From Cytophagales bacterium (lineage in GTDB: Bacteria > Bacteroidota > Bacteroidia > Cytophagales > Bernardetiaceae): DNA of 64,000 nucleotides. The DNA is taken from positions 1 to 64,000 of the forward strand of contig JAAFJX010000012.1 of the NCBI GenBank assembly GCA_013299045.1, written 5' to 3'. The notes below the pieces were generated by a model that worked only from the letters and a program-made list of their open reading frames with translations, had not been told where the DNA came from and ran no database searches. Each line of letters begins with the position of its first letter. Within the stretch, counting starts at the first letter, position 1. Made by a program: the position numbers and the translations under genes. Of this stretch, positions 1 to 64,000 are shown one piece after another.

Positions 1-2
1 TT

Positions 3-116
3 TACTTCAAAGTGTCCGGAAAAATTAACAACTATTACAACCTCAAAAAATCCGCCAAATACCAACAAATCTCCAACAAACCAACCGAATCAATGATGTG
101 GAAAAATAAGTGGTAG
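3..116 (+). CDS. C-terminal end of a hypothetical protein, cut by the window start
   Basis: Frame 3 is open from the window edge to a TAG at 114-116 and encodes 37 residues rich in Lys, Asn and Tyr, ending in W-K-N-K-W. The other two forward frames close within about 100 bases. Nothing in it identifies a family. A promoter-like site for the next gene begins 35 bases after the stop, which fits a gene boundary here. With so little sequence, chance openness cannot be excluded. Confidence 0.35.
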   Translation, partial: YFKVSGKINNYYNLKKSAKYQQISNKPTESMMWKNKW

Positions 117-150
117 AAGGGGGGGGATTTCAAGAACGCTAATTTTTATG

Positions 151-158
151 TACTTTTG
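151..158 (+). promoter_or_regulatory. Bacteroidota -7 element for the CPBP protease gene
   Basis: TACTTTTG fits the Bacteroidota -7 consensus TAnnTTTG and lies 30 bases before the ATG at 189. No clear TTG/TTTG -33 element is present at the usual spacing, so this is a partial match. Confidence 0.45.
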
Positions 159-188
159 TATGTTTAATCATACGACCCACTCTTGTCT

Positions 189-1112
189 ATGTCCAATACT
201 CGTCTTGTTTTGCATTCCTTAGTGTGGCTTTGCCTATTTATTTTTGTCAGTTTGTTTCTAGGGCAAATGCTCATGTTGGGGCTTCTTACCTTTTTTTTAA
301 ATGCAGAAGGCGCACAAATGCTTATAGAAATGCCGATACGCTATCCTGAGCATCGTTATTTACTGTTAGCGGGTTTATGCGTATCGCATATAGCTGGGTT
401 CATCATTCCATCTTTCTTTTTTTGGAAGTTTATGGATAATAAAATTGGGACAGAAGACCTGCGTTTTGATAAAAAATTGCCGCTATATTATGCCCTTTTT
501 ACTGTATTAGTCATGGTGTTATTTATCCCGCTGATTGGCTGGACAGGTTCAATCAACCGAGCCTTGGTACTTCCAGAGTTCTTGAGTAACCTAGAGCAAA
601 GTATAAAAAGCATGGAGGAAAATGCAGAGAATTTAAGCAAGGCTCTGCTTGTTATCAAAGGTTTTGAGAACCTCCTTGTTGTTGTATTGATACTAGCTAT
701 AGTACCAGCAATAGGCGAAGAGATGATATTTAGAGGGTTGATTCAGAACAAGCTCTACGCGCTTACGAACAACAAGCACACTGCTATATGGCTGGCAGCG
801 TTTGTATTCAGTGCCATGCACCTACAGTTTTATGGTTTTTTGCCACGTTTTTTGTTGGGCGCTCTTTTGGGCTATATTTATGTGTGGGGTGGGAATATCT
901 GGCTGCCGATTCTGGGACATTTTGTCAATAATGCAACGGTAGTTGTTATGGCTTACTTAGCAGAACAAAAAGCACTTGGGGCAGAAGCAACAAGAAACTT
1001 GGAAGAGCCGCTTTGGCAACTGGCACTTTTGAGTTTAGTAGCGGGTGGCGCTGGTTTGTTATGGCTCTACAAAAACAGAAGCCAACCCGCCATAGTGCAA
1101 AGCCAAATTTAG
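189..1112 (+). CDS. CPBP-family intramembrane metalloprotease
   Basis: A 307-residue multi-pass membrane protein of the CPBP (Abi/CAAX prenyl protease 2) family, thought to act as intramembrane metalloproteases. The family's glutamate motif EExxxR is seen as EEMIFR at residues 177-182. The other expected motifs follow: a histidine at 211 in a membrane segment and H244 in HFVNN. Several hydrophobic stretches run through the protein, including the first 35 residues. The reading frame extends two codons upstream to a TTG, but the ATG at 189 is the more likely start and is well placed behind the promoter. The substrate is unknown; bacterial members can process peptides or serve in self-immunity. 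It converges with the next gene with three bases between stops. Confidence 0.85.
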   Translation: MSNTRLVLHSLVWLCLFIFVSLFLGQMLMLGLLTFFLNAEGAQMLIEMPIRYPEHRYLLLAGLCVSHIAGFIIPSFFFWKFMDNKIGTEDLRFDKKLPLYYALFTVLVMVLFIPLIGWTGSINRALVLPEFLSNLEQSIKSMEENAENLSKALLVIKGFENLLVVVLILAIVPAIGEEMIFRGLIQNKLYALTNNKHTAIWLAAFVFSAMHLQFYGFLPRFLLGALLGYIYVWGGNIWLPILGHFVNNATVVVMAYLAEQKALGAEATRNLEEPLWQLALLSLVAGGAGLLWLYKNRSQPAIVQSQI

Positions 1113-1115
1113 TCA

Positions 1116-1532
1116 TTAGTCTTTCATCGGAACTTTTTTACGCATGGCTTGCGTTTTGAGATTGTAGATGCTTGCATAATCGTCAGCACCTGTGAATGCA
1201 CGCGGGTTACCGGGTATGTTTTGTATTTCAATTTCTTCTTCCGAAATCCATTTGAGAGAGCCATTTGCTATGGTACTTTCATAAACTTTCTTTTTAGTTT
1301 TTGAATCATAGACGAAGTAATGCACGGTGGTTTCGGGGCGTTCTACGGTGCCTCCATGTATTTTCTGACAGACAATGTAGCGGCCTTTGGGGCTAAAAAC
1401 GGACTCAAATATGCCGTCCGTGAATTTTTCTTTGGCGAGTTTAGTGTATTCTTTCGGTATTTTTTTGTTATTTTGAGCAAAAGCAAACAAAGAACAACTC
1501 AAAAACAAAAGGGTTAATACGAGAAAACGCAT
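1116..1532 (-). CDS. Small secreted protein of unknown function
   Basis: 138 residues with a clear Sec signal peptide: Met-Arg, a hydrophobic core rich in Leu and Phe, and a likely cleavage after AFA around residue 19. The mature part is basic and contains a stretch resembling a beta-propeller blade (FSPKGRYIVCQK near residue 47), so it could be a single-blade remnant or a small beta protein. No family was recognised. It is divergent from the MBL-fold gene, with 89 bases between the starts. Confidence 0.65.
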   Translation of the reverse strand: MRFLVLTLLFLSCSLFAFAQNNKKIPKEYTKLAKEKFTDGIFESVFSPKGRYIVCQKIHGGTVERPETTVHYFVYDSKTKKKVYESTIANGSLKWISEEEIEIQNIPGNPRAFTGADDYASIYNLKTQAMRKKVPMKD

Positions 1533-1621
1533 AGCAGGAGATTTTGGGTTTGTGAAAACGCGAATAAAACTTTACAAAATATTTAGAGCAAGTCTTGTGC
1601 CTTAACAGTGCGCTTAACAAA

Positions 1622-2458
1622 ATGTTCAAAAACATTCACATATTAAATACAGGCTTTTGCTGGGCACGTGGTCGTATTTTGGCCGCGGGACAAAGTTGGG
1701 CAGAGCAAAAATTGCCGGTGCTCTGTATAGCGCTCGAGGACGCGCAGGGGCACATCACTCTCATTGATACTGGCTATACAACGCGATTCTTACAGATAAC
1801 CAAGTATTTTCCTGAAAAACTCTACGCTCTGGCTACCGCCGTAGATATTCAGGAGAACCAAAGTGCTTTGCGACAACTGCAAGGCTTAGGTTTTTCGGCG
1901 AAAGATGTCAAGAAGATTGTGGCTACCCACTTTCACGCAGACCATACAGGCGGCTTATTGGACTTTCCAGACGCTACCTTTTTTTGTTCTGAACGCGCAT
2001 GGCTACATACAAAGGCACGCAGTGGGCTTAATGCTGTTCGTAAGGGTATTCTGAAGGCGCAAATTCCTGCTGACTTTGCAAAGCGCGCTCTGCTTTTAAA
2101 AAATCAAGATTTTAGCATAAAATTACCCAATTTGTATCCTTTTGAGAAATGGGCAGACATTTTTGCCGATGGCAGCGCCTTTGCTGTTATGCTAGAAGGG
2201 CATGCTGCCGGACAAATAGGCATTTTTATCCCTCTTTTAAATCAAAAGCCAGTTTTTGTGGTGTCAGATGCTTGTTGGTTGTCAATTTCCTTTCAGAAAA
2301 AAGCCTACCCCAGTTCACTGGTACGCCTCTTTATTGATGATTACGCTGCCCTTAAAACCAATATTGATAAGATTCATGCGCTGTTTCAAAACTACCCTGA
2401 ACTATGTATTTTGCCTTTGCATTGCGCTGAGGCATGGGTAAAAAGTGCTTCGTTCTAG
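1622..2458 (+). CDS. MBL-fold metallohydrolase
   Basis: A 278-residue metallo-beta-lactamase-fold hydrolase. The zinc-binding signature HxHxDH is present as THFHADHTGG near residue 103. A second histidine lies in the segment EGHAAGQIG, an aspartate in VVSDACW, and a last histidine in PLHCAEAW close to the C-terminus. This matches the standard two-zinc site. The frame opens earlier at a TTG (1595), but the ATG at 1622 (MFKNIHILNTG) begins the fold correctly. The pattern resembles N-acyl homoserine lactonase-type and related soluble MBL enzymes, but the substrate cannot be read from the sequence. Confidence 0.8.
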   Translation: MFKNIHILNTGFCWARGRILAAGQSWAEQKLPVLCIALEDAQGHITLIDTGYTTRFLQITKYFPEKLYALATAVDIQENQSALRQLQGLGFSAKDVKKIVATHFHADHTGGLLDFPDATFFCSERAWLHTKARSGLNAVRKGILKAQIPADFAKRALLLKNQDFSIKLPNLYPFEKWADIFADGSAFAVMLEGHAAGQIGIFIPLLNQKPVFVVSDACWLSISFQKKAYPSSLVRLFIDDYAALKTNIDKIHALFQNYPELCILPLHCAEAWVKSASF

Positions 2459-2600
2459 CCAGTGGCACTGATTCAAATATTTTACTTTGTTCTATAGCAA
2501 ATCCATTAATTTAGAGGTAGTTTGTTGATTTTATAAGGTAGTCGTTACTTAAAAAGTACATTCAATAACGGTATGCTAAATTAAGGAGAATAGTTTACCT

Positions 2601-2882
2601 AGTCTTCCCTTAAAAGCACGTTTTAGGTCGTGATAAAATAAATTAACTGTTAGGGAATCGCTTTGTGAAGCGGGAAAATTATTTGGAATAAGAGCCAAAA
2701 AGATGCTTTCCATTTGTTCATCACTCTTCATAAGATTGGTAGTCAATGTTCTCTGTCGACTGCTCTACCACACTTTCATCAGACACATTGCGAAGATGTT
2801 TGAGCATCAGCAAGCCCACCATCAAGCGAATTTTCTGCTTGGAATCATCATGATTATTTGCAAGATTTACAAGGCAAATATC
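2601..2882 (-). pseudogene. Transposase fragment (IS5-like, DUF772-type), frameshifted
   Basis: Reading the minus strand from 2882 to a stop at 2721 gives a 53-residue segment containing KQKIRLMVGLLMLKHLRNVS followed by D-E-S-V-V-E-Q. This closely resembles the conserved N-terminal helix (RLMVGLLxLKxLxNLSDExVVExW) of IS5-like transposases. An in-frame stop lies just upstream at 2883-2885. Downstream, a shifted frame (from 2713) stays open with a plausible continuation through the left terminal repeat. There is no catalytic DDE region. Family assignment is from memory of the motif, not from a search. Confidence 0.6.
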
Positions 2883-2964
2883 CTAAAACTGGCAGCCTTT
2901 TCTAAATAAATTCAATAATAATTTATTCATAAAGAATAACTTAGTGCCTTTTTAAGGGAAGACT
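2601..2964. mobile_element. Decayed IS remnant with terminal inverted repeats
   Basis: The segment is bounded by inverted repeats. The left end reads AGTCTTCCCTTAAAAGCAC (2601-2619) and the right end, on the other strand, reads AGTCTTCCCTTAAAAAGGCA starting at 2964. Inside, the minus strand encodes a broken transposase fragment. At 364 bp it is far shorter than a complete IS, so it is an internally deleted or MITE-like copy. It lies in a 721-bp gap between the MBL gene and the 630-residue secreted protein. No convincing target-site duplication was seen. The terminus closely matches that of the dispersed repeats at 9.3, 17.2 and 31.3 kb. Confidence 0.65.
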
Positions 2965-3179
2965 CAATAACAAAAAAAAGAGATAAAGCCGCAAACCCGC
3001 TTGATGCCTAAAAATTGCTTTTGTCCTATTTTGCCTTAGCCCTAGCATAGCCGTATCATAGCTGTATGATAGCCGTAGTTGGTCATACTTTAAATAGTAA
3101 AGTCCTTATCTTGGAAAAGTACAATTATTCGCTTCCTAAAACTTACATCTTCCGAGAGGTTAATTAAGAGCTTATCTTT
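2965..3179. other. Non-coding spacer
   Basis: This is the rest of the gap between the IS remnant and the next gene. No open frame, promoter of good quality or strong hairpin was seen. A short direct-repeat-like run (CATAGCCGTATCATAGCTG near 3045, then a related stretch) is visible, too short to interpret. Confidence 0.3.
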
Positions 3180-5072
3180 TCATTCTGCCGTGAGCTGTGG
3201 TAGTTTTTTTAGGGCTTTTTTATCCCTAAAAGTATTGACGATGACAAATGCTTCATTCTGAATATGTATCTCCCATTTTGCAAAAATAATGTTTTGTTGG
3301 TTCTTGAGTATCAAGAGGTAGCGCGCGGTCTTTATCAAGTTCGCCTTTATTGGTTTCGGTACGGCGTAGTGGTAAAAAGTTTCCATCGCAATAGTACGCC
3401 CTTTTTCGGTGGTCAGTTCCCAAGTAAGCAGGGGAGTAGTTGTAGCCAACTTTTTGGATAGCTCCGTAGCAGTTTCAAAACGCAAGTTGGTTTTTTTATG
3501 GTCGGGTATTGGTGCAGCAAGGCGCTCTGCCCATTGCTTAATCTCTTTAGCGTTAAGATGTTTACTGCTTGTCTTCAATATTTTGAGACTCAAATCAAGC
3601 GCCGATATATTTCTTTCTTGCATGGCCTCGCTCATACGCACATAAAGCGTAACGCTCGTCCCATCCTTGGGTAAGGCACTGCCTGCCAAAGGCAACATTT
3701 TGTCATCTTCTAACTTGAACAGACTCAATAAATTATCGTTACTCTTAGCCTCTGCATACAAGGTAAGGGTTTCGTCGCGCCAATTCTGTATACTGTATTT
3801 GAACTGATAAGCGACATACCAATCGGTTTTATGATTGATAAAAGTCCATTTTTCTGCGTCGGATAGCGGAAGCAAGTTGCAAACTACGCCAAGCGGTGCA
3901 TTTTCAGAAAAGCCAATACTAAAAGCTGGTGCAATGGCTGTTTCTGGCACCGCAACCAAATGTTGAGGCTTTTGCCCTGCCTCTGCACCTAGCTCTTCAT
4001 AACTCAGGTTCAAGGTTCGGCGTTGTTCTTCTAATTGGCTGCTTTGCTTCATCTCAAAAACTAACTCTTTAATCAGTTTGCCCGTTTTGCCTTGCAAAAG
4101 ATTGTATTTGAATTGTGTATAACCAGCCGATTTATGTGTAAATTCTACTGTAACAAACTCCTCATCGGGTTTTTCGGCTATTTTCTTAATAAAAAACTCC
4201 ACACGCTGGCGGCCTTTAAATTTTAGTTTTAACTTCAGAGAACCTTTTGTACCTTTATGATATTGCACTTTTTCAGTTTCTGTGTCCGCTTTGATGCTGG
4301 TTGAGGCAATTTCATCATGGAAAAATGTATCCTCATCATAAGCGCTCACTTGTATAAGGTCGCCGATACAAACTGCTTTTTGCTCAAAAATCATCACGTT
4401 TGACAAACTGCTTGTATTTTTAAACTGGCCTGTGCCATCAAGATGCGTGCTTCCCAGACTGGCATTTATAAAGGCATCAGGGGCCTGGTCTTCCGGTTTG
4501 CTATGAATGCCGCCACGCTTGAACGAAAAGCCCACCCCGCTAATGTCCCAGTTGCTACCAAAAGCCTCCATGCTGACCAGTTCTAAGTCATAAAAGGCCT
4601 TTTCTGGCACTTTTGAGGTGATTTTTTCGCCATTGTAGTAGCACAGAATACCTTTATCAAAGCTCGCAACAGCATCAGTTATGAGTATTTGGCTACCATA
4701 GCAAATAGGTAAACTTGCATAGGGAATAAAGTAGGAAAAACTGACCTTATTTTGCGCATCTTGTAAAATTTCGGTGAGGTTAAAGCGCCCCAAAGCTGTG
4801 CGTTGCGTGCGTGCTTGTTCCCAAAGTGAAACAGAAAGCTCTAGGTCTATGGTAATGGAATGTTCGGATTTGAGGGAGTCGCGCAGAGTTTTGCCATTTT
4901 TGAGAAGAACCACCTCACCCTTAACCGAAATACCTTGCACGCCATTCTCTATGACGTTTGGTACAGTTTTCATGTTTCTGAAATAATGGCCTTTAGATTG
5001 TGCCCAAACCAATGCGTTTGAGGACAAAAAAAGAAAAAGCAAACCTAAGCTAAAGTAAGTGAGTTGTTTCAT
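3180..5072 (-). CDS. Large secreted protein of unknown function
   Basis: 630 residues with a classical signal peptide; the hydrophobic core runs from about residue 8 to 22 and cleavage is likely after VWAQ. The mature part is mostly beta-rich and polar. Around residues 235-260 there is a stretch with clustered acidic residues (SAYDEDTFFHDEI) reminiscent of a C2-type calcium-binding loop, but the rest does not confirm a C2 domain. No catalytic motif or C-terminal sorting domain was recognised. A minus-strand TATTTTTG element (5126-5133) sits 54 bases upstream of the start. It is downstream of coaX on the same strand, with a 68-base gap, so it may be co-transcribed with it. Confidence 0.7.
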   Translation of the reverse strand: MKQLTYFSLGLLFLFLSSNALVWAQSKGHYFRNMKTVPNVIENGVQGISVKGEVVLLKNGKTLRDSLKSEHSITIDLELSVSLWEQARTQRTALGRFNLTEILQDAQNKVSFSYFIPYASLPICYGSQILITDAVASFDKGILCYYNGEKITSKVPEKAFYDLELVSMEAFGSNWDISGVGFSFKRGGIHSKPEDQAPDAFINASLGSTHLDGTGQFKNTSSLSNVMIFEQKAVCIGDLIQVSAYDEDTFFHDEIASTSIKADTETEKVQYHKGTKGSLKLKLKFKGRQRVEFFIKKIAEKPDEEFVTVEFTHKSAGYTQFKYNLLQGKTGKLIKELVFEMKQSSQLEEQRRTLNLSYEELGAEAGQKPQHLVAVPETAIAPAFSIGFSENAPLGVVCNLLPLSDAEKWTFINHKTDWYVAYQFKYSIQNWRDETLTLYAEAKSNDNLLSLFKLEDDKMLPLAGSALPKDGTSVTLYVRMSEAMQERNISALDLSLKILKTSSKHLNAKEIKQWAERLAAPIPDHKKTNLRFETATELSKKLATTTPLLTWELTTEKGRTIAMETFYHYAVPKPIKANLIKTARYLLILKNQQNIIFAKWEIHIQNEAFVIVNTFRDKKALKKLPQLTAE

Positions 5073-5125
5073 TGTTGGTAACGGTTTTGCTCTGAGTCAT
5101 AAAGCTCATGGAGCTAATACCATTC

Positions 5126-5133
5126 CAAAAATA
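5126..5133 (-). promoter_or_regulatory. Candidate -7 element for the 630-residue secreted protein
   Basis: On the minus strand the bases read TATTTTTG, a match to TAnnTTTG, 54 bases before the start at 5072. A TTG lies only 15 bases further upstream, shorter than the usual 20, so the call is weak. Confidence 0.3.
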
Positions 5134-5140
5134 AAAAAAA

Positions 5141-5884
5141 CTAATTATCAAGAAGTTGCATAAGCCCACGCAAAACCAAATCAGGTAAAATTTGTTGATT
5201 ATGATGGAGGTGCTTGGTCAAAAAAGCAGCATTGCCGCCACAGAGCAATAAACGAAGAGGTGCATTGTATTGAGTTTTTATGGCAGTATAAACGCTATTT
5301 ATTTCATAAAGCAAACCATTAACCACGCCAAGGTAAATGGCTTCTTCGGTGCTCTGTCCAAGAATTTGAGGCAAGGGAGGCGCATTCTCCTGCTCCAAGC
5401 TCAAAAGCGGGAGTTTTGCAGTGTACTCGTTCAAACTTCTAAAGCGCATATCCAAGCCTGGCGAAATATTACCCCCCATGAATATCCCTTCTGCATGAAC
5501 AAAGTCCAAAGTCAGGCAGGTGCCTGCATCGGCTATCAGGCAGTTTTGCTTCGGAAAGAGAGCCGTTGCACCCAGAGCCGCCGCTAGCCTATCCATGCCT
5601 AAGGTTTGGGGTGTTTTATAGAGATTACGCAGCGGTGTGCTGGTTTCGTACGACAACTCCCGAACATAAGGCACAAATGCAAAAAATTTCTGGCGGGCGC
5701 TCTCTTCAAGGCGACCACTTTTGCAAAAAGCCAAAGTATTTATACCGCCTGTTTGCAAAAAGGCTAAAAACTCTGCTATGTTCTGAAAATGTAAAAACTG
5801 CCATTCAGTTTCTGCATGAGGCCAAAGAATTGCCTTAATAGCCGTATTGCCAATATCAAGGGCAAGTTTAGGAAAAGCGGCCAT
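5141..5884 (-). CDS. coaX: Type III pantothenate kinase
   Basis: CoaX phosphorylates pantothenate with ATP, the first step of coenzyme A synthesis, in the cytoplasm. The protein has 247 residues, the normal length. Family motifs are visible: the N-terminal phosphate-binding DIGNT (10-14), GMDRL (96-100) with its conserved aspartate, ADAGTCLT (118-125) and GGNISPG (137-143). The start ATG lies four bases after the stop of the nitroreductase gene on the same strand, so the two form an operon. panD, which makes the beta-alanine part of pantothenate, lies about 1.8 kb away on the opposite strand. Confidence 0.95.
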   Translation of the reverse strand: MAAFPKLALDIGNTAIKAILWPHAETEWQFLHFQNIAEFLAFLQTGGINTLAFCKSGRLEESARQKFFAFVPYVRELSYETSTPLRNLYKTPQTLGMDRLAAALGATALFPKQNCLIADAGTCLTLDFVHAEGIFMGGNISPGLDMRFRSLNEYTAKLPLLSLEQENAPPLPQILGQSTEEAIYLGVVNGLLYEINSVYTAIKTQYNAPLRLLLCGGNAAFLTKHLHHNQQILPDLVLRGLMQLLDN

Positions 5885-5888
5885 TTAA

Positions 5889-6467
5889 CTAGCTAATTTT
5901 CATTGACTTAGCAACCTCTTTAAGAGCTTTGCGTGTTCGTGGGGTGAGTTCGCGGGTTTTATAAGGGTCGTTCAGCTTGTCAGGAGAGTCCAAATAGCCT
6001 AAAGCCATAATAACCCATGGCGTGTGCGTTTCAGGATTTAAGCCCAGCAAAGTGCTCGCTTTAGCGCGGTCAAAACCTGCCATTGGGTGGCCAAATATCT
6101 GCATTTCGGTTGCCTGGAGCATCATCGTTGCATTGGCAGCGCCCAAATCGTGGAGAGCCCAATCGTTGCGTTTCCCGTTTTCAAAAACATCTTGCGAGAT
6201 ACAAACCACCAGAGCCGCTGCATCTTTACACCAAGGCTGATTACCGCCTGCCAAACAGCCCCATATTGCTTCAAATTCTGCACTACCTCTATGCGCATAA
6301 ACAAATTGCCATGGCTGGGCGTTATTCGCACTAAAAGCCCATGTAGCGGCTTCTAGTATCGTATTTAAATCATTGTCTTTGATTAGTTTATCTGAAAATG
6401 AGCGTGCGCTCCAGCGGTTTTTAATAAGTTCCAGCACTGGGTACTCGGTTTGAGCAATCTTAACCAT
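5889..6467 (-). CDS. Nitroreductase-family FMN oxidoreductase
   Basis: A 192-residue member of the nitroreductase superfamily, FMN-dependent enzymes that use NAD(P)H to reduce nitro compounds, quinones or other substrates. The FMN-binding N-terminal motif is present (KNRWSARSF, residues 16-24), as is SANNAQPWQFV (46-56). The C-terminal part has the glycine-rich stretch WVIMALGYLD with a following P-D-K. The length is normal for the small nitroreductase subfamily. It is the first gene of a two-gene operon with coaX. The physiological substrate is not evident. Confidence 0.85.
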   Translation of the reverse strand: MVKIAQTEYPVLELIKNRWSARSFSDKLIKDNDLNTILEAATWAFSANNAQPWQFVYAHRGSAEFEAIWGCLAGGNQPWCKDAAALVVCISQDVFENGKRNDWALHDLGAANATMMLQATEMQIFGHPMAGFDRAKASTLLGLNPETHTPWVIMALGYLDSPDKLNDPYKTRELTPRTRKALKEVAKSMKIS

Positions 6468-6668
6468 AACGATAAGGGTGTTGTTTTACATTCAGCGTAT
6501 AAACGCGCAAAAACTGTTTTGGTTATAAAAATAGGTTCAATTTTACGCATAAGTTCTGTTTTTTCTTGTTCGGTAAAAAGCAAATCATATCTTTTTTTGC
6601 ATTCTCCTGTGTAATGCGCTATCATTGTGGCGAATTTGAGTTTTATCGTCATCAACTCTCCCCTTCTC

Positions 6669-7496
6669 ATGTTTGCTATTTGTATGGCTTGCGCCGCACC
6701 TCTTAAAGACTGGACTATCAAAGATAATTTTTTGGGGCAGCCTCTCCAAATTTGTACGACCTGTACCCACATACAACTCAAGCAAGAACCGCCACAGGAA
6801 GCTGTTTTGCGTTATTATGAAGGTGAGTATAGCAAAAACAGAGCAGATTATGTTAATGAAACCTATCATGGCATCATGGCCAAACGTGCCATTGCGCAAG
6901 TAAGCTATATCAAACAATTTATACCGCTGCAAAACAAGCGTGTTTTAGATATAGGCTGTGGCTATGGCTGGCTTGTTAAGGAACTTGGCCAATATGCTTC
7001 AGAAGTACGCGGTATAGAGTACGATGACCGCTGTATTGCCCATGCAACGGAGGTGTTGCATCAAAAAGTGAGTAAGATTAGCGAAGAGGCAGATATTCTG
7101 AACATGGAGCAACAAGATTTGGTCTGTATGAGTCATGTTTTTGAGCATTTAATGCGGCCAGAAGCACTCATGGACAAACTCAAAACAAAGGCAGGCTACA
7201 TATTTATTGAAATACCAGCCTATTCGCCTTATATCGCTGAGCAGTGGTTGGATTTGCAAGGTCATACGTCTTTTTTTAGTCTCAGCAACTTTGAGAAATT
7301 CTTGCAGCGAATGGGCTTTGATGTCCTAGATGTGAGCGGTTATGGCATGAGCCAGCTATTTTATTGGCGCAAAAGCACTATTAGGCTCAGAAATTGGTTT
7401 TGTAAATACATTTTCCACGATTGGTACATGAACCAATACGACCGCCCCAACCCCAATGGGATATGGCTAAGGGCATTTTTGCGTTGTATGCGTTAG
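6669..7496 (+). CDS. SAM-dependent methyltransferase with N-terminal zinc-ribbon-like cysteines
   Basis: A class I SAM methyltransferase (Methyltransf_23 type) of 275 residues from the ATG at 6669. The SAM-binding glycine-rich motif is VLDIGCGYG, followed by an acidic residue in RGIEYDD and the post-motif segment VCMSHVFEHL. The N-terminus has two cysteine pairs, ICMAC and ICTTC, about 24 residues apart, as in sugar C-methyltransferases and related enzymes that carry a small zinc site. A longer frame with a GTG start at 6627 exists, but the ATG at 6669 places the first cysteine pair at the extreme N-terminus as in the family. The likely role is methylation of a surface sugar or small molecule; the substrate is unknown. 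Confidence 0.8.
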   Translation: MFAICMACAAPLKDWTIKDNFLGQPLQICTTCTHIQLKQEPPQEAVLRYYEGEYSKNRADYVNETYHGIMAKRAIAQVSYIKQFIPLQNKRVLDIGCGYGWLVKELGQYASEVRGIEYDDRCIAHATEVLHQKVSKISEEADILNMEQQDLVCMSHVFEHLMRPEALMDKLKTKAGYIFIEIPAYSPYIAEQWLDLQGHTSFFSLSNFEKFLQRMGFDVLDVSGYGMSQLFYWRKSTIRLRNWFCKYIFHDWYMNQYDRPNPNGIWLRAFLRCMR

Positions 7497-7528
7497 TTAA
7501 AGCCAGTCAGCTAAGTTGCTTCCTTTTT

Positions 7529-7559
7529 TTGTATAGAATTATGTGTTTGTGTATCTTTG
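7529..7559 (+). promoter_or_regulatory. Bacteroidota promoter upstream of panD
   Basis: TTG at 7529-7531 (within a T-rich run, TTTTTTG), a 20-base spacer and TATCTTTG at 7552-7559 match the Bacteroidota promoter consensus at both elements and spacing. It leaves a leader of roughly 90 bases before the panD ATG at 7654. Confidence 0.7.
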
Positions 7560-7653
7560 CGTTTACTTTACAGCATCTAAGTCTAATCATTTCTTGTTTT
7601 TATCATCTTATAAACGACGTTCATACGCATAGAACGCACTTTTTATAAACACC

Positions 7654-8001
7654 ATGCAAATTCAGATTCTCAAATCAAAAATTCATAGAGCTGTTGTTAC
7701 GCAGTCTGAACTTAATTATGTAGGCAGCATCACGATAGACGAAAACCTTATGGACGCTGCCAATCTCATTGAAGGCGAAAAGGTACAAATCGTCAATAAC
7801 AACAATGGCGAAAGACTTGAAACATACGTCATTAAAGGGCCTAGAAAGAGCGGTATGATATGCTTAAATGGTGCTGCCGCTCGCAAAGTGCAGGTAGGCG
7901 ATGTTTTGATTATTATGAGCTATGCGCTTATGGATTTTGAAGTTGCCAAAACATTTAAGCCAGGTGTTGCGTTTGTAGATGCAAATAACCAGCTTATATA
8001 G
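7654..8001 (+). CDS. panD: Aspartate 1-decarboxylase
   Basis: PanD decarboxylates L-aspartate to beta-alanine for pantothenate and coenzyme A synthesis. The 115-residue length is typical. The self-cleavage site that creates the pyruvoyl cofactor is visible as Gly24-Ser25 in YVGSITID. The family signature KIHRAVVTQ precedes it, and [11 protein letters not shown] and NGAAARKV follow, carrying active-site residues. The ATG is the only reasonable start. The metallophosphoesterase gene follows 35 bases later on the same strand and may be co-transcribed. coaX nearby acts in the same overall pathway. Confidence 0.95.
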
Positions 8002-8036
8002 GCTATTTACCACTTTCTTTTTTACTGACTTCAAGA

Positions 8037-9296
8037 ATGCAAAAAATTATAGAAGTTATAACCTTCATATTGTTGGTTTTAGCTATTGATTACTATTTTT
8101 TTCAAGGGATTAAAACCCTGTTGCGAGATTCTGAACCCACCATACAGCTTTGGTGGAAGCGCGGATACGCTTTATTTTCTGTGCTTTCTGTGGTAATTTT
8201 TATGCTTTTTCGTCTAATACCACAGGGCTATTTCAGCAACAGTATGCGCAGAACGGTTCCTTTCATACTTTTTATCTTGCTTATCTGTAAATTCATTGGT
8301 CTAGTTCCTCTTCTCTTAGAAGATGCCTGGCGCATTATTAACTGGCTAGCGCGTTTTTTAGGTAGTAAAATGAGTGAACCGCAAAGTACACCGCGCGTGA
8401 ATATGATAAGCCGCTCAAAATTTTTGGCCATGACAAGCGCCGCATTTGCCGCCGTGCCACTTCTTGGTATGGGCTACGGTGTTGCTTTCGGTGCACACGA
8501 CTACCGGGTTAAGCGCATAAAGCTCAAGCTACCCAATTTACCAAAAAGTTTTGACGGCATCAAATTAGCACAGATTTCTGACATACACTCAGGCAGTTTT
8601 TATAACCCCAAAGCAGTACAGCGCGGCATAGACCTCCTATTGAAGCAACAACCTGATATTGTGTGCTTTACTGGCGACTTAGTCAATAACATTGCCGATG
8701 AAATGGACAGCTACTGGGAAATTTTTGCTAAGGTAACTGCCCCAATGGGTGTGTTTTCGGTTACTGGCAACCACGACTATGGTGATTATGTGCCATGGGA
8801 TAGCGATGAGGCCAAAACTGCTAATTTTGAAAAACTCATGGGAGTTCATAAAAAGATGGGTTGGCGCTTGCTTATGAATGAACACGTTTATATCAAGCGT
8901 GGAGAAGAGGCCATTGCGCTTATTGGAATTGAAAACTGGAGCGCCAAAGGACAATTTCCAAAGTATGGTAGCCTAAGCAAAGCCTATCCGAGTGGGTCAG
9001 AGGCTGCAGTCAAAATTCTGCTTTCACACGACCCAAGCCACTGGGAGGCAGAAGTGCTTAAAATGTATAAAGATGTGGACTTAACCCTTTCAGGACACAC
9101 ACACGGTATGCAATTTGGTATTGATATTCCTGGTATCAAATGGAGTCCTGTTCAGTATGTGTATAAGCAATGGGCAGGTCTCTACACACAGAGCAGTCAG
9201 CATTTATACGTCAATAAAGGCTTTGGCTATTTGGGCTTTCCTGGCCGGATTGGTATGCCACCAGAAATTACCATCATTGAGCTGCTGCGAGGCTAA
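8037..9296 (+). CDS. Membrane-anchored metallophosphoesterase (YkuE/YaeI-like)
   Basis: A 419-residue calcineurin-like phosphoesterase with an N-terminal membrane region. Three to four hydrophobic segments fill residues 1-100, and another follows near residue 130-150 after an SRSKF basic stretch. The dinuclear metal-site motifs occur in order: D182-x-H184 (SDIHSG), GD214 (TGDLVN), GN245-H246-D (GNHDYG), a histidine in LSHDPSHW, and GH354-T-H356 (SGHTHG). This matches the family that includes YkuE and UDP-2,3-diacylglucosamine hydrolase-like proteins. The catalytic domain probably faces the periplasm. The substrate is not evident. Confidence 0.85.
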   Translation: MQKIIEVITFILLVLAIDYYFFQGIKTLLRDSEPTIQLWWKRGYALFSVLSVVIFMLFRLIPQGYFSNSMRRTVPFILFILLICKFIGLVPLLLEDAWRIINWLARFLGSKMSEPQSTPRVNMISRSKFLAMTSAAFAAVPLLGMGYGVAFGAHDYRVKRIKLKLPNLPKSFDGIKLAQISDIHSGSFYNPKAVQRGIDLLLKQQPDIVCFTGDLVNNIADEMDSYWEIFAKVTAPMGVFSVTGNHDYGDYVPWDSDEAKTANFEKLMGVHKKMGWRLLMNEHVYIKRGEEAIALIGIENWSAKGQFPKYGSLSKAYPSGSEAAVKILLSHDPSHWEAEVLKMYKDVDLTLSGHTHGMQFGIDIPGIKWSPVQYVYKQWAGLYTQSSQHLYVNKGFGYLGFPGRIGMPPEITIIELLRG

Positions 9297-9326
9297 AAGG
9301 TATGTGCGTAGTAGAAATAGACTATA

Positions 9327-9519
9327 TAGTCGTCCCTGAAAATACATATAAGACGTTTACTATCAATGAATTAAACAAGTATTTCTACGTTAAAATACAT
9401 TAGTTTTTAGCTTATTTTGTCAAATAACTGGCAAAGTATCAAGGGCTTTTTACGTCCTGCCATGCCTCGTATCAGACAAAAGCGAATGGCTCAAATGTCA
9501 GAGAGTGAGATTTTCTGTG
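9327..9519 (+). repeat. Dispersed mosaic repeat, copy A
   Basis: Copy A begins TAGTCGTCCCTGAAAA and runs through an AT-rich section into a highly conserved core around 9428-9500 (CAAGGGCTTTTTACGTCC, then GCCATGCCTCG, CAGACAAAAGCGAATGGCTC). It aligns along its length with the reverse complement of copy B at 17021-17228, and its core recurs in copy D. It ends with GAGATTTTCTGTG, shared with copy D. It fills most of the 302-bp gap between the metallophosphoesterase gene and gatB, whose genes converge here. It is non-coding apart from a short frame starting MPRIRQKRMAQMSES. Confidence 0.75.
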
Positions 9520-9598
9520 CAATTATGTGATGTGCTTGTTCTTGTGCAGGCTTTTTGGCTTAGAGGTCATATTGACATTCTTACTCAAATATTCCGAC

Positions 9599-11068
9599 TC
9601 ACTTGGCTGATGCTTCGTCTAGCTTTTGGGTTACAAGCGCGTTGGCCAATTTTGGGTCAATTTTGATGCTGCTTTTTTTCATCACCATGCCCATAATCAT
9701 ACCTGCAATCCCCTTTTTCCCGTTCTTATATTCAAGAACTTTGTCCGGAAATTGCGCAATCAGTTCATCAATAAGAGGTATAATGAGGCTATCATCGCTG
9801 CTTTGTGTAAGACTCAGGCGCTCTGCCATGTCTTTGGCTGAAACTTGTGGTTCATTAGCCATAGCGGGTAAGAGTTGCTTGTCGGCAGAGGAAAAACTGA
9901 TGCTACCGCCGTCAATCAAAGCAATAATGTCGGCAATGTGTTGCGGTGAAAGTGTAAAATCAGCAATACGCAAAGCTCTTTCATTCAAAAAGGACTTGAT
10001 AGGCCCCATCACCCAGTTGGACGCAGCCTTGTAGTTTTTGGTCAGTTCGCAAAGTGCTTCAAAATAGAGCGCAATGTCTTTACTGTCGGTTAAAACACCA
10101 GCATCATAGTCTGGGAGTCCTAATTCTTTGGTAAACTTTTGTTTGAGTGCCCGTGGCAAACTTGGCAATTTAGCTCTTACTTGATTGATATAGGCTTCAG
10201 TAACAATGAGCGGCTGTAAGTCTGGCTCAGGGAAGTAACGATAATCGTTCATGCTTTCCTTCAAGCGCATGGCGTGCGTGAGGCCAGTAGCGGCATCAAA
10301 CATACGGGTTTCGGCCAGCACCTTACCGCCTTTGTCAAGAACTTCGGCTTGGCGTGCAGCTTCATGATCTATGGCGCGTTGTACGTTGCGTATAGAGTTC
10401 ATGTTTTTAACCTCTACGCGTGTGCCATAAGTAGTGCTGCCTTTTAAGCGAATAGAAATATTGGCATCACAGCGCAAAGAGCCTTCTTCCATATTTCCAT
10501 CACAAATATCAAGATAGCGAACAAGCCGCCTGATTTCAGTAAGGTATTGATATGCCTCTTCGCCTGTACGGAGGTCTGGGTCTGACACAATTTCAATGAG
10601 GCCAACGCCCGCACGGTTATAGTCCACCAATGTATCGGTTTCTTGTTCAAAGTGCATAGATTTGCCCGCATCTTCTTCCAAATGTATTCGCTGAATATTG
10701 ATTCTTTTTTCGGATTTATCAGGCTGCACAATCAGCATATAGCCTTTGGTGCAAATAGGCGTTTTGTCTTGCGTAATTTGATACCCCTTCGGAAGGTCTG
10801 GGTAGTAATAGCTTTTGCGGTCAAAGAGGTTGTATTCGGTAATTTGCATATTGCAAGCCAAGCCCATCTTCACGGCATATTCAACTGCTTTTTCATTCAC
10901 ACGCGGGAGTGTGCCGGGGTGAGCAAGCGTTATGACACTGATGTTGGTGTTCGGCAGCTGCCCGTATTCGGTAGAGTCGGAGGCATACATTTTAGAAAGC
11001 GTTTGCAACTGTGCATGGACTTCCAAACCAATGACAATTTCGTATTTATCTAGCGCGTTTTCAGACAT
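9599..11068 (-). CDS. gatB: Asp-tRNA(Asn)/Glu-tRNA(Gln) amidotransferase subunit B
   Basis: GatB is the tRNA-binding kinase subunit of the GatCAB complex. It activates Glu or Asp mischarged on tRNA(Gln) or tRNA(Asn) and lets the amide be transferred. The 489-residue length is normal. Hallmarks include IGLEVHAQLQT near residue 12, HPGTLPRVN, the conserved KSYYYPDLPKGYQITQ, and EEDAGKS-like LEEDAGKSMH. Further on are RCDANIS and FRYFPEPDL-like YRYFPEPDLQPL. The C-terminal YqeY-like tail contains KGIAGMIMGMVM. gatA and gatC are not in the window. Confidence 0.95.
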   Translation of the reverse strand: MSENALDKYEIVIGLEVHAQLQTLSKMYASDSTEYGQLPNTNISVITLAHPGTLPRVNEKAVEYAVKMGLACNMQITEYNLFDRKSYYYPDLPKGYQITQDKTPICTKGYMLIVQPDKSEKRINIQRIHLEEDAGKSMHFEQETDTLVDYNRAGVGLIEIVSDPDLRTGEEAYQYLTEIRRLVRYLDICDGNMEEGSLRCDANISIRLKGSTTYGTRVEVKNMNSIRNVQRAIDHEAARQAEVLDKGGKVLAETRMFDAATGLTHAMRLKESMNDYRYFPEPDLQPLIVTEAYINQVRAKLPSLPRALKQKFTKELGLPDYDAGVLTDSKDIALYFEALCELTKNYKAASNWVMGPIKSFLNERALRIADFTLSPQHIADIIALIDGGSISFSSADKQLLPAMANEPQVSAKDMAERLSLTQSSDDSLIIPLIDELIAQFPDKVLEYKNGKKGIAGMIMGMVMKKSSIKIDPKLANALVTQKLDEASAK

Positions 11069-11105
11069 TTGACTGGCTATTTGGGTTCTCTTAAATAAGT
11101 AAGCG

Positions 11106-11113
11106 CAAAGTTA
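11106..11113 (-). promoter_or_regulatory. -7 element for gatB
   Basis: The minus strand reads TAACTTTG, a match to TAnnTTTG, 38 bases before the gatB start. No clear -33 element was found at the expected spacing. Confidence 0.4.
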
Positions 11114-11176
11114 TAAAAAATGTTGTGTCTTTAAAAAGTATAGGCTGCAAAAACCTTGGGGTGGAAAGCCTCAAAA

Positions 11177-11215
11177 ACAGCAGCCAGCACTCACTAAAAA
11201 ACTACTGGCTGCTGT
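11177..11215 (-). terminator. Rho-independent terminator after the DUF2911 gene
   Basis: An 11-bp perfect stem, ACAGCAGCCAG (11177-11187) against CTGGCTGCTGT (11205-11215), lies ten bases beyond the stop of the minus-strand DUF2911 gene. On the minus strand it is followed by TTTTTG, as expected for an intrinsic terminator. Confidence 0.8.
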
Positions 11216-11225
11216 CTGAACAAAT

Positions 11226-12116
11226 CTACTTCATTTTTGACCACTCCTCAATAGAGGTTTTATTCATGTTCACATAAGCGTCGTCGCCGTCAGCTTTTGC
11301 TTTTTCCATCGAGAGCGTTGCCGTAGCAATAGCGCTTTTGTAGTCTTTGAGTTTGGCCTGAACGAGTGCTTTGTGGCGCAGCATCCAATAAGGTTCACCG
11401 CCGCGGTATTCAATCGCTTTGTTTGCCCACTCTAAGGCTTTGTTCATGTCTTTGTTGGTGTTGTAGTAATACTGAGAGGCATTCCAGAAGTTGTTGGCAA
11501 CTGCCGACATAGGATTCTTCTCAAACTTAGCAATTTGCGCCATTACTTCAGTTTCTACGTCGTGTGTAAGCGTGAAAGCCACTTTTGTATTCTCCCATAA
11601 CATTTCTAAATGTGCGCCAGTTTCCGTCAAAGAGCCAAACTGAATCGTAAAAGTTTCTACTTTGTCGTTCAATTTCGTAGGCGTTACTTTAAAGCGCGCT
11701 ACGTCCTCTTCTGCTTTGTAGCCATCAGTATTCCCGCCAAGTGTTGTATTCTTGTTGAGAACAACTGTCCATTCGGTTGCACCAGGAATGCAATAAATGG
11801 CATAAGTACCTGCTGCTACCTTAGTGCCGTTCACGCTCATCTCCTTAGAAAAATTGATGGTAGTAGCGCCATTTGCGCCAGTGCGCCACGCTTTGTCAAA
11901 AGCAACAACGTGCTTGTCAGTGCTGCCAAATATCATACGTCCCTTGGCAGAGGGTCTTGAATAATCAATTTTTACATCTGCCAAACCTACTTTCTGGCTA
12001 ACCGAACCAGCGGGACTAGGGGCGGGAGTAGAAATGGCTTGTGCGAAGCCTGACAAAGAGGCAAATACAGCAAACACAGCGATAAATGCTATGGCCAAAT
12101 TTCTGATTTTAAACAT
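11226..12116 (-). CDS. DUF2911-family secreted protein with TPR-like C-terminus
   Basis: 296 residues from the ATG at 12116 (MFKIRNLAIAF), which starts a proper signal peptide with cleavage near GFAQA. The frame extends 25 codons further upstream, but that extension lacks signal-peptide character. The N-terminal half is the DUF2911 domain, common in Bacteroidota: VKIDYSRPSAKGRMIFG, then FDKAWRTGANGATTI, then AGTYAIYCIPG and WTVVLNKN. The last 100 residues form helical repeats of TPR type (ALEWANKAIEYRG, ALVQAKLKDYKSA). The function of DUF2911 is unknown; export suggests a periplasmic or cell-surface role. Confidence 0.85.
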   Translation of the reverse strand: MFKIRNLAIAFIAVFAVFASLSGFAQAISTPAPSPAGSVSQKVGLADVKIDYSRPSAKGRMIFGSTDKHVVAFDKAWRTGANGATTINFSKEMSVNGTKVAAGTYAIYCIPGATEWTVVLNKNTTLGGNTDGYKAEEDVARFKVTPTKLNDKVETFTIQFGSLTETGAHLEMLWENTKVAFTLTHDVETEVMAQIAKFEKNPMSAVANNFWNASQYYYNTNKDMNKALEWANKAIEYRGGEPYWMLRHKALVQAKLKDYKSAIATATLSMEKAKADGDDAYVNMNKTSIEEWSKMK

Positions 12117-12249
12117 AATTGAATGGAATAAGAAATAAATTAAATAATTTAAGTGGTTTTGTAAAAGGGCTTGTTGGGAAGCACTGCGCAAGATGAAAAT
12201 AGATAGCCAAGATTTTTAATCGTAAGCCATAGCTATTTAGTTTCTAATT

Positions 12250-13167
12250 TTATACTTTTACCAAGTCAAAGAAAAGCTGCTCTCTGTCTGCAATCTCTGA
12301 TTCAGAAAGATTGACAATGCGCTCAGTACCAAATTTTTCTACGCAAAAAGAAGCCATAGCAGAGCCTTTGATGACACCGCGTTTCATATCCTCAAAGCTG
12401 GTGCTCTTGCAAGCGGCCATGTGCGCAATAAAACCCGCCGCAAAGCAATCGCCAGCGCCTGTGGGGTCATAGACCTCCTCAAGCGGGAGAGCTGGTGCAT
12501 AAAAGAGTTCGTTGTCAGGCCCAAATAACAAAGCGCCATGCTCGCCTTTTTTGATGATAAGGGTTTTAGGTCCCATCGCCTTGATAACTTTAGATGCCTT
12601 TACCAAAGAGTACTCGCCCGAAAGCATACGTGCCTCTTCATCATTGATAGAAAGCACGTCCACTTGCGCCAAAACCGTTTTGAGCTCTGGCAACACCTCG
12701 GGGCGCATCCAAAAATTCATGGTATCCATGACTACCAACTTCGGACGCTTACGAAGGCGCTTGAGTACCGTTATCTGTACCTCTGGGCTTAAATTACCCA
12801 GCATCAAATACTCACAGTCTTGGTAAGATTCGGGTACAATGGGGTCAAAATCCCCAAGTACGTTGAGTTCTGTAATGAGCGTGTCGCGGGAATTAAGGTC
12901 GTTGTGGTATTTGCCAGCCCAGAAAAAGGATTTTTCATTTTCTTTAATTTGCAGCCCTTCCAGATTGACACCGCGCGCTCTGAACAACGCGATAGCATCT
13001 TTTGGGAAGTCTCCGCCAACAACCGCCACCAGGTTCACTTTGGGGCAGAAGTAAGACGATACCAAGGCAATGAAAGTGGCAGCGCCACCAATAATTTTAC
13101 CATTGGTGGAACCAAGTGGGGTTTCTATAGCATCAAAAGCCACCGAACCAACTACTAATAAACTCAT
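12250..13167 (-). CDS. PfkB-family carbohydrate/nucleoside kinase
   Basis: 305 residues of the ribokinase/PfkB family, cytoplasmic enzymes that phosphorylate sugars or nucleosides using ATP. The C-terminal signature with the anion hole and catalytic base is present as DPTGAGDCFAAGF, with D240 as the likely base. The N-terminal glycine-rich substrate region is KIIGGAATFIAL followed by VVGGDFPKD. A typical lid segment follows. Sugar specificity cannot be read. The conserved C-terminal segment SAMASFCVEKFGTERI is seen in many Bacteroidota 'sugar kinase' annotations. A -7 element (TACCTTTG on the minus strand, 13255-13262) lies 87 bases upstream. Confidence 0.85.
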   Translation of the reverse strand: MSLLVVGSVAFDAIETPLGSTNGKIIGGAATFIALVSSYFCPKVNLVAVVGGDFPKDAIALFRARGVNLEGLQIKENEKSFFWAGKYHNDLNSRDTLITELNVLGDFDPIVPESYQDCEYLMLGNLSPEVQITVLKRLRKRPKLVVMDTMNFWMRPEVLPELKTVLAQVDVLSINDEEARMLSGEYSLVKASKVIKAMGPKTLIIKKGEHGALLFGPDNELFYAPALPLEEVYDPTGAGDCFAAGFIAHMAACKSTSFEDMKRGVIKGSAMASFCVEKFGTERIVNLSESEIADREQLFFDLVKV

Positions 13168-13657
13168 ATTTAAAGGATTATGAGGGCAAGACCAAATTTT
13201 TAGAAAACCACATCTTTACACAAATGATACCGAAGCACCACTCAAAAATGCGCACAAAGGTAAACTTTTTTTGAATACAAAGCGATATTCCCTTAGTGGA
13301 GTCCAGAGTCTAGGTATCAAAAACACTTAAATTTATGTTGTCTGAAACGGTTTCAAGAAAAAACCGCAAGCTGCCTGTCAAGAGATTCCAATTCAAAAGT
13401 TAGATTTACTAAAAATGCTTTATGAGCTTGACTCTGTTCTTTTACTATCTGGAATAGTGGCCTGTGGTTCAAAAACAAAAGATTAAGGGCGCGTTACATA
13501 GGCCAGTGCGCTCTGACGACTATTCAATGAAAGCTGAAATAAGTTTAACGCCTTGAGTATGGGTATTTTGCTTAACTGCGTGCCATCGTTTTTTTTATCT
13601 AGATTTTGCAACTTGAACTGCTCTCAGTTAAAAAAAGCCCAAGAAATATGATTTTAA
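13168..13657. other. Intergenic region between divergent genes
   Basis: About 490 bases between the PfkB gene and the promoter of the CcmE-like gene. It holds a candidate minus-strand -7 element (TACCTTTG, 13255-13262) for the kinase gene. No gene-like frame, tRNA or strong hairpin was seen in the remainder. A GACGACTAT near 13517 resembles the repeat terminus but lacks the adjoining bases. Confidence 0.4.
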
Positions 13658-13665
13658 TACTTTTG
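13658..13665 (+). promoter_or_regulatory. -7 element for the CcmE-like gene
   Basis: TACTTTTG matches TAnnTTTG and lies 60 bases before the ATG at 13726. It lies inside the upstream-extended reading frame, which argues that the true start is downstream of it. Confidence 0.5.
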
Positions 13666-13725
13666 CGTGTAAATTTGTGCATCAAAAATTACGTAGTATT
13701 CATCTCTGTTCAAACAAGAATAAAC

Positions 13726-14148
13726 ATGAAACTTTCCTATATCATTGGGCTTGTGGTTATTGCGGTGGCAATGATGGTAGTTATTGTATCTGCCGATGAC
13801 GCAAGCGAGTACGTTGATTTTAAAACTGCCCAAACGATGGCAGCAGAGGGCGATGACGACAAAGTTCACGTTGTAGGCGAACTTACTAAAGATGCGCAAG
13901 GTCAGATTACGAACATAGAATACGAACCACTCAAAGACCCTAATTTTCTTGCTTTCAGGCTTCTAGACGATAAAAAAAATGCGCAACGTGTGGTTTGCAC
14001 GAATCCACCACCCAATATGAACGATTTTAAAAAGTCAGAAAAAGTGGTTATCATAGGGCGCTGTACGTCTGCCGAAGTCTTTCTGGCCGATGAGATTCTG
14101 CTCAAATGCCCTTCCAAATATGAAGAAAAATCTATTGCAGCGCTTTAG
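13726..14148 (+). CDS. ccmE: CcmE-like cytochrome c haem chaperone with CxxxY motif
   Basis: CcmE binds haem covalently in the periplasm and delivers it to apocytochrome c. This 140-residue protein has the right plan: a short cytoplasmic N-terminus, one membrane anchor (residues 4-22), then a small beta-barrel domain with VHVVGEL, FRLLDD, VVIIGRC and FLADEILLKCPSKYEEK. The last segment is the family's haem-binding end, where the usual HxxxY is replaced by C128-x-x-x-Y132. Cysteine variants of CcmE are known from archaea and Desulfovibrio. A 40-residue upstream extension exists but the promoter and the membrane anchor favour the ATG at 13726. Other ccm genes are not in the window. Confidence 0.8.
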   Translation: MKLSYIIGLVVIAVAMMVVIVSADDASEYVDFKTAQTMAAEGDDDKVHVVGELTKDAQGQITNIEYEPLKDPNFLAFRLLDDKKNAQRVVCTNPPPNMNDFKKSEKVVIIGRCTSAEVFLADEILLKCPSKYEEKSIAAL

Positions 14149-14242
14149 TTTTTAGGCTAAAATGCGGTGGCTTTCGCGAGTGTTCGTTTAAAATTTTGCA
14201 CAGAACTTCTTGTATTTTAGAATGAAGTATAGCAAAACTACT

Positions 14243-14250
14243 TATCTTTG
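14243..14250 (+). promoter_or_regulatory. -7 element for the saccharopine-dehydrogenase-like gene
   Basis: TATCTTTG fits the TAnnTTTG consensus and lies 31 bases before the ATG at 14282. A good -33 element was not seen. Confidence 0.5.
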
Positions 14251-14281
14251 AGGCATAAAATTCATTTTTTTTAGCCCTTAA

Positions 14282-15637
14282 ATGAAAAACATCGTATTGC
14301 TTGGTGCTGGGCGTTCAGCATCTGCTCTTATTCAGTATCTGCTCAAATGGGCATCAGAAAATGATTTTTTTGTAAGAATAGGAGACAAAAATCTCAGCGT
14401 GGCCGAAGAGAAGATAAGTAACCATCCTAGAGGTCAGGCTTTTGCTTTTGATGTTCAAAAATATGAAGACTGCCAAAGTGCCGTCCAAAACGCTGCTGTC
14501 ATTGTTTCTCTGCTCCCCGCACACCTGCACGTACCCATAGCACAAGCCTGTATTGAGGCAGGAGTTTCTATGCTGACGGCTTCCTATATTTCACCCGCCA
14601 TGCAAGCCTTGCACAATGAGGCAGAGAGCAAAAATATTATGATTTTGAATGAAATTGGTCTAGACCCCGGCATAGACCATCTCTCTGCTATGGAAGTACT
14701 TGATGACCTCAACGAGGCTGGCGCAAACATAACTTGTTTCAAATCTTTTTGCGGGGGCTTGGTAGCGCCTAACTCTGACACCAATCTCTGGGGGTATAAA
14801 TTTTCGTGGAATCCACGCAATGTTATTTTAGCCGGACAGAGTACTGCTAAGTTTATGCAAAATGGTCAGACCAAGTTTGTGCCTTACCAACGTCTTTTTA
14901 CTTATACAGAACCTATCCATTTTTCTCAAATTGGTGATTTTGAGGGCTATCCGAACCGCGACTCCCTTTCTTATCTGCAAGCCTACCGTATCCAAAAAGT
15001 GCCTACGGTTATTCGTGGAACTATTCGCAAAAAAGGCTTTTCTGATGCCTGGAATGTCTTTGTACAACTTGGACTGACCGACGACAGTTACATTTATCCG
15101 AACAGCGCCGAAACAACTTACAGAAGTTTTCTGAACAGTTATTTTCAATATGACCAACATCTTTCGCTTGAGGATAAACTCAAGAAGATGCTGCACGCCT
15201 CCATGCGCGAAGATGTTTTTGAGCGTATAAATAGCACGGGTATTCTTGAGGACAATATTATAGGCTTAGATAAGGCAACCCCTGCACAAATTTTGCAGCA
15301 ACTGCTTGAAGAAAAATGGCGTTTAGAACCTTCTGATAAAGATATGGTACTGATGCAGCACATTTTTAAGTACCAACTAGAGGGTCAGAATCGCTGCTTA
15401 CGCTCTTCTCTGGTTGTCATTGGTCAGGATAATGTTCAAACAGCTATGGCTCAGACAGTAGGATTGCCCTTGGGTATAGCAACCAAGCTGTTTTTAGAAA
15501 AGAAAATCATGCTCAAAGGTGTTTTGATGCCGCTCGTTAAGGAGCTATACCGCCCTATTCTATCCGAATTAGAATCTTGTGGTATTGCGTTCCGCGAGCA
15601 CAGCACCGATATCAGTGAATTAGAGCTTTACAATTAA
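14282..15637 (+). CDS. Saccharopine dehydrogenase-like oxidoreductase
   Basis: 451 residues with an N-terminal Rossmann fold: VLLGAGRSA at residues 5-13 is the dinucleotide-binding loop, followed by an acidic residue in RIGDKN. The region around LNEIGLDPGIDHLSAM is the family's characteristic substrate-domain entry, and CGGLVAP and WNPRNVI follow, as in saccharopine reductases and lysine 6-dehydrogenases. The family interconverts lysine, saccharopine and aminoadipate semialdehyde with NAD(P). The bifunctional partner domain (LKR) is absent, so this is the stand-alone dehydrogenase type. It converges with hisD with 15 bases between stops. Confidence 0.85.
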   Translation: MKNIVLLGAGRSASALIQYLLKWASENDFFVRIGDKNLSVAEEKISNHPRGQAFAFDVQKYEDCQSAVQNAAVIVSLLPAHLHVPIAQACIEAGVSMLTASYISPAMQALHNEAESKNIMILNEIGLDPGIDHLSAMEVLDDLNEAGANITCFKSFCGGLVAPNSDTNLWGYKFSWNPRNVILAGQSTAKFMQNGQTKFVPYQRLFTYTEPIHFSQIGDFEGYPNRDSLSYLQAYRIQKVPTVIRGTIRKKGFSDAWNVFVQLGLTDDSYIYPNSAETTYRSFLNSYFQYDQHLSLEDKLKKMLHASMREDVFERINSTGILEDNIIGLDKATPAQILQQLLEEKWRLEPSDKDMVLMQHIFKYQLEGQNRCLRSSLVVIGQDNVQTAMAQTVGLPLGIATKLFLEKKIMLKGVLMPLVKELYRPILSELESCGIAFREHSTDISELELYN

Positions 15638-15652
15638 AGCTAAAACCAAAAC

Positions 15653-16933
15653 TTATTCATTCAAAAATGCAAGCCTAATGGAAACGGCTCTGGCGTGTGC
15701 GTCGAGGCTTTCGGCAGCGGCCATCTCCTCTACAACAGGCCCAATGGCTATTAAGCCCTCCGCGCTCAGGGTCTGAAAAGTGATGAACTTCATAAAAGAC
15801 TCTACCGATACTCCACTCCATGCCTTTGCAAAGCCCGAAGTTGGCAGCGTATGGTTAGTACCGCTGGCGTAGTCGCCTACGCTTTCAGGCGACCACTGTC
15901 CTATAAAAACAGAGCCAGCATTTCTGATGCGCGGTAAATACCAATCTTCGTACTCTGACTGTACTATAAGGTGTTCGGGCGCATAAAAATTAACGGCTTC
16001 AATGGCTGTTTCTTTATTTTCAAATAGTAAAAAGCAAGAGTTTTTGAGGGTTTCTTGTATAAAATGCGCTCTTGGCAAACTTTTGAGCTGCCTATCCATT
16101 TCTGCCAAAACCTGTTCGGGGAGTGCTGGGTTTGTTGTAACCAGCATCACCTGGCTATCGTTACCGTGCTCGGCCTGTGCAAGAAGGTCGGCTGCCACAA
16201 ATGCGGGCAGAGCAGCATCTGCCAAAACAAGCACTTCTGAGGGGCCAGCGGGCATATCAATCGCCACTCCCAGCCCATTAGCATACTGTTTGGCACTTGT
16301 AACCCATTGGTTGCCTGGCCCAAAAATTTTATAGCATTGCGGTACAGTGGCAGTACCCAAAGCCATGCTAGCAATAGCCTGCGCGCCGCCAATTTTGAAT
16401 ATCTTTTTGATGCCGCAACGAGCCGCCGCGTACAAAATAGTTGGGTGTATAGCCCCATTGCTTTGGGGAGGTGTGCATAGAACCACCTCTTCGCAGCCAG
16501 CGAGCAGGGCGGGTATGCCAAGCATAAGCACAGTAGAAAACAGCGGGGCTGTGCCGCCTGGTATGTAAAGCCCTACGCGCTCAATACCGAATGCTCGACG
16601 CTCACAGACCACGCCTGCCATTGTTTCGCGACGTATCTGCTTAGGGAGTTCGGCTTCGTGGAAGGTTTTAATGTTTTGATAGGCAACTTCAATCGCACTT
16701 TTGAGCGCCTCGGAGAGCTGCCCTCCTGCCCGCAGCAATTCGTCTTCGCTCACCGGCCAAACACCTGCAAATTTATCAAATTCGGCGCTATACTGCACTA
16801 AGGCAACATCGCCCTGTGCCTGAATAGCGTCAAAAATTTGCTTGATAGCCGTTTGAGGTGCAGAGGCCGAAGCAGGCCTAGCCAGAATCATCTGCCATTC
16901 TGATTGGGGTGGGTTCTGATAAACTTTAGTCAT
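15653..16933 (-). CDS. hisD: Histidinol dehydrogenase
   Basis: HisD oxidises L-histidinol to histidine in two NAD-dependent steps, the end of histidine synthesis. From the ATG at 16933 (MTKVYQNPP) it has 426 residues, the family norm. Motifs in order: GLYIPGGTAPLFSTVLMLG, IGGAQAIASMALGT, FGPGNQWVTSAKQY, DMPAGPSEVLVLAD, LLAQAEHGNDSQV (zinc-binding Gln and His), YAPEHLI and the C-terminal ALSAEGL-like segment. The frame continues 53 codons upstream to 17092, but that extension is made of the dispersed repeat copy B and lacks homology. A -7 element 21 bases before 16933 supports the shorter form. No other his genes are nearby. Confidence 0.93.
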   Translation of the reverse strand: MTKVYQNPPQSEWQMILARPASASAPQTAIKQIFDAIQAQGDVALVQYSAEFDKFAGVWPVSEDELLRAGGQLSEALKSAIEVAYQNIKTFHEAELPKQIRRETMAGVVCERRAFGIERVGLYIPGGTAPLFSTVLMLGIPALLAGCEEVVLCTPPQSNGAIHPTILYAAARCGIKKIFKIGGAQAIASMALGTATVPQCYKIFGPGNQWVTSAKQYANGLGVAIDMPAGPSEVLVLADAALPAFVAADLLAQAEHGNDSQVMLVTTNPALPEQVLAEMDRQLKSLPRAHFIQETLKNSCFLLFENKETAIEAVNFYAPEHLIVQSEYEDWYLPRIRNAGSVFIGQWSPESVGDYASGTNHTLPTSGFAKAWSGVSVESFMKFITFQTLSAEGLIAIGPVVEEMAAAESLDAHARAVSIRLAFLNE

Positions 16934-16953
16934 ATTTATTGTCTTATTGAGCG

Positions 16954-16961
16954 CAAAAATA
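16954..16961 (-). promoter_or_regulatory. -7 element for hisD
   Basis: The minus strand reads TATTTTTG, 21 bases before the hisD ATG at 16933. It lies within the apparent upstream extension of the reading frame, supporting the shorter start. No clear -33 element was seen. Confidence 0.45.
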
Positions 16962-17020
16962 GGCTTTTTGTGTGCATTAGTTCCATAGAAAGGCAAAAAA
17001 TAATATGCGCTTTGATATAA

Positions 17021-17228
17021 ACCAGCGAATGGCTTTTTCTTTGATTCACTCTCTGACATTTGAGCCATTTGCTTTTGTCTGATGCGAGGCATGGCAGGAC
17101 GTAAAAAGCCCTTGAGATTTTGCCAGTTTTTTTGACAAAATAGGCTAAAATCTAAGAGATTTTAAAAATAAAACTCTTGTTTAATTTATTGATAATAAAT
17201 ACTTTAGATATATTTTAAGGGACGACTA
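17021..17228 (-). repeat. Dispersed mosaic repeat, copy B
   Basis: On the minus strand copy B starts TAGTCGTCCCTTAAAA at 17228, runs through an AT-rich section, then the conserved core with GGGCTTTTTACGTCCTGCC and GCCTCGCATCAGACAAAAGC. It ends with GAATCAAAGAAAAAGCCATT and CGCTG at 17021. It aligns with copy A over most of its length. An internal inverted repeat pairs AGCGAATGGCT (17024-17034) with AGCCATTTGCT (17063-17073), one mismatch. It fills the gap between yqgE and hisD, and its coding-strand frame (MPRIRQKQMAQMSESES) runs in frame into hisD. Confidence 0.75.
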
Positions 17229-17263
17229 TCTAAGCGGTATTCACACAAAAGGGTGAATTAGTG

Positions 17264-17833
17264 TCAATTAACGCGAGGGTCGGTAGGGAAATGCGATAAC
17301 ATTTTGTACTTACCACCCATAGTTTGCAACACGCGTGCCCAGAGTTTATCTGGATTGGTCTGAAAGATTTGTTGCAAAGAAATACGCGAAACAATCCAAT
17401 GATTTTCTTTGATTTCGGTTTCTAGCTGGAGCTGCTCCCAGCCGCTATAACCCATAAAAAAGCGGCAGTTATCGTCATTTAGCGTACCTATGACTGCTTT
17501 TGAGCAAATTTGTTCAAAATCTCCGCCCCAAAAAAGGCCATTTTTGAGCGCGACTGCCCCAGCCACGTCTGAAAACCTATGCAGATAATGTAGGGTGTTT
17601 GGTTCTACGGGCCCACCCATGTAAAGCGTATAATCTAGTAGTTCTATATCGGTGGCTTCGCTTACCGTGAGAGGTGTAGGCTTGTTTAGAATTAGGCCAA
17701 ACGTGCCTTTAGGGCTATGCTCACAAAGCAAAACCACCGCACGTTCAAAATTTTCGTCCGCCATAAAAGGTTCTGAAACCAAAAGATGTCCGCTTTCGAA
17801 TTCAGACTCTTGATTCAAAGGCTCGTCTAACAT
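17264..17833 (-). CDS. YqgE/AlgH-family protein
   Basis: 189 residues of the UPF0301 (YqgE/AlgH) family, a widespread conserved cytoplasmic family of unresolved biochemical function. Family landmarks: GHLLVSEPFMADENFERAVV at the N-terminus, then LLCEHSPKGTFGLILNKPT, YMGGPVEPNTLHYLH, and FFMGYSGWEQLQLE. The length is normal and the ATG gives the usual start. It is followed on the same strand by repeat copy B and then hisD, which appears to have its own promoter element, so co-transcription is uncertain. Confidence 0.9.
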   Translation of the reverse strand: MLDEPLNQESEFESGHLLVSEPFMADENFERAVVLLCEHSPKGTFGLILNKPTPLTVSEATDIELLDYTLYMGGPVEPNTLHYLHRFSDVAGAVALKNGLFWGGDFEQICSKAVIGTLNDDNCRFFMGYSGWEQLQLETEIKENHWIVSRISLQQIFQTNPDKLWARVLQTMGGKYKMLSHFPTDPRVN

Positions 17834-17975
17834 AGATTTACTGTTTTATGTATAGAATTGAACAATAAATACGCTAGTTCTTTAACGAAGTTTTGTCGTT
17901 TGATGTTACAAACTCATTTCAGGATTTCTAGTGTAAGGAAGCCTTCAGCAAAAGTAAATTTTAAATAAAATGAAG

Positions 17976-20369
17976 CTAAGGCTGCAACTTAAACCCGACC
18001 ACCAAAATATCGTCTAGTTGGGTTTGCTTGGGAGCGTTACTGGGGTTCTGCCAAGCATCTATGGCTATTGCAAGCGCTTCTTTCTGCTCTGCAAGTGGCC
18101 TATTAGCATTCTGTGTCAGAAGTTTACGCATATTTTTTCCTAAAAATTTACGTGGAGGTTCGCCACCACCAAATTGGTCTTCGTAGCCGTCTGTGTACAT
18201 ATAAAACATGGTTTCTTCGTCTATTGGCAGATTATGCTCCTCAAAATTGGCATCTAGACCAGTCGTTTTGCCCCCCACCGAATACTTGTTGCCTTTGATA
18301 AGTGTGCCTTCGGGCTGGCTTGGGCACACATAAAAAAGCGGATTTTTTGCGCCCGCAAAGCATAATGTTTTGTTTGTGAGGTCAATGAGTGCAATAGTTA
18401 TATCCATACCATCTTTGTTGTCGGTTTCGTCTTGGCGCAAGGCTTTAAAGATATTCTGATGTAATAAGGAGAGAATTTGGCCAGGCGAATGCACACCTTG
18501 TACGTTTACAATCTGGTTTAAATAGGCTTCGCCTGCCATAGACATAAACGCACCCGGTACGCCATGTCCCGTGCAATCAGCAACGACCAGAATGGCAATT
18601 TCAGATACTTTTGCGGGATTGTATGCGTTCATAAGCCCAGTGTTGCTTTGAGAAAGGCTCATGTTGTGTGGGGTTAGCGCCTCATTTTTAGGGTCATTAT
18701 AGGAAAGTTGTTGTTTTTTTTGAGCAAACCAATAAAAGTCGCCTGATACAATATCGCGGGCGCGGTGCAAGATAAATAACTCTGGAATACTCTCACGTAT
18801 ATCGTCAATATGAGGCAACATTGCGTCCTGAATGCGGCGTGCGTAATTGATGCTAGCCGTAATTTGATGATGGTTCTTTTTGAGCAAGTCGTTGGCCGAA
18901 GTGAGCTTGATAAAGGCGGATTCTAGTTCTTTATTCTGGGAGTCTATACTGTCGCGTTGGGCACGAATTTCCTCGCTTTGCTGCGTAATTTTTTGATTTT
19001 TAGCTTCTAGGGCAGTATTTTTTTCATTTATCTGATTGTTTTTTTCTAGAAGCAGTCCGTTTGATTTTCGTTTGTCATTATAGCGCGCCCAAATAATAGC
19101 AGCCACTACCAGCATAAGGAGGGCTATGGCAATGAAAGAGCGTTTCCAAAGGCTTTCATTTTCAGCTTTTTGCGTGAGTAGGTCTGCCTCTTGGTCTTTA
19201 AGGCGAATTTCTTTTTCTTTTTTATCTAGCTCATAAATAGCATTTGCCTCGGCCAATCCTTTGGCGTTTGTTTCTTGAAAAATACTTTCCTTGAGTTGTA
19301 AAACAAGTTTTTGGTACTCTATGACTTTTTCTAATGCGCCTTGTTCGCGGTAAATGTCAGCCAATACTTGATAAACTTCGCAGAGAACAAATTTTAGACC
19401 AATGGTTTCAGCTATTTTTTCGGAACTTTTGGCGCTCTGAATAGCCTTTTCTGGTTTGCCCAGTGCTAAATAAATGCGTGCGGCCAGCGCAAGGTCTCTT
19501 GCCAAACCTTCTTGGTCATTCACTTCCTCATTCTGCTTGATAGCTGTAAGAATCTGGTTCAAGGCGCGTTCGTGCTTACTGTGCTTGAAATAAGTTTCTG
19601 CCATGCCAGCGTGCAAAAATCGGGCATCAAGGCGGGCACTCTCGTCGGCGTAAAGCAACTCTATGCCTTCTTTATATAATTTGAGAGCAGAGTCGGGCTG
19701 TTCTAAGTCCAAATAAATACCGGCAATGTTAGACAACAAGAAGGCTATATTGACATGGCGACTGTACTTTTGTTCTATGCGCAGCGCCTGCGTCAAATAT
19801 TTGATGCTCAGCTTATATTGATTAAGGTCTGCATACACAAGTCCCAATAGATTTGTGGTAGCGCCTATATAACCCTCGTCTTGATGCTTTTCAGCTCTTT
19901 TGAGGGCTTCTAAGGCTAGCTGCAAGGCTTGATTGTATTGATTTTTTTTATAATGAATGTCAGCTAGCGCATAAAACTGACTAATGAGGGATTTCTCTCT
20001 AGCCAAATTGATATTGATGTTTTTGGCTTGCAGATAGTGTTCGTAGGCTTTTTCCAGAAATCCTTTTTGCGCATAGTGGTAGCCTATATTGTCTAGTGCA
20101 TCGGCTTTGGCATCATCAAGGCTATGATTCTGGGCTAGCTCAAGGGCTTCAATGGCATAGCGAAGCCCCTCTTCATTTTGGTTACTGATGAACAAATAAG
20201 CCAGCTTGTTGTTTAAACGTGCCTTTTCTTGTGGCGTTTTGGTTTGCACAAGTACTTTGAGCAGACTGTCTGTTACAGGACTAGCAAAAGACAAAGTCCT
20301 TATAAAAAGCACCAATGAAACAGTAATAATAGAATATTTTACGCAATGATGCGTGCTGTTCGTGAACAT
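17976..20369 (-). CDS. TPR sensor with SpoIIE/PP2C-type phosphatase domain
   Basis: 797 residues in three parts. An N-terminal signal-like hydrophobic segment (residues 12-28) exports about 370 residues of TPR repeats, for example LLGLVYADLNQYKLSIKYL and ALDNIGYHYAQKGFLEKAYE. A membrane segment follows near 410-427 (SFIAIALLMLVVAAIIWARY). A charged coiled coil of about 90 residues then leads to a cytoplasmic SpoIIE phosphatase domain. It has the metal-binding motifs: SGDFYWFA, VVADCTGHGVPGAFMSM, and FYMYTDGYEDQFGG. This architecture is common in Bacteroidota and is thought to report envelope signals to anti-sigma-antagonist or other phosphoproteins. The partner proteins are not identifiable here. 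Confidence 0.87.
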   Translation of the reverse strand: MFTNSTHHCVKYSIITVSLVLFIRTLSFASPVTDSLLKVLVQTKTPQEKARLNNKLAYLFISNQNEEGLRYAIEALELAQNHSLDDAKADALDNIGYHYAQKGFLEKAYEHYLQAKNININLAREKSLISQFYALADIHYKKNQYNQALQLALEALKRAEKHQDEGYIGATTNLLGLVYADLNQYKLSIKYLTQALRIEQKYSRHVNIAFLLSNIAGIYLDLEQPDSALKLYKEGIELLYADESARLDARFLHAGMAETYFKHSKHERALNQILTAIKQNEEVNDQEGLARDLALAARIYLALGKPEKAIQSAKSSEKIAETIGLKFVLCEVYQVLADIYREQGALEKVIEYQKLVLQLKESIFQETNAKGLAEANAIYELDKKEKEIRLKDQEADLLTQKAENESLWKRSFIAIALLMLVVAAIIWARYNDKRKSNGLLLEKNNQINEKNTALEAKNQKITQQSEEIRAQRDSIDSQNKELESAFIKLTSANDLLKKNHHQITASINYARRIQDAMLPHIDDIRESIPELFILHRARDIVSGDFYWFAQKKQQLSYNDPKNEALTPHNMSLSQSNTGLMNAYNPAKVSEIAILVVADCTGHGVPGAFMSMAGEAYLNQIVNVQGVHSPGQILSLLHQNIFKALRQDETDNKDGMDITIALIDLTNKTLCFAGAKNPLFYVCPSQPEGTLIKGNKYSVGGKTTGLDANFEEHNLPIDEETMFYMYTDGYEDQFGGGEPPRKFLGKNMRKLLTQNANRPLAEQKEALAIAIDAWQNPSNAPKQTQLDDILVVGFKLQP

Positions 20370-20508
20370 TTACAGGTTCGTTCGTGGTGCGGATAGTTGA
20401 TTTTCTATGCAATAAACGTTTAATTTTGTTAAAAAATGTTTTTCTAGTATTTTTTTATGCTTAAAAAATCTACCCTTAAAAGCAAAATTGGGAATGAGTG
20501 CCTTTTTA
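20370..20508. other. Short intergenic region
   Basis: Spacer between two minus-strand genes. It is T-rich on the plus strand and shows no strong hairpin or consensus promoter. Confidence 0.3.
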
Positions 20509-22095
20509 TCATATCTTGCTATAATTCTGCACCTTGCCCTCCATGCTTGACTCTGCTACTAAGAGTAAACGTCCTTTTTTGCCGCCATCATAAGCCACCA
20601 ACTTGTCGTCCTCGTCCATTTTTATAGTCGTAACTACGTTTTTGGCGAGTTTGTAAGTGCCACCACTACCCAAGTTGTGTACTGTGCGAGCATCGTCCGT
20701 ATCGTTTTTGATTTTGATGTTAATATTTTTTGCTTTGCCTTTAGGGGCAGGTGCAGGCTTATCATTCGCCTTTTTATCGCGGCTGTTGCTGCTAGAGTTC
20801 GGCGATGATGCAGTATAAGAAATTGACTCATAGGATTCTGAGCCGTAGGAGCTATCCGAAGTGGTCTCTTGACTAGAGAAGGTGTTGTTTTTGTGCGCTA
20901 TGATATCGTCCATGAAACATTTTTTATAGTATTCGTTCATGAGCAAGCATATTCTGGCTGCCACAGGAAAAAAGTCCTCAAAAATATGCACGTTAAATCC
21001 TAGGTTGTAGCTATCAGGGTCTGCACCAATTACATCACTTTCTTCGCTTTTATAAATATTCTGAGTAGCAGACCCGTTCTTAAAAAATAGAGGAAAGTAA
21101 TCGCTGTAATCCTTTGTAACAAAGTAAAATGACAAATTTTTTGTATTCATTTTGCTCTCTTCTACCTGAGTAATCTGGGTGTTGGCATTGTAAGTAACTT
21201 CCCAGATACTCATTTCAGCGTGTTCGCCATTCGCGTCTATCTTCAAGGCCAGATAGTGGGCATAACTACGCTTGTTTGTTTCGAGGGAGGGCGGATTCCA
21301 AAAGACCAATTCTCCTGTTATTTCTATCTGGCGGCCGCTTTGAGAAACAAACGATGTTTGAGGAGGTAAGCCATGCTGATTGATAACGGCTTGTAAACCT
21401 AGCATGGGTTGGGTGGCTAAGGCTTTGATAGGCGCGATTTCGGCTTCTCTGGCTTGCTGAACAGCAATGACCTCGTTTGTTTTTAGCTCCCGTTGCGCTT
21501 TACTGGCCTGGTATTGCTCCGTGGCATAAGCAGGCAGGTGCTTCAGCAACTCGTCCACGACATAAAACGAGCGCTGTGTGTCTTTGTGTGTATTCAAATA
21601 AATAAGATTAGAATCAAAACTAGATGCTTCTACGTTCGCGCTATTCATTCGGTACTTTTGAGTGCGGTGTGAGCCATGCAGGACAGGCAACTGGATTCTT
21701 CCCTCTTCGCTCAGATACAATTTATGAAAAGAGGCCGTATCGATGTTATGATAGGCATACTCTTCCTGCCATACTTCTGCAATCTTTTCGTTGTTGCTAT
21801 CCAGCCATACGAGGAGCGATTGGAGAGAGTTGGGGCCAAAATCATAATAAAGTGCGTTTGCGGACGACTCATTGGTCAGATAGGCTTGATTCCGTGTTTC
21901 TATGATGCTGCCGCTGGGCGTTCTGAATTTTAATACTGCACCGTTGAGGTCATCAAAGAGTTGCTCAAAGGGTTTGGGAGCAGGCGGAGTGGCTTCTTTG
22001 CTATGCTCTTCTATAATACCTTTAATCTCCTCAAGTTTTTTGTCAAGATTGAGGTCTTTCGCTTGCTTAATCAGATTGGATAAAAAGCCTTTCAT
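20509..22095 (-). CDS. Hypothetical cytoplasmic protein, 528 residues
   Basis: No signal peptide or membrane segment. The first 30 residues form a charged amphipathic helix (SNLIKQAKDLNLDKKLEEIK). The middle is a mixed alpha/beta region with repeated WxxxY-type stretches, for example EVWQEEYAYHNID and MSIWEVTYNANTQ, the two halves possibly being a duplicated DUF4178-like fold. A Ser-rich linker follows near 410-440, then a Lys-rich segment and a C-terminal 60-residue beta module containing VHNLGSGGTYKLAKN. I do not recognise the family; DUF4178 is only a suggestion. Secretion is not supported. Confidence 0.6.
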   Translation of the reverse strand: MKGFLSNLIKQAKDLNLDKKLEEIKGIIEEHSKEATPPAPKPFEQLFDDLNGAVLKFRTPSGSIIETRNQAYLTNESSANALYYDFGPNSLQSLLVWLDSNNEKIAEVWQEEYAYHNIDTASFHKLYLSEEGRIQLPVLHGSHRTQKYRMNSANVEASSFDSNLIYLNTHKDTQRSFYVVDELLKHLPAYATEQYQASKAQRELKTNEVIAVQQAREAEIAPIKALATQPMLGLQAVINQHGLPPQTSFVSQSGRQIEITGELVFWNPPSLETNKRSYAHYLALKIDANGEHAEMSIWEVTYNANTQITQVEESKMNTKNLSFYFVTKDYSDYFPLFFKNGSATQNIYKSEESDVIGADPDSYNLGFNVHIFEDFFPVAARICLLMNEYYKKCFMDDIIAHKNNTFSSQETTSDSSYGSESYESISYTASSPNSSSNSRDKKANDKPAPAPKGKAKNINIKIKNDTDDARTVHNLGSGGTYKLAKNVVTTIKMDEDDKLVAYDGGKKGRLLLVAESSMEGKVQNYSKI

Positions 22096-22426
22096 AGTAC
22101 CAGTTGCAGTTCTAATGGTTAAACATGATTGTAACGCGCAATTAAAAACTATTCTTGATTAGTTTCTCCATCGGAAGTAAGGCTTCTTATGAACTGTACG
22201 CTTTTGTTTACAAAGAATTTACCGAGAAAAGCGCACTAGCCAAACCGTTTGTTTATGCCTGGCTAAAATTTATAGAGCTAGGCACTTTTCCTGAATCCAA
22301 TATTTTTGTTTGAACGAGAGCAACCTTTTTTGAAAAAAAGAGTCTTTACTTACAAATTGTTCAACGCATGACGCTGCCCCAAACAAAATACCCTATTTGA
22401 TTCTTTTATCTCTCTCATAGTAAGAA
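22096..22426. promoter_or_regulatory. Divergent intergenic region with candidate promoter for the TonB receptor
   Basis: About 330 bases between divergent genes. TATTTTTG at 22301-22308 matches the -7 consensus and points to the TonB-receptor gene, leaving a leader of about 110 bases, but has no good -33 partner. No gene-like frame was seen. Confidence 0.35.
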
Positions 22427-24853
22427 ATGCAATACTCAAAAGCCTTTTATAGGCCATTTTCTAGCAAAAAATCATTAAATTTATTCCCAATCTTATTTTT
22501 CACTTGCCTCAGCTTGCTCCCTTCGTGGCTTTGCGCACAAAACAACAAACTGACTATTGATGGAACCATCACAGATGCCCAAACCGGTGAGGCGCTCATT
22601 GCAGCGGCTGTTTATGTACAAGAACTTAAAACAGGCGCACTTAGCAACGAATACGGTTACTATTCTTTAACACTTGCGCAAGGCACTTACAACATCAAGA
22701 TATCGTATGCGGGCTATATTGCGGTTGTCAAAACAATAGAACTAAAAGCTGACCAAAAGTTGAACGTTGCGCTTAATACCGAAGAGCTTGAAGAAGTCAT
22801 TGTTACAGAAAAGCGCGCCACAGACAATGTGGACAAGGCCGAAATGGGCAAAGTTGTGCTGGGCATAGACCAAATCAAGAGCATTCCGGCACTTATGGGC
22901 GAGGTGGACGTGATTCGTACCATTACCCTACTGCCTGGGGTACAAAGCGCTGGTGAAGGCACAACTGGGCTTTTTGTGAGGGGCGGTGCCAACGACCAGA
23001 ACCTTATTATGCTAGATGACGCACCCGTTTACAATGCCTCCCACCTCTTGGGCTTTTTTTCGGTTTTTAACCCTGATGCAGTTAAGGATATGCGTATGTA
23101 TAAAGGCTCTATTCCTGCTCGTTATGGCAATCGTCTCTCATCAATTATTGATATTCGCATGAAAGACGGCAATAACCAAAGAACAGCTATAACTGGCGGT
23201 ATTGGTAGCATCTCGTCGCGCCTGACTGTGGAGGCCCCGCTTGTCAAGAACAAGGGCTCATTTATAGTGTCTGGCCGCCGTACCTACGCCGATATGTTTT
23301 TGCGCCTCTCTAGTAATAAAAACATCAACAATAATGTGCTTTATTTTTATGATTTTAACATAAAGGGGAACTATGCCATTGATAAAAAGAACAAGATATT
23401 TGTTTCAGGCTATTTTGGACGCGATGTTTTTGCTTTTGGTTCTGCCTTTGGCCTTGACTGGGGCAACTCTACCGCTACAGTGCGCTGGAATCATATCTTC
23501 AGCAACAAGTTATTTTTGAATACAACTGCCATTTATAGCAAGTTTGATTATGGTTTCGATATCAACGACGGCGCACAAAACTTTACCTGGAGTTCTGGGC
23601 TTGATGACAAAACCTTAAAATTTGATTTTGACTACTTTCTTAATCCAAACAACAACGTTAATTTTGGCATAGAAACCACACTGCATACCTTTAGACCACC
23701 CAAAATTACCCCTAAAGACAAAAACTCTATCTTTGTGCCCTTTTCGCTTAGCAATCGTCAAGCGCTCGAGAACGCCATTTATATCAGCAATGAGCAGCGC
23801 GTAAACGATAAGTTGAGTCTAGAGTACGGTTTGCGTTACTCCTTCTTTAGTAATGTTGGCAAAGATGAGGTTTATGTATATGCAGACGGCGAAAAGCTAA
23901 CCGATAAGAACATTATTGACACGCTCAAATACAAAGCTGGAGAGTTTTATAACACTTATCATGGTGCAGAGCCACGCTTTAGTGCTAAGTACAGTCTGCG
24001 CGAGAACAACTCTATCAAAGCCGCTTATGCACGCACAAGACAGTACATTCAGGTAGTTTCTAACAACACTGCTTCTTTACCTTTTGACCGTTGGATTCCG
24101 TCTGACCGCTATCGTGCGCCTCAAATTGGCGACCAGTTTTCTTTGGGCTATTTTCATAACTTCCAAGATGACGCTTATGAGTTTTCTACCGAACTTTATT
24201 ACAAAATAATGGAAAACCAAGCAGATGTTCTAGACGGGCAAGATGTTTTTCTGAATGCCAACATAGAGGAAACACTTGCAGACGGCAAGGCGTGGTCTTA
24301 TGGTGCAGAATTTTTACTCAAGAAGAACAGCGGCAGACTCACTGGCTGGGTTAGCTACACGCTCTCGCGTACCCAGCGTCAAATAGAGGAGATAAACTTA
24401 GGCAAAAGCTATAGCCCGCGCTATGACCGCACGCACAACATATCAGTTGTGGCGAGTTACCGACTGAACAAGCGCACAACGCTTGCTGCCACATGGGTTT
24501 ATTACACTGGTGCAGCCGTAACCTTTCCAGCAGGCCGTTATGATGTAGGCGGAATGCCAGTAACCTACTACGACCCTGCAAACCGTAATGGCGACCGTAT
24601 GCCTGATTACCACCGCTTGGACTTGGGCGTAACCATTGACGGAAAGAACAAGAAAAATCGTGCTTGGGTTGGTTCTTGGAATATTTCTGCATACAATGCC
24701 TACAACCGCCAAAATGCTTTTTCTATCACGTTCCGCGAAAGCAAAAATAATCCTGGCAATATGGAGGCTGTTCAAACTACCCTTTTTGGCATAGTACCTT
24801 CGGTTACTTATAATTTTAAAATTCTGCCCAAAAAGAAAGAAATAAAAGGCTAA
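22427..24853 (+). CDS. TonB-dependent outer-membrane receptor with carboxypeptidase-regulatory N-domain
   Basis: 808 residues. A signal peptide ends around residue 37 (LPSWLCAQ). Residues 42-120 form a CarboxypepD-regulatory-like domain beginning LTIDGTITDAQTGEALIAAA. The plug follows (GEVDVIRTITLLPGVQS, then GLFVRGGANDQNLIMLDDAP and RYGNRLSSIIDIRMKDGN), and then a long beta-barrel rich in aromatic strands, ending in VTYNFKILPKKK. This is the family of siderophore, vitamin B12 and oligosaccharide receptors. There is no SusD partner next to it, so a glycan-uptake (SusC) role is less likely. The ligand is unknown. A strong hairpin terminator follows the stop. Confidence 0.87.
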   Translation: MQYSKAFYRPFSSKKSLNLFPILFFTCLSLLPSWLCAQNNKLTIDGTITDAQTGEALIAAAVYVQELKTGALSNEYGYYSLTLAQGTYNIKISYAGYIAVVKTIELKADQKLNVALNTEELEEVIVTEKRATDNVDKAEMGKVVLGIDQIKSIPALMGEVDVIRTITLLPGVQSAGEGTTGLFVRGGANDQNLIMLDDAPVYNASHLLGFFSVFNPDAVKDMRMYKGSIPARYGNRLSSIIDIRMKDGNNQRTAITGGIGSISSRLTVEAPLVKNKGSFIVSGRRTYADMFLRLSSNKNINNNVLYFYDFNIKGNYAIDKKNKIFVSGYFGRDVFAFGSAFGLDWGNSTATVRWNHIFSNKLFLNTTAIYSKFDYGFDINDGAQNFTWSSGLDDKTLKFDFDYFLNPNNNVNFGIETTLHTFRPPKITPKDKNSIFVPFSLSNRQALENAIYISNEQRVNDKLSLEYGLRYSFFSNVGKDEVYVYADGEKLTDKNIIDTLKYKAGEFYNTYHGAEPRFSAKYSLRENNSIKAAYARTRQYIQVVSNNTASLPFDRWIPSDRYRAPQIGDQFSLGYFHNFQDDAYEFSTELYYKIMENQADVLDGQDVFLNANIEETLADGKAWSYGAEFLLKKNSGRLTGWVSYTLSRTQRQIEEINLGKSYSPRYDRTHNISVVASYRLNKRTTLAATWVYYTGAAVTFPAGRYDVGGMPVTYYDPANRNGDRMPDYHRLDLGVTIDGKNKKNRAWVGSWNISAYNAYNRQNAFSITFRESKNNPGNMEAVQTTLFGIVPSVTYNFKILPKKKEIKG

Positions 24854-24880
24854 ATGCGTGCCGATGGCTGTGCTAAGCAT

Positions 24881-24925
24881 AAAAACACCTTGCGGAGCTT
24901 CAAAAAAACTTCGTAAGGTGTTTTT
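24881..24925. terminator. Bidirectional-looking intrinsic terminator after the TonB receptor
   Basis: AAAAACACCTT (24881-24891) pairs with AAGGTGTTTTT (24915-24925), an 11-bp stem extended inward by partial pairing. The plus-strand 3' arm ends in a T run. Confidence 0.8.
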
Positions 24926-25016
24926 GTTAAGGATATTGTTGCCAACAAAGCAGGATAGTTTATTATCAAAACTAAAATTTGTGGTGCACTTCGTGTTTTT
25001 ATAATTCAAAATGGCT

Positions 25017-25024
25017 TACATTTG
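25017..25024 (+). promoter_or_regulatory. -7 element for the hybrid histidine kinase gene
   Basis: TACATTTG fits TAnnTTTG and lies 38 bases before the ATG at 25063. It is inside an upstream extension of the frame (from 24979), which argues for the downstream start. Confidence 0.45.
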
Positions 25025-25062
25025 CTTTTGTTGTTAGGCAAGTCGTAATCTATACTTTTATC

Positions 25063-28000
25063 ATGCAAAATATTCTTTCGCAGCAGCATCTGCTCGACGA
25101 AATTTATAAACTACAGCAGCAAAACATACAACTCATGGCGCTGGTGCAGCAATTTGCCCCCGAAGCCATACAAGGAAATGATGAGGCAGAAACGCAAGTA
25201 TCTTTTATGCGTTTTGAAGCTAAGCATAACATGGCGGGGCGTATTCTGTGGGCGAATGATGCTGCCCTAAAGGTGTTCAGTACGGACAACAAAGGAGCAT
25301 ATTTGATGGATTTGCTTACAGCAGATGAAGCCCGTTATGTAGATGTTTACCTCAATAATTTGCGTCAGTTTAAAGTGGCAAGAGGAACGGTCAAATGCCT
25401 TGATAAACATGGAAACTTGCTTTTTTTAGATTTTAAGAGTGAGCTTGTACAATCGTCGCAGGATAGGTTAGTCCACATCACGGCGCAAGACGTAACAGCG
25501 CTTCGCCATGCCTCTCATTGGTTGAAGCAGTCCAATGCGTTCTATAAAGCTATTTATGATAACGACAGTTCCGCCATCTTGGTAGTGAACGAACGCCGCG
25601 AAATTATTGAAGCCAACCATACCGCCGAACAACAATACAAGATAGAAAGACAACGCCTCATAGGGCAAGATTTACTCACACTCTGGCAGTTTACAGACCT
25701 CAGCCGCTCTCAGTTAGAACGCACTTTTAAGCGCACTAGGCTAGAAAAAGAAGTTATTTTTTTATTGCGTGACCGTGCGCTTGCACCCAAAAACCGCACG
25801 CTCAAAATAAGCCTTTGCAAGAGTCGTTTCTTTGGCAAAGAAGTTACTATTGTTTACAGTCAGGAGGTATCGGCGCTCGGCGAGTCCGATTTTCAAGATG
25901 TTTATCAGAACATTCAGCGCGACGATGAAGGCGCACGGCTGCTAACTGCCGATAATCGCCTACAAGACATTATTTTGCGCTTTATCAACCGGCTTTTTCA
26001 GTTGAACTACGTCAAGGCTGGCGGCTTTTGGGAAATAGACCAAGAGGAGCATTGCGCCACGCTCAAGTTCTGCCTGAATATACCAAATAGCCTTATTGCA
26101 CTGCTCCGCAAGCTAGACTTGAATACTTATAGAACTATTTTTGTAAATGGCGAGTCGGCAGAACTCAAGCCTTTTTCGCTTCATGCAGAGCAAGAGCGGC
26201 CTTTGTTGCTCATGCCTATTAAAATTGAAGACCAAGTAGCCTTTGCCCTTTTTATTGAGGTGGACCCTTTCTACAGAAATGCAAACGCTGTTTTGAACGT
26301 TTTTGCATCAGAACTCAGCGCACACCTCACGCGCTCGCATCTTCAGAAAAAAATTATCCAGAGCGAAAACCTCTTTAGAACCGTAGCAGACCACTCGCCC
26401 GCCCTGATATGCCTGCGCGCTAGCGAGAGTAACATTGTGTTCTATAATCAACTTTGGGACACCTGCGTCGCTAAAGCACGTAGCACGGATACACACGCAG
26501 CTTGGGTGCGGGCCGTTCATCAAGACGACCTTAAAAATGTAGAAGATGCGCTCCGCAAAGCATTCGCAAACGGCGAAAAGTATGAGGTAACCTACCGACT
26601 TAACTGCAACGCAAAAAAAAGCTACCGCTGGCTTCTAGAAAATGGTGCACCTTACTACGACGAGAAAGGCAAATTTAAAGGCTACGTTTGCTCTGCCATT
26701 GATATTACGATGCAAAAAGAGCGCGAAGTGGCCGAACAACAAAAAGCCCTTTTGGCACACGCCAAACTACAACTAGAAAACTTGCTGCAAAATTCTCCAT
26801 TTGTTACCCTAACGCTTGACCTACAATATAACATAACATACTGCAATTCAACTTTTTATAAACTGACAGGTTGGAATCCAGAAGATGTTATTGGCGAACC
26901 TCTAGAAACTTTTTTTGAATTGGAGGGCATCAAAAAAGTAGAAGATATAGAGCAGTTTACGGATAATTCGGAGGCCTATCTCAAAACCTCTTACGGTGAA
27001 CTACTGCCAGTGGGTTACAAGGCACTTTTATTAAACGACCCTGCTGGGGAAATCAACACCATTAATATTGTAGCAGAGGATAAGTCCGAAAAGCTCAAAA
27101 TGATGGAAACCATGCAGAGAGGCCATAAAATGCTGCGCGACCTTTTTGACAACGCCACAGACCTTATCACCATTTTTAGTGGAACAGACGGCAGCGTTCT
27201 TTTTGCAAACAGGGCATGGAAGCGCTCTTTTGAAAGCCTAGACCCTATGAATCCACGAACCAACTTTTATGACGTGCTTCACCCCGACTACTTAGAGTCC
27301 ACAAAAAAGCTCCTCTTCAAATCTAAAGAAAGTGGTCTTACACAAGAAATTAGCTTTATTCTCATCAACAAATTTGGCGAAAAAATATATGCCGAAGGTG
27401 GTCTTAGCTTCAATGAAGAAAAAAATGCGCCACCAATATTCAAAGCCATCTTAAAAGATACTACCCAGCGTACCATTGCAGAACGTTCACAGCGTCTTTA
27501 CTATCAGATATCCAAGCACAGCGTGAATGCAATGCGGCTTTCGGAACTTTATAAAAACGTTTATGAAGAGCTAAAAAATGAATTGGCCATTGATAGCTTC
27601 CTGGTGGTTTTGTTCAACGAGGAGCAGGAGTTTGAATTTCCGTTTTATGTGAACTCCCAGCTTGTAAACGACACTGGCATACACGGGCAGGCTTTGGCCG
27701 AATATGCGCTTCGTCATTTTGATACAACACAATATCTGTCTATGGCCAACATCACAGACCTCGTGCAGCATGGCAAAATCAAAGATTTAAAGAACTTGCC
27801 CCGTGTGTGGATGTGCGTGCCGCTTTTTATTGAGCAAGAGAAAATTGGCATGGCTATTCTGCAATACTTTGATGAATCCAAGCAGTTCAATTTGAATGAC
27901 TTAGAAGTTTTAAACTTTATTTCAGGGCAGCTCAGTACGGCCATTGCCCGCAGCAAAAACCAAGAAGAACTACGTAAGCAAAGTGCCAACTTGAACGCTA

Positions 28001-30303
28001 TTTTTGAGAGCGGCTCCCTGCTCGTTTGGGCTGTGGACAATGACCTCAAAATCATGGAATTTAATAATAACTTTTCCGCGTTTATTGAACTCCAATACGG
28101 TTTAGAAACCGAAAAGCGCGCCCCAATTCTAAGTTTTTATCAAAAAAGTTCTCAGGGTGAAACTTTGTTTTGGCAAACCAAATATGCAGCCGCTCTGATG
28201 GGCGAGGAGCAAAAGTTTGAAATACGTATGGAGAATGAGCAATTGGGTTCAATATGGCATCAAATAGTCCTTAGTCCTATTTTTGATAAAGAAGGCCAAA
28301 ATGTTATAGAAGTGGCTGGTGTGGCGCAAGATATTACTGAACAAAAAGTACAAGACGAGTCGCTGAGGCGAAGCGAACGTAAGTTTCGGACTATTTTTGA
28401 ATCCTTCCAAGACCTTTACTTTAATACAAACCGCAATGGCTTTCTACGCATGATTAGCCCCTCTGTGAAGGACTTTTTTGGCATGAGTGAAACCCAGAGC
28501 GTAGGCTTGCATATAGATGACCTCTTTCGCCAGAGCCTGAGCTTTGAAGAAATTTTGGCAGAACTCCGTACCAAAAGTAATTTGAGCATCAAAAACCGCG
28601 AAATACTAATAGGGGCTTCGGCGCAGGGCAAATACCTTTTGGCCAACTTCCGATTGTTACTGGACGAAAATGGTCAAATAGATGGCCTAGAGGGCACTGC
28701 TCGAGATATTTCGGAACTCAAGCAAACCACCCAAGAGCTTGTAAAGGCTAAAGAGCTCGCCGAAAAATCCTTAGAAGTAAAAAAGCAGTTCCTTTCTAAC
28801 ATGAGCCACGAAATTAGAACTCCCATGAATGGCATTATGGGTATGATTGACCTGCTCGGACTTACAGACTTGCAGCCAGAGCAAGGCCAGTACGTCAGTA
28901 CCATTAAAAAGTCTTCGGTAACCCTCTTGAATATCCTGAACGACATTCTTGACCTCTCAAAAATTGAAGCAGGGCAAGCCACCATACGCCCAACTAAAGT
29001 AGCAGTCAAAAACATTCTAGAAAAAATCCATACGCTCTTTGTACAAGAAGCTATCCGTAAACAAAATTCATTCAACTATCGGGTTCATGACAACGTTCCT
29101 CCCTGTGTGTTGATGGACGAAACCCGTGTTTTGCAAGTGCTTTCTAACCTTACGTCTAATGCCATCAAGTTCACGGAAAAAGGCAAGGTGGAGGTGTTGG
29201 TCAGTTTGGTGAGCAAAGATGCTGATAATTGGCTCAAGTTTGAAGTCATAGATACAGGTATAGGCATAGCAGAGGCAGACCTCAAGCTCCTTTTCCGTTC
29301 TTTTAGCCAAGTTCAGAGCAATTATACCAAGTCTTTTGGTGGTACAGGCTTGGGTTTGGCTATTTCCAAGGAGCTCTGCCGCTTAATGAATGGCGACATT
29401 GGTGTGGAGTCTGTACCACACAGAGGCAGTAATTTTTGGTTTACGGTAGGCATCAACATTTGTGATGCGCAGGACGTGGAGAGTATGCAGCCGCTCGTAG
29501 AAGCACAAGAAGAGTTAATGAATCATTTTCAGGACGTTACACCGAAAATTTTAGTAGTTGATGACAATCAGGTGAACCTCATGGTGGCTTCAAAAATCCT
29601 TGCTACTGCTGGCTGTGCAGTACAAACGGCACGCAGCGGCGTAGAGGCTATTGAGATTGCCACGCAGCAAGAATTTGACTTGATTTTCATGGATATTCAA
29701 ATGCCAGAAATGAGCGGCATAACCACTACCCAAATTCTCAAGTCCAAAAAGAGTGATTTGCCGCCCATTATTGCCCTAACGGCGTTTACACTGCCCGAAG
29801 AGCGCGAAGCCTTTTTAGCCGAAGGCATGACAGACTTTCTGGCCAAGCCTATTCGTGCAAATTTATTGATTAACAAAGTTCAAGAATGGATTTTCAGAAA
29901 ACTCGCCCAGGGGATAGCCGAGCCGTCGCCTAGTCCTGAGGCTTCCATTGACATACTGCCTGTTTTGAATAAAAAAGCTATTGAACAACTCGCAAAGTAT
30001 GGCGGCAAGGAACTACTTGAAGAAAGCCTTGTGCAATTCAATACGGAAACCAGAGAGCTATTGCAATTGGCTGTAACTGCTGTTGAAGACAACGATTTGT
30101 CGGAATTTAAGAGGAATGTTCACACCATAAAAGGTTCAGCAGGAACGGTAGGGGCCGAACGTATGCACAAGCGCGCCTCTAGGCTCGAGCTTCATGCCAA
30201 ACAGAACGACTTAAAACTTATCAAAGCTGAGTTACCGCAACTCAAACAAGACTTTGAAGACTTTTTGGCGCTGTATAAAATTGATTTAGAGCGTTTTAAT
30301 TAA
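25063..30303 (+). CDS. Hybrid sensor histidine kinase with multiple PAS and GAF domains, receiver and Hpt
   Basis: A 1746-residue cytoplasmic kinase with no membrane segment. Rough domain order: PAS-like (45-150), PAS (160-265), GAF-like (295-425), PAS (435-560), PAS (570-690), PAS (695-810), GAF (815-970), PAS (976-1095), PAS (1105-1220). Next come HisKA with phospho-acceptor H1249 (NMSHEIRTPMNG), the HATPase domain (VLSNLTSNAIKFTEKG, then GTGLGLAISKEL, about 1350-1460), receiver with D1544 (LIFMDIQMPEMSG), and a C-terminal Hpt domain with H1687 (VHTIKGSAGTVGA). It is a complete phosphorelay within one chain, lacking an output domain. The ligands of the PAS and GAF domains are unknown. The SUFU-like gene follows 33 bases later. 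Confidence 0.9.
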   Translation: MQNILSQQHLLDEIYKLQQQNIQLMALVQQFAPEAIQGNDEAETQVSFMRFEAKHNMAGRILWANDAALKVFSTDNKGAYLMDLLTADEARYVDVYLNNLRQFKVARGTVKCLDKHGNLLFLDFKSELVQSSQDRLVHITAQDVTALRHASHWLKQSNAFYKAIYDNDSSAILVVNERREIIEANHTAEQQYKIERQRLIGQDLLTLWQFTDLSRSQLERTFKRTRLEKEVIFLLRDRALAPKNRTLKISLCKSRFFGKEVTIVYSQEVSALGESDFQDVYQNIQRDDEGARLLTADNRLQDIILRFINRLFQLNYVKAGGFWEIDQEEHCATLKFCLNIPNSLIALLRKLDLNTYRTIFVNGESAELKPFSLHAEQERPLLLMPIKIEDQVAFALFIEVDPFYRNANAVLNVFASELSAHLTRSHLQKKIIQSENLFRTVADHSPALICLRASESNIVFYNQLWDTCVAKARSTDTHAAWVRAVHQDDLKNVEDALRKAFANGEKYEVTYRLNCNAKKSYRWLLENGAPYYDEKGKFKGYVCSAIDITMQKEREVAEQQKALLAHAKLQLENLLQNSPFVTLTLDLQYNITYCNSTFYKLTGWNPEDVIGEPLETFFELEGIKKVEDIEQFTDNSEAYLKTSYGELLPVGYKALLLNDPAGEINTINIVAEDKSEKLKMMETMQRGHKMLRDLFDNATDLITIFSGTDGSVLFANRAWKRSFESLDPMNPRTNFYDVLHPDYLESTKKLLFKSKESGLTQEISFILINKFGEKIYAEGGLSFNEEKNAPPIFKAILKDTTQRTIAERSQRLYYQISKHSVNAMRLSELYKNVYEELKNELAIDSFLVVLFNEEQEFEFPFYVNSQLVNDTGIHGQALAEYALRHFDTTQYLSMANITDLVQHGKIKDLKNLPRVWMCVPLFIEQEKIGMAILQYFDESKQFNLNDLEVLNFISGQLSTAIARSKNQEELRKQSANLNAIFESGSLLVWAVDNDLKIMEFNNNFSAFIELQYGLETEKRAPILSFYQKSSQGETLFWQTKYAAALMGEEQKFEIRMENEQLGSIWHQIVLSPIFDKEGQNVIEVAGVAQDITEQKVQDESLRRSERKFRTIFESFQDLYFNTNRNGFLRMISPSVKDFFGMSETQSVGLHIDDLFRQSLSFEEILAELRTKSNLSIKNREILIGASAQGKYLLANFRLLLDENGQIDGLEGTARDISELKQTTQELVKAKELAEKSLEVKKQFLSNMSHEIRTPMNGIMGMIDLLGLTDLQPEQGQYVSTIKKSSVTLLNILNDILDLSKIEAGQATIRPTKVAVKNILEKIHTLFVQEAIRKQNSFNYRVHDNVPPCVLMDETRVLQVLSNLTSNAIKFTEKGKVEVLVSLVSKDADNWLKFEVIDTGIGIAEADLKLLFRSFSQVQSNYTKSFGGTGLGLAISKELCRLMNGDIGVESVPHRGSNFWFTVGINICDAQDVESMQPLVEAQEELMNHFQDVTPKILVVDDNQVNLMVASKILATAGCAVQTARSGVEAIEIATQQEFDLIFMDIQMPEMSGITTTQILKSKKSDLPPIIALTAFTLPEEREAFLAEGMTDFLAKPIRANLLINKVQEWIFRKLAQGIAEPSPSPEASIDILPVLNKKAIEQLAKYGGKELLEESLVQFNTETRELLQLAVTAVEDNDLSEFKRNVHTIKGSAGTVGAERMHKRASRLELHAKQNDLKLIKAELPQLKQDFEDFLALYKIDLERFN

Positions 30304-30336
30304 TATACAGTTTCATTTTATTCAAAAAAAACCATC

Positions 30337-30936
30337 ATGTCTGAAAAAAAAGGTGGAATAAAAGCACCCAAAGCGCTATCGCCATTAGAGCGCTATTTGG
30401 CATATCTAGACGATATTTTTGAAGTAGAGCCAGAATTTTATGAGAGTGAGCTTGCGAGCGCTGATTCCAAGGGCATTCTAAGTATTGTGTACCGAAATAT
30501 TCCCGAAGAGGGCTACATAACAGCTTTTACTTATGGTCTTTCGCTTATGGAGCACCCCGACTGGCTAGAAGGGACAAAACCAGAACTTTGTATTTCGGTA
30601 GAATCCGATAGCCTAGACTGGGCGCTCATTCCAGGTTTTTGGGCTAGCGAACTGGGTGGCGAGTGTTCGTTTTCTTATGGCGAGATTCTTGAGCTGGAAG
30701 AAGAGGTAAGCGAAGACTCCGCTATGGACTCATTCTTCCTCTTTGCGCCTAGCATTCTTGAAGCAGAGGATTATAGCGATATAGACATCGGTTTGCCCTA
30801 CCGAATCAACTTTGTTTCTCTCTACCCAATTTATGCTTCCGAAATACCTATTTACAAACAAATTGGTATAGAAAATTTTTGGAAACATGCCCAATACGAC
30901 AATTTCAGTGTTAAAAGGCCATCGATAAATGAATGA
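30337..30936 (+). CDS. Suppressor-of-fused (SUFU)-like domain protein
   Basis: 199 acidic residues, no signal peptide. The central part, AFTYGLSLMEHPDWLEGTKP then ELCISVESDSLDWALIPGFW, resembles the bacterial SUFU domain, where a TYGLS-type strand is followed by a P-x-W and an ELCI strand. In bacteria this domain is often an immunity protein or a stand-alone conserved protein. The assignment is by pattern memory and could be wrong. It lies 33 bases after the hybrid kinase gene with no promoter visible between, so the two are probably co-transcribed. Confidence 0.6.
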   Translation: MSEKKGGIKAPKALSPLERYLAYLDDIFEVEPEFYESELASADSKGILSIVYRNIPEEGYITAFTYGLSLMEHPDWLEGTKPELCISVESDSLDWALIPGFWASELGGECSFSYGEILELEEEVSEDSAMDSFFLFAPSILEAEDYSDIDIGLPYRINFVSLYPIYASEIPIYKQIGIENFWKHAQYDNFSVKRPSINE

Positions 30937-30966
30937 GAAGATAAGCGCTTAAATTAACCTCTCTTG

Positions 30967-31305
30967 AGTCGTCAGAAAGCCCTTTTTGAGGTTTTCGAGT
31001 TCCAAACACCCTCTTTTGTCTCTTGTAGATGCCCTTTTCCCGCGTTTTCAAATAACTTTTTGCCAAATGCCTTAGGGACACCCTCATGATTTTGGGTAGC
31101 TTTTCTCTCTACTTTTTGCCTTGATGCAGAACCGAAGCGCGCGCTGAAAGTTCTGGCTCTAGGTCATAGCAAAAAAATCAAGCCTCGCAAAAGGCCAATT
31201 TAGATGAAAAAAGAACCTTTTTTCATCTAAAACAGCGAATGGCTTTTTCTTTGATTCAATCTCTTACAAAACAGAGTTGCACATATGTGTTTCAAGGGAC
31301 GACTA
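30967..31305 (-). repeat. Dispersed mosaic repeat, copy C
   Basis: On the minus strand copy C starts TAGTCGTCCCTTGAAA at 31305 and shortly reaches GAATCAAAGAAAAAGCCATT and CGCTG, shared with copy B. Next is a perfect 15-bp hairpin (TTTAGATGAAAAAAG at 31199-31213 with its complement at 31217-31231, three-base loop). Then comes a block shared with copy D (31112-31180: GAACTTTCAGC... GTTCTGCATCAAGGCAAAAAG). An AGTCGTC at 30967-30973 may be the other end, in inverted orientation, but the match is only seven bases. No gene lies in this gap. Confidence 0.65.
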
Positions 31306-32301
31306 CTTAAACTTATCAATCAAACCCAGGGCAGCCAAAAGAGAGTCGCGTCTGTATATGCGGGTAAGGCGAGCGGTTTCGGGCGGCAAGCACTTGGTAT
31401 CTACTTTCATAAAAATACGGTGTGCGCGGCAATAGTTCTTGGAATAGAACCAACCTTCGGCCAAAGCATAAATAAAATGGGCAAAAATACTGTCGTAATC
31501 TTCTGGTCTTACCAGTTCGGATAGGCCTGGTACCGAAAACTGGTAGCTTTTAAGTATGTTTTTATCTGCTACAAAGCCAGCCAGGAGCTTGCGTTGTTTG
31601 TCGAGGTCTAAAAAACTGGCAAGTCCCCAGTAAATGAGAGCAGTTTCTTCCAAAAAAGGTTTATAGTTGGCAGACTTGGCTGCACTGTGCTGTCTAAAGT
31701 TGGCTATGGTGGCTGTGTTGGTATAAATGCCAGAAGTGGCATTGAGTAATAAGTATTTCAGATACAACTCTTTGTCCATACAAAAATGCAAAAGTTCATT
31801 TAGCCCACCCACGCGCTGCACAAAACTCATCTTATAGAACGTAGAAGGTTGTACCTGCGCTCCATAAGCTATGAATCGGACTAAGTCCACGTCCATTCGC
31901 GAGCCTTCGGCAGGCAAAAGTTGGTTTTTGGACTGGTCGTAGTACTGAATGTTTCCGCTATAAAGCGTTACGGTTTCGTTTTTGAAGGCCGCCGCCACCT
32001 CCAAAAGGGCTTTTGGTGCGAGCCAGTCATCGCTGTTGAGCCAATTAAAAATAGTGCCTGTGGCTCTAAAAATTCCTTTATTAATAGCATGACTCTGCCC
32101 TCTATCCTTTTGACTTTCCCAATAGGTTAGGTGCTTAGCATATTTTTTTATAATATCAACACTACCGTCTTGTGAGCCGCCGTCAATTACAATGTACTCT
32201 AAATTAGGGTAATCTTGGCTCAAGACGGAATCAATTGTTTGCTCTATGTAAGAAGCTTGGTTCAAAGAGGGCGTAACAATCGTAATCTTAGGCCAGTTCA
32301 T
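31303..32301 (-). CDS. Family 2 glycosyltransferase
   Basis: 332 residues. The N-terminal GT-A fold is clear: TIVTPSLNQASYIEQTIDSV (residues 6-25), VIDGGSQDGS, the segment GQSHAINKGI, and the acidic metal-binding motif NWLNSDDW near residue 90. This transfers a sugar from a nucleotide-sugar donor, probably in surface polysaccharide synthesis. The C-terminal third has no recognised domain. The TAG stop codon (31303-31305 read on the minus strand) is the first three bases of repeat copy C, so the C-terminus of the protein is set by the repeat junction. It stands alone without other sugar genes. Confidence 0.85.
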   Translation of the reverse strand: MNWPKITIVTPSLNQASYIEQTIDSVLSQDYPNLEYIVIDGGSQDGSVDIIKKYAKHLTYWESQKDRGQSHAINKGIFRATGTIFNWLNSDDWLAPKALLEVAAAFKNETVTLYSGNIQYYDQSKNQLLPAEGSRMDVDLVRFIAYGAQVQPSTFYKMSFVQRVGGLNELLHFCMDKELYLKYLLLNATSGIYTNTATIANFRQHSAAKSANYKPFLEETALIYWGLASFLDLDKQRKLLAGFVADKNILKSYQFSVPGLSELVRPEDYDSIFAHFIYALAEGWFYSKNYCRAHRIFMKVDTKCLPPETARLTRIYRRDSLLAALGLIDKFK

Positions 32302-32370
32302 TAGCTTAATGCCATCTATTTTAGGTGTTTATTCGTAAATATTTGTCATAGGCAATGCGCTACTAGGCAT

Positions 32371-33297
32371 TTAATTTTCTAAAATCTTGCGGCGCTTTTT
32401 AGCGACCATATTCTCTGTTTCTACCAAGCGCTCCAAGGCAGTAGCTATGGATAGTTCTACATTCAATACACGTGAGGCACGTTTTACGGCTTGCTCTTCT
32501 TCAAAAGCATAGTCTTGGTCAGAGCGCGCAAACTTGATAGAATCATACAAAAGCAAACGCGCCAAATTCAAGCTGGACTTTAATTTAATTCTATTAACTA
32601 CATCTTCGAAGGCTTCAGTATGGTAGTCATAGTGCATCAAATCCTTCAGCAAATCACTATTAATACCTTTTTCTATGCTAAAGTCATGTATGAACCATAA
32701 GAGTTCTTCTTCAGAGACCTTGCCGTCTGCCCCTGCAATGATGAGCAATGCTTTGCCATAGTCCAGAATCATGTTAGAAGAAACAAGCTCTACAACAAGT
32801 GGATAAGGGGCGTGTGAGTCTGCCTCAAAAAGCTGAACTTTGGTTTTGTGTACATTGGTTTCCATATCAATCAAGCCTTCTACCTCTAGCGCAATGTCTT
32901 CGCGCAGGTTCAAGAATTTTGCTGCTTTTTCTACGGCTTGCTGCTCTTCGTCCGAATATTTGAGGTCTGCTTTAGACATACGCACGGCATCATAAAGCAA
33001 GGCGCGGCGCAAGTTGAGCGGAGCAAAGAAATAAACTTTAGATATAAGTGCTTTTAAGTCTTTGTTCTTATAGTCAAAATCTTTCATGGCAGCAATAACG
33101 CCATTGGGTTCTGTCAATTTGAGGCCAATATCGCGCAGCAACCAGTTGAACTCATCGGTAGAAAGCCCGTCTGCGCCTGCTATGGTCATTAATGCAAAAG
33201 CATAGTTCTTCCAAGACTCAAAGGTAGCTTCCTTGAGACCATATACCGCTTCAGCAAAAGGAGTGGCTTTAATTATCAGATTGTTATCACTATTCAT
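32371..33297 (-). CDS. Tandem TerB-like domain protein
   Basis: 308 residues formed by two homologous halves of about 140 residues. Each has an AxxxxxIAGADGxxxxEExxW motif (first FALMTIAGADGLSTDEFNWL near 38; second ALLIIAGADGKVSEEELLWF near 180), then LRRALLYDAVRMSKAD or LARLLLYDSIKFARSD. The pattern resembles the TerB/tellurite-resistance helical fold with its acidic helix. It is cytoplasmic. The role of stand-alone TerB-like proteins in Bacteroidota is not established. A consensus promoter (33335-33366) lies 38 bases upstream of its start, so it is transcribed on its own. Confidence 0.75.
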   Translation of the reverse strand: MNSDNNLIIKATPFAEAVYGLKEATFESWKNYAFALMTIAGADGLSTDEFNWLLRDIGLKLTEPNGVIAAMKDFDYKNKDLKALISKVYFFAPLNLRRALLYDAVRMSKADLKYSDEEQQAVEKAAKFLNLREDIALEVEGLIDMETNVHKTKVQLFEADSHAPYPLVVELVSSNMILDYGKALLIIAGADGKVSEEELLWFIHDFSIEKGINSDLLKDLMHYDYHTEAFEDVVNRIKLKSSLNLARLLLYDSIKFARSDQDYAFEEEQAVKRASRVLNVELSIATALERLVETENMVAKKRRKILEN

Positions 33298-33334
33298 TAG
33301 CTTGCCATTAGTACATTTTTGATAGGCTACAGGC

Positions 33335-33366
33335 CAAAAGTAGTAAATTCTTTTTTCTAAAGCAAA
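33335..33366 (-). promoter_or_regulatory. Bacteroidota promoter of the TerB-like gene
   Basis: On the minus strand TTTG (33366-33363), a 20-base spacer and TACTTTTG (33342-33335) form a full consensus promoter ending 38 bases before the ATG at 33297. Confidence 0.75.
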
Positions 33367-33398
33367 TTTAGCTTGGCTAAATCAAAAAATAGACCAGT

Positions 33399-33965
33399 CT
33401 ATTCTCTTGCTTGGGCTTCGCGGAGGAGTATCAGCGCAAAAACAGCGTAATTCAAAATATCTTTATAACCAGACGCTATACCTTCCGAAACAATAGTTTG
33501 GCCATTATTGGCTTCTATGCTTTTGATGCGATAGAGCTTCATTAAGATAATGTCTGTGATGCTTTCTACGCGCATATCGCGCCAGGCCTCGCCGTAGTCG
33601 TGGTTTTTATTCTGAAGTAGGCCAGCAATATCTTGCACCTGGGCTTCATAGAGTTGTAGTACCTCCGCGGTGTTCAGCTCTATGCGGCTATCCTTTCTAA
33701 GCTCTAACTGAATAAGCGCCATGATGGCATAATTGATGATACCTGTAAACTCGTCTTGGATACCGTCTTGAACACGCTGTATTTTTTTTTCTTGTATAGT
33801 ACGAATCCTTTTGGCCTTGATAAAAATCTGGTCTGTTATGGCCATAGGTCGTAAAATACGCCAAGACGTGCCATAATCTTTGTTTTTTTTATCAAATAGT
33901 TCGCGGCAGGAACTTATGACTTGCCAAAACTGCTTTTGTGTATCTTCTGTATCAGGGAGTAGCAT
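33399..33965 (-). CDS. DUF1599-family protein
   Basis: 188 residues made of two similar halves. Each carries CRELFDKKNKDYGTSWR-type and LLQNKNHDYGEAWRDMR-type signatures, followed by an isoleucine-rich helix (KRIRTIQEKK; LYRIKSIEANN) and an INYA or LNYA segment. This tandem arrangement is the DUF1599 family, frequent in Bacteroidota and possibly related to nucleotide-binding MazG-like folds. The ATG overlaps the stop of the upstream ABC gene by one base (TAATG), so translation is probably coupled. Function unknown. Confidence 0.85.
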   Translation of the reverse strand: MLLPDTEDTQKQFWQVISSCRELFDKKNKDYGTSWRILRPMAITDQIFIKAKRIRTIQEKKIQRVQDGIQDEFTGIINYAIMALIQLELRKDSRIELNTAEVLQLYEAQVQDIAGLLQNKNHDYGEAWRDMRVESITDIILMKLYRIKSIEANNGQTIVSEGIASGYKDILNYAVFALILLREAQARE

Positions 33966-35809
33966 TAGGGTTTTGGCGAATAATGACTGTGGTGTATCTT
34001 AGCTTTGATGAGTGCTTTGCGTTTGCTTTCAAAGTCGCCTGTTGGAATGGAGTTGATGAGCTTTTGAGTGTATTCGGACTGAGGTTTTGTATAAATATCT
34101 TCCGAAAAAGCCTCCTCCACAATGCACCCCTGGTTCATCACAAAAATACGACTGGCTATGAACTTAACAACGGCTAAGTCGTGCGAGATAAAGATGTAAG
34201 TGAGGTCGTATTTTTGTTTCAAATGATTGAGCAAGTTCAATACTTGTGCCTGCACGGATACATCAAGCGCCGAAACAGACTCATCGCAAATAATAAACTT
34301 GGGCTGAATACCCAGCGTGCGTGCAATACATACCCTTTGGCGCTGCCCGCCCGAAAGCTGGTGCGGATAGCGGTCATAATAAATTTCGCTCAAATTAACG
34401 TTTTGCAGCAAATCTATGGCAATATCCCGCCTTTCGGAATCCGATTTCCCTATACCGTGTACCCGCATTGGCTCAATGATGGATTCGCCTATGCTCATGC
34501 GTGGGTTCAAGGAAGCATAGGGGTCTTGGAAAATGATTTGAACATTCCGTCTAAAAGCACGCAACTCCTTGGTTTTCATTCCAATAACATCTTTGCCATC
34601 AAAAATTATTTTCCCGCTTTGCGGCTCAACAAGGCGCAAAATAGAACGACCCAAGGTAGATTTGCCACAGCCCGACTCTCCTACCAAACCTATAGTTTCG
34701 CCTTTGTAAACTGTAAGACTTACGTCATCAACTGCTTTTACGTAAGATTTGGCTTTGCCCCAGAGCGTTTTTTCTTTTGCAAAATACGTTTTCAAATTTT
34801 CTATTTGCAGAATAGGCTCTCTTTTGAGAGAGTTTTCGTACTGCTCGCGGAGTTCTTCTTCGCTTTCATAATTGAACAATATGGCTTGGCCTACTGACTG
34901 AAACTTTTGTTTGCCGTCTTCAGTGCCCATAAAATCAGCAACTGTAGGCAATATTTTTAGCTTGGCATCGAGGCGTGGGCGGCAAGCCAACAATCCTTTT
35001 GTGTAGGGGTGCTGAGGGTTCGTAAACACATCTTCCACAAAGCCCTGCTCTACAATTTGCCCTTTCCACATGACCAGAACGCGGTCTGCTACCTCTGCAA
35101 TCACGTTGAGGTCGTGCGAGATAAAAATGACAGACATTTGCGAACTGGCTCGCAACTCGTTGATGGTTTCTAAGATAGCCGCCTGCACGGTTACGTCCAG
35201 TGCAGTAGTAGGCTCGTCGGCTATTAGCAGCGATGGATTGCAAACCAAAGACATAGCAATCATAACGCGTTGCTTCTGCCCGCCCGAAATTTCATGCGGA
35301 TAAGCATTAAAAATTCGGTGGGGGTCTGGCAGATGCACTTGGTCAAATGCAGCCAAGGTCATTTCTTTGGCACGCTTAGAGTCCACGCCTTTTTCATGCT
35401 TCAAAATGGTTTCAATGACCTGACTTCCACAAGTATAAACAGGATTAAGGCTGGTCATAGGCTCTTGAAAAATCATAGAAATTTCTTTGCCTCTAATCTC
35501 TCTGATGTCCTTGCGGGGCAAGGTTAGCAGACTGACCATTTTTTGGGGGTGGGTATCGTCTTGATAAAGCGCACTTTTGAATCGGATTTCACCACTGCTT
35601 ATGCGTCCGGGTGGGGTTTGAATCAACTGCATCAAAGACAAGGACGAAACCGTTTTGCCTGAACCAGACTCCCCCACAATGCCTAGTGTTTCACCTTGCT
35701 TAATGCTAAAACTGATGTTATCAACGGCCTTAACAAGTTTTTTGTTCTTGCCAAACTCTACGGTCAGATTATTGACTTCCAGCAAACTTGGGGCATTCTT
35801 GTCGTACAT
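33965..35809 (-). CDS. Fused two-domain ATPase of an oligopeptide/dipeptide-type ABC transporter
   Basis: 614 residues containing two complete ABC ATPase domains, equivalent to DppD and DppF in one chain. The first has [17 protein letters not shown] and [12 protein letters not shown]; the second has [18 protein letters not shown] and [12 protein letters not shown]. Each is followed by the oligopeptide-family C-terminal segment with HPYTKGLL and SEYTQKLI. It should energise import of peptides or related solutes, but no permease or binding protein gene is in the window. A longer frame from 35872 exists; the ATG at 35809 ([10 protein letters not shown]) begins just before the first domain. It is probably co-transcribed with the upstream lipoprotein gene and the downstream DUF1599 gene. 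Confidence 0.87.
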
Positions 35810-35864
35810 GGCGCTTATTTTTTTGAGTAGTTTGATGAAGATTGGTAGAAAACTATGCCAAAAA

Positions 35865-36425
35865 TTACTCAATAGTGAGCTTAGGCAAAGTATCGAGTAG
35901 TATGCGTCGGTCGGAGGTGGCTATTCTCACCACAAAACGTTGCTTAGCTTGTGTGGGTTTATTTTCAAGAAAAAGTAAAAACTCGTCCTCCACTTGCCCA
36001 GCGCTGCGAGCAAACATACGAATAAATTCCGATAGCAATACTTTATCAGGAATAGTTTTTTTATATGATGCCTTAAAGTACATATTCAGTGCCTGATTGG
36101 GTAAAATTGTGTTGAAAGTATCGAGGCTAAAAACAGCGATGCTATCAATGTAGGCATTTGGCTTTATGGTGGCTTTGCCTTGAGCGCCAGGGCTGCTTTG
36201 TGCGCTAATCAATCGCGCATTGAGTTTTACGTCCAAATAAAACCCTTCGGGTTTGGTAGATAAAAGTGTGTTTGCCAATGTATTATCGCTGCTGTTACGG
36301 ACATCTGTACTCAAAAAAGACCAATGATAAGCCTCTACGAATGAACCGCAACTTGCTACCTGAAAAACGACTAGAACAGCTAAAAAACAAAGGCTTGCCT
36401 TTTGTAAGGAATGGTCTTGGAGCAT
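35865..36425 (-). CDS. Lipoprotein of unknown function
   Basis: 186 residues beginning with a lipoprotein signal: a hydrophobic core followed by a V-A-S-C lipobox near residue 26. The remainder is beta-rich with no recognised motif (for example IDSIAVFSLDTFNTILP). It is likely attached to the outer membrane facing the periplasm. It resembles, in length and lipobox position, gliding-type or other Bacteroidota lipoproteins, but I cannot name a family. It heads an operon with the fused ABC ATPase and DUF1599 genes and has a consensus promoter 64-94 bases upstream of its ATG. Confidence 0.7.
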   Translation of the reverse strand: MLQDHSLQKASLCFLAVLVVFQVASCGSFVEAYHWSFLSTDVRNSSDNTLANTLLSTKPEGFYLDVKLNARLISAQSSPGAQGKATIKPNAYIDSIAVFSLDTFNTILPNQALNMYFKASYKKTIPDKVLLSEFIRMFARSAGQVEDEFLLFLENKPTQAKQRFVVRIATSDRRILLDTLPKLTIE

Positions 36426-36488
36426 AATTTTGGGGTTTACCTGTTGTTATAGGGTATCAAAAAACACAAAGAAAAGAGGTTTTAAGTG

Positions 36489-36519
36489 CAAATTTAGTTA
36501 TTTTTTTGTTTCGTATCAA
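36489..36519 (-). promoter_or_regulatory. Bacteroidota promoter of the lipoprotein/ABC/DUF1599 operon
   Basis: On the minus strand TTG (36519-36517), a 20-base spacer, and TAAATTTG (36496-36489) match both promoter elements and spacing. The leader to the ATG at 36425 is about 60 bases. Confidence 0.65.
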
Positions 36520-36534
36520 TTCGTTATTTAATTT

Positions 36535-36785
36535 TTAGCTGGTCTGGAGCACCACAAACGTTTGGCAAAGGACATCTTTAGTTGGGTATTGTTCGTAGAT
36601 TGATGCGTTTTGCTGCCAAGTAGAGCCAAGATTTGAAGGTTTGACTACCATCTCATTGCATATATTCTAAAGCTAAACGGGCTTCCATGACTTGGTGCGT
36701 AGTTGAAAATAATTTTTCAAAACTGCTGAGGCAAAGCATACTCATCAAAGTTTCTCTCTGGAATGTAAACTGATAATTTGTTCAT
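36535..36785 (-). pseudogene. Possible decayed small gene
   Basis: On the minus strand an ATG at 36785 begins MNKLSVYIPERNFDEYALPQ and soon meets a stop. A shift of one frame continues FEKLFSTTHQVMEARLALEY, again ending in a stop, and a third frame gives 37 more open residues to 36535. Each piece reads like protein, so this may be a frameshifted gene of about 80 residues. No family was recognised. It fills the 474-bp gap between the lipoprotein promoter and the SRPBCC gene. Confidence 0.35.
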
Positions 36786-36899
36786 ACTATTCTTTTGGAT
36801 ACAAAAATGCACTAATTTTAACTAAACAAGTCCGATAAGAATTTTTCTATCTGTTGAATCTAAGAAGAAACATTTATACATTTCTTTACGTTATTTGGC

Positions 36900-37358
36900 A
36901 TGAAAGATATTCTGCACACCATGCCGCATTTACAACTAGAAACAAAAGTTAATCAAGACTATAAAACTGTTTTCGCAGGCTTTGACCGTAAGTTGTTTGA
37001 CGTACTCTTGCCCAATTTTCCGCCAGTAAAAGTGCTTGAGTTCGACGGACAGCGCGTGGATGGCCGAGTGGGTATTGAGATGAACCTCTTTTTGTTTAAA
37101 ATTGTTTGGATAGTGCGTATTGTATCCATAACCGAAAGTTTAGACGAAATTGAGTTTGTGGACGAAGGCGTGGAGTTGCCTTCTTTTTTGCGCTATTGGA
37201 AGCATAGGCACATTGTTCGTCATAACGGCGTAAGTACTACCATTATTGATGACATAACATTTTATAGTCCTTATCGCGTTTTAGACTGGCTGCTTTATCC
37301 CATCTTTTGGTTGCAGTTTTTCATGCGTCGCCCAATTTATGAACGCTTTTTTTCTTGA
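36900..37358 (+). CDS. SRPBCC-family protein
   Basis: 152 residues with the general plan of the START/SRPBCC fold: N-terminal strand LETKVNQDYKTVFAGFD, then FPPVKVLEFDGQRVDGRVGI, and a long C-terminal helix (YRVLDWLLYPIFWLQFFMRR) that is unusually hydrophobic and could reach the membrane. The family binds hydrophobic ligands or acts in lipid transfer; the ligand is unknown. It is followed 60 bases later by the GLPGLI gene on the same strand. Confidence 0.65.
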   Translation: MKDILHTMPHLQLETKVNQDYKTVFAGFDRKLFDVLLPNFPPVKVLEFDGQRVDGRVGIEMNLFLFKIVWIVRIVSITESLDEIEFVDEGVELPSFLRYWKHRHIVRHNGVSTTIIDDITFYSPYRVLDWLLYPIFWLQFFMRRPIYERFFS

Positions 37359-37418
37359 CTCTGCCGTAGTTTTTATCTAAATTTACGGCCAGAATCACAT
37401 GAAACACTATTCGCATTT

Positions 37419-38189
37419 ATGAAAATTTATGTTGCAAGGCTCTTTCTATGCCTCATTTTATGCTTCGGCGCGCTGCCAAATTATGCACAAACCTCTATCA
37501 ATGAAGGAGTTGTGCATTTTGTTCGCACCACAAACTGGGTACAAATCCGCAATAAATTGCCTTTTTTGAGCCAGGAGGAAAAAGACCGTGCGCTTCTCAG
37601 TTGGGGAAACGAGGCATATTCCGAATATTATCAATTATTGTTTTCAGCCAATAAGAGCATTTATTTGGAAGATGAAGAGGCAAAAGCCGCTGCCGCCACC
37701 GAAGTACAAAATTGGTCTTCACGCAAAGTGCCATTTGCTTATTACCGAGATTTTGAGGCACAGAAGGCCGTCAATGTAGAAACTACTTTAGGTAAGCTCT
37801 ACATCATGCAAGATAGTATTAGGCCAGTAAAATGGCGAATAGAAAACCAAATCAAAGATGTGGCTGGCTATATCTGTATGAAGGCAACCACAACAGACCC
37901 AGTTACAAACTTCAAAATAGCGGCATGGTTTGCACAAGACCTCACCTTGCAGGCTGGCCCAGAGCGCTATTCTGGACTGCCAGGTATGATTCTGGAGCTA
38001 GATATCAACGAAGGCGATGTGATTGTGGCGGCCAGTAAAGTAGAACAAAAAAATATTGCGGCTGAACTCAAAGTACCAAGCGCAAAAGGTAAAAAAATTG
38101 ACCAACAAGGCTTTGATACAATCATAAAAGAGCATATCAAGTCTTCTATAAAGGCACAACGCAACCCGTATTGGTCTATTCGTTATTGA
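37419..38189 (+). CDS. GLPGLI-family secreted protein
   Basis: 256 residues with a signal peptide (cleavage near YAQT, residue 24). The family signature is seen as YSGLPGMILELDINEG, which gives the family its name, preceded by DVAGYICMKATTTDP and AWFAQDLTLQAGPERYSG. GLPGLI proteins are common in Bacteroidota; their function is unknown, and they often occur next to TonB-linked genes. The mature protein is probably periplasmic or outer-membrane associated. A TATTTTTG element for the next gene follows. Confidence 0.88.
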   Translation: MKIYVARLFLCLILCFGALPNYAQTSINEGVVHFVRTTNWVQIRNKLPFLSQEEKDRALLSWGNEAYSEYYQLLFSANKSIYLEDEEAKAAAATEVQNWSSRKVPFAYYRDFEAQKAVNVETTLGKLYIMQDSIRPVKWRIENQIKDVAGYICMKATTTDPVTNFKIAAWFAQDLTLQAGPERYSGLPGMILELDINEGDVIVAASKVEQKNIAAELKVPSAKGKKIDQQGFDTIIKEHIKSSIKAQRNPYWSIRY

Positions 38190-38261
38190 GTGGCTGCAAA
38201 ATAGCTTATAACTATTTAAAGTTTGTGTTGCATCTATACACTAAACTGCAAAAAGCATTAG

Positions 38262-38269
38262 TATTTTTG
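38262..38269 (+). promoter_or_regulatory. -7 element for the OmpA/PD40 gene
   Basis: TATTTTTG fits TAnnTTTG and lies 64 bases before the ATG at 38334 but only ten bases before an alternative ATG at 38280, which makes the downstream start more plausible. No -33 element at the expected distance. Confidence 0.45.
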
Positions 38270-38333
38270 TAGTTTTATTATGATGTTTATAACACAATTT
38301 TCAGCAACTTTATCAACACCAGCAAAGAGTTTT

Positions 38334-40271
38334 ATGCGTTATTTTTCCTTTCTGTTTCTAGGCTTGTTTTTAATAGCCAACTCGGTTTGGGCACAGCTCC
38401 CCCTCAGCACAACCAACAAAAAGGCCATTGCCCTTTTTATGGAAGCGCAAGACCTTATGAAAATGCGTTCTGACAAAGACTATTTAGCAAAGGCTACCGA
38501 GAATTATAAAAGGTGTATCAAGATAGACCCTAATTTTTTTGAGGCACACCGCGCCCTGGTCGTTAATTATAACTATCTGCGAGACCCTGCCAGCATGGAA
38601 GTCCATCTGCGGCGCTGTGCCGACATCAAAGGCTCTGAACCGCGTTATGCTGCTTTGCACTTTGACGTAGCCGAACTTGATTTTGGAAAAGGGCTTTATG
38701 AAGCTGCCAAAACCAGCTACAGCAAATTTGTCAGTGCAAATCCTACAGATAAAAAGCTGCTAAAATTGGCCGAGTTGCGCCTCAAATGCTGCGACTATGC
38801 CGTAGAAGGCATGAAAAAACCGCTAGAAATCAAGCCAGAATTACTGCCTGAACTCATCAATGCCTATGCTTTGCAATATTATCCCAACGTATCGGCAGAC
38901 AAACAAAAACTCTTCTACACAATGGTAACAGAACCACTTGGACATGAGGATTTGGTAATTAGCCTTAGCAAAGATGGCCAATGGCAAAAACCTGAAATCA
39001 TTGCAGAGCTTAGTACACTCGGCAATGAGGGCACGTGTGCCATCTCTGCTGATGGAAAGTGCCTTATATTTACTTCATGCCAGAATATAGAAGGCCGTAT
39101 GACCATTGGTTCGTGCGACCTTTTTATTACCTACTTCCGGGCAGGCCGTTGGACAAATCCAGTAAACATGGGTATCAATATCAACTCAAAAGAATGGGAC
39201 TCACAACCCACTCTTTCGGCTGATGGCAGAACCCTCTATTTCGTATCCTCCAGAGCAGGCGGCTATGGCAAATCGGATATTTGGTGCAGCAAAAAGACTG
39301 AAAATGATGAATGGCTCGCTGCTACCAACCTAGGCCCAGTTATCAACACCACCGAAGATGATTCAAGTCCATACATTCATACGAACGGGGTGAGTCTTTT
39401 TTTCTCTTCAGACGGCCATGTAGGCTATGGTAACCAAGATATTTTTAGGTCGGACAAACTCCCTGATGGTACATTTGGAGCACCCCAAAATTTAGGCTAC
39501 CCTATTAATAATCATGAGCGCCAAGAGGGTCTTTGTATTAGTTCAGATGGCAAGAAGGCCTATTACTCAGCAACTAACACAGAAGCTACTCAGAAGTTTG
39601 CCAACTCTAAGCTCTATTACTTTGAAGTGCCAGAGGCCATACAAGTCAAAGTCTTTAGTAGCTATGTACGGGGCCGTGTTTTTGATGCCAAAACCAAAGC
39701 CCTACTAGGAGCACGCATAGAATTAGCGAACCTTACTAATAAGCAAACAGAATCCATCGTTAATTCAGACGAAAAAGCGGGCGATTATCTTTTCGTTGTA
39801 AACAAAGGGAGCGAATATGCACTGAATGTATCTAAAAAGGGCTATCTATTTCAGAGCCTTACTTTTGATTGCACACAAAGCGAAGCGAACAAATCTTTAG
39901 ACATTGATATATACTTAGAACCAGTAGAAAAAGGTTCTAGTGTGGTTCTGAAAAATATCTTTTTTGAGACTGCTAAATGGGATTTGTTAGAAAAGTCGGC
40001 AACCGAATTAGGCTCTCTTGTAAAATTTTTGACAAATAATGCCAACTTAAAAATAGAAATCTCTGGCCATACGGACGATGTGGGAGCGAACGATACCAAT
40101 CAAACTCTTTCTGAAAAACGTGCCCAAACAGTAGTGGACTACCTCATTAAGGCAGGCATTGATAAAAGCAGAATTATAGCCAAAGGCTATGGCGAAACCG
40201 CACCCAAAATAGCAAACACCAACGATGCGAACCGCGCCCAGAACCGCAGAATTGAGTTTAAAATTTTGTAA
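38334..40271 (+). CDS. OmpA-family protein with TPR and PD40 repeats
   Basis: 645 residues from the ATG at 38334, which starts a clean signal peptide (MRYFSFLFLGLFLIANSVWA). After it come TPR-type helices (residues 30-150), a beta-propeller-like PD40 region with four repeats (ISADGKCLIFTS, LSADGRTLYFVSSR, SLFFSSDGH, ISSDGKKAYYS), a CarboxypepD-regulatory-like domain (SYVRGRVFDAKTKALLGARI) and a C-terminal OmpA domain. The latter has the peptidoglycan-binding motif ISGHTDDVGAND, TLSEKRAQTVVDYL and NRAQNRRIEFKIL. This layout is typical of Bacteroidota outer-membrane-associated proteins, including gliding and type IX secretion components, but those are not proven here. Confidence 0.87.
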   Translation: MRYFSFLFLGLFLIANSVWAQLPLSTTNKKAIALFMEAQDLMKMRSDKDYLAKATENYKRCIKIDPNFFEAHRALVVNYNYLRDPASMEVHLRRCADIKGSEPRYAALHFDVAELDFGKGLYEAAKTSYSKFVSANPTDKKLLKLAELRLKCCDYAVEGMKKPLEIKPELLPELINAYALQYYPNVSADKQKLFYTMVTEPLGHEDLVISLSKDGQWQKPEIIAELSTLGNEGTCAISADGKCLIFTSCQNIEGRMTIGSCDLFITYFRAGRWTNPVNMGININSKEWDSQPTLSADGRTLYFVSSRAGGYGKSDIWCSKKTENDEWLAATNLGPVINTTEDDSSPYIHTNGVSLFFSSDGHVGYGNQDIFRSDKLPDGTFGAPQNLGYPINNHERQEGLCISSDGKKAYYSATNTEATQKFANSKLYYFEVPEAIQVKVFSSYVRGRVFDAKTKALLGARIELANLTNKQTESIVNSDEKAGDYLFVVNKGSEYALNVSKKGYLFQSLTFDCTQSEANKSLDIDIYLEPVEKGSSVVLKNIFFETAKWDLLEKSATELGSLVKFLTNNANLKIEISGHTDDVGANDTNQTLSEKRAQTVVDYLIKAGIDKSRIIAKGYGETAPKIANTNDANRAQNRRIEFKIL

Positions 40272-40284
40272 CGAAGGCTTACAC

Positions 40285-41523
40285 TTAGTCTTGAAAGAGC
40301 TTTCTTGTGGACTGGCTGATGTCTCGGAAATATTCAATTTTATAGAATGCAACAAGATGTTTTAAGACTTGGTTGCCTGTAAAGTCCGTAGGTACGTCTA
40401 TCATGTAGGACTGCCCTGTATCGCGTAAGTTGGCCTCTGGTGTCAGTTTGAGCAGGCAGTCCAGCAGTTCTTGTCGGTCTGCATTACAGTTCATTTCAAA
40501 GGTATTGGTAAGACGGTCTTTCCCAAATTCTTTGACGCTGCCGTTGTAAATGGCTTTTCCCTCACGCAGAAACACTATGTTATCCACCACGCTCTCAATT
40601 TCGTGTAACTGCTGCGAACTAAGCACTATAGAAATGGGGTAGCGAATGGAATCGGCTAAAAGACGCAAGTCTTGAAGAAAAAGAAGTTTTGTGTTGATGT
40701 CCAAGTTAGCGAGCGGCTCGTCTAGAATGAGTAGTTTCGGATGCCACACCAAAGCACGCGCTAGTTCAAAACGCAGCTTGTAACCACTTGAAATATCGCC
40801 CCAGCTAGAGTTATGATAGCGGCTCAGCCCCAAACGGTGTATGATAAATTCTACATAATCTTCGTTCTGGTCGCCATAAATACCATGGTTGGCTGCCGCA
40901 AAGTGCAAATTGTCTTTGAGTTTGCCCTGCCATGCCTTCAAATGCTGGGGAATGAAAGCAATTTGCTGCTTGATGCTGTACCAATCCGGAACGGCGTGGC
41001 CTATGCTTGGGTATGCCAAATCCCCTGAATCGGCGGCCAAATCACCCGCAATGATACGCAAAAGCGTTGTCTTTCCGTTGCCATTCTCGCCTACCAAGCC
41101 CGTTATCTCGGAAGTTTTGAGTTGTAAATTAACTGCCTGCAACGCAAAACGCACAGACTTATACGTTTTACTTAAATGTTTTCCTACAAAAGCAAATTGC
41201 TTTTTACTAAATTCTTGACCATCAACATCTTTGTTGGATTCTTCCGGACTGAGGCTGCGCTCCCAGGAAAGCTGGCCTAGTTGCAAAATCAGCCCATTCA
41301 GTTGCTCATATATTTGCTCCCTTTCGCTGCTGCTGGGCTGGCTTTGCTGCATAAAAATATTGAACTTACTGCGTATACGCATAGCCTCCTGACGGCTTGA
41401 AAGCGGTACGTCATAATCATTAACGAGGTCTAGAAGACGGCGTGTGGCTAAATTTATATCGTTACTGGCAATTAACTGTTTTATTTCAAGCAGTCTATTG
41501 TGATAAGCAGTTTGCAGGTTCAT
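40285..41523 (-). CDS. ABC ATPase with an extra N-terminal helical domain
   Basis: 412 residues. The first 100 or so are helical and rich in charged residues, with repeated LL and NDYD-type stretches (LLDLVNDYDVPLSSRQ), unlike a normal ABC protein. The ATPase domain then shows Walker A GENGNGKTT (about 145), signature SSGYKLRFELARAL in place of the canonical LSGGQ, and Walker B LLILDEPLANLD. The C-terminal 60 residues may be regulatory. No permease is adjacent. A role in transport, or as a soluble ABC regulator, cannot be decided. It converges with the OmpA/PD40 gene with 13 bases between the stops. Confidence 0.75.
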   Translation of the reverse strand: MNLQTAYHNRLLEIKQLIASNDINLATRRLLDLVNDYDVPLSSRQEAMRIRSKFNIFMQQSQPSSSEREQIYEQLNGLILQLGQLSWERSLSPEESNKDVDGQEFSKKQFAFVGKHLSKTYKSVRFALQAVNLQLKTSEITGLVGENGNGKTTLLRIIAGDLAADSGDLAYPSIGHAVPDWYSIKQQIAFIPQHLKAWQGKLKDNLHFAAANHGIYGDQNEDYVEFIIHRLGLSRYHNSSWGDISSGYKLRFELARALVWHPKLLILDEPLANLDINTKLLFLQDLRLLADSIRYPISIVLSSQQLHEIESVVDNIVFLREGKAIYNGSVKEFGKDRLTNTFEMNCNADRQELLDCLLKLTPEANLRDTGQSYMIDVPTDFTGNQVLKHLVAFYKIEYFRDISQSTRKLFQD

Positions 41524-41715
41524 GCCAAAAATGTAAAAACGTTAGAGCGTTTGGGTAAGCGTGTATTTGATACATTCGCAATTAACAATAGAATTTTTAT
41601 TCTTTTACGGATTCTGTTTATTTTGGATATATTTTTTATGCGTATTCAATCCCTGTTTTTCTTTGGAAGTATTCTGCAAATGATAATAATGCTGCCTCAA
41701 AGGGTTGATTTTCTG

Positions 41716-41938
41716 CTTTTTGCCTTGATGCAGAACTGAAGCGCAAGCTGAAAGTTCCGACCGTAGGTCGTAGCAAAAAAAATAAAGGCTCGCAAAAAGC
41801 CAATTTTGCTGAGATAATAGCTTTTTTATCAAAACCAACGAATGGTTTTTTTTTTAATTTGGTGTTTTTACAAGATATTTTTACACAGAAAATCTCAACG
41901 TCTAGCATTTGAGCCATTCGCTTTTGTCTGATGCGAGG
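41716..41938 (-). repeat. Dispersed mosaic repeat, copy D
   Basis: On the minus strand copy D starts at 41938 directly in the core (CCTCGCATCAGACAAAAGC), lacking the TAGTCGTCCCTT terminus. It continues with the GAGATTTTCTGTG block shared with copy A. Then comes a degenerate form of the KKKPF block shared with B and C, and the final block shared with copy C (GAACTTTCAGC, CTGCATCAAGGCAAAAAG). The inverted-repeat arms are AACGAATGG near 41837 and AGCCATTCGCT at 41912-41922, one pair being a G-T wobble. It lies in the 498-bp gap between gltX and the ABC ATPase gene. Confidence 0.65.
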
Positions 41939-42021
41939 TGGCCATAAACGAAATAACTCATCAAGCGCCACCTGAAAGTAAGCCTCAATCAAATCTTATG
42001 AAAGAAATGCAATGTGGGCGA

Positions 42022-43563
42022 TTATCCAAGCATTTTTTCAAAGTTTGCAAGGGCAGTTTTGATGCGGCTTGTGGCTTCTTTAGCACCGAGCAAGCTAATA
42101 ATTTCCATGAGGTCTGGTCCAGCCGCATGGCCAGTAAGCGCCAAACGCAAAGCGGGCATGGCTTTACCGATTTTCATTTGTAACTTTTCAGTGCAATCAT
42201 GCAAAATTTGCTTAGCCTGTTCGCTGCTAATGCTGTCAGTTGCACGAATCAATTGCTGAGCATAATCTTCCAGAACGATGGAGGCTTCATTGCTCCACTT
42301 GGAAGCAGCTTTTTCGTCATAGCTACTTGGTGCAAAAAAGAGATATTGCGCTTCAGACCAAATATCGGCAAGAAAGATGGCTCTTTCTTTCATTAAGCTC
42401 ACAATCTTGGCTGCTTTTTCCAAAGAGCAGTTAATTTGTTGTTTTTCCAGTTCGTTAGTCAGGTAGATAGCCAGCTCGTTATCAGGCTTTTGCCTCAAAT
42501 AATGCTGATTGTACCATTTGGCTTTATCAATATCAAACTTGATACCTGCTTTGTTAATACGCTCAATACTAAAAGCCTGCGTGAGTTCCTCCATCGTAAA
42601 AATTTCTTGGGTAGTGCCTGGGTTCCAGCCCAAAAGCGCCAAAAAATTAATGAAAGCATCAGGGAAGTAGCCCGCTTCACGATAGCCACTTGCTTTGTCT
42701 TCAGGATTAAACGGGTCTTGCCAGTCCATCGGAAATACAGGAAAACCTAGACGGTCGCCGTCTCTTTTGCTTAATTTTCCATTCCCGTCTGGGCGAAGTA
42801 AGAGAGGCAAGTGCGCAAATTGTGGCATCTGAGCCTCCCAGCCCAGATACTTGTAGAGCAATACGTGTAGAGGAGCAGAAGGCAGCCATTCTTCGCCCCT
42901 GATGACGTGTGTAATTTTCATTAAATAATCATCAACCACGTTGGCCAAATGATAAGTAGGCATTCCATCAGATTTCAACAAAACCTTATCGTCAAGCGTA
43001 GAAGTATGAACGACCACCCAGCCACGCACGAGGTCATTAAGGCGCACCTCCTCTTTTCTAGGCATTTTTATACGGATAACGTAAGGGTCGCCGCTAGCCA
43101 AACGGGCTTTTACCTCTTCCTCTGGCAGAGTGAGCGAGTTTTTCATCTGCATTCGCGTAATGGCATTATATTGAGGAGAAGCCACACGCGCTGCTTTGAG
43201 TTTTTCACGCATCTCGTCCAGTTCTTGCTCTGTATCAAAGGCATAGTAAGCAGTGCCCTCTTCTACCATTCTGTAAGCATACTGCGCATACATAGGTTTG
43301 CGTTCAGACTGGCGATAGGGAGCGCAAGGCCCGCCAACAAGTGGACTTTCGTCTGCCACAATGCCGCACCATTCTAAAGCCTTAATAATATATGCTTCAG
43401 CACCAGGCACAAAGCGGGTTTGGTCGGTGTCTTCAATCCTAATCAAAAACTGCCCCTTGTGCTTCTTGGCAAAAAGATAGTTGAATAGGGCGGTACGGAC
43501 ACCACCTATATGCAGCGCACCTGTAGGACTAGGCGCGAAACGGACTCTTACAGTCTTTTCCAT
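42022..43563 (-). CDS. gltX: Glutamate--tRNA ligase
   Basis: GltX charges glutamate onto tRNA(Glu), and in GatCAB organisms also onto tRNA(Gln). The 513-residue length is right. The HIGH motif is seen in FAPSPTGALHIGG (residues 8-20), followed by RIEDTDQTR. The KMSKS-loop equivalent is KLSKRDGD near 260. The C-terminal anticodon-binding domain is present. It agrees with the presence of gatB in this window, which implies an indirect Gln-tRNA or Asn-tRNA route. A -7 element (TATCTTTG) lies 30 bases upstream of the start. Confidence 0.95.
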   Translation of the reverse strand: MEKTVRVRFAPSPTGALHIGGVRTALFNYLFAKKHKGQFLIRIEDTDQTRFVPGAEAYIIKALEWCGIVADESPLVGGPCAPYRQSERKPMYAQYAYRMVEEGTAYYAFDTEQELDEMREKLKAARVASPQYNAITRMQMKNSLTLPEEEVKARLASGDPYVIRIKMPRKEEVRLNDLVRGWVVVHTSTLDDKVLLKSDGMPTYHLANVVDDYLMKITHVIRGEEWLPSAPLHVLLYKYLGWEAQMPQFAHLPLLLRPDGNGKLSKRDGDRLGFPVFPMDWQDPFNPEDKASGYREAGYFPDAFINFLALLGWNPGTTQEIFTMEELTQAFSIERINKAGIKFDIDKAKWYNQHYLRQKPDNELAIYLTNELEKQQINCSLEKAAKIVSLMKERAIFLADIWSEAQYLFFAPSSYDEKAASKWSNEASIVLEDYAQQLIRATDSISSEQAKQILHDCTEKLQMKIGKAMPALRLALTGHAAGPDLMEIISLLGAKEATSRIKTALANFEKMLG

Positions 43564-43592
43564 GTTCTATGCGAATCGGATTTTTACGGGTG

Positions 43593-43600
43593 CAAAGATA
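43593..43600 (-). promoter_or_regulatory. -7 element for gltX
   Basis: The minus strand reads TATCTTTG, an exact consensus match, 30 bases before the gltX ATG at 43563. No TTG was found 20 bases further upstream. Confidence 0.5.
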
Positions 43601-43702
43601 GGCGTTTTTAGCCTTAAAACCGAACATCTTATAGAATTTCATTTCTTTTATCAATCCCGTCTTAAATAAATATGGTGGGTGGGCATATTTTAGCCTAAAA
43701 TA

Positions 43703-43710
43703 TATCTTTG
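43703..43710 (+). promoter_or_regulatory. Candidate -7 element with a short frame behind it
   Basis: TATCTTTG exactly matches the consensus and lies 30 bases before an ATG that opens a 44-residue frame. No -33 partner was seen. Confidence 0.35.
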
Positions 43711-43739
43711 AGGTGTAAAAAAACAATCCGCTATAGTAA

Positions 43740-43874
43740 ATGCGTCTATTCGGAACTCAAGCCTTTGGCCCAAAAAGTAATTGGCAAGGTTTGCCTGATG
43801 GCGGTCTTTACTGCTGGGGGCAGTCAGTCATAAAAAAAATGCTGCATCTACAATTAAGAAGAGGTATGTACTAG
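43740..43874 (+). CDS. Possible small protein of 44 residues
   Basis: The frame starts ATG at 43740 and encodes MRLFGTQAFGPKSNWQGL, continuing P-D-G-G-L-Y-C-W-G, with a basic C-terminus and a stop at 43872-43874. It has a consensus -7 element 30 bases upstream. The composition looks protein-like (several Gly, Trp, Tyr), but there is no homology evidence, and it may be the start of a decayed gene. Confidence 0.3.
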   Translation: MRLFGTQAFGPKSNWQGLPDGGLYCWGQSVIKKMLHLQLRRGMY

Positions 43875-44092
43875 AAGCCCACCAATTTACAAAGAACTTG
43901 TAGGTTTCTATAAACTTATACTCAAGAAACAATGCGAGTATAGCTCAGGAACAAACCTTAATAAAAAGTCTATTCGCAGTATTTGCTTTGGTTTTCTATG
44001 AAAGCAAGTAAAATTCAAGCAAATTTATGAGCCTCTCGGCGCTTGATTTAAAGTTTTTTAACGCTTTGTTTGTTGCTTTAATCCGTCAAAAA
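43875..44092. other. Non-coding region before the BamA-like gene
   Basis: AT-rich, no frame of note. A GCGAGTATAGCTCAG stretch near 43931 resembles the start of a tRNA but is not followed by tRNA-like folding. Confidence 0.35.
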
Positions 44093-44124
44093 TTTGCCTT
44101 AGCGCCTAACTTTGCGTAGCTTTG
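44093..44124 (+). promoter_or_regulatory. Bacteroidota promoter of the BamA-like gene
   Basis: TTTG (44093-44096), a 20-base spacer and TAGCTTTG (44117-44124) match the consensus and spacing exactly, 36 bases before the ATG at 44160. Confidence 0.75.
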
Positions 44125-44159
44125 CGGCCACAAATCCACGATTGTTTTCCGTTTGTTTT

Positions 44160-46724
44160 ATGCGCCTCGTCAAGCCAAGCCCTACATTCTTTCTTCTTTT
44201 TTTTCTTGCTCTAAGCATCTATTCTTTATTTTTTAGTGCACCCGCTTCTGCTCAATTGGGCATTAATCGCAAGAAAGTAACCAATCTTAGCGGAGACCCC
44301 ATTGATTATGCCGCCCCCAAACAATACGAAATAGGCGGCGTTAAGGTAGAGGGAGCGCAGTTTGCAGACCCCAGTATCTTGATTTCAATGACAGACCTCC
44401 GCGTTGGCCGCAAGATTATGATTCCGGGCGACGAAATTAGCAACGCCATTCGTCTGCTCTGGAAACAAGGGCTTTTGGGCGATGCAAGTGTTTTGGTAGA
44501 AAAATTTGAAGGCGAAAAAGTGTTTTTGATTCTTCGCATTCAGGAAAGACCGCGTCTGAGCCGCTTTATGTTTGAGGGTATCCGAAAAGGCCAAGCAGAA
44601 ACCCTTACTGAAAAAATTAAGCTCATAAAAGGTAAAATTATTACAGACGTAATGATTAAAAATACACAAACGACTATTACAAAGCACTTTGTGGATAAAG
44701 GGTTCAAGAATGCAAAAGTAGATATTGTGCAGAAAAAAGACACACTACTCAATAACAGCGCTTTGCTCACAATAAACGTCAACAAGGGCGACCGTGTTAA
44801 AATAGAGCATATCAAGCTGACTGGAGTTACGGCCTTTAAGGAAGGGAAAGTCCGCCGAAAAATGAAAAAGACTAAAGCCACAGGCCCTTGGAAGATATTT
44901 ACAATGTCTCGTTTTTTGGCCAAAGAATATGAAAATGATAAGCAAAAGATAGTGGCTTTTTATAATAAAAATGGCTACCGCGATGCTTCTATAAGTTACG
45001 ACACCGTTTATGATGTTTCCTTGAAACGAATGGGCATAGAAATGACCATAGACGAAGGCAGCAAATACTACTTTGGCGACATTACATGGGAGGGCAATTA
45101 TCTTTACCCTGACTCGGCCCTGAGCGAGGTTTTAGGCATCAAGAAAGGAGATATTTATAATCCTGCTGAACTACAAAAGCGCCTAAACTTTAACCCAACA
45201 GGGCTAGACGTTTCGGCTATGTACATGGACAGAGGTTATCTCTTTTTTGGGGTAGAGCCAGTAGAAGTACGCATAGCGAACGACTCTGTAAATATTGAAA
45301 TGCGCATTTATGAAGGGGAGCAAGCCAGTATTAACCGCGTAACGCTTGGCGGAAATACCACCACCAGCGACCACGTCGTTATGCGAGAGGTGCGTACCTT
45401 GCCTGGCCAAAAGTTTAATCGCTCTTTGTTGGTGCGTTCACAACGCGAACTCATGAACTTAGGCTTTTTTGACCCTGAAGCCTTGAATGCACAACCGCGC
45501 CCAAATATGTCGGACGGCACCGTGGACATTGGCTATGTGGTGGCGGAGCGCTCCAACAACCAAATTGAACTTTCAGGTGGCTGGGGTGGCGCTTTGGGTT
45601 TTGTGGGCACGCTCGGCTTGAATCTAGGCAACTTTTCGGCTCGCAAGATGTTCAAGCCCAAAGAATGGCAGCCGCTGCCACAGGGCGATGGTCAGCGTAT
45701 GTCTATCCGCTTTCAGGCCAACGGACGTGCGTTTCAGACCTACTCGGCTTCCTTTTCCGAACCATGGTTAGGTGGCAAAAAACCTAACTTTTTCAGCCTT
45801 AATTTACAGCATTCTGTGCAGAGGCAGTTAGACCAACAGCGTCGTAAGACCTTAGGCACATTCCAAGTTACAAGTGCTTCGGTGGGTATAGGTAAGCGCC
45901 TCACCTTCCCTGATGACTACTTTGCTGTTAATTACACACTCAGCTACTTGCGTTATAATTTGGATAACTATGGCAATTTAGGTTTTAGAGGCATTAGTAC
46001 AGGCAAGTTCAACAACATTGTCTTTAATACGACCATTAGTCGCAACAGCATAGATAACCCTATCTATCCACGTGAAGGCTCAAATATATCTCTGAGCGTG
46101 AACCTCTCGCCGCCTTATTCTCTGCTGGGGCGCGACAACCTAGAAGGCCGCCCAATACAAGAGCAGTTCAGGTGGGTAGAGTACCACAAATGGATGTTTG
46201 ATAACTGGTGGTATTTGCGCATTGTTCAAAATTTAGTCATGATGACCCGTATGCACTTTGGCTACATCGGTACATACCGTGCGGGAGCAGTGGCAACGCC
46301 ATTTGAACGCTTTATTATGGGCGGTGATGGTCTTTCTTTTGGCAATATGGTTCTTGGCCAAGACATTGTGGGCTTGCGTGGGTATCCCAACAACTCCATA
46401 GTGCCTTCCACGGACGCACAATCTCAGCAAGAAGGCGGCACTATCTTCAATAAAATGGTGGTAGAACTTCGCTATCCGCTCACAACGAGCCAAGCCACTT
46501 CCATTTACGTTTTGGCCTTTGCAGAGGCAGGTAATAACTGGTCTGCCTTCAAGGATTTTGCCCCATTTGATGTTCGCCGTTCAGCGGGTGTGGGCGCGCG
46601 TATCTTTATGCCAGCCTTCGGTATGCTGGGTGTAGATTGGGCTTATGGCTTTGACCGCCTACCAGGCTCAGCTGGTGCAAACCGCACCCAGTTCCATTTC
46701 ACGATAGGCCAAATGATTCGTTAG
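44160..46724 (+). CDS. bamA: Outer-membrane assembly factor, BamA/Omp85-like
   Basis: BamA inserts beta-barrel proteins into the outer membrane. This 854-residue protein has a signal peptide (PSPTFFLLFFLALSIYS, cleavage near ASAQ), several POTRA repeats (roughly residues 45-430, for example VGRKIMIPGDEISNAIRLLW and GTEYYFGDITWEGN-like KYYFGDITWEGNYLYPD), and a C-terminal 16-strand-type barrel. The barrel contains the diagnostic LRGY in DIVGLRGYPNNS near residue 740 and FTIGQMIR at the end. A longer frame from 44112 exists; the ATG at 44160 fits the signal peptide and the promoter. TamA-like relatives cannot be fully excluded. It ends before a strong terminator. Confidence 0.87.
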   Translation: MRLVKPSPTFFLLFFLALSIYSLFFSAPASAQLGINRKKVTNLSGDPIDYAAPKQYEIGGVKVEGAQFADPSILISMTDLRVGRKIMIPGDEISNAIRLLWKQGLLGDASVLVEKFEGEKVFLILRIQERPRLSRFMFEGIRKGQAETLTEKIKLIKGKIITDVMIKNTQTTITKHFVDKGFKNAKVDIVQKKDTLLNNSALLTINVNKGDRVKIEHIKLTGVTAFKEGKVRRKMKKTKATGPWKIFTMSRFLAKEYENDKQKIVAFYNKNGYRDASISYDTVYDVSLKRMGIEMTIDEGSKYYFGDITWEGNYLYPDSALSEVLGIKKGDIYNPAELQKRLNFNPTGLDVSAMYMDRGYLFFGVEPVEVRIANDSVNIEMRIYEGEQASINRVTLGGNTTTSDHVVMREVRTLPGQKFNRSLLVRSQRELMNLGFFDPEALNAQPRPNMSDGTVDIGYVVAERSNNQIELSGGWGGALGFVGTLGLNLGNFSARKMFKPKEWQPLPQGDGQRMSIRFQANGRAFQTYSASFSEPWLGGKKPNFFSLNLQHSVQRQLDQQRRKTLGTFQVTSASVGIGKRLTFPDDYFAVNYTLSYLRYNLDNYGNLGFRGISTGKFNNIVFNTTISRNSIDNPIYPREGSNISLSVNLSPPYSLLGRDNLEGRPIQEQFRWVEYHKWMFDNWWYLRIVQNLVMMTRMHFGYIGTYRAGAVATPFERFIMGGDGLSFGNMVLGQDIVGLRGYPNNSIVPSTDAQSQQEGGTIFNKMVVELRYPLTTSQATSIYVLAFAEAGNNWSAFKDFAPFDVRRSAGVGARIFMPAFGMLGVDWAYGFDRLPGSAGANRTQFHFTIGQMIR

Positions 46725-46750
46725 CAACGTTTTGTTTGCAATAGAACGTA

Positions 46751-46792
46751 AAAAAAACCTACAAAGATTTCAAAATCATTGTAGGTTTTTTT
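46751..46792. terminator. Intrinsic terminator between the BamA-like gene and the zinc-site protein gene
   Basis: AAAAAAACCTACAA (46751-46764) pairs perfectly with TTGTAGGTTTTTTT (46779-46792), a 14-bp stem ending in T runs on both strands, so it can terminate both converging genes. Confidence 0.85.
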
Positions 46793-46835
46793 GTCTTGGG
46801 TTGCAATTATTAAAGAGGTATATTTTTAGTAAAAG

Positions 46836-47366
46836 CTATTCAGTCTTTTTTTCTATTTTGCCTCTAGTCTCAACAGTATCACCCGTGATAACGTCTATCT
46901 GCATTTCGCCTTCCGTTTGTACCGCACCATCTACTTCTTGTGCTGCATTGGTTTCTGTTTTACCGCGTTTCTGTGTGTCATCAGGGGCTACATCGCCAGT
47001 TTTCTGTTTGCCTCCTTTACAATTAGAGGCCAAGAGCATAGTACCTACGAGCAATAGAATTAAGAAACGACTACTACTTTTAAGAGTCCCCTTTACTTTT
47101 TTGGACTTTATCTTTTGATAAAAAGCAGACCAAAATGCTTGGTTTGTGCCCTTGTTGTCTTCTTGTAGTTGGCTCACAAAAAAATGACCGCATATACGTT
47201 CATTGGTACGTGAGTCCAAGTAGGCCAACACCTCTATTGGACTCATTTTTGTAAAATCTACGACGACTTTGCGACAACTGCCGCAAAAACGGCCATTGTC
47301 GCGTGGGGTCATGCTGTTCCAACCTACAGAACAAGGCTCTGGAATACTCACTGATGTCTGTTTCAT
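46836..47366 (-). CDS. Membrane protein with N-terminal cysteine motif
   Basis: 176 residues. The N-terminus has three cysteines in a fixed spacing (PEPCSVGWNSM, then FCGSC at 28-31) within MTPRDNGRFCGSCRKVVVDF. This matches a small Bacteroidota family that probably binds a metal on the cytoplasmic side. A single membrane segment follows at about 100-116 (RFLILLLVGTMLLASNC), and the tail of 60 residues is acidic and low-complexity, likely periplasmic. The family's function is not known. It converges with the BamA-like gene across the shared terminator. Confidence 0.7.
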   Translation of the reverse strand: MKQTSVSIPEPCSVGWNSMTPRDNGRFCGSCRKVVVDFTKMSPIEVLAYLDSRTNERICGHFFVSQLQEDNKGTNQAFWSAFYQKIKSKKVKGTLKSSSRFLILLLVGTMLLASNCKGGKQKTGDVAPDDTQKRGKTETNAAQEVDGAVQTEGEMQIDVITGDTVETRGKIEKKTE

Positions 47367-47458
47367 GGCTTAGGGATAAACAATCATTGGTTTGATTTTT
47401 TTTTTAACGGAAGAAAGACGACTTGGTTATCAAAGCGTTGCCACAAAGATTAAGAAAA

Positions 47459-48301
47459 TTACGGGAAATTTTCCTCAAAAAGCTGATGTAAGCGTATAGC
47501 CTCGCTAGCTTCGCGTACATCATGCACCCGTAGAATGCGTGCCCCCCGTGTTAGAGCGAGTGTGTTGAGTACAGTCGTTCCGTTTAAGGCCAGCTCTGGC
47601 TTAATTTGCAGAGGTTTGCATATCATAGATTTGCGCGAAACCCCAACCAAGATAGGGAGATGAAAAGCCTTAAAAACATTAAGATTGGCCAAAAGTTGAT
47701 AGTTTTGGGCTACGTCTTTTGCGAAGCCAAAGCCAAGGTCTAGAACTATATCGGTGAGGCCAAGCTGATGCAATGTTTGTATTCTTTCAGTAAAAAAGTC
47801 AAAAATATTGGGCACTAAGTCTTCATATTGAGTTAGTTGCATCATCGTTTTGGGCGTGCCTCGGCTGTGCATCAGCACGTAAGGCGCTTTGTATTTGGCA
47901 GCTATCTGCCAAATTGCTGGGTCTAGCTGGCCTCCGCTTATGTCGTTTATGAGGTGTGCGCCAGCTCGCAAGGCGGCTTCGGCCACTTCCGCCCTAAAAG
48001 TATCAATGGAGAGAAAAATATGCGGAAAATTAAGAGACAGTTGCTCAATGATGGGGCAAACGCGGTCAATCTCTGCTTGTAAAGGCACGTCCTCAGCATT
48101 AGGCCGGGTGGAGTAGCCGCCTATATCCAGCAGGGTAGCACCGTCTTTGAGCATTTGCGCCGCTACGCTCAAGGCCGTGTCCAGGCTAGGTACACGGCTT
48201 TGGCTATAAAAAGAGTCGTTGGTGCTATTCAGAATACCCATCACGCAGGGTTTTTCTAAAGAAAGCAACCGTCCGCGGCAGTTTAAACTCAAGGGGTTCA
48301 T
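47459..48301 (-). CDS. folP: Dihydropteroate synthase
   Basis: FolP condenses p-aminobenzoate with dihydropterin pyrophosphate in folate synthesis and is the target of sulfonamides. The 280-residue protein has the main motifs: VMGILNSTNDSFYSQSR (canonical GILNVTPDSF), LLDIGGYSTRP, the HLINDISGG loop, VLDLGFGFAKD, and VGVSRKSMI. The N-S-T-N in place of N-V-T-P in the first loop is unusual. The gene starts three bases after the stop of the DUF4494 gene, so the two are an operon with a shared consensus promoter. Confidence 0.92.
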   Translation of the reverse strand: MNPLSLNCRGRLLSLEKPCVMGILNSTNDSFYSQSRVPSLDTALSVAAQMLKDGATLLDIGGYSTRPNAEDVPLQAEIDRVCPIIEQLSLNFPHIFLSIDTFRAEVAEAALRAGAHLINDISGGQLDPAIWQIAAKYKAPYVLMHSRGTPKTMMQLTQYEDLVPNIFDFFTERIQTLHQLGLTDIVLDLGFGFAKDVAQNYQLLANLNVFKAFHLPILVGVSRKSMICKPLQIKPELALNGTTVLNTLALTRGARILRVHDVREASEAIRLHQLFEENFP

Positions 48302-48304
48302 ACC

Positions 48305-48775
48305 CTAAGATTCTGTGCTTTCTAGTGGCTTTAAACCAACACGAACGCGCTCGTCAGCCGCTTTAAATGGGAATACTTCCAAAATAGGGCTTTTTGAGAT
48401 TTCCACGAGTTCGTAGGGTACTTGCATACCTCTTAGTTTTTCGGTAAGGCGGTCGTTGGCCTGGCGCAAATCTACCGCCGTTAGTATAATAGTTTCTGTT
48501 ACTTGCTTTTCTTTGCCTTTTGATTCATCTACGGACGTGTATTGAACTTTGCATTTGTACCAAACTTCGGAATCGGTATAACGGAACACCTCGTGGATAT
48601 TGGATTTGGTAACACTCATTACCGTAAAGTTTTCTAACCCGCTTCCTACTTCTTCAAACACACGGGTTTCGGCTTCCGAAAAATTGATAGCGTCTAACAA
48701 ATAATTTTCTACTTGCTTTTTATAAGTACCGTCCTCGTGCTGACGATAATAACTCACTTTACACAAAAACCACAT
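48305..48775 (-). CDS. DUF4494-family protein
   Basis: 156 residues, no signal peptide. The sequence has two similar strand-helix units: WFLCKVSYYRQHEDGTYKKQ and VWYKCKVQYTSVDESKGKEK, each followed by a helix with FSEAETRV or LRQANDRL and a strand near I-L-E-V-F. This matches the DUF4494 family of Bacteroidota. Function unknown. The upstream promoter drives it and folP. Confidence 0.85.
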   Translation of the reverse strand: MWFLCKVSYYRQHEDGTYKKQVENYLLDAINFSEAETRVFEEVGSGLENFTVMSVTKSNIHEVFRYTDSEVWYKCKVQYTSVDESKGKEKQVTETIILTAVDLRQANDRLTEKLRGMQVPYELVEISKSPILEVFPFKAADERVRVGLKPLESTES

Positions 48776-48812
48776 AAGAACATTCTTTATTTAGAACATG
48801 AGATTAAGGTTA

Positions 48813-48843
48813 CAAAGATAAAACATTGTCCTTTAAACGCCAA
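48813..48843 (-). promoter_or_regulatory. Bacteroidota promoter of the DUF4494-folP operon
   Basis: On the minus strand TTG (48843-48841, within TTTTG), a 20-base spacer and TATCTTTG (48820-48813) are an exact match to the consensus. The leader to the ATG at 48775 is about 30 bases. Confidence 0.75.
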
Positions 48844-49028
48844 AAGGGCATGGCGAATAAAAAACATTAAAGAATAGCGTGTAAGTTTTTGGTTTGTAGC
48901 CTTTTATTTGGATTAGCTTGTGGATAATAAGCTGCTCATCATCAAAGTTTAGCCTGAAAAAAAAGCCATTTCATATCCAAGTCTCCTTATTCTATAAGAT
49001 TTTTCTTCTTTGAAGACTCAAACAAAAA

Positions 49029-49065
49029 GCAAACCTACAAGGTTTCAAAAGCCTTATAGGTTTGC
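49029..49065 (-). terminator. Hairpin terminator after the beta-barrel gene
   Basis: GCAAACCTACAAGG (49029-49042) pairs with CCTTATAGGTTTGC (49052-49065), 14 bp with one mismatch. It lies 24 bases past the stop of the minus-strand gene and is followed there by TTTTTGTTTG. Confidence 0.75.
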
Positions 49066-49088
49066 GTAGAACTTCTGCTAAATATCTA

Positions 49089-49730
49089 TTAAAAACGACC
49101 TATTTTAATGTAAGCACCAAAGTTAGCGCCATTCATAGCATTAGAGTCGGTGTCGGGCAGGGTTATGGCGGAGGCAATGCGATAAGCTCCTGTAGCGCCT
49201 ATTCTCAAAAAGCGCGTCAGGTTTAACTCTACATGGATAGATGGCTCTACATAACCAAAAACGTCTCCTTCAATAAGTTCGCCTTCCTGCCAAGTGTTGT
49301 CTATGTAGTCAAAGTAGCCATGCCATCCCAAGCCTATACCGACCGGAAAAGTAAGATGCACCACACGGTTAGAGGCCACAATAGGCTCTAAAAAAAGGCC
49401 ACCCATACCGCCCACGCTGCGCATACGTCTGCCAGTAGCATTGTCTGTTTTTACGCCCTCGGGCACTAAGCCAAAACCCTCAAAGCCAAAACCCAAGGCG
49501 CGACCAGCAATAAGACCCAAGCGACCGCCCGTTATAATGGCATTGTTGCCTACCACCCTGCCAAATTTAATCATGGGCGAAGCATAAAAGCCAAAATGAC
49601 GGCTGCTACTCATTAGGGTTCTGACCTCGTCGTCCTTTTTCCTTTCAGACTTTGTGGAGTCAAATTGCGCGAAAACCGTTAATTGGTTCAATAAAATAAA
49701 GGAAGCAAAAAGCAAAAAAAACTTTTTCAT
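49089..49730 (-). CDS. Predicted outer-membrane beta-barrel protein
   Basis: 213 residues from the ATG at 49730 (MKKFFLLFASFILLNQLTVF), which begins a good signal peptide with cleavage near FAQ. The mature part has alternating aromatic and Gly-rich strands (GRLGLIAGRALGFGFEGFG, FPVGIGLGWHGYFDYID, ATGAYRIASAI) and ends in I-K-I-G-R-F, typical of small Bacteroidota barrels. A longer frame from 49802 lacks signal character. Function unknown. A hairpin terminator follows. Confidence 0.7.
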   Translation of the reverse strand: MKKFFLLFASFILLNQLTVFAQFDSTKSERKKDDEVRTLMSSSRHFGFYASPMIKFGRVVGNNAIITGGRLGLIAGRALGFGFEGFGLVPEGVKTDNATGRRMRSVGGMGGLFLEPIVASNRVVHLTFPVGIGLGWHGYFDYIDNTWQEGELIEGDVFGYVEPSIHVELNLTRFLRIGATGAYRIASAITLPDTDSNAMNGANFGAYIKIGRF

Positions 49731-50006
49731 GTTTTCAGAAATGTTTGTTTTAAAGTGTTTTGTATGAAGCGTCTCATACGCTTTTGATAACCTAAAGAGC
49801 AATCGTTTCTGTAAAGGTTGCTATAAGTTTAGCTTTTTTTTGTCAAGAAATATTTCCGTAAAAAATATCTTATAGACCTAACTAGCTGCTTGCAAGGAAA
49901 AAACAGCAATGCAGCATAAATACTCGTAAAAAAAGTGTAAATTGCGCTCCAATACAGCTGCTGTTTGGCTAAAACAGATGATAAAAGTGGCTAAAATCAA
50001 AAAAAA

Positions 50007-50744
50007 ATGACACACACACCAGAAACACCAAATATTATTCAAACGCGCAATATAGCTAAGGTCTATAAAATGGGCACAGAAGTTATTTATGCGCTTAAAT
50101 CTATTTCCATTGATATTAAGAAAGGTGAGTATGTGGCTTTTATGGGTACTTCGGGGTCAGGAAAATCAACGCTCATGAACATTATTGGTTGCTTGGACAC
50201 ACCTACTGCTGGGCAGTATGTTTTAAATAACCATGATGTGAGCAATTTGAGTGAAAACTCCCTGGCAGATATCCGAAACAAAGAAATTGGGTTTATTTTT
50301 CAAAACTTTAACCTCCTGCCGCGTTCTTCTGCGCTTGAGAATGTTGCTCAACCTCTTATTTATGCGGGCTGGAGTAGCCAAGACAGGCTAGAAAAAAGCT
50401 ATGAAATGCTCAAAAAAGTGGGGCTGGCCGAACGCGCCACGCACAAACCCAATGAGTTGTCGGGTGGACAACGCCAGCGTGTGGCCATTGCACGTGCCTT
50501 AGTAAATACGCCGAGTATTCTGCTCGCAGACGAACCAACAGGAAACTTAGACAGCAAAACATCGCACGAAATCATGGAGCTTTTTGCTGAACTCTATAGC
50601 CTAGGCCACACCATCATCATGGTTACACACGAAGACGATATTGCCAATCATGCCAAGCGCATTGTGAGCCTCCGCGACGGTCTTGTGGAAAAAGATGCTA
50701 TCAATCCAAACTTTGTAGAACCCAAAGCGGCACTTAAACATTAA
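50007..50744 (+). CDS. ABC transporter ATPase, LolD/MacB type
   Basis: 245 residues with the whole nucleotide-binding domain: Walker [10 protein letters not shown], the Q-loop in [14 protein letters not shown], signature LSGGQRQRV, Walker [13 protein letters not shown] and an H-loop histidine in MVTHEDD. The combination of EPTGNLD and the short length places it in the LolD/MacB/FtsE subfamily, which couples with FtsX-type membrane subunits for lipoprotein release or export. No such membrane subunit is adjacent in the window; the next genes are an alpha/beta hydrolase and cysQ. Confidence 0.88.
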
Positions 50745-50773
50745 GTTATACATCAAAACACCCCGCTATAAAA

Positions 50774-51577
50774 ATGAAACATCGCCTCTCAGACGGATTA
50801 GAAATTTACTATGAGTATTATCCGCTCCCAGACCCCCAAAAGCCCGTTTTGGTTTTTCTGAACGGCCTCACACAGTCCACAATGTCATGGGCTTTTTTCT
50901 TAAATGCGCTAAAAAGCACGCATAATATTCTGTTGCTGGACTTGGTCTTTCAAGGACTTTCAGACAAAAAAGGGAGCTTTCGCTCATTTGACCAACACGC
51001 GGCAGACGTGCGGAGTCTGATGGACACACTTGGCATAACGAAGTGTGTGCCTATAGGAATTTCTTATGGTGGAGCGGTGGCGCAACGCTTTTTGGTGAAT
51101 CATAATGATTATTGTGAAAAGGCCGTCATTATCTCTTCTTTCGCACACAAAACAGTTTATTTTGATGCACTGGGGCACTCTTGGAAAAGCGCTTTACAGG
51201 CTGGTGGCTATCCGCTCATGCTTGATGTTATGTTGCCTTCTGTCCTTGCGCCCACCTATTTTGAAAATCCGCTTATTCCTATCGAGCAAATGAGGCAAAT
51301 GCGCCTTGGCCTGAATGAAGACAAGGAGGCTATTCTCAAACTGATGCAAGCTACCGAAACCAGCGGTGATTATAGGCCTTACTTGCAAAAGGTAAAACAG
51401 AAAGTGCTTGTTATTCAAGGCGATTATGACCCCCTTACTACGCCGCTTATGGGCAAAGCCATGGCTGATGCCTTACCCAACTCAGAGTTTGTTTGTCTGC
51501 CACGCAAAGGGCATACGCTCAATTTAGAAGCCATACCCGAATGCCTTGCACTTTTGCAAAAGTTCTTAACTGATTAA
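50774..51577 (+). CDS. Alpha/beta hydrolase
   Basis: 267 residues of the alpha/beta hydrolase fold. The nucleophile elbow is GISYGGAVAQ (serine in G-x-S-x-G, near residue 97), preceded by LVFLNGLTQSTMSW carrying the oxyanion-hole region. The acid is likely in GDYDPLTTP and the histidine in RKGHTLNLEA close to the C-terminus. The substrate is unknown. It starts 29 bases after the ABC ATPase gene and ends 11 bases before cysQ, so these genes are probably one transcript. Confidence 0.85.
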   Translation: MKHRLSDGLEIYYEYYPLPDPQKPVLVFLNGLTQSTMSWAFFLNALKSTHNILLLDLVFQGLSDKKGSFRSFDQHAADVRSLMDTLGITKCVPIGISYGGAVAQRFLVNHNDYCEKAVIISSFAHKTVYFDALGHSWKSALQAGGYPLMLDVMLPSVLAPTYFENPLIPIEQMRQMRLGLNEDKEAILKLMQATETSGDYRPYLQKVKQKVLVIQGDYDPLTTPLMGKAMADALPNSEFVCLPRKGHTLNLEAIPECLALLQKFLTD

Positions 51578-51588
51578 TTGAGCTGCTT

Positions 51589-52353
51589 ATGATGCCTCAA
51601 AACTTAATTCCTGTGCTTTCGGAAGCTGCTAAGGCCATTTTGAATGTGTATGAAAGTCCTCAGCACCAAATATCATTCAAAGAAGATAAATCTCCACTCA
51701 CGGCAGCCGATAAGGCTTCGCACCATATCCTAACCCACTATTTGAATGCAGAGTTTCCTGATATGCCTATTCTCTCGGAGGAGGGACAGCAAACGGATTA
51801 CGTGCATCGTAAGCATTGGGAACGCTATTGGCTGCTAGACCCCCTAGACGGCACCAAGGAGTTTATAAAAAGAACAGGGCACTTTTGTATTAATTTAAGC
51901 CTCATGCAAGGACAACACCCTGAGGTGGCATGGATTTACGTGCCTCTAGAGCACTGCTGTTACTGGGCAGTAAAGGGAGGAGGGGCGTTCAAAACAACAC
52001 AAAATAGCACAATACGCTTACAAGTGCGTAGTCATGAACTGATGCCCAAGCCGCGTATCGTTGTGCTCTCGAGCGCCAGCCATGCCAGCCCCGAAGAGGC
52101 ACAGTGGTATGCCCCCTACGATATTGAGCGCATAGAAAAAATGGGCAGTGCTATCAAATTTGGGCTTTTGGCCGAAGGCAAGGGCGATTTTTACGTCCGC
52201 TTTAGGCCAACAATGGAATGGGATACTGCCGCTGGCCAACTCATCGTGGAAGAAGCGGGAGGACAACTATTGAGCCTCAAAGGAAAACCGTTCATATATA
52301 ACCGACCAGAACTTTACAACGGTGGTTTTGTCTGTAAGGCTATATTTTATTGA
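51589..52353 (+). CDS. cysQ: 3'(2'),5'-bisphosphate nucleotidase, CysQ-type
   Basis: CysQ removes the 3'-phosphate of PAP and PAPS and so detoxifies a by-product of sulfate assimilation. The 254-residue protein shows the inositol-monophosphatase-superfamily metal motifs: EDKSPLTAADKAS, LSEEG (residue 62 region), and WLLDPLDGTKEFIKRTGHF. A C-terminal WDTAAGQLIVEEAGG follows. The sulfur metabolism partners are not in the window. A related inositol-phosphatase role remains possible, though the KEFIK form is typical of CysQ. Confidence 0.88.
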   Translation: MMPQNLIPVLSEAAKAILNVYESPQHQISFKEDKSPLTAADKASHHILTHYLNAEFPDMPILSEEGQQTDYVHRKHWERYWLLDPLDGTKEFIKRTGHFCINLSLMQGQHPEVAWIYVPLEHCCYWAVKGGGAFKTTQNSTIRLQVRSHELMPKPRIVVLSSASHASPEEAQWYAPYDIERIEKMGSAIKFGLLAEGKGDFYVRFRPTMEWDTAAGQLIVEEAGGQLLSLKGKPFIYNRPELYNGGFVCKAIFY

Positions 52354-52415
52354 AGCGGTTTCAGGCAGAGCATAGAGTGTACTGACCTACTAAATTTTAT
52401 CAACATCACTTTTCA

Positions 52416-52931
52416 ATGGTTAAAATAATTGAAACGACGAGGCTAAAGCTCATGGCTTGCGACCGCGAAACTTTGGAACGAGCAATAAGCGGAAGTCCTG
52501 AATTAGCGGACTACATTCAAGCAACAGTGCCTGCTAACTGGACTGCATTTGGAACAAGGGCGTTACAATATTCACTTGATAAACTAAATGCCTCAGAAAA
52601 TGAAAAAAATTGGTGGAGCTACTTCGTCATTCATAAGGCAGATAGTGTGTTGGTTGGGCTTTGTGGCTACAAAGGGCAGCCCAATGAACTGGGGTTGGTA
52701 GAAATTGGTTATGAAATAAAGGCAGATTATAGACTTAAAGGCCTGGCCACCGAACTGGTCAGAGCCTTGATTGATAATGCTTTTGCTTCAGGAAGAGTCC
52801 AGTGCATTCAAGCGCATACTTTAGGTGAAATCAACGCCTCAACAAACATTTTGGTCAAGTGTGGGTTTCAAAAAATAACAGAGATAACCGACCCACAACA
52901 TGGGAAAATATGGAAATGGGAACTAAAATAA
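52416..52931 (+). CDS. GNAT-family acetyltransferase
   Basis: 171 residues, RimJ/RimL-like. N-terminal ETTRLKLMACDRE starts the fold; the acetyl-CoA binding region is in VEIGYEIKADYRLKGLATEL, where the R-x-x-G-x-A pattern appears, and the C-terminal STNILVKCGFQKI motif contains the conserved asparagine. The acceptor (protein N-terminus, antibiotic or metabolite) is not evident. It lies just upstream of the WYL regulator on the same strand, though separated by 43 bases. Confidence 0.85.
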   Translation: MVKIIETTRLKLMACDRETLERAISGSPELADYIQATVPANWTAFGTRALQYSLDKLNASENEKNWWSYFVIHKADSVLVGLCGYKGQPNELGLVEIGYEIKADYRLKGLATELVRALIDNAFASGRVQCIQAHTLGEINASTNILVKCGFQKITEITDPQHGKIWKWELK

Positions 52932-52973
52932 AATGGGTCAATAAGCATACAACCCTAGATAAACACGAAAAAG

Positions 52974-53687
52974 ATGGATGCTAAGGATACCAAGCGCCTT
53001 TCAAGACTGACCGCCATGCTGACTCATCTGCAAACAAAAAAAACAATGACTGCTGCTGAGTTCGCTAAAAAATTCTCGGTCAGCAAAAGAACAATTTATC
53101 GGGACTTCAAAGCGCTGGAGCAGGCTGGTGTGCCCGTTCTTACCGAAGACGGAAAAGGCTATATGCTTATGGAAGGCTACAGGATTCCGCCCATCATGTT
53201 TTCTGAAAGTGAAGCAAACGCCCTGATAACTGCCGAACAGTTGGTCTTGAAAAACAAAGATGCGTCTTTCGTGAGGGACTACACCGAGGCTATTGGCAAG
53301 ATAAAAGCAGTATTACGCAGCAACACTAAAGACAAGGTAGATTTGCTCTCCAGACGAATTGCCTCAGGGCACAATACAAGCCACAGCCGCACCAGTAATA
53401 ACTTATCAATCCTACAACTAGCACTGACGAATTTTAATCTTGTCAAAGTAAAATATTATTCGCCTGATAATCAACAAACAACGGAAAGGACTATTGAACC
53501 TTTCGCAATTTACACGTCTCAAGAAAATTGGTTGCTCATCGCTTTTTGTAGGCTCAGAAATGATTATCGTGCTTTTCGTTTAGATAGAATTGAGACACTC
53601 AGCGTGCAAAACCAAACCTTTACGCCACATCAAATGACTTTTGAAGACTATTTTGAACGTTGTGTAAAAAAAAGCGCTACCCCCTGA
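52974..53687 (+). CDS. WYL-domain HTH transcriptional regulator (YafY family)
   Basis: 237 residues with an N-terminal winged helix-turn-helix (HTH_11: AAEFAKKFSVSKRTIYRDFK around residues 26-45) and a C-terminal WYL domain. The WYL segment has IEPFAIYTSQENWLLIAFCR and the YRAFRLDRI motif. WYL proteins sense ligands such as nucleotides or nucleic acid ends, or respond to drugs. The partner gene 58 bases downstream encodes a GyrI-like small-molecule binder, a pairing often seen in Bacteroidota, suggesting a regulator-effector pair. Confidence 0.88.
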   Translation: MDAKDTKRLSRLTAMLTHLQTKKTMTAAEFAKKFSVSKRTIYRDFKALEQAGVPVLTEDGKGYMLMEGYRIPPIMFSESEANALITAEQLVLKNKDASFVRDYTEAIGKIKAVLRSNTKDKVDLLSRRIASGHNTSHSRTSNNLSILQLALTNFNLVKVKYYSPDNQQTTERTIEPFAIYTSQENWLLIAFCRLRNDYRAFRLDRIETLSVQNQTFTPHQMTFEDYFERCVKKSATP

Positions 53688-53711
53688 CATAGGGCTGTCA
53701 TAAGCAGCATC

Positions 53712-53719
53712 TACTTTTG
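53712..53719 (+). promoter_or_regulatory. -7 element for the GyrI-like gene
   Basis: TACTTTTG matches TAnnTTTG and lies 26 bases before the ATG at 53746. The distance to a -33 TTG is not satisfactory. Confidence 0.4.
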
Positions 53720-53745
53720 TGGCTCACGTTTAAATTCTAAATACA

Positions 53746-54213
53746 ATGAGTACTCAAACTATTCAAAAATTCTACATCATTGGAATTGCTACCCGCACAA
53801 CCAACGAAAATGGACAATCTGCTCAAGACATAGAAACGCTTTGGGGACGATTCTGGGGGCAGCAAATCCAAAAACAAATTCCGAATAAGGTCAGCGACGA
53901 CATATACGCTGTTTATACGGACTATGAGTCAGACTTTACTAAGCCTTACACGACCATAGTAGGCTTGGCGGTCAGTTCTTTGGCAACTATTCCAGACGGT
54001 TTCATAGGCATCACGATTGACACGGATACGTACGAAAAATTTGTATCCAAAGGCAAAATGCCAGAGGCTGTGCTCAACACTTGGATAGAAATTTGGCAAA
54101 ACGAAGCGCTCAACAAAATACGCGCTTACAAAGCTGATTTTACTGTTCACAGCAAAAAATACTATGATGGAGACAACGCCGAAGTAGAAACTTTTATCTC
54201 GGTAAAAAAATAA
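53746..54213 (+). CDS. GyrI-like / AraC effector-binding-domain protein
   Basis: 155 residues of the GyrI-like SOUL/AraC-effector fold, which binds small amphipathic ligands. The segment KFYIIGIATRTTNENGQSA starts the fold, followed by IETLWGRFWGQQIQKQIPNK, YAVYTDYESDF and FIGITIDTDTYEKFVSKGKM, all with the family's spacing. No HTH is present. It probably senses a xenobiotic and acts together with the preceding WYL regulator. A terminator with a 16-bp perfect stem follows. Confidence 0.78.
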   Translation: MSTQTIQKFYIIGIATRTTNENGQSAQDIETLWGRFWGQQIQKQIPNKVSDDIYAVYTDYESDFTKPYTTIVGLAVSSLATIPDGFIGITIDTDTYEKFVSKGKMPEAVLNTWIEIWQNEALNKIRAYKADFTVHSKKYYDGDNAEVETFISVKK

Positions 54214-54230
54214 GAGCAGGTGCTTTGCTC

Positions 54231-54271
54231 AAAACAACACCCATACAAGAACTACTGTATGGGTGTTGTTT
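54231..54271. terminator. Strong bidirectional intrinsic terminator
   Basis: AAACAACACCCATACA (54232-54247) pairs perfectly with TGTATGGGTGTTGTTT (54256-54271), a 16-bp stem with an 8-base loop. It sits between converging genes and is suited to terminate both. Confidence 0.85.
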
Positions 54272-54307
54272 GTGCTTTCAAGACATGAATGGAGACATAA
54301 AAAGAAT

Positions 54308-56443
54308 TTAGTTAACTAACTTCATTTCTTTCACCAAATGCCCCGCACCACACACTTTGTCAATTACGAATAGTACATAGCGTATATCCGCATTGATACA
54401 ACGCTTGAGCTTAGGGTCATATACCAAGTTGCCATTCATAGACTCCCAGTTGCCGTCAAAGGCCAAACCAATAAGCTCGCCCTTGCCGTTGATAACAGGG
54501 CTGCCAGAGTTGCCGCCCGTAATATCGTTATCAGAAATAAAACAAGTGATAACTGTACCGTTTTCAGCATATTGACCAAAGTCTTTGGCTTTATAGAGGT
54601 CTTTGAGTTTTGATGGCACAATAAATTCCTCGTTTTGCGGGTCTTCTTTCTCTATGATACCGTCTATGGTTGTAATGTGCTTGTAAGACGTACCGTCAGC
54701 AGGGTCGTAGGCGCGCACTGTACCGTAAGACATACGCATGGTTGAGTTGGCATCGGGATAGAACTTTTTGTTTGCGTTCAAAACGCGCAGACCAGCTACA
54801 TAGTGGCGCATGGCTTCATCTAAAACTGCCTGACCAGCCGCATATTGCGCCATGATATTTTGGTTATGGAAGTCTGCAATAGGTTTCCAGAAGAGTATGG
54901 CTGGGTCTTTGGCCATTTTTTTAGCATCTGGCGCATTCCAAAAGGCCATATAGCGCGCTTTATCAGTGAAGATACTCTTTGCGTAAATTTTGTCCGCTAT
55001 TTTTTCATAACCTCCTTTAGAAAGCAAAGCATAAGTACTGGCTGGTTGTTGCTCCTTAGGCACATTTTCCATGTACATTTTTATCAAGGCGACAAAGAGT
55101 TTTTTGTCCGTAGGTAAGTTAAAGTCCTTAAAAAAGGTTTCGCCTACTTTTTTGAACTCTTCTTTTAGCTCTGGGCTGTTTAAAGCTGCCAGTCCTTCGG
55201 GGCTTTCAAAAATAGGCCAAACATCGCGTGCAAATTCAAAAATTTCTATACCATTGACACCCTCGTTGAAAGTTTGCCGGGTTTTTTCGACGGTTCTCAT
55301 CTTGGCAATGGCCTCTTTGATGTTTGCAAGGGCTTGCTTCTGTTCTGTGGTGCCGTTCTGGTCTGCCCATTTTTGATAGATAGCCTCTTCTTCTTGACGC
55401 TTTTGAATAGTGCCTAAGCGCTTCAGACCTCTGTTTTCACCCATAAAGAATTTCCAATAGTTGGCAATATAGGCGTGTTTGCCGGCGTATTGAATGCGCA
55501 CTTTGTCAGATTTATTCATGTCAGCCTTCCAAGTGTTCAGTCGGGTTTCGCGCAGGGCTACACGTGTAGGGTTTGATATGTCATAGTCCAGCTTGAGGGC
55601 TTCGGAAACGCGATAACGCTGCGTGCGCCCAGGATAGCCGAAAGTCATGCTAAAGTCGCCTTCTTTAATGCCGCGCATAGAAATTGGCAAAGAATGTTTT
55701 GGCTTGTATGGAACGTTTGAAGCGGAATAAGGAGCGGGCTTGCCGTCAGGCCCCATGTACACGCGCAGAAGCGAAAAGTCGCCAGTATGACGCGGCCACA
55801 TCCAGTTGTCCGTATCCCCGCCAAATTTGCCAATAGATGACGGAGGTGCACCAACCAGACGCACGTCCGTAAACGTTTCCATAACAAACAAGTAATACTC
55901 GTTGCCATGTAAAAAGTCCTTAACTACTGCATTGTAATGAGAGCCTTTTACAGCCTCTTCACCAATGCGCTGGCCTATTTCCATCGCTTTGGCTTTACGC
56001 GCAGGGCCAGTTAGGCCGCCGAGCTCTTTGTTCACACGCTCAGTTACGTCTTCTATACGCACCAAAAAGTTTACAAACAAACCCGGATTAGCTAATTCTT
56101 GGCTTCTGTCCATTGCCCAAAAACCATTCGTCAGATAGTCTTTTTCAGGTGAGCTGTGGCTCTGAATCAAGTCAAAAGCGCAATGGTGGTTTGTAAGCAA
56201 AAGCCCCTCTTGCGAAATGACTTCGGCAGTACAAAAACCACCTAAAGATACAATGGCATCTTTGAGTGAGGAATTATTAACGCTGTAAAGTTCATCTGCC
56301 GTTAGTTGCAGACCTTGCTTCTTCATGTCTTCGTAGTTCAAGCGCTTAATCAATAAAGGTAGCCACATACCTTCGTCTGCTCTGACCACCTGACCTGCTC
56401 CAAACGAGAAACAAATAATGAATGCTAAGAGTATTTTTTTCAT
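54308..56443 (-). CDS. S46-family dipeptidyl-peptidase (DPP7/DPP11 type)
   Basis: 711 residues, secreted by a signal peptide (cleavage near VVRADEG). S46 enzymes cut dipeptides from the N-termini of peptides in the periplasm and are used by Bacteroidota for amino-acid uptake. The catalytic histidine is in LLTNHHCAFD (H86-H87), and the catalytic serine is S646 in TGGNSGSPVI. The S1-pocket position, 18 residues after the serine, is glycine (G664 in AFDGNWES). In the family a glycine there marks DPP7-like specificity for hydrophobic P1 residues, whereas DPP11 has arginine. The assignment of that position rests on memory of the two proteins. Confidence 0.88.
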   Translation of the reverse strand: MKKILLAFIICFSFGAGQVVRADEGMWLPLLIKRLNYEDMKKQGLQLTADELYSVNNSSLKDAIVSLGGFCTAEVISQEGLLLTNHHCAFDLIQSHSSPEKDYLTNGFWAMDRSQELANPGLFVNFLVRIEDVTERVNKELGGLTGPARKAKAMEIGQRIGEEAVKGSHYNAVVKDFLHGNEYYLFVMETFTDVRLVGAPPSSIGKFGGDTDNWMWPRHTGDFSLLRVYMGPDGKPAPYSASNVPYKPKHSLPISMRGIKEGDFSMTFGYPGRTQRYRVSEALKLDYDISNPTRVALRETRLNTWKADMNKSDKVRIQYAGKHAYIANYWKFFMGENRGLKRLGTIQKRQEEEAIYQKWADQNGTTEQKQALANIKEAIAKMRTVEKTRQTFNEGVNGIEIFEFARDVWPIFESPEGLAALNSPELKEEFKKVGETFFKDFNLPTDKKLFVALIKMYMENVPKEQQPASTYALLSKGGYEKIADKIYAKSIFTDKARYMAFWNAPDAKKMAKDPAILFWKPIADFHNQNIMAQYAAGQAVLDEAMRHYVAGLRVLNANKKFYPDANSTMRMSYGTVRAYDPADGTSYKHITTIDGIIEKEDPQNEEFIVPSKLKDLYKAKDFGQYAENGTVITCFISDNDITGGNSGSPVINGKGELIGLAFDGNWESMNGNLVYDPKLKRCINADIRYVLFVIDKVCGAGHLVKEMKLVN

Positions 56444-56578
56444 AAATAAATTAGTGTTTAAGTATTGATAATCAATTATTTGAACAATTATAGTGGTTCG
56501 GTAGTGTGTCTGAAGTTACGAAAGTAGAGGTTTTTGCTTTACGTTCTAAACTTTTTCTCAAACAAAATTAAAATTATC

Positions 56579-56586
56579 TATCTTTG
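56579..56586 (+). promoter_or_regulatory. -7 element for hslV
   Basis: TATCTTTG is an exact consensus match, 49 bases before the hslV ATG. There is no clear TTG at -33. Confidence 0.5.
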
Positions 56587-56635
56587 CAGCAGTATTATTA
56601 TATAAATTTGTAAAAAGCAGCTTTGTTAAAAATTT

Positions 56636-57199
56636 ATGTTGGAAATTAAATCTACAACCGTTTTGGCCGTGGCGCACAATGGTCAAATAGCAATAGGCGC
56701 AGACGGGCAAGCCACTATGGGGCAGGCAGTAGTAGCCAAAAGCAATGTTAAGAAAATCAGAAAACTAGCCAACGGGCGTATCATTGCAGGTTTTGCAGGT
56801 GCTACTGCCGATGCGTTTACTTTGATAGAGCGTTTTGAAGAAAAATTAAATACTTATAATGGTAATTTGAAGCGCGCTGCCATAGAATTGGCTAAAGATT
56901 GGCGTACAGACCGTTTTTTACGGAAATTAGAGGCCATGATTATCGCTATTTCGCCTACCGAAATGCTCTTGATTTCTGGTACGGGCGATGTCATTGAGCC
57001 AGATACAGCCGTTCTTTCTATTGGTTCGGGCAGTATGTATGCGCAATCGGCGGCTTTGGCTCTCAAAAAGCACGCACCCCACCTCAGCGCAGCCGACATG
57101 GTTCGTGAAGGCTTAGGCATAGCAGCCGATATTTGTATTTATACCAACCATAACTTCATCATAGAGTCGCTGGACGGGAATCTGACCGAAGCCAAGTAA
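56636..57199 (+). CDS. hslV: ATP-dependent protease peptidase subunit HslV
   Basis: HslV is the proteasome-like peptidase of the HslUV complex. The 187-residue protein aligns throughout with the family: catalytic threonine in KSTTVLAV (T7, after a six-residue leader), IAIGADGQATMG, IAGFAGATADAFTLIERFE, AKDWRTDRFLRKLEA, IGSGSMYAQSAAL, and IAADICIYTNHNF. The ATPase partner hslU is not in the window, so the pair is split here. The leader before the threonine would have to be removed. Confidence 0.95.
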   Translation: MLEIKSTTVLAVAHNGQIAIGADGQATMGQAVVAKSNVKKIRKLANGRIIAGFAGATADAFTLIERFEEKLNTYNGNLKRAAIELAKDWRTDRFLRKLEAMIIAISPTEMLLISGTGDVIEPDTAVLSIGSGSMYAQSAALALKKHAPHLSAADMVREGLGIAADICIYTNHNFIIESLDGNLTEAK

Positions 57200-57308
57200 G
57201 GCAGACAAAAATAAAGCGTCCAAAGAAATACTTTTTTGAGTTACGAGACAATGAGGGGTTTTCTAAACAATTTCAAGTATTTTCCTGTTTTTTACACTGG
57301 TTAAGGTT

Positions 57309-57316
57309 TATATTTG
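57309..57316 (+). promoter_or_regulatory. -7 element for sufC
   Basis: TATATTTG fits TAnnTTTG and lies 107 bases before the sufC ATG. The long leader and missing -33 make it tentative. Confidence 0.35.
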
Positions 57317-57423
57317 TTTTTCTAAGACAAAACAGCGTCCTTTGCGGCTTAAAAACACAAGATATAGTCCTGACCAAGTATTTTTTTTGGCAAGATGCAA
57401 CAAACAGAACTTAATTAGCAAAG

Positions 57424-58161
57424 ATGTTATCTATCAAGAATTTACACGCCTCAATAGACGGCAAAGCCATTTTGAAAGGGCTAAATTTAGAGGTCAAGGC
57501 TGGCGAAGTACACGCCATCATGGGGCCGAATGGTTCAGGCAAAAGCACTCTGGCCTCTGTATTGGCTGGTAGGCCAGACTATGAGATAAATGAAGGCGAA
57601 GTATGGTTCAATGGTAAAAATTTGTTGGATTTGGCCCCAGAAGAACGCGCTGCCGAAGGTTTGTTTCTAGCTTTTCAATACCCAGTAGAGATACCTGGCG
57701 TTAGCAACACTAATTTTTTGAAAACCGCCTTGAACGAGGTGCGCAAATATCGCCAGCAAGATCCTCTTGATGCTGTTAATTTTTTGAAGCTTATTAAGGA
57801 AAAAGCCAAACTTATGGAAATTGATGTGGCTATGCTTTCTAGGGCTTTGAATGAAGGCTTTTCGGGCGGGGAAAAAAAGCGCAATGAAATCTTGCAAATG
57901 CTTATGCTAGACCCCACGCTCGCGGTTTTGGACGAAACAGACTCAGGGCTGGATATTGACGCGCTCAAGGTGGTGTCGGCGGGTGTTAATTTATTCAAAA
58001 ATCCTCAAAAAGCTGTGGTGGTTATTACACACTATCAACGCCTTTTGGACTACATCATACCCGATTTTGTACACGTTCTTTATAAAGGCCAAATAGTAAC
58101 TTCAGGGGACAAACAACTTGCACTTACGCTTGAAGAAAAGGGCTACGACTGGATTAAATAA
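57424..58161 (+). CDS. sufC: Fe-S cluster assembly ATPase SufC
   Basis: SufC is the ATPase of the SufBCD scaffold that builds iron-sulfur clusters. The 245-residue protein has Walker A GPNGSGKST, the SufC-specific segment FQYPVEIPGVSNTNFLKTA, signature EGFSGGEKKRNEI, and Walker B LAVLDETDSGLDIDALK. The DETDSGLD form, instead of DEP, is diagnostic. Neither sufB nor sufD is next to it in this window; dnaG follows after 394 bases and hslV precedes. A short hairpin with a T run follows the stop. Confidence 0.95.
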   Translation: MLSIKNLHASIDGKAILKGLNLEVKAGEVHAIMGPNGSGKSTLASVLAGRPDYEINEGEVWFNGKNLLDLAPEERAAEGLFLAFQYPVEIPGVSNTNFLKTALNEVRKYRQQDPLDAVNFLKLIKEKAKLMEIDVAMLSRALNEGFSGGEKKRNEILQMLMLDPTLAVLDETDSGLDIDALKVVSAGVNLFKNPQKAVVVITHYQRLLDYIIPDFVHVLYKGQIVTSGDKQLALTLEEKGYDWIK

Positions 58162-58170
58162 AGCAACTCC

Positions 58171-58192
58171 TACCCGTTTGGGTGTTTTTTTT
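58171..58192 (+). terminator. Possible intrinsic terminator after sufC
   Basis: TACCC-GTTT-GGGTG is followed by a run of seven or eight T. The stem is only four to five pairs, so the call is modest. Confidence 0.5.
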
Positions 58193-58555
58193 AGTCATCG
58201 GTGCGCCTCAAATGAAGCGGCGGTTGCGTGCTCAATCAATAATTTCCAGACAATAAGTAGTTTCGCAATCAAACAAACTTATATTAACTTGACCTTATTG
58301 GCGCTATAAGCACAGCAACGGACATTTCTTCGTAGAATACCAAAAACTTATACTTCGTCCCGAATGACAATTTCCTAAAACAGGATTCAGTAAGGCAACA
58401 GAAATAGAACAAATAAAAACTCTTGTATTCAGAACGGCACAGCGTACAATTAGACGCATCTCTATTTTGAGTAGCTTATCCACTCAAACTTTGTTTTGAT
58501 TCACAAAATTCACTTATTTTGCTTGTTGTTTTTGCTAAGCCTTTTAAACTCGCCA
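58193..58555. other. Intergenic region upstream of dnaG
   Basis: About 360 bases. No gene-like frame was seen, and the promoter for dnaG could not be placed with confidence. The extended dnaG frame begins inside it at 58496. Confidence 0.35.
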
Positions 58556-60526
58556 ATGGCTATCCCCGCTGCTATCATAGAGCAAATTAAGTCCACCATA
58601 GAAATTACGGAGGTAGTTGGTTGGTATTTAAATCTTAAAAAAAGCGGGACAAATTACTGGGCTTGTTGCCCTTTCCACAACGAAAAATCTCCGTCTTTTT
58701 CGGTATCGGCGGCCAAGCAAATGTACAAATGTTTTGGTTGCGGTGAGGGCGGTGGTGCAATCAACTTCGTGATGAAAGTGGACAACAAGACTTACCCTGA
58801 AGCATTGCGCTTTTTGGCAGAAAAATACCATATTGAGATTCCTGAAGAGGCAGAAGCAGACCCGCTGCACATACAAGCTGAGGCAGAGCGTGAGAGTATG
58901 TTCATTGTGCTGCAATACGCCCAAAAGTTCTTTGCCGAGGTACTCAGCGCAGACGAGGAGGGCATGAGTATAGGGCAAGCCTATTTCCGTGAACGCGGCT
59001 TTTCGCCTCAAACTATTCAGGAATTTGGGTTGGGTTATGCCAAAGATGACTGGCACGCTCTGGAAAGTAGCGCACTCAAAAAACAATACAACAAAGATTT
59101 ACTGGAGAAAACTGGCCTTATCGTTCGTAAAGAAGATAAAACTTATGACCGTTTTAGGGGGCGAGTTATGTTTCCTATTTACAATGTAGGCGGCAAGGTA
59201 GTCGCTTTTGGAGCACGAACCCTCAAAAAGGACGACAAGCCTAAATATTTAAACTCACCAGAGTCGGAGGTTTATTCCAAAAGCAGAACTTTGTATGGTC
59301 TTTTTCAGGCTAAAAACGAGGTACGCAAGCATAATAATTGTTACCTAACCGAGGGCTACACGGACGTACTCGCGCTCTGGCAGGCAGGCATCAAGAACGC
59401 AGTGGCCTCGGCGGGCACTTCCCTTACCGAAGAGCACGTGCAGCTTCTCAAGCGTTTTACCGAAAATATTACCTTGCTTTTTGACGGCGACCCCGCTGGT
59501 ATACGCGCTTCGCTTCGTGGCGTGGATATGCTCCTAGAGCAGGGCTTGAACGTATTTACGGTGGTGCTGCCCAACAATGAAGACCCTGACAGTTACATTC
59601 GCAAGCACGGCACACAGGCCATGCAAGATGCTCTCAAACAGTCTGCTACCAACTTTATCAAGTTCAAAACCAAAGTATTGCTCCAAGAAGCACAAGACGA
59701 CCCCATTAAGCGAACTGAGGCGCTGAAAAGCATCATTGCAAGCGTAGCGAAAGTATCAGACCCGCTCAAGCGCGCTGTTTTTTGCAAAGAAATAGCCTTT
59801 GGCTTTGGGATAGATGAGCAGATTATCGTGGCGGAGTGCAACAAAATTCTGATAAAAGAACGCAAAGAGGTTTTTCAGAAACAAAAAGACCTAGAAGGGC
59901 AGGCAGCATCTGGCCGCGCACCTGCCGAAGGCGACGCTCCTTCAACAAAGAATACCGAAAAACTACCTCATAACCAAGATAATGACCCAAACGCTGAGCC
60001 TGAAACGACCTTTGAGGTAGCAGACATCTTTAACAAAAGCGAGGCTATTATCGTGCAACTTCTCCTCAAATATGGTCATCTGATTCAGGAAGATATGCCT
60101 GTTTTTCAGTATGTTTTGGAAGAGTGTGACGGCGTAGAACTCAGCGAGCCTGTGTTGAATAAAATCGTCATGCTCTACAAATCCTCGATAGAAAATGGAG
60201 AAGTGCCCAAACCAGACTATTTTCTGCAACACGAAGACCCCGCCATTGGCCAGACGGCTGCTCTCCTACTTTTTTCGCACAATTTGAGCGAAAAGTGGAA
60301 AATTAAAAACCAAATTCAGGAACAAGAAGTTGATTTGGCTAGCTTTGTCTTCAAGAGTTTGGTCTTGTTCAAGCTACGATACTACCAAAAACAAGAGCAT
60401 GAGCATTTGCAAGAACTAAAAACCAAAACCGAACCAGATGATGTCCGTTTTCATTTGATGGTACACCAAGAAATAAAGCGTCAAATCACACATTTGGGCA
60501 AGCTCTATGGCAATGTACTTTATTGA
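58556..60526 (+). CDS. dnaG: DNA primase
   Basis: DnaG lays RNA primers at the replication fork. From the ATG at 58556 (MAIPAAIIEQIKST) it has 656 residues. The zinc-binding domain is present with CCPFHNEKSPSF and CFGCGEGG. The catalytic core has ERGFSPQTIQEFGLGYA, RFRGRVMFPIYNVGGKVVAF and the TOPRIM motifs LTEGYTDVLALW, ASAGTSLTEEH and LLFDGDPAGIRAS. The C-terminal helicase-binding domain includes an acidic Ala/Pro-rich linker. An upstream extension to 58496 adds a hydrophobic stretch (LFCLLFLLSLL) that would be out of place in a primase and is not used. Confidence 0.95.
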   Translation: MAIPAAIIEQIKSTIEITEVVGWYLNLKKSGTNYWACCPFHNEKSPSFSVSAAKQMYKCFGCGEGGGAINFVMKVDNKTYPEALRFLAEKYHIEIPEEAEADPLHIQAEAERESMFIVLQYAQKFFAEVLSADEEGMSIGQAYFRERGFSPQTIQEFGLGYAKDDWHALESSALKKQYNKDLLEKTGLIVRKEDKTYDRFRGRVMFPIYNVGGKVVAFGARTLKKDDKPKYLNSPESEVYSKSRTLYGLFQAKNEVRKHNNCYLTEGYTDVLALWQAGIKNAVASAGTSLTEEHVQLLKRFTENITLLFDGDPAGIRASLRGVDMLLEQGLNVFTVVLPNNEDPDSYIRKHGTQAMQDALKQSATNFIKFKTKVLLQEAQDDPIKRTEALKSIIASVAKVSDPLKRAVFCKEIAFGFGIDEQIIVAECNKILIKERKEVFQKQKDLEGQAASGRAPAEGDAPSTKNTEKLPHNQDNDPNAEPETTFEVADIFNKSEAIIVQLLLKYGHLIQEDMPVFQYVLEECDGVELSEPVLNKIVMLYKSSIENGEVPKPDYFLQHEDPAIGQTAALLLFSHNLSEKWKIKNQIQEQEVDLASFVFKSLVLFKLRYYQKQEHEHLQELKTKTEPDDVRFHLMVHQEIKRQITHLGKLYGNVLY

Positions 60527-60588
60527 ACAAGACTCATGCAACTTTTAACCACCTATGATTGTCTTTTATGTAGAATACTCAACCTCTC

Positions 60589-61878
60589 ATGATGAAAAAC
60601 CTAAATTACCTACTCTTTTTCTTATTTTTATCGTTTTTGCTGCAAGCCTGTAGTATGGACGCAGCAGTGGAAGCACCCAATGTTCAGTTTGAAAACGAAA
60701 TTACCAAACAAATAACTGACCAGCGCCAGCACGTTTTTGTGGACCTAACACAAGAATTTGGAGTGGTTCAGCCAACCACTGTCAGGATTGAAACCGAACC
60801 CAAATATGGAAAGGCGTACTTCCATGACCATTATCTGGTGTATGTACCGTCCAAGACTTTTGAGCCTGGGCACGCCGAGTCAGTCTATTTTTCGGTAAGT
60901 GCTGTTGGCATGCCCACCAAAATTTATGCGGTCAATGTGGTATGGCCTATGCTTTTTTCAACAGATAACTGCACTGCTGGTCTTCAGCCCGATATTTTTG
61001 AAGTACCGATTAATCAATTGAGTATTCTAAAGCCCTTGGACAACGACCCAAGCTGTTACAAAAAATCGGCACATCCTTTGAACATAGCCCTTCCGCCTTT
61101 GTATGGAATAGTCAGTATTCAAGCCGACGGCTCTATTGTTTATACTCCGCAGGAAGGATTTATTGGCACAGACCGTCTTGTTTATCAGCAAAGGAGCAAC
61201 GAAGGCAAAGTGGCCTATGCCAACATCATGATTGTTGTAGGAGCAGCCTTGCCTTGCACAGATAACTTTGCTCTTAATCCAGACGAATATGAACCTCTCT
61301 TGGTTGGCTCGCTGCCAAGCAAGCCAGTTTTTGCTATAGACGTTCTGGCAAACGATGTGCTATGCCGTTCCGAGATAGAGTGGCAGAGTTTTAGAATATC
61401 AAAAACGCCAGAATATGGTTCAGTAAAAATAGATGAACAAACCCAGAAAGTTCTATATACCCCAGCCGCAACGCTCACCAAGCCTGATGTTTTTGAGTAC
61501 ACGCTCGTCAATAACCGAGGTGAAGAGCGTTTTGCCTCAGTAGCAGTTTTGCCGAGTGTGTTGCCACCTTGTGTATCTGTTGCATTCCATGACTCTTACA
61601 ATATCAAAAAAGATTCGGGTCTGGCTAGTTTTGGGTTTTCAGTGGTTAGAAACGATAGTATTTGTAAGGATAAAAACTATGAATTATTTATTCTAAAAGA
61701 GCCTGTTTCAGGAACTACGTCTATAGCCTCTTATCCATCTTTTACGGAAACACAGATATTTTATAGAATTAGCGGGCCTACTGCTGCCAAAACAGACTCT
61801 TTGGTGTATGTTATTCGCGAAGTGGGCAAGGTTGAATCAGAAACCTCCGCTACAGTTTACATTGAATTTCAAGACTGA
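60589..61878 (+). CDS. Lipoprotein with cadherin-like/VCBS-type domains
   Basis: 429 residues with a lipoprotein signal; the cysteine is near residue 21 in LLQAC. The mature part repeats a module of about 90-100 residues. One copy reads FRISKTPEYGSVKIDEQTQK with V-L-Y-T-P-A next; another reads IALPPLYGIVSIQADGSIVY and T-P-Q-E-G. The pattern YGSVxxxxxxxxxYTPxxxxxGxDxxxY is that of the cadherin-like/VCBS repeats common in Bacteroidota surface proteins. A second ATG three bases on is equally possible. Surface location is an inference. Confidence 0.75.
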   Translation: MMKNLNYLLFFLFLSFLLQACSMDAAVEAPNVQFENEITKQITDQRQHVFVDLTQEFGVVQPTTVRIETEPKYGKAYFHDHYLVYVPSKTFEPGHAESVYFSVSAVGMPTKIYAVNVVWPMLFSTDNCTAGLQPDIFEVPINQLSILKPLDNDPSCYKKSAHPLNIALPPLYGIVSIQADGSIVYTPQEGFIGTDRLVYQQRSNEGKVAYANIMIVVGAALPCTDNFALNPDEYEPLLVGSLPSKPVFAIDVLANDVLCRSEIEWQSFRISKTPEYGSVKIDEQTQKVLYTPAATLTKPDVFEYTLVNNRGEERFASVAVLPSVLPPCVSVAFHDSYNIKKDSGLASFGFSVVRNDSICKDKNYELFILKEPVSGTTSIASYPSFTETQIFYRISGPTAAKTDSLVYVIREVGKVESETSATVYIEFQD

Positions 61879-61884
61879 TATTAG

Positions 61885-62157
61885 GTGAAAGCATTTGTTA
61901 TTCTAATGGCTGTTTGGGGACTACTTGGGTTTTGCTTGCTACACAATAGACAAACAGAGCAAGCACGAAAAGATAGAAAAAAAACACTACCACAACTCGC
62001 GATAGCACTCAAAACTTTTGACTGTCAGCTTAATAGCGAAAGTTCTTACTTATTAATGCGCGGCTTTTGTGTATTAAATGAGCCGTTTCAAGATTTCCCC
62101 GCCTACCATACTTACCATGCCGGTATAGAAGGGGCGGCCATAGACACCCTGCGATAG
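61885..62157 (+). CDS. Small membrane-anchored protein of unknown function
   Basis: 90 residues with a GTG start; the first 20 residues are one hydrophobic segment (VKAFVILMAVWGLLGFCLL), followed by a basic region and a mixed tail. The GTG lies six bases after the stop of the lipoprotein gene, which favours a coupled gene. No family was recognised, and the lack of an ATG lowers confidence. Confidence 0.5.
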   Translation: MKAFVILMAVWGLLGFCLLHNRQTEQARKDRKKTLPQLAIALKTFDCQLNSESSYLLMRGFCVLNEPFQDFPAYHTYHAGIEGAAIDTLR

Positions 62158-62159
62158 GC

Positions 62160-62576
62160 TTAACTCTGAGCTTTTAGCCAGCTAAGGGCTTCTTTTTGAT
62201 TCGTGAAAGCGGCTAAACAGAAACCAGTATCTATTTTTTGTGTTTCTTCTTGAAAACTCTCCATAGCCTTGGCGGTGGTGGCTTGTCCTATGACATCGTG
62301 TGGATACACAACAGCTACAATTTTGTAACCCAAAGGAATAGCCTGAGGGAGAAAATTGTTGTTCATCCAATCCTGATTCGTTTTGGTAGCCATAACTGCT
62401 TCCCGACCGTCCACCAAAACACGACTGACACCTCGTTCTATAACGGCCTTTAAGATAAGCTCAAAGCCTTGTTTAAACTCCTCATGAATAGAAAAGCCCG
62501 TCCAAACTGAATGAAGATAATGTCCGTCTGCAACATAATACAACTTAAAAGTATTGATTTCAGCGATTAATTCCAT
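62160..62576 (-). CDS. STAS-like protein, array member 1
   Basis: 138 residues from the ATG at 62576 (MELIAEINTFKLYYVADGHY), the same length as its three neighbours. It has the shared motifs FKLYYVADGHYL, VLVDGREAVMATKTNQDW and PLGYKIVAVVYPHDVIGQAT. The pattern (strand-helix, acidic D-G-R motif, Rossmann-like spacing) suggests a SpoIIAA/STAS-like fold, but this is inference. It is the most diverged of the array and converges with the preceding gene, two bases apart. Confidence 0.65.
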   Translation of the reverse strand: MELIAEINTFKLYYVADGHYLHSVWTGFSIHEEFKQGFELILKAVIERGVSRVLVDGREAVMATKTNQDWMNNNFLPQAIPLGYKIVAVVYPHDVIGQATTAKAMESFQEETQKIDTGFCLAAFTNQKEALSWLKAQS

Positions 62577-62649
62577 TGAAGTATTTTTTACTAACAAAAC
62601 ATTAAACACACAATACCACAGATTGTTTTGTGGCGCATAATACAAGCAA

Positions 62650-62690
62650 CAAAATACAAATATTATTCAAATAAAGCATTTTGTATTTTG
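62650..62690 (-). terminator. Hairpin after array member 2
   Basis: CAAAATACAAA (62650-62660) pairs with TTTGTATTTTG (62680-62690), 11 bp, five bases beyond the stop of the minus-strand member 2. It differs in sequence from the hairpins after members 3 and 4. Confidence 0.6.
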
Positions 62691-62695
62691 TAGTA

Positions 62696-63112
62696 TCAGT
62701 TTTGTTTTACCAACCAAGCTATTGCAGGCTCTTCTTCAACAAAAATTTCCATAAAATAGTCCAGCTCCTGCTTTTCTGCTACTTCTTCAACGCCATCTAG
62801 AGCGCGCTTGGCACTAAGCTGCCCTACCACGTCCAGAGGATAAAGAAACGCTATGTTTTTATAGCCTCTAGGAACAGCCATAGGCAAAAACTCTGTTCCT
62901 ATCCAAATTTGGTCTTCTGCGGTTGCTATGCGAGCGTCTCGGCCATCAACAAGCACACGGTTTGTTTTTTTGTCTTCTATGGCTAGAAGAATAGATGCCA
63001 TAGCAGCCCTGAAGCCCGCACTTGGCGGAAAGCCTATCCATACGGTTTTTAAATAATGACCATCTACCACGTAATAAAGTTTGAAAAAATCTTTGTCTTC
63101 AAGAAGTTCCAT
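62696..63112 (-). CDS. STAS-like protein, array member 2
   Basis: 138 residues. Motifs as in the neighbours: FKLYYVVDGHYLKTVWIGFP, RVLVDGRDARIATAEDQIW, VPRGYKNIAFLYPLDVVGQL and a C-terminal AIAWLVKQN. It is identical in length to members 1, 3 and 4 and lies exactly 513 bp from member 3. No signal peptide, so it is cytoplasmic. Function unknown; a STAS-type anti-anti-sigma role is only a suggestion from the fold impression. Confidence 0.7.
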   Translation of the reverse strand: MELLEDKDFFKLYYVVDGHYLKTVWIGFPPSAGFRAAMASILLAIEDKKTNRVLVDGRDARIATAEDQIWIGTEFLPMAVPRGYKNIAFLYPLDVVGQLSAKRALDGVEEVAEKQELDYFMEIFVEEEPAIAWLVKQN

Positions 63113-63161
63113 GATTAGATTTTAATTTAAGAAGAATAAGAAGTAAAACCAACAAGGAATA

Positions 63162-63202
63162 GTAAAGCACAATGCACTATGAACGAGTACATTGTGCTTT
63201 AC
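63162..63202 (-). terminator. Conserved intergenic hairpin after array member 3
   Basis: GTAAAGCACAATGCA (63162-63176) pairs with TACATTGTGCTTTAC (63188-63202), 14 of 15 pairs. It lies seven bases past the stop of member 3 and recurs 513 bp later after member 4. Whether it terminates transcription or processes the message is open, since the T run is weak. Confidence 0.6.
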
Positions 63203-63208
63203 ACAGTT

Positions 63209-63625
63209 TTAATTTTGTTTTATTAACCAAGCAAGAGCCTCGTCTTCATCAGAGAAAATCTCCATATAATAAGGCAAATCTTGTTTGTCTGTTTCTTCCT
63301 GTATATTTTGTACTGCTCTTTGCGAGGTAAGCTGCCCTACTACGTCATGTGGATATATAACCGCCACGTGCTTATAACCCTGAGGTGCTGCTCTAGGTAA
63401 GAAGTCGGTAGCCAACCAAACTTGGTCTTCGGTAGTAGCCATGCGAGATTCGCGACCATCTATAAGTACACGAGTGGTTTTCTTTTCTATAACTGATTTT
63501 AGAATAGACTCAAAGGCATTCCTGAAACCATCACTAGGCGGAAATCCCACCCAGATAGATTTGAGATAATGACCATCTGCTACATAGTAGAGCTTAAAAA
63601 AATCTTCGTTTACAAGAAGTTCCAT
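63209..63625 (-). CDS. STAS-like protein, array member 3
   Basis: 138 residues, nearly identical to member 4 in the part that can be compared (FLPRAAPQGYK, VVGQLTSQRAVQNIQEE). Motifs are FKLYYVADGHYLKSIWVGFP, VLIDGRESRMATTEDQVW and ALAWLIKQN. The high similarity shows a recent duplication or gene conversion. Function unknown, as for the others. Confidence 0.72.
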   Translation of the reverse strand: MELLVNEDFFKLYYVADGHYLKSIWVGFPPSDGFRNAFESILKSVIEKKTTRVLIDGRESRMATTEDQVWLATDFLPRAAPQGYKHVAVIYPHDVVGQLTSQRAVQNIQEETDKQDLPYYMEIFSDEDEALAWLIKQN

Positions 63626-63674
63626 GATTAGATTTTAATTTAAGAAGAATAAGAAGTGAAACCAACAGGGAATA

Positions 63675-63715
63675 GTAAAGTACAATGCACTATGAACGGA
63701 TACATTGTGCTTTAC
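63675..63715 (-). terminator. Conserved intergenic hairpin after array member 4
   Basis: GTAAAGTACAATGCA (63675-63689) pairs with TACATTGTGCTTTAC (63701-63715), using one G-T wobble and one mismatch. It is offset exactly 513 bp from the previous one. Confidence 0.6.
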
Positions 63716-63721
63716 ATAGTT

Positions 63722-64000
63722 TTAATTTTGTTTTATTAACCACGCAAGAGCCTCGTCTTCATCAGAGAAAATCTCCATATAAAGAGGCAAATCTTGTTTG
63801 TCTTTTTCTTCCTGTATATTTTGTACTGCTCTTTGCGAGGTAAGCTGCCCTACTACGTCATGTGGATATATAAACGCCACGTACTTATAACCCTGAGGCG
63901 CTGCTCTAGGTAAGAAGTCGGTAGCCAACCAAACTTGGTCTTCGGTAGTAGCCATGCGAGATTCGCGACCATCTGCAAATACACGAGAGGTTTTCTTTTC
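63722..64000 (-). CDS. STAS-like protein, array member 4, cut by the window end
   Basis: The last 92 codons of a further copy; the start is beyond 64000. The frame continues upstream of the internal ATG at 63955 through a DGRESRMATTEDQ segment identical to member 3 there, so the internal ATG is not the start. The array may continue outside the window. Confidence 0.7.
   Translation of the reverse strand, partial: EKKTSRVFADGRESRMATTEDQVWLATDFLPRAAPQGYKYVAFIYPHDVVGQLTSQRAVQNIQEEKDKQDLPLYMEIFSDEDEALAWLIKQN

Follow-up and report, generated by a model that had tools for sequence, protein, structure and literature searches.

A tandem array of four SpoIIAA-like genes adjoining a carotenoid oxygenase gene in a Cytophagales bacterium

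Canonical STAS proteins are phosphorylated on a serine at the start of helix 2, and in vertebrates the carrier CRALBP is the partner of RPE65. The folds of SpoIIAA and of the CRAL-TRIO proteins are related, and the SpoIIAA-like family, to which the Shewanella structures 2q3l and 2ook belong, has been proposed to act as carriers of nonpolar molecules at the membrane (PMC2954212). The solved members include a form with a large, deep nonpolar cavity between two lid helices, and the Shewanella proteins share a conserved tryptophan, Trp71, on helix 2 (PMC2954212). The literature searched gives no established function for SpoIIAA-like proteins, although structures have been solved, and searches on SpoIIAA-like proteins in Bacteroidetes, on STAS proteins with carotenoid cleavage, and on carotenoid oxygenases with kinase or GAF domains returned nothing relevant beyond PMC2954212 and PMC2954209.

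The window analysed here is a stretch of 64,000 nucleotides from a Cytophagales genome that groups with the Bernardetiaceae (contig C73 of genome G000 in our notation), at whose right end four intact 138-amino-acid SpoIIAA-like genes lie side by side on the minus strand, the last of them crossing the window edge. We refer to these genes as c1 to c4 in order of their coordinates, and the features of the array are as follows.

62160..62576, minus strand: c1, 138-aa SpoIIAA-like gene, the most diverged copy and transcriptionally the last (ORF, Pfam, comparison of copies)
62577..62695, minus strand: c2-c1 spacer, 119 nt, unlike both other spacers (sequence comparison)
62696..63112, minus strand: c2, 138-aa SpoIIAA-like gene; dN 0.25 and dS 1.84 against c3
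63113..63208, minus strand: c3-c2 spacer, 96 nt, carrying a hairpin
63162-63202, minus strand: hairpin with a 17-bp stem, starting 6 nt past the c3 stop codon
63209..63625, minus strand: c3, 138-aa SpoIIAA-like gene; predicted structure with mean pLDDT 91
63626..63721, minus strand: c4-c3 spacer, 96 nt, sharing 94% identity with that between c3 and c2
63675-63715, minus strand: hairpin in the c4-c3 spacer, with mismatches
63722..64000, minus strand: part of c4 within the window; the whole gene is C73:63722-64138, 138 aa

The original prediction of three stop codons exactly 513 bp apart is borne out for c2, c3 and c4: the stops of c1 to c4 lie at 62160, 62696, 63209 and 63722, giving intervals of 513 bp for c2-c3 and again for c3-c4, and of 536 bp for c1-c2. 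The 513-bp unit consists of a 417-bp gene and a 96-bp spacer, and c2 and c3 share this period, the gene having kept its length and the spacer having been copied along with c3; identity in exact register is 71% over 160-300 nt, far above chance. Past the right edge of the window c4 is completed at 64138, and no fifth copy follows on the contig, so that the total is four. This number is taken from an assembly of 79 contigs in which an extra near-identical copy may be collapsed; c3 and c4 differ at 21 sites and are thus separate copies.

Coding sequences are 96.4% identical between c3 and c4, 69% between c2 and c3, and 52-59% between c1 and the others. Synonymous sites of c1 are saturated, and c1 and c2 are the older copies, diverged long ago, with dS at or near saturation. 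The near identity of c3 and c4 that had been predicted extends over the 513-bp unit including the hairpin spacer, at 95.9% with 21 differences spread along the unit, and ends at the c4 start codon; the DNA upstream of c4 is unrelated to the spacers. A single tandem duplication of the spacer plus c3 would explain this pair. Gene conversion as the main cause of the identity was rejected, since the differences are evenly spread and the similarity stops exactly at the unit end; of the two processes suggested beforehand, recent duplication therefore stands and conversion is not needed. The hairpin was duplicated with the genes, as had also been proposed: the 17-bp stem after c3 (z -7.1) recurs with mismatches after c4 (z -3.6); the unrelated spacer that follows c2 falls short of significance (z -1.9). 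These hairpins could act as terminators. All four reading frames are intact and of equal length, each with its own start; the low dN relative to dS for c2 and c3 indicates purifying selection, and the c3/c4 substitutions alone are compatible with neutrality (P 0.10).

The best Pfam match of the array proteins is PF11964 (SpoIIAA-like), which c3 reaches at 22.5 bits against a cut-off of 25 (E 1.9e-4) and c1 at 18 bits, with no match for c2; 16 of 26 aligned relatives match it at E<=0.1, the best at 8.6e-8. A structure model of c3, built from the 26-sequence alignment, was compared with the PDB, where chains of 2q3l rank first and second (E 4.4e-4 and 5.7e-4) and are followed by the STAS factors RsfB, SpoIIAA and RsbS (TM-score up to 0.64, for RsbS). 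The earlier label of these genes as STAS-like is thus right at the level of fold. In profile alignment, sequence similarity to the canonical STAS proteins found in this bacterial group did not reach significance, PDB sequence searches and NCBIfam and Rfam scans of the locus yielded nothing useful, and the array proteins had no match when searched against named genomes. A tryptophan on helix 2, Trp70, is present in 51 of the 57 family members and is probably equivalent to Trp71 of the Shewanella proteins. Amphipathicity is weak in the predicted lid helices (moments 0.03-0.36).

Just outside the window, directly upstream of c4 on the same strand and separated from it by 46 nt, is a gene for a carotenoid oxygenase, and two further features lie beyond it.

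C73:64185-66443, minus strand: RPE65-family carotenoid oxygenase, 752 aa (PF03055, E 1.6e-17, 64 bits)
C73:66521-67009 (L010:6022-6510), minus strand: remnant of a tandem oxygenase copy, 3' end only (77% nucleotide identity over 290 nt)
C73:67053-68222, minus strand: SpoIIE phosphatase, 389 aa (SpoIIE match C73:67074-67679)

The histidines of the oxygenase motifs STAHP, MHQ, HAAHN and LHSAW, which we take to be the four iron-binding motifs of carotenoid oxygenases, are invariant in the five orthologues except for a shift inside CLHQ. Other neighbours of the array are a Big_9 lipoprotein gene and a small ORF; downstream of c1 the genes are on the plus strand and converge on the array. The plus-strand ORF at 61885-62157 encodes 90 aa with a hydrophobic stretch at the N-terminus; its end lies two bases short of the c1 stop codon, and it has no family match besides a weak one to TPR. 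A scan of the locus with a sigma-70-type promoter model, which does not cover Bacteroidota promoters, found no more sites than in shuffled sequence.

The SpoIIAA-like family has 11 members in the array genome and 11-38 in other genomes of the bacterial family. In a tree of 57 members (all trees come from quick searches, with SH-aLRT as the sole measure of support) the four array copies form one clade (support 99), whose sister (support 88) consists of single-copy genes of three relatives, G002, G007 and G009, each following an orthologous oxygenase gene, at distances of 27, 38 and 47 nt. The oxygenases of these four genomes form one clade (100) together with that of G010 and branch in the same way as the SpoIIAA-like genes. 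The number of array-type copies thus varies among relatives, being four here, one in G002, G007 and G009, and zero in G010. This last genome keeps the oxygenase with no SpoIIAA-like gene behind it and no recognisable remnant of one in the gap, which counts against a partnership of the two genes. A genome of the same genus as the array genome (G001, 84% complete) shows neither of the two. Flanking genes differ between the genera, so the pair of oxygenase and SpoIIAA-like gene has been kept while its surroundings changed. An independent pair, with 5 nt between the genes, is present in another Cytophagales MAG (L168).

A second enzyme is associated with a separate SpoIIAA-like clade (support 98), whose members immediately follow patatin-like phospholipase genes in four genomes, which belong to two families and include the array genome (on contig C62); two further members lie behind a pantoate-pathway gene instead. 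A profile of this clade, applied at a strict threshold to a phylum-wide sample of 396 genomes, matched only its own genome. Other tandem SpoIIAA-like sets are present in G017 (three genes), G005 (two), G038 and G004 (L117:6486-7890, L114:7175-8238, L115:7332-8388, L090:7978-8975), and as the G017 triplet and the G005 pair fall in separate clades, tandem duplication recurs in this family. In the array genome and in G004, SpoIIAA-like genes of different clades are directly followed by a fumarylacetoacetate-hydrolase-family gene (L012:6501-7557, L090:8574-9633).

Most long oxygenases elsewhere adjoin a different neighbour, which also counts against the partnership. Among loci where the gene downstream of the long oxygenase can be read, it encodes a kinase-type protein at 23 of 37 in Bacteroidota and at 8 of 40 in Cyanobacteria, counts that include seven loci from which the kinase profile was seeded and which match by construction; in Marivirga the downstream gene encodes a SpoIIE protein. 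Pfam assigns kinase, AAA_16 and GAF domains in six loci, with a cyclase domain in three and SpoIIE in one. This suggests that carotenoid cleavage is linked to signalling. At L170, L173, L177, L178, L192, L195, L221 and others, giant kinase-AAA_16-GAF proteins ending in a guanylate cyclase or SpoIIE domain are encoded directly downstream of long RPE65-like genes, and the two genes commonly overlap or lie just a few bases apart.

That the array was amplified from one copy to four and is paired with the oxygenase gene is well supported by these comparisons. As an explanation we favour, with a confidence of about one half, that the array arose when the gene for an accessory protein of this RPE65-family oxygenase of about 750 amino acids was amplified in tandem in this lineage, the protein serving in the handling or docking of a hydrophobic substrate. 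We favour it because oxygenase and patatin, two partner enzymes unrelated to each other, both have hydrophobic substrates carried in membranes, and because a nonpolar cavity is present in the structure closest to the model. Our confidence is kept at this level because the lid helices are weakly amphipathic and because we infer, from context and fold, what the SpoIIAA-like proteins do at the oxygenase. Under this explanation a single SpoIIAA-like gene, neighbour and probable operon partner of the oxygenase gene, would have been amplified to four copies, the newest arising through duplication of the 513-bp gene-plus-spacer unit. Its products, of SpoIIAA/CRAL-TRIO-type fold with a pair of lid helices, would be small cytoplasmic proteins that assist the oxygenase, with which they are presumably co-transcribed and may share a physical or substrate link; most likely they would hold a hydrophobic ligand, a carotenoid or apocarotenoid, hand it over, or dock the enzyme to it. 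Multiple copies may then provide dosage plus some specialisation, the latter suggested by the divergence of c1 and c2. A dosage role was among those originally proposed, and the variation in copy number among relatives fits a change in dosage over evolutionary time. The original prediction was correct as to a STAS-like fold and recent duplication; the oxygenase-partner context lay just past the edge of the window.

A different function, which we regard as possible but doubtful, is that the array proteins are switchable protein-binding modules in oxygenase-linked signalling, in which a Ser/Thr kinase would add phosphate to Thr64 and SpoIIE phosphatases, among them the product of the gene upstream, would remove it. 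The fold of the c3 model matches RsfB, SpoIIAA and RsbS, and Thr64 lies in the phospho-Ser register in all four copies, a register that rests on a non-significant profile alignment; among 57 family members, however, the acceptor position is Ser or Thr in only 24, and it is Ala in the oxygenase-linked protein of G002. The SpoIIE gene shares the strand of the array and lies 2.9 kb upstream of it, but proximity to SpoIIE genes is weak in general. Of 43 loci, 5 have a SpoIIE gene at most 2.5 kb away where 3.0 would be expected (P 0.18); for 5 kb the figures are 10 and 5.4 (P 0.04), the expectations being computed from a single density throughout. Copy numbers of SpoIIAA-like and SpoIIE genes correlate across taxonomic families (Spearman 0.53), with strong exceptions such as G011 (no SpoIIAA-like and 34 SpoIIE genes) and G021 (20 and 2). 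No HATPase_c_2 (anti-sigma kinase) gene lies beside the array; the genome's separate HATPase_c_2 and canonical STAS genes are on other contigs, next to each other on C63. A dedicated SpoIIE partnership is weakened by the proximity and copy-number results. We note in passing that the 4.06-Mb array genome has 63 SpoIIE-type PP2C phosphatase matches (about 42-63 in other genomes of the family) and just a few genes of the canonical STAS and HATPase_c_2 types. What keeps the signalling explanation alive is the presence of kinase-AAA_16-GAF-cyclase or -SpoIIE proteins behind long oxygenases elsewhere, so that the enzyme may belong to signalling modules in general. A broader proposal of this kind, which we consider quite improbable, is a bacterial module centred on the carotenoid oxygenase, in which the enzyme has one of two partners, a giant kinase-STAND-GAF-cyclase/SpoIIE sensor or a carrier of SpoIIAA/CRAL-TRIO type; the array would then supply an enlarged set of apocarotenoid carriers or sensors that convert carotenoid cleavage to a signal inside the cell, in parallel to RPE65 and CRALBP.

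It is also unlikely, though slightly less so, that the array reflects near-neutral paralogue expansion, in which frequent tandem duplication and loss leave redundant or drifting copies with no selected effect of dosage. The 11-38 family members per genome, the tandem sets in G017, G005, G038 and G004, the decay of the neighbouring oxygenase duplicate to a fragment, and the failure of the c3/c4 substitutions to reject neutrality (P 0.10) all fit such expansion; against it, the four reading frames are intact and do not differ in length, c1 and c2 have been retained despite their age, and dN is far below dS for c2 and c3. A switching, recombination or decoy array is very improbable. Near-identical tandem copies can recombine, and copy number does range over zero, one and four among relatives, but every copy has its start intact and the even spread of c3/c4 differences argues against ongoing conversion. 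No silent cassettes, recombinase or invertible element were seen adjoining the array, and with c1 and c2 anciently diverged the switching or decoy role raised by the original prediction loses its basis.

The pairings of SpoIIAA-like clades with a carotenoid oxygenase and a patatin phospholipase provide two concrete enzymes against which these proteins can be tested, and in the array four copies of a single partner, diverged to different degrees, form a ready-made series. Among known systems, the STAS anti-anti-sigma factors SpoIIAA, RsfB and RsbS share with the array proteins their fold and the placing of Thr64 in the phospho-Ser register, and differ in that the array family does not conserve the phospho-acceptor and has no RsbW-type gene alongside. 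The combination of an RPE65-family enzyme with a protein of the SpoIIAA/CRAL-TRIO fold class recalls RPE65 and CRALBP of vertebrates, by analogy only; the array proteins are about half the size of CRAL-TRIO carriers, and the likeness is one of fold class. The PF11964 proteins of Shewanella, 2q3l and 2ook, resemble them in size, in the alpha/beta SpoIIAA-like fold, in the frequent replacement of Ser at the phospho-acceptor site and in the helix-2 Trp, whereas the array is set apart by sequences close to the family cut-off, weakly amphipathic lids, defined enzyme-gene partners and tandem expansion.
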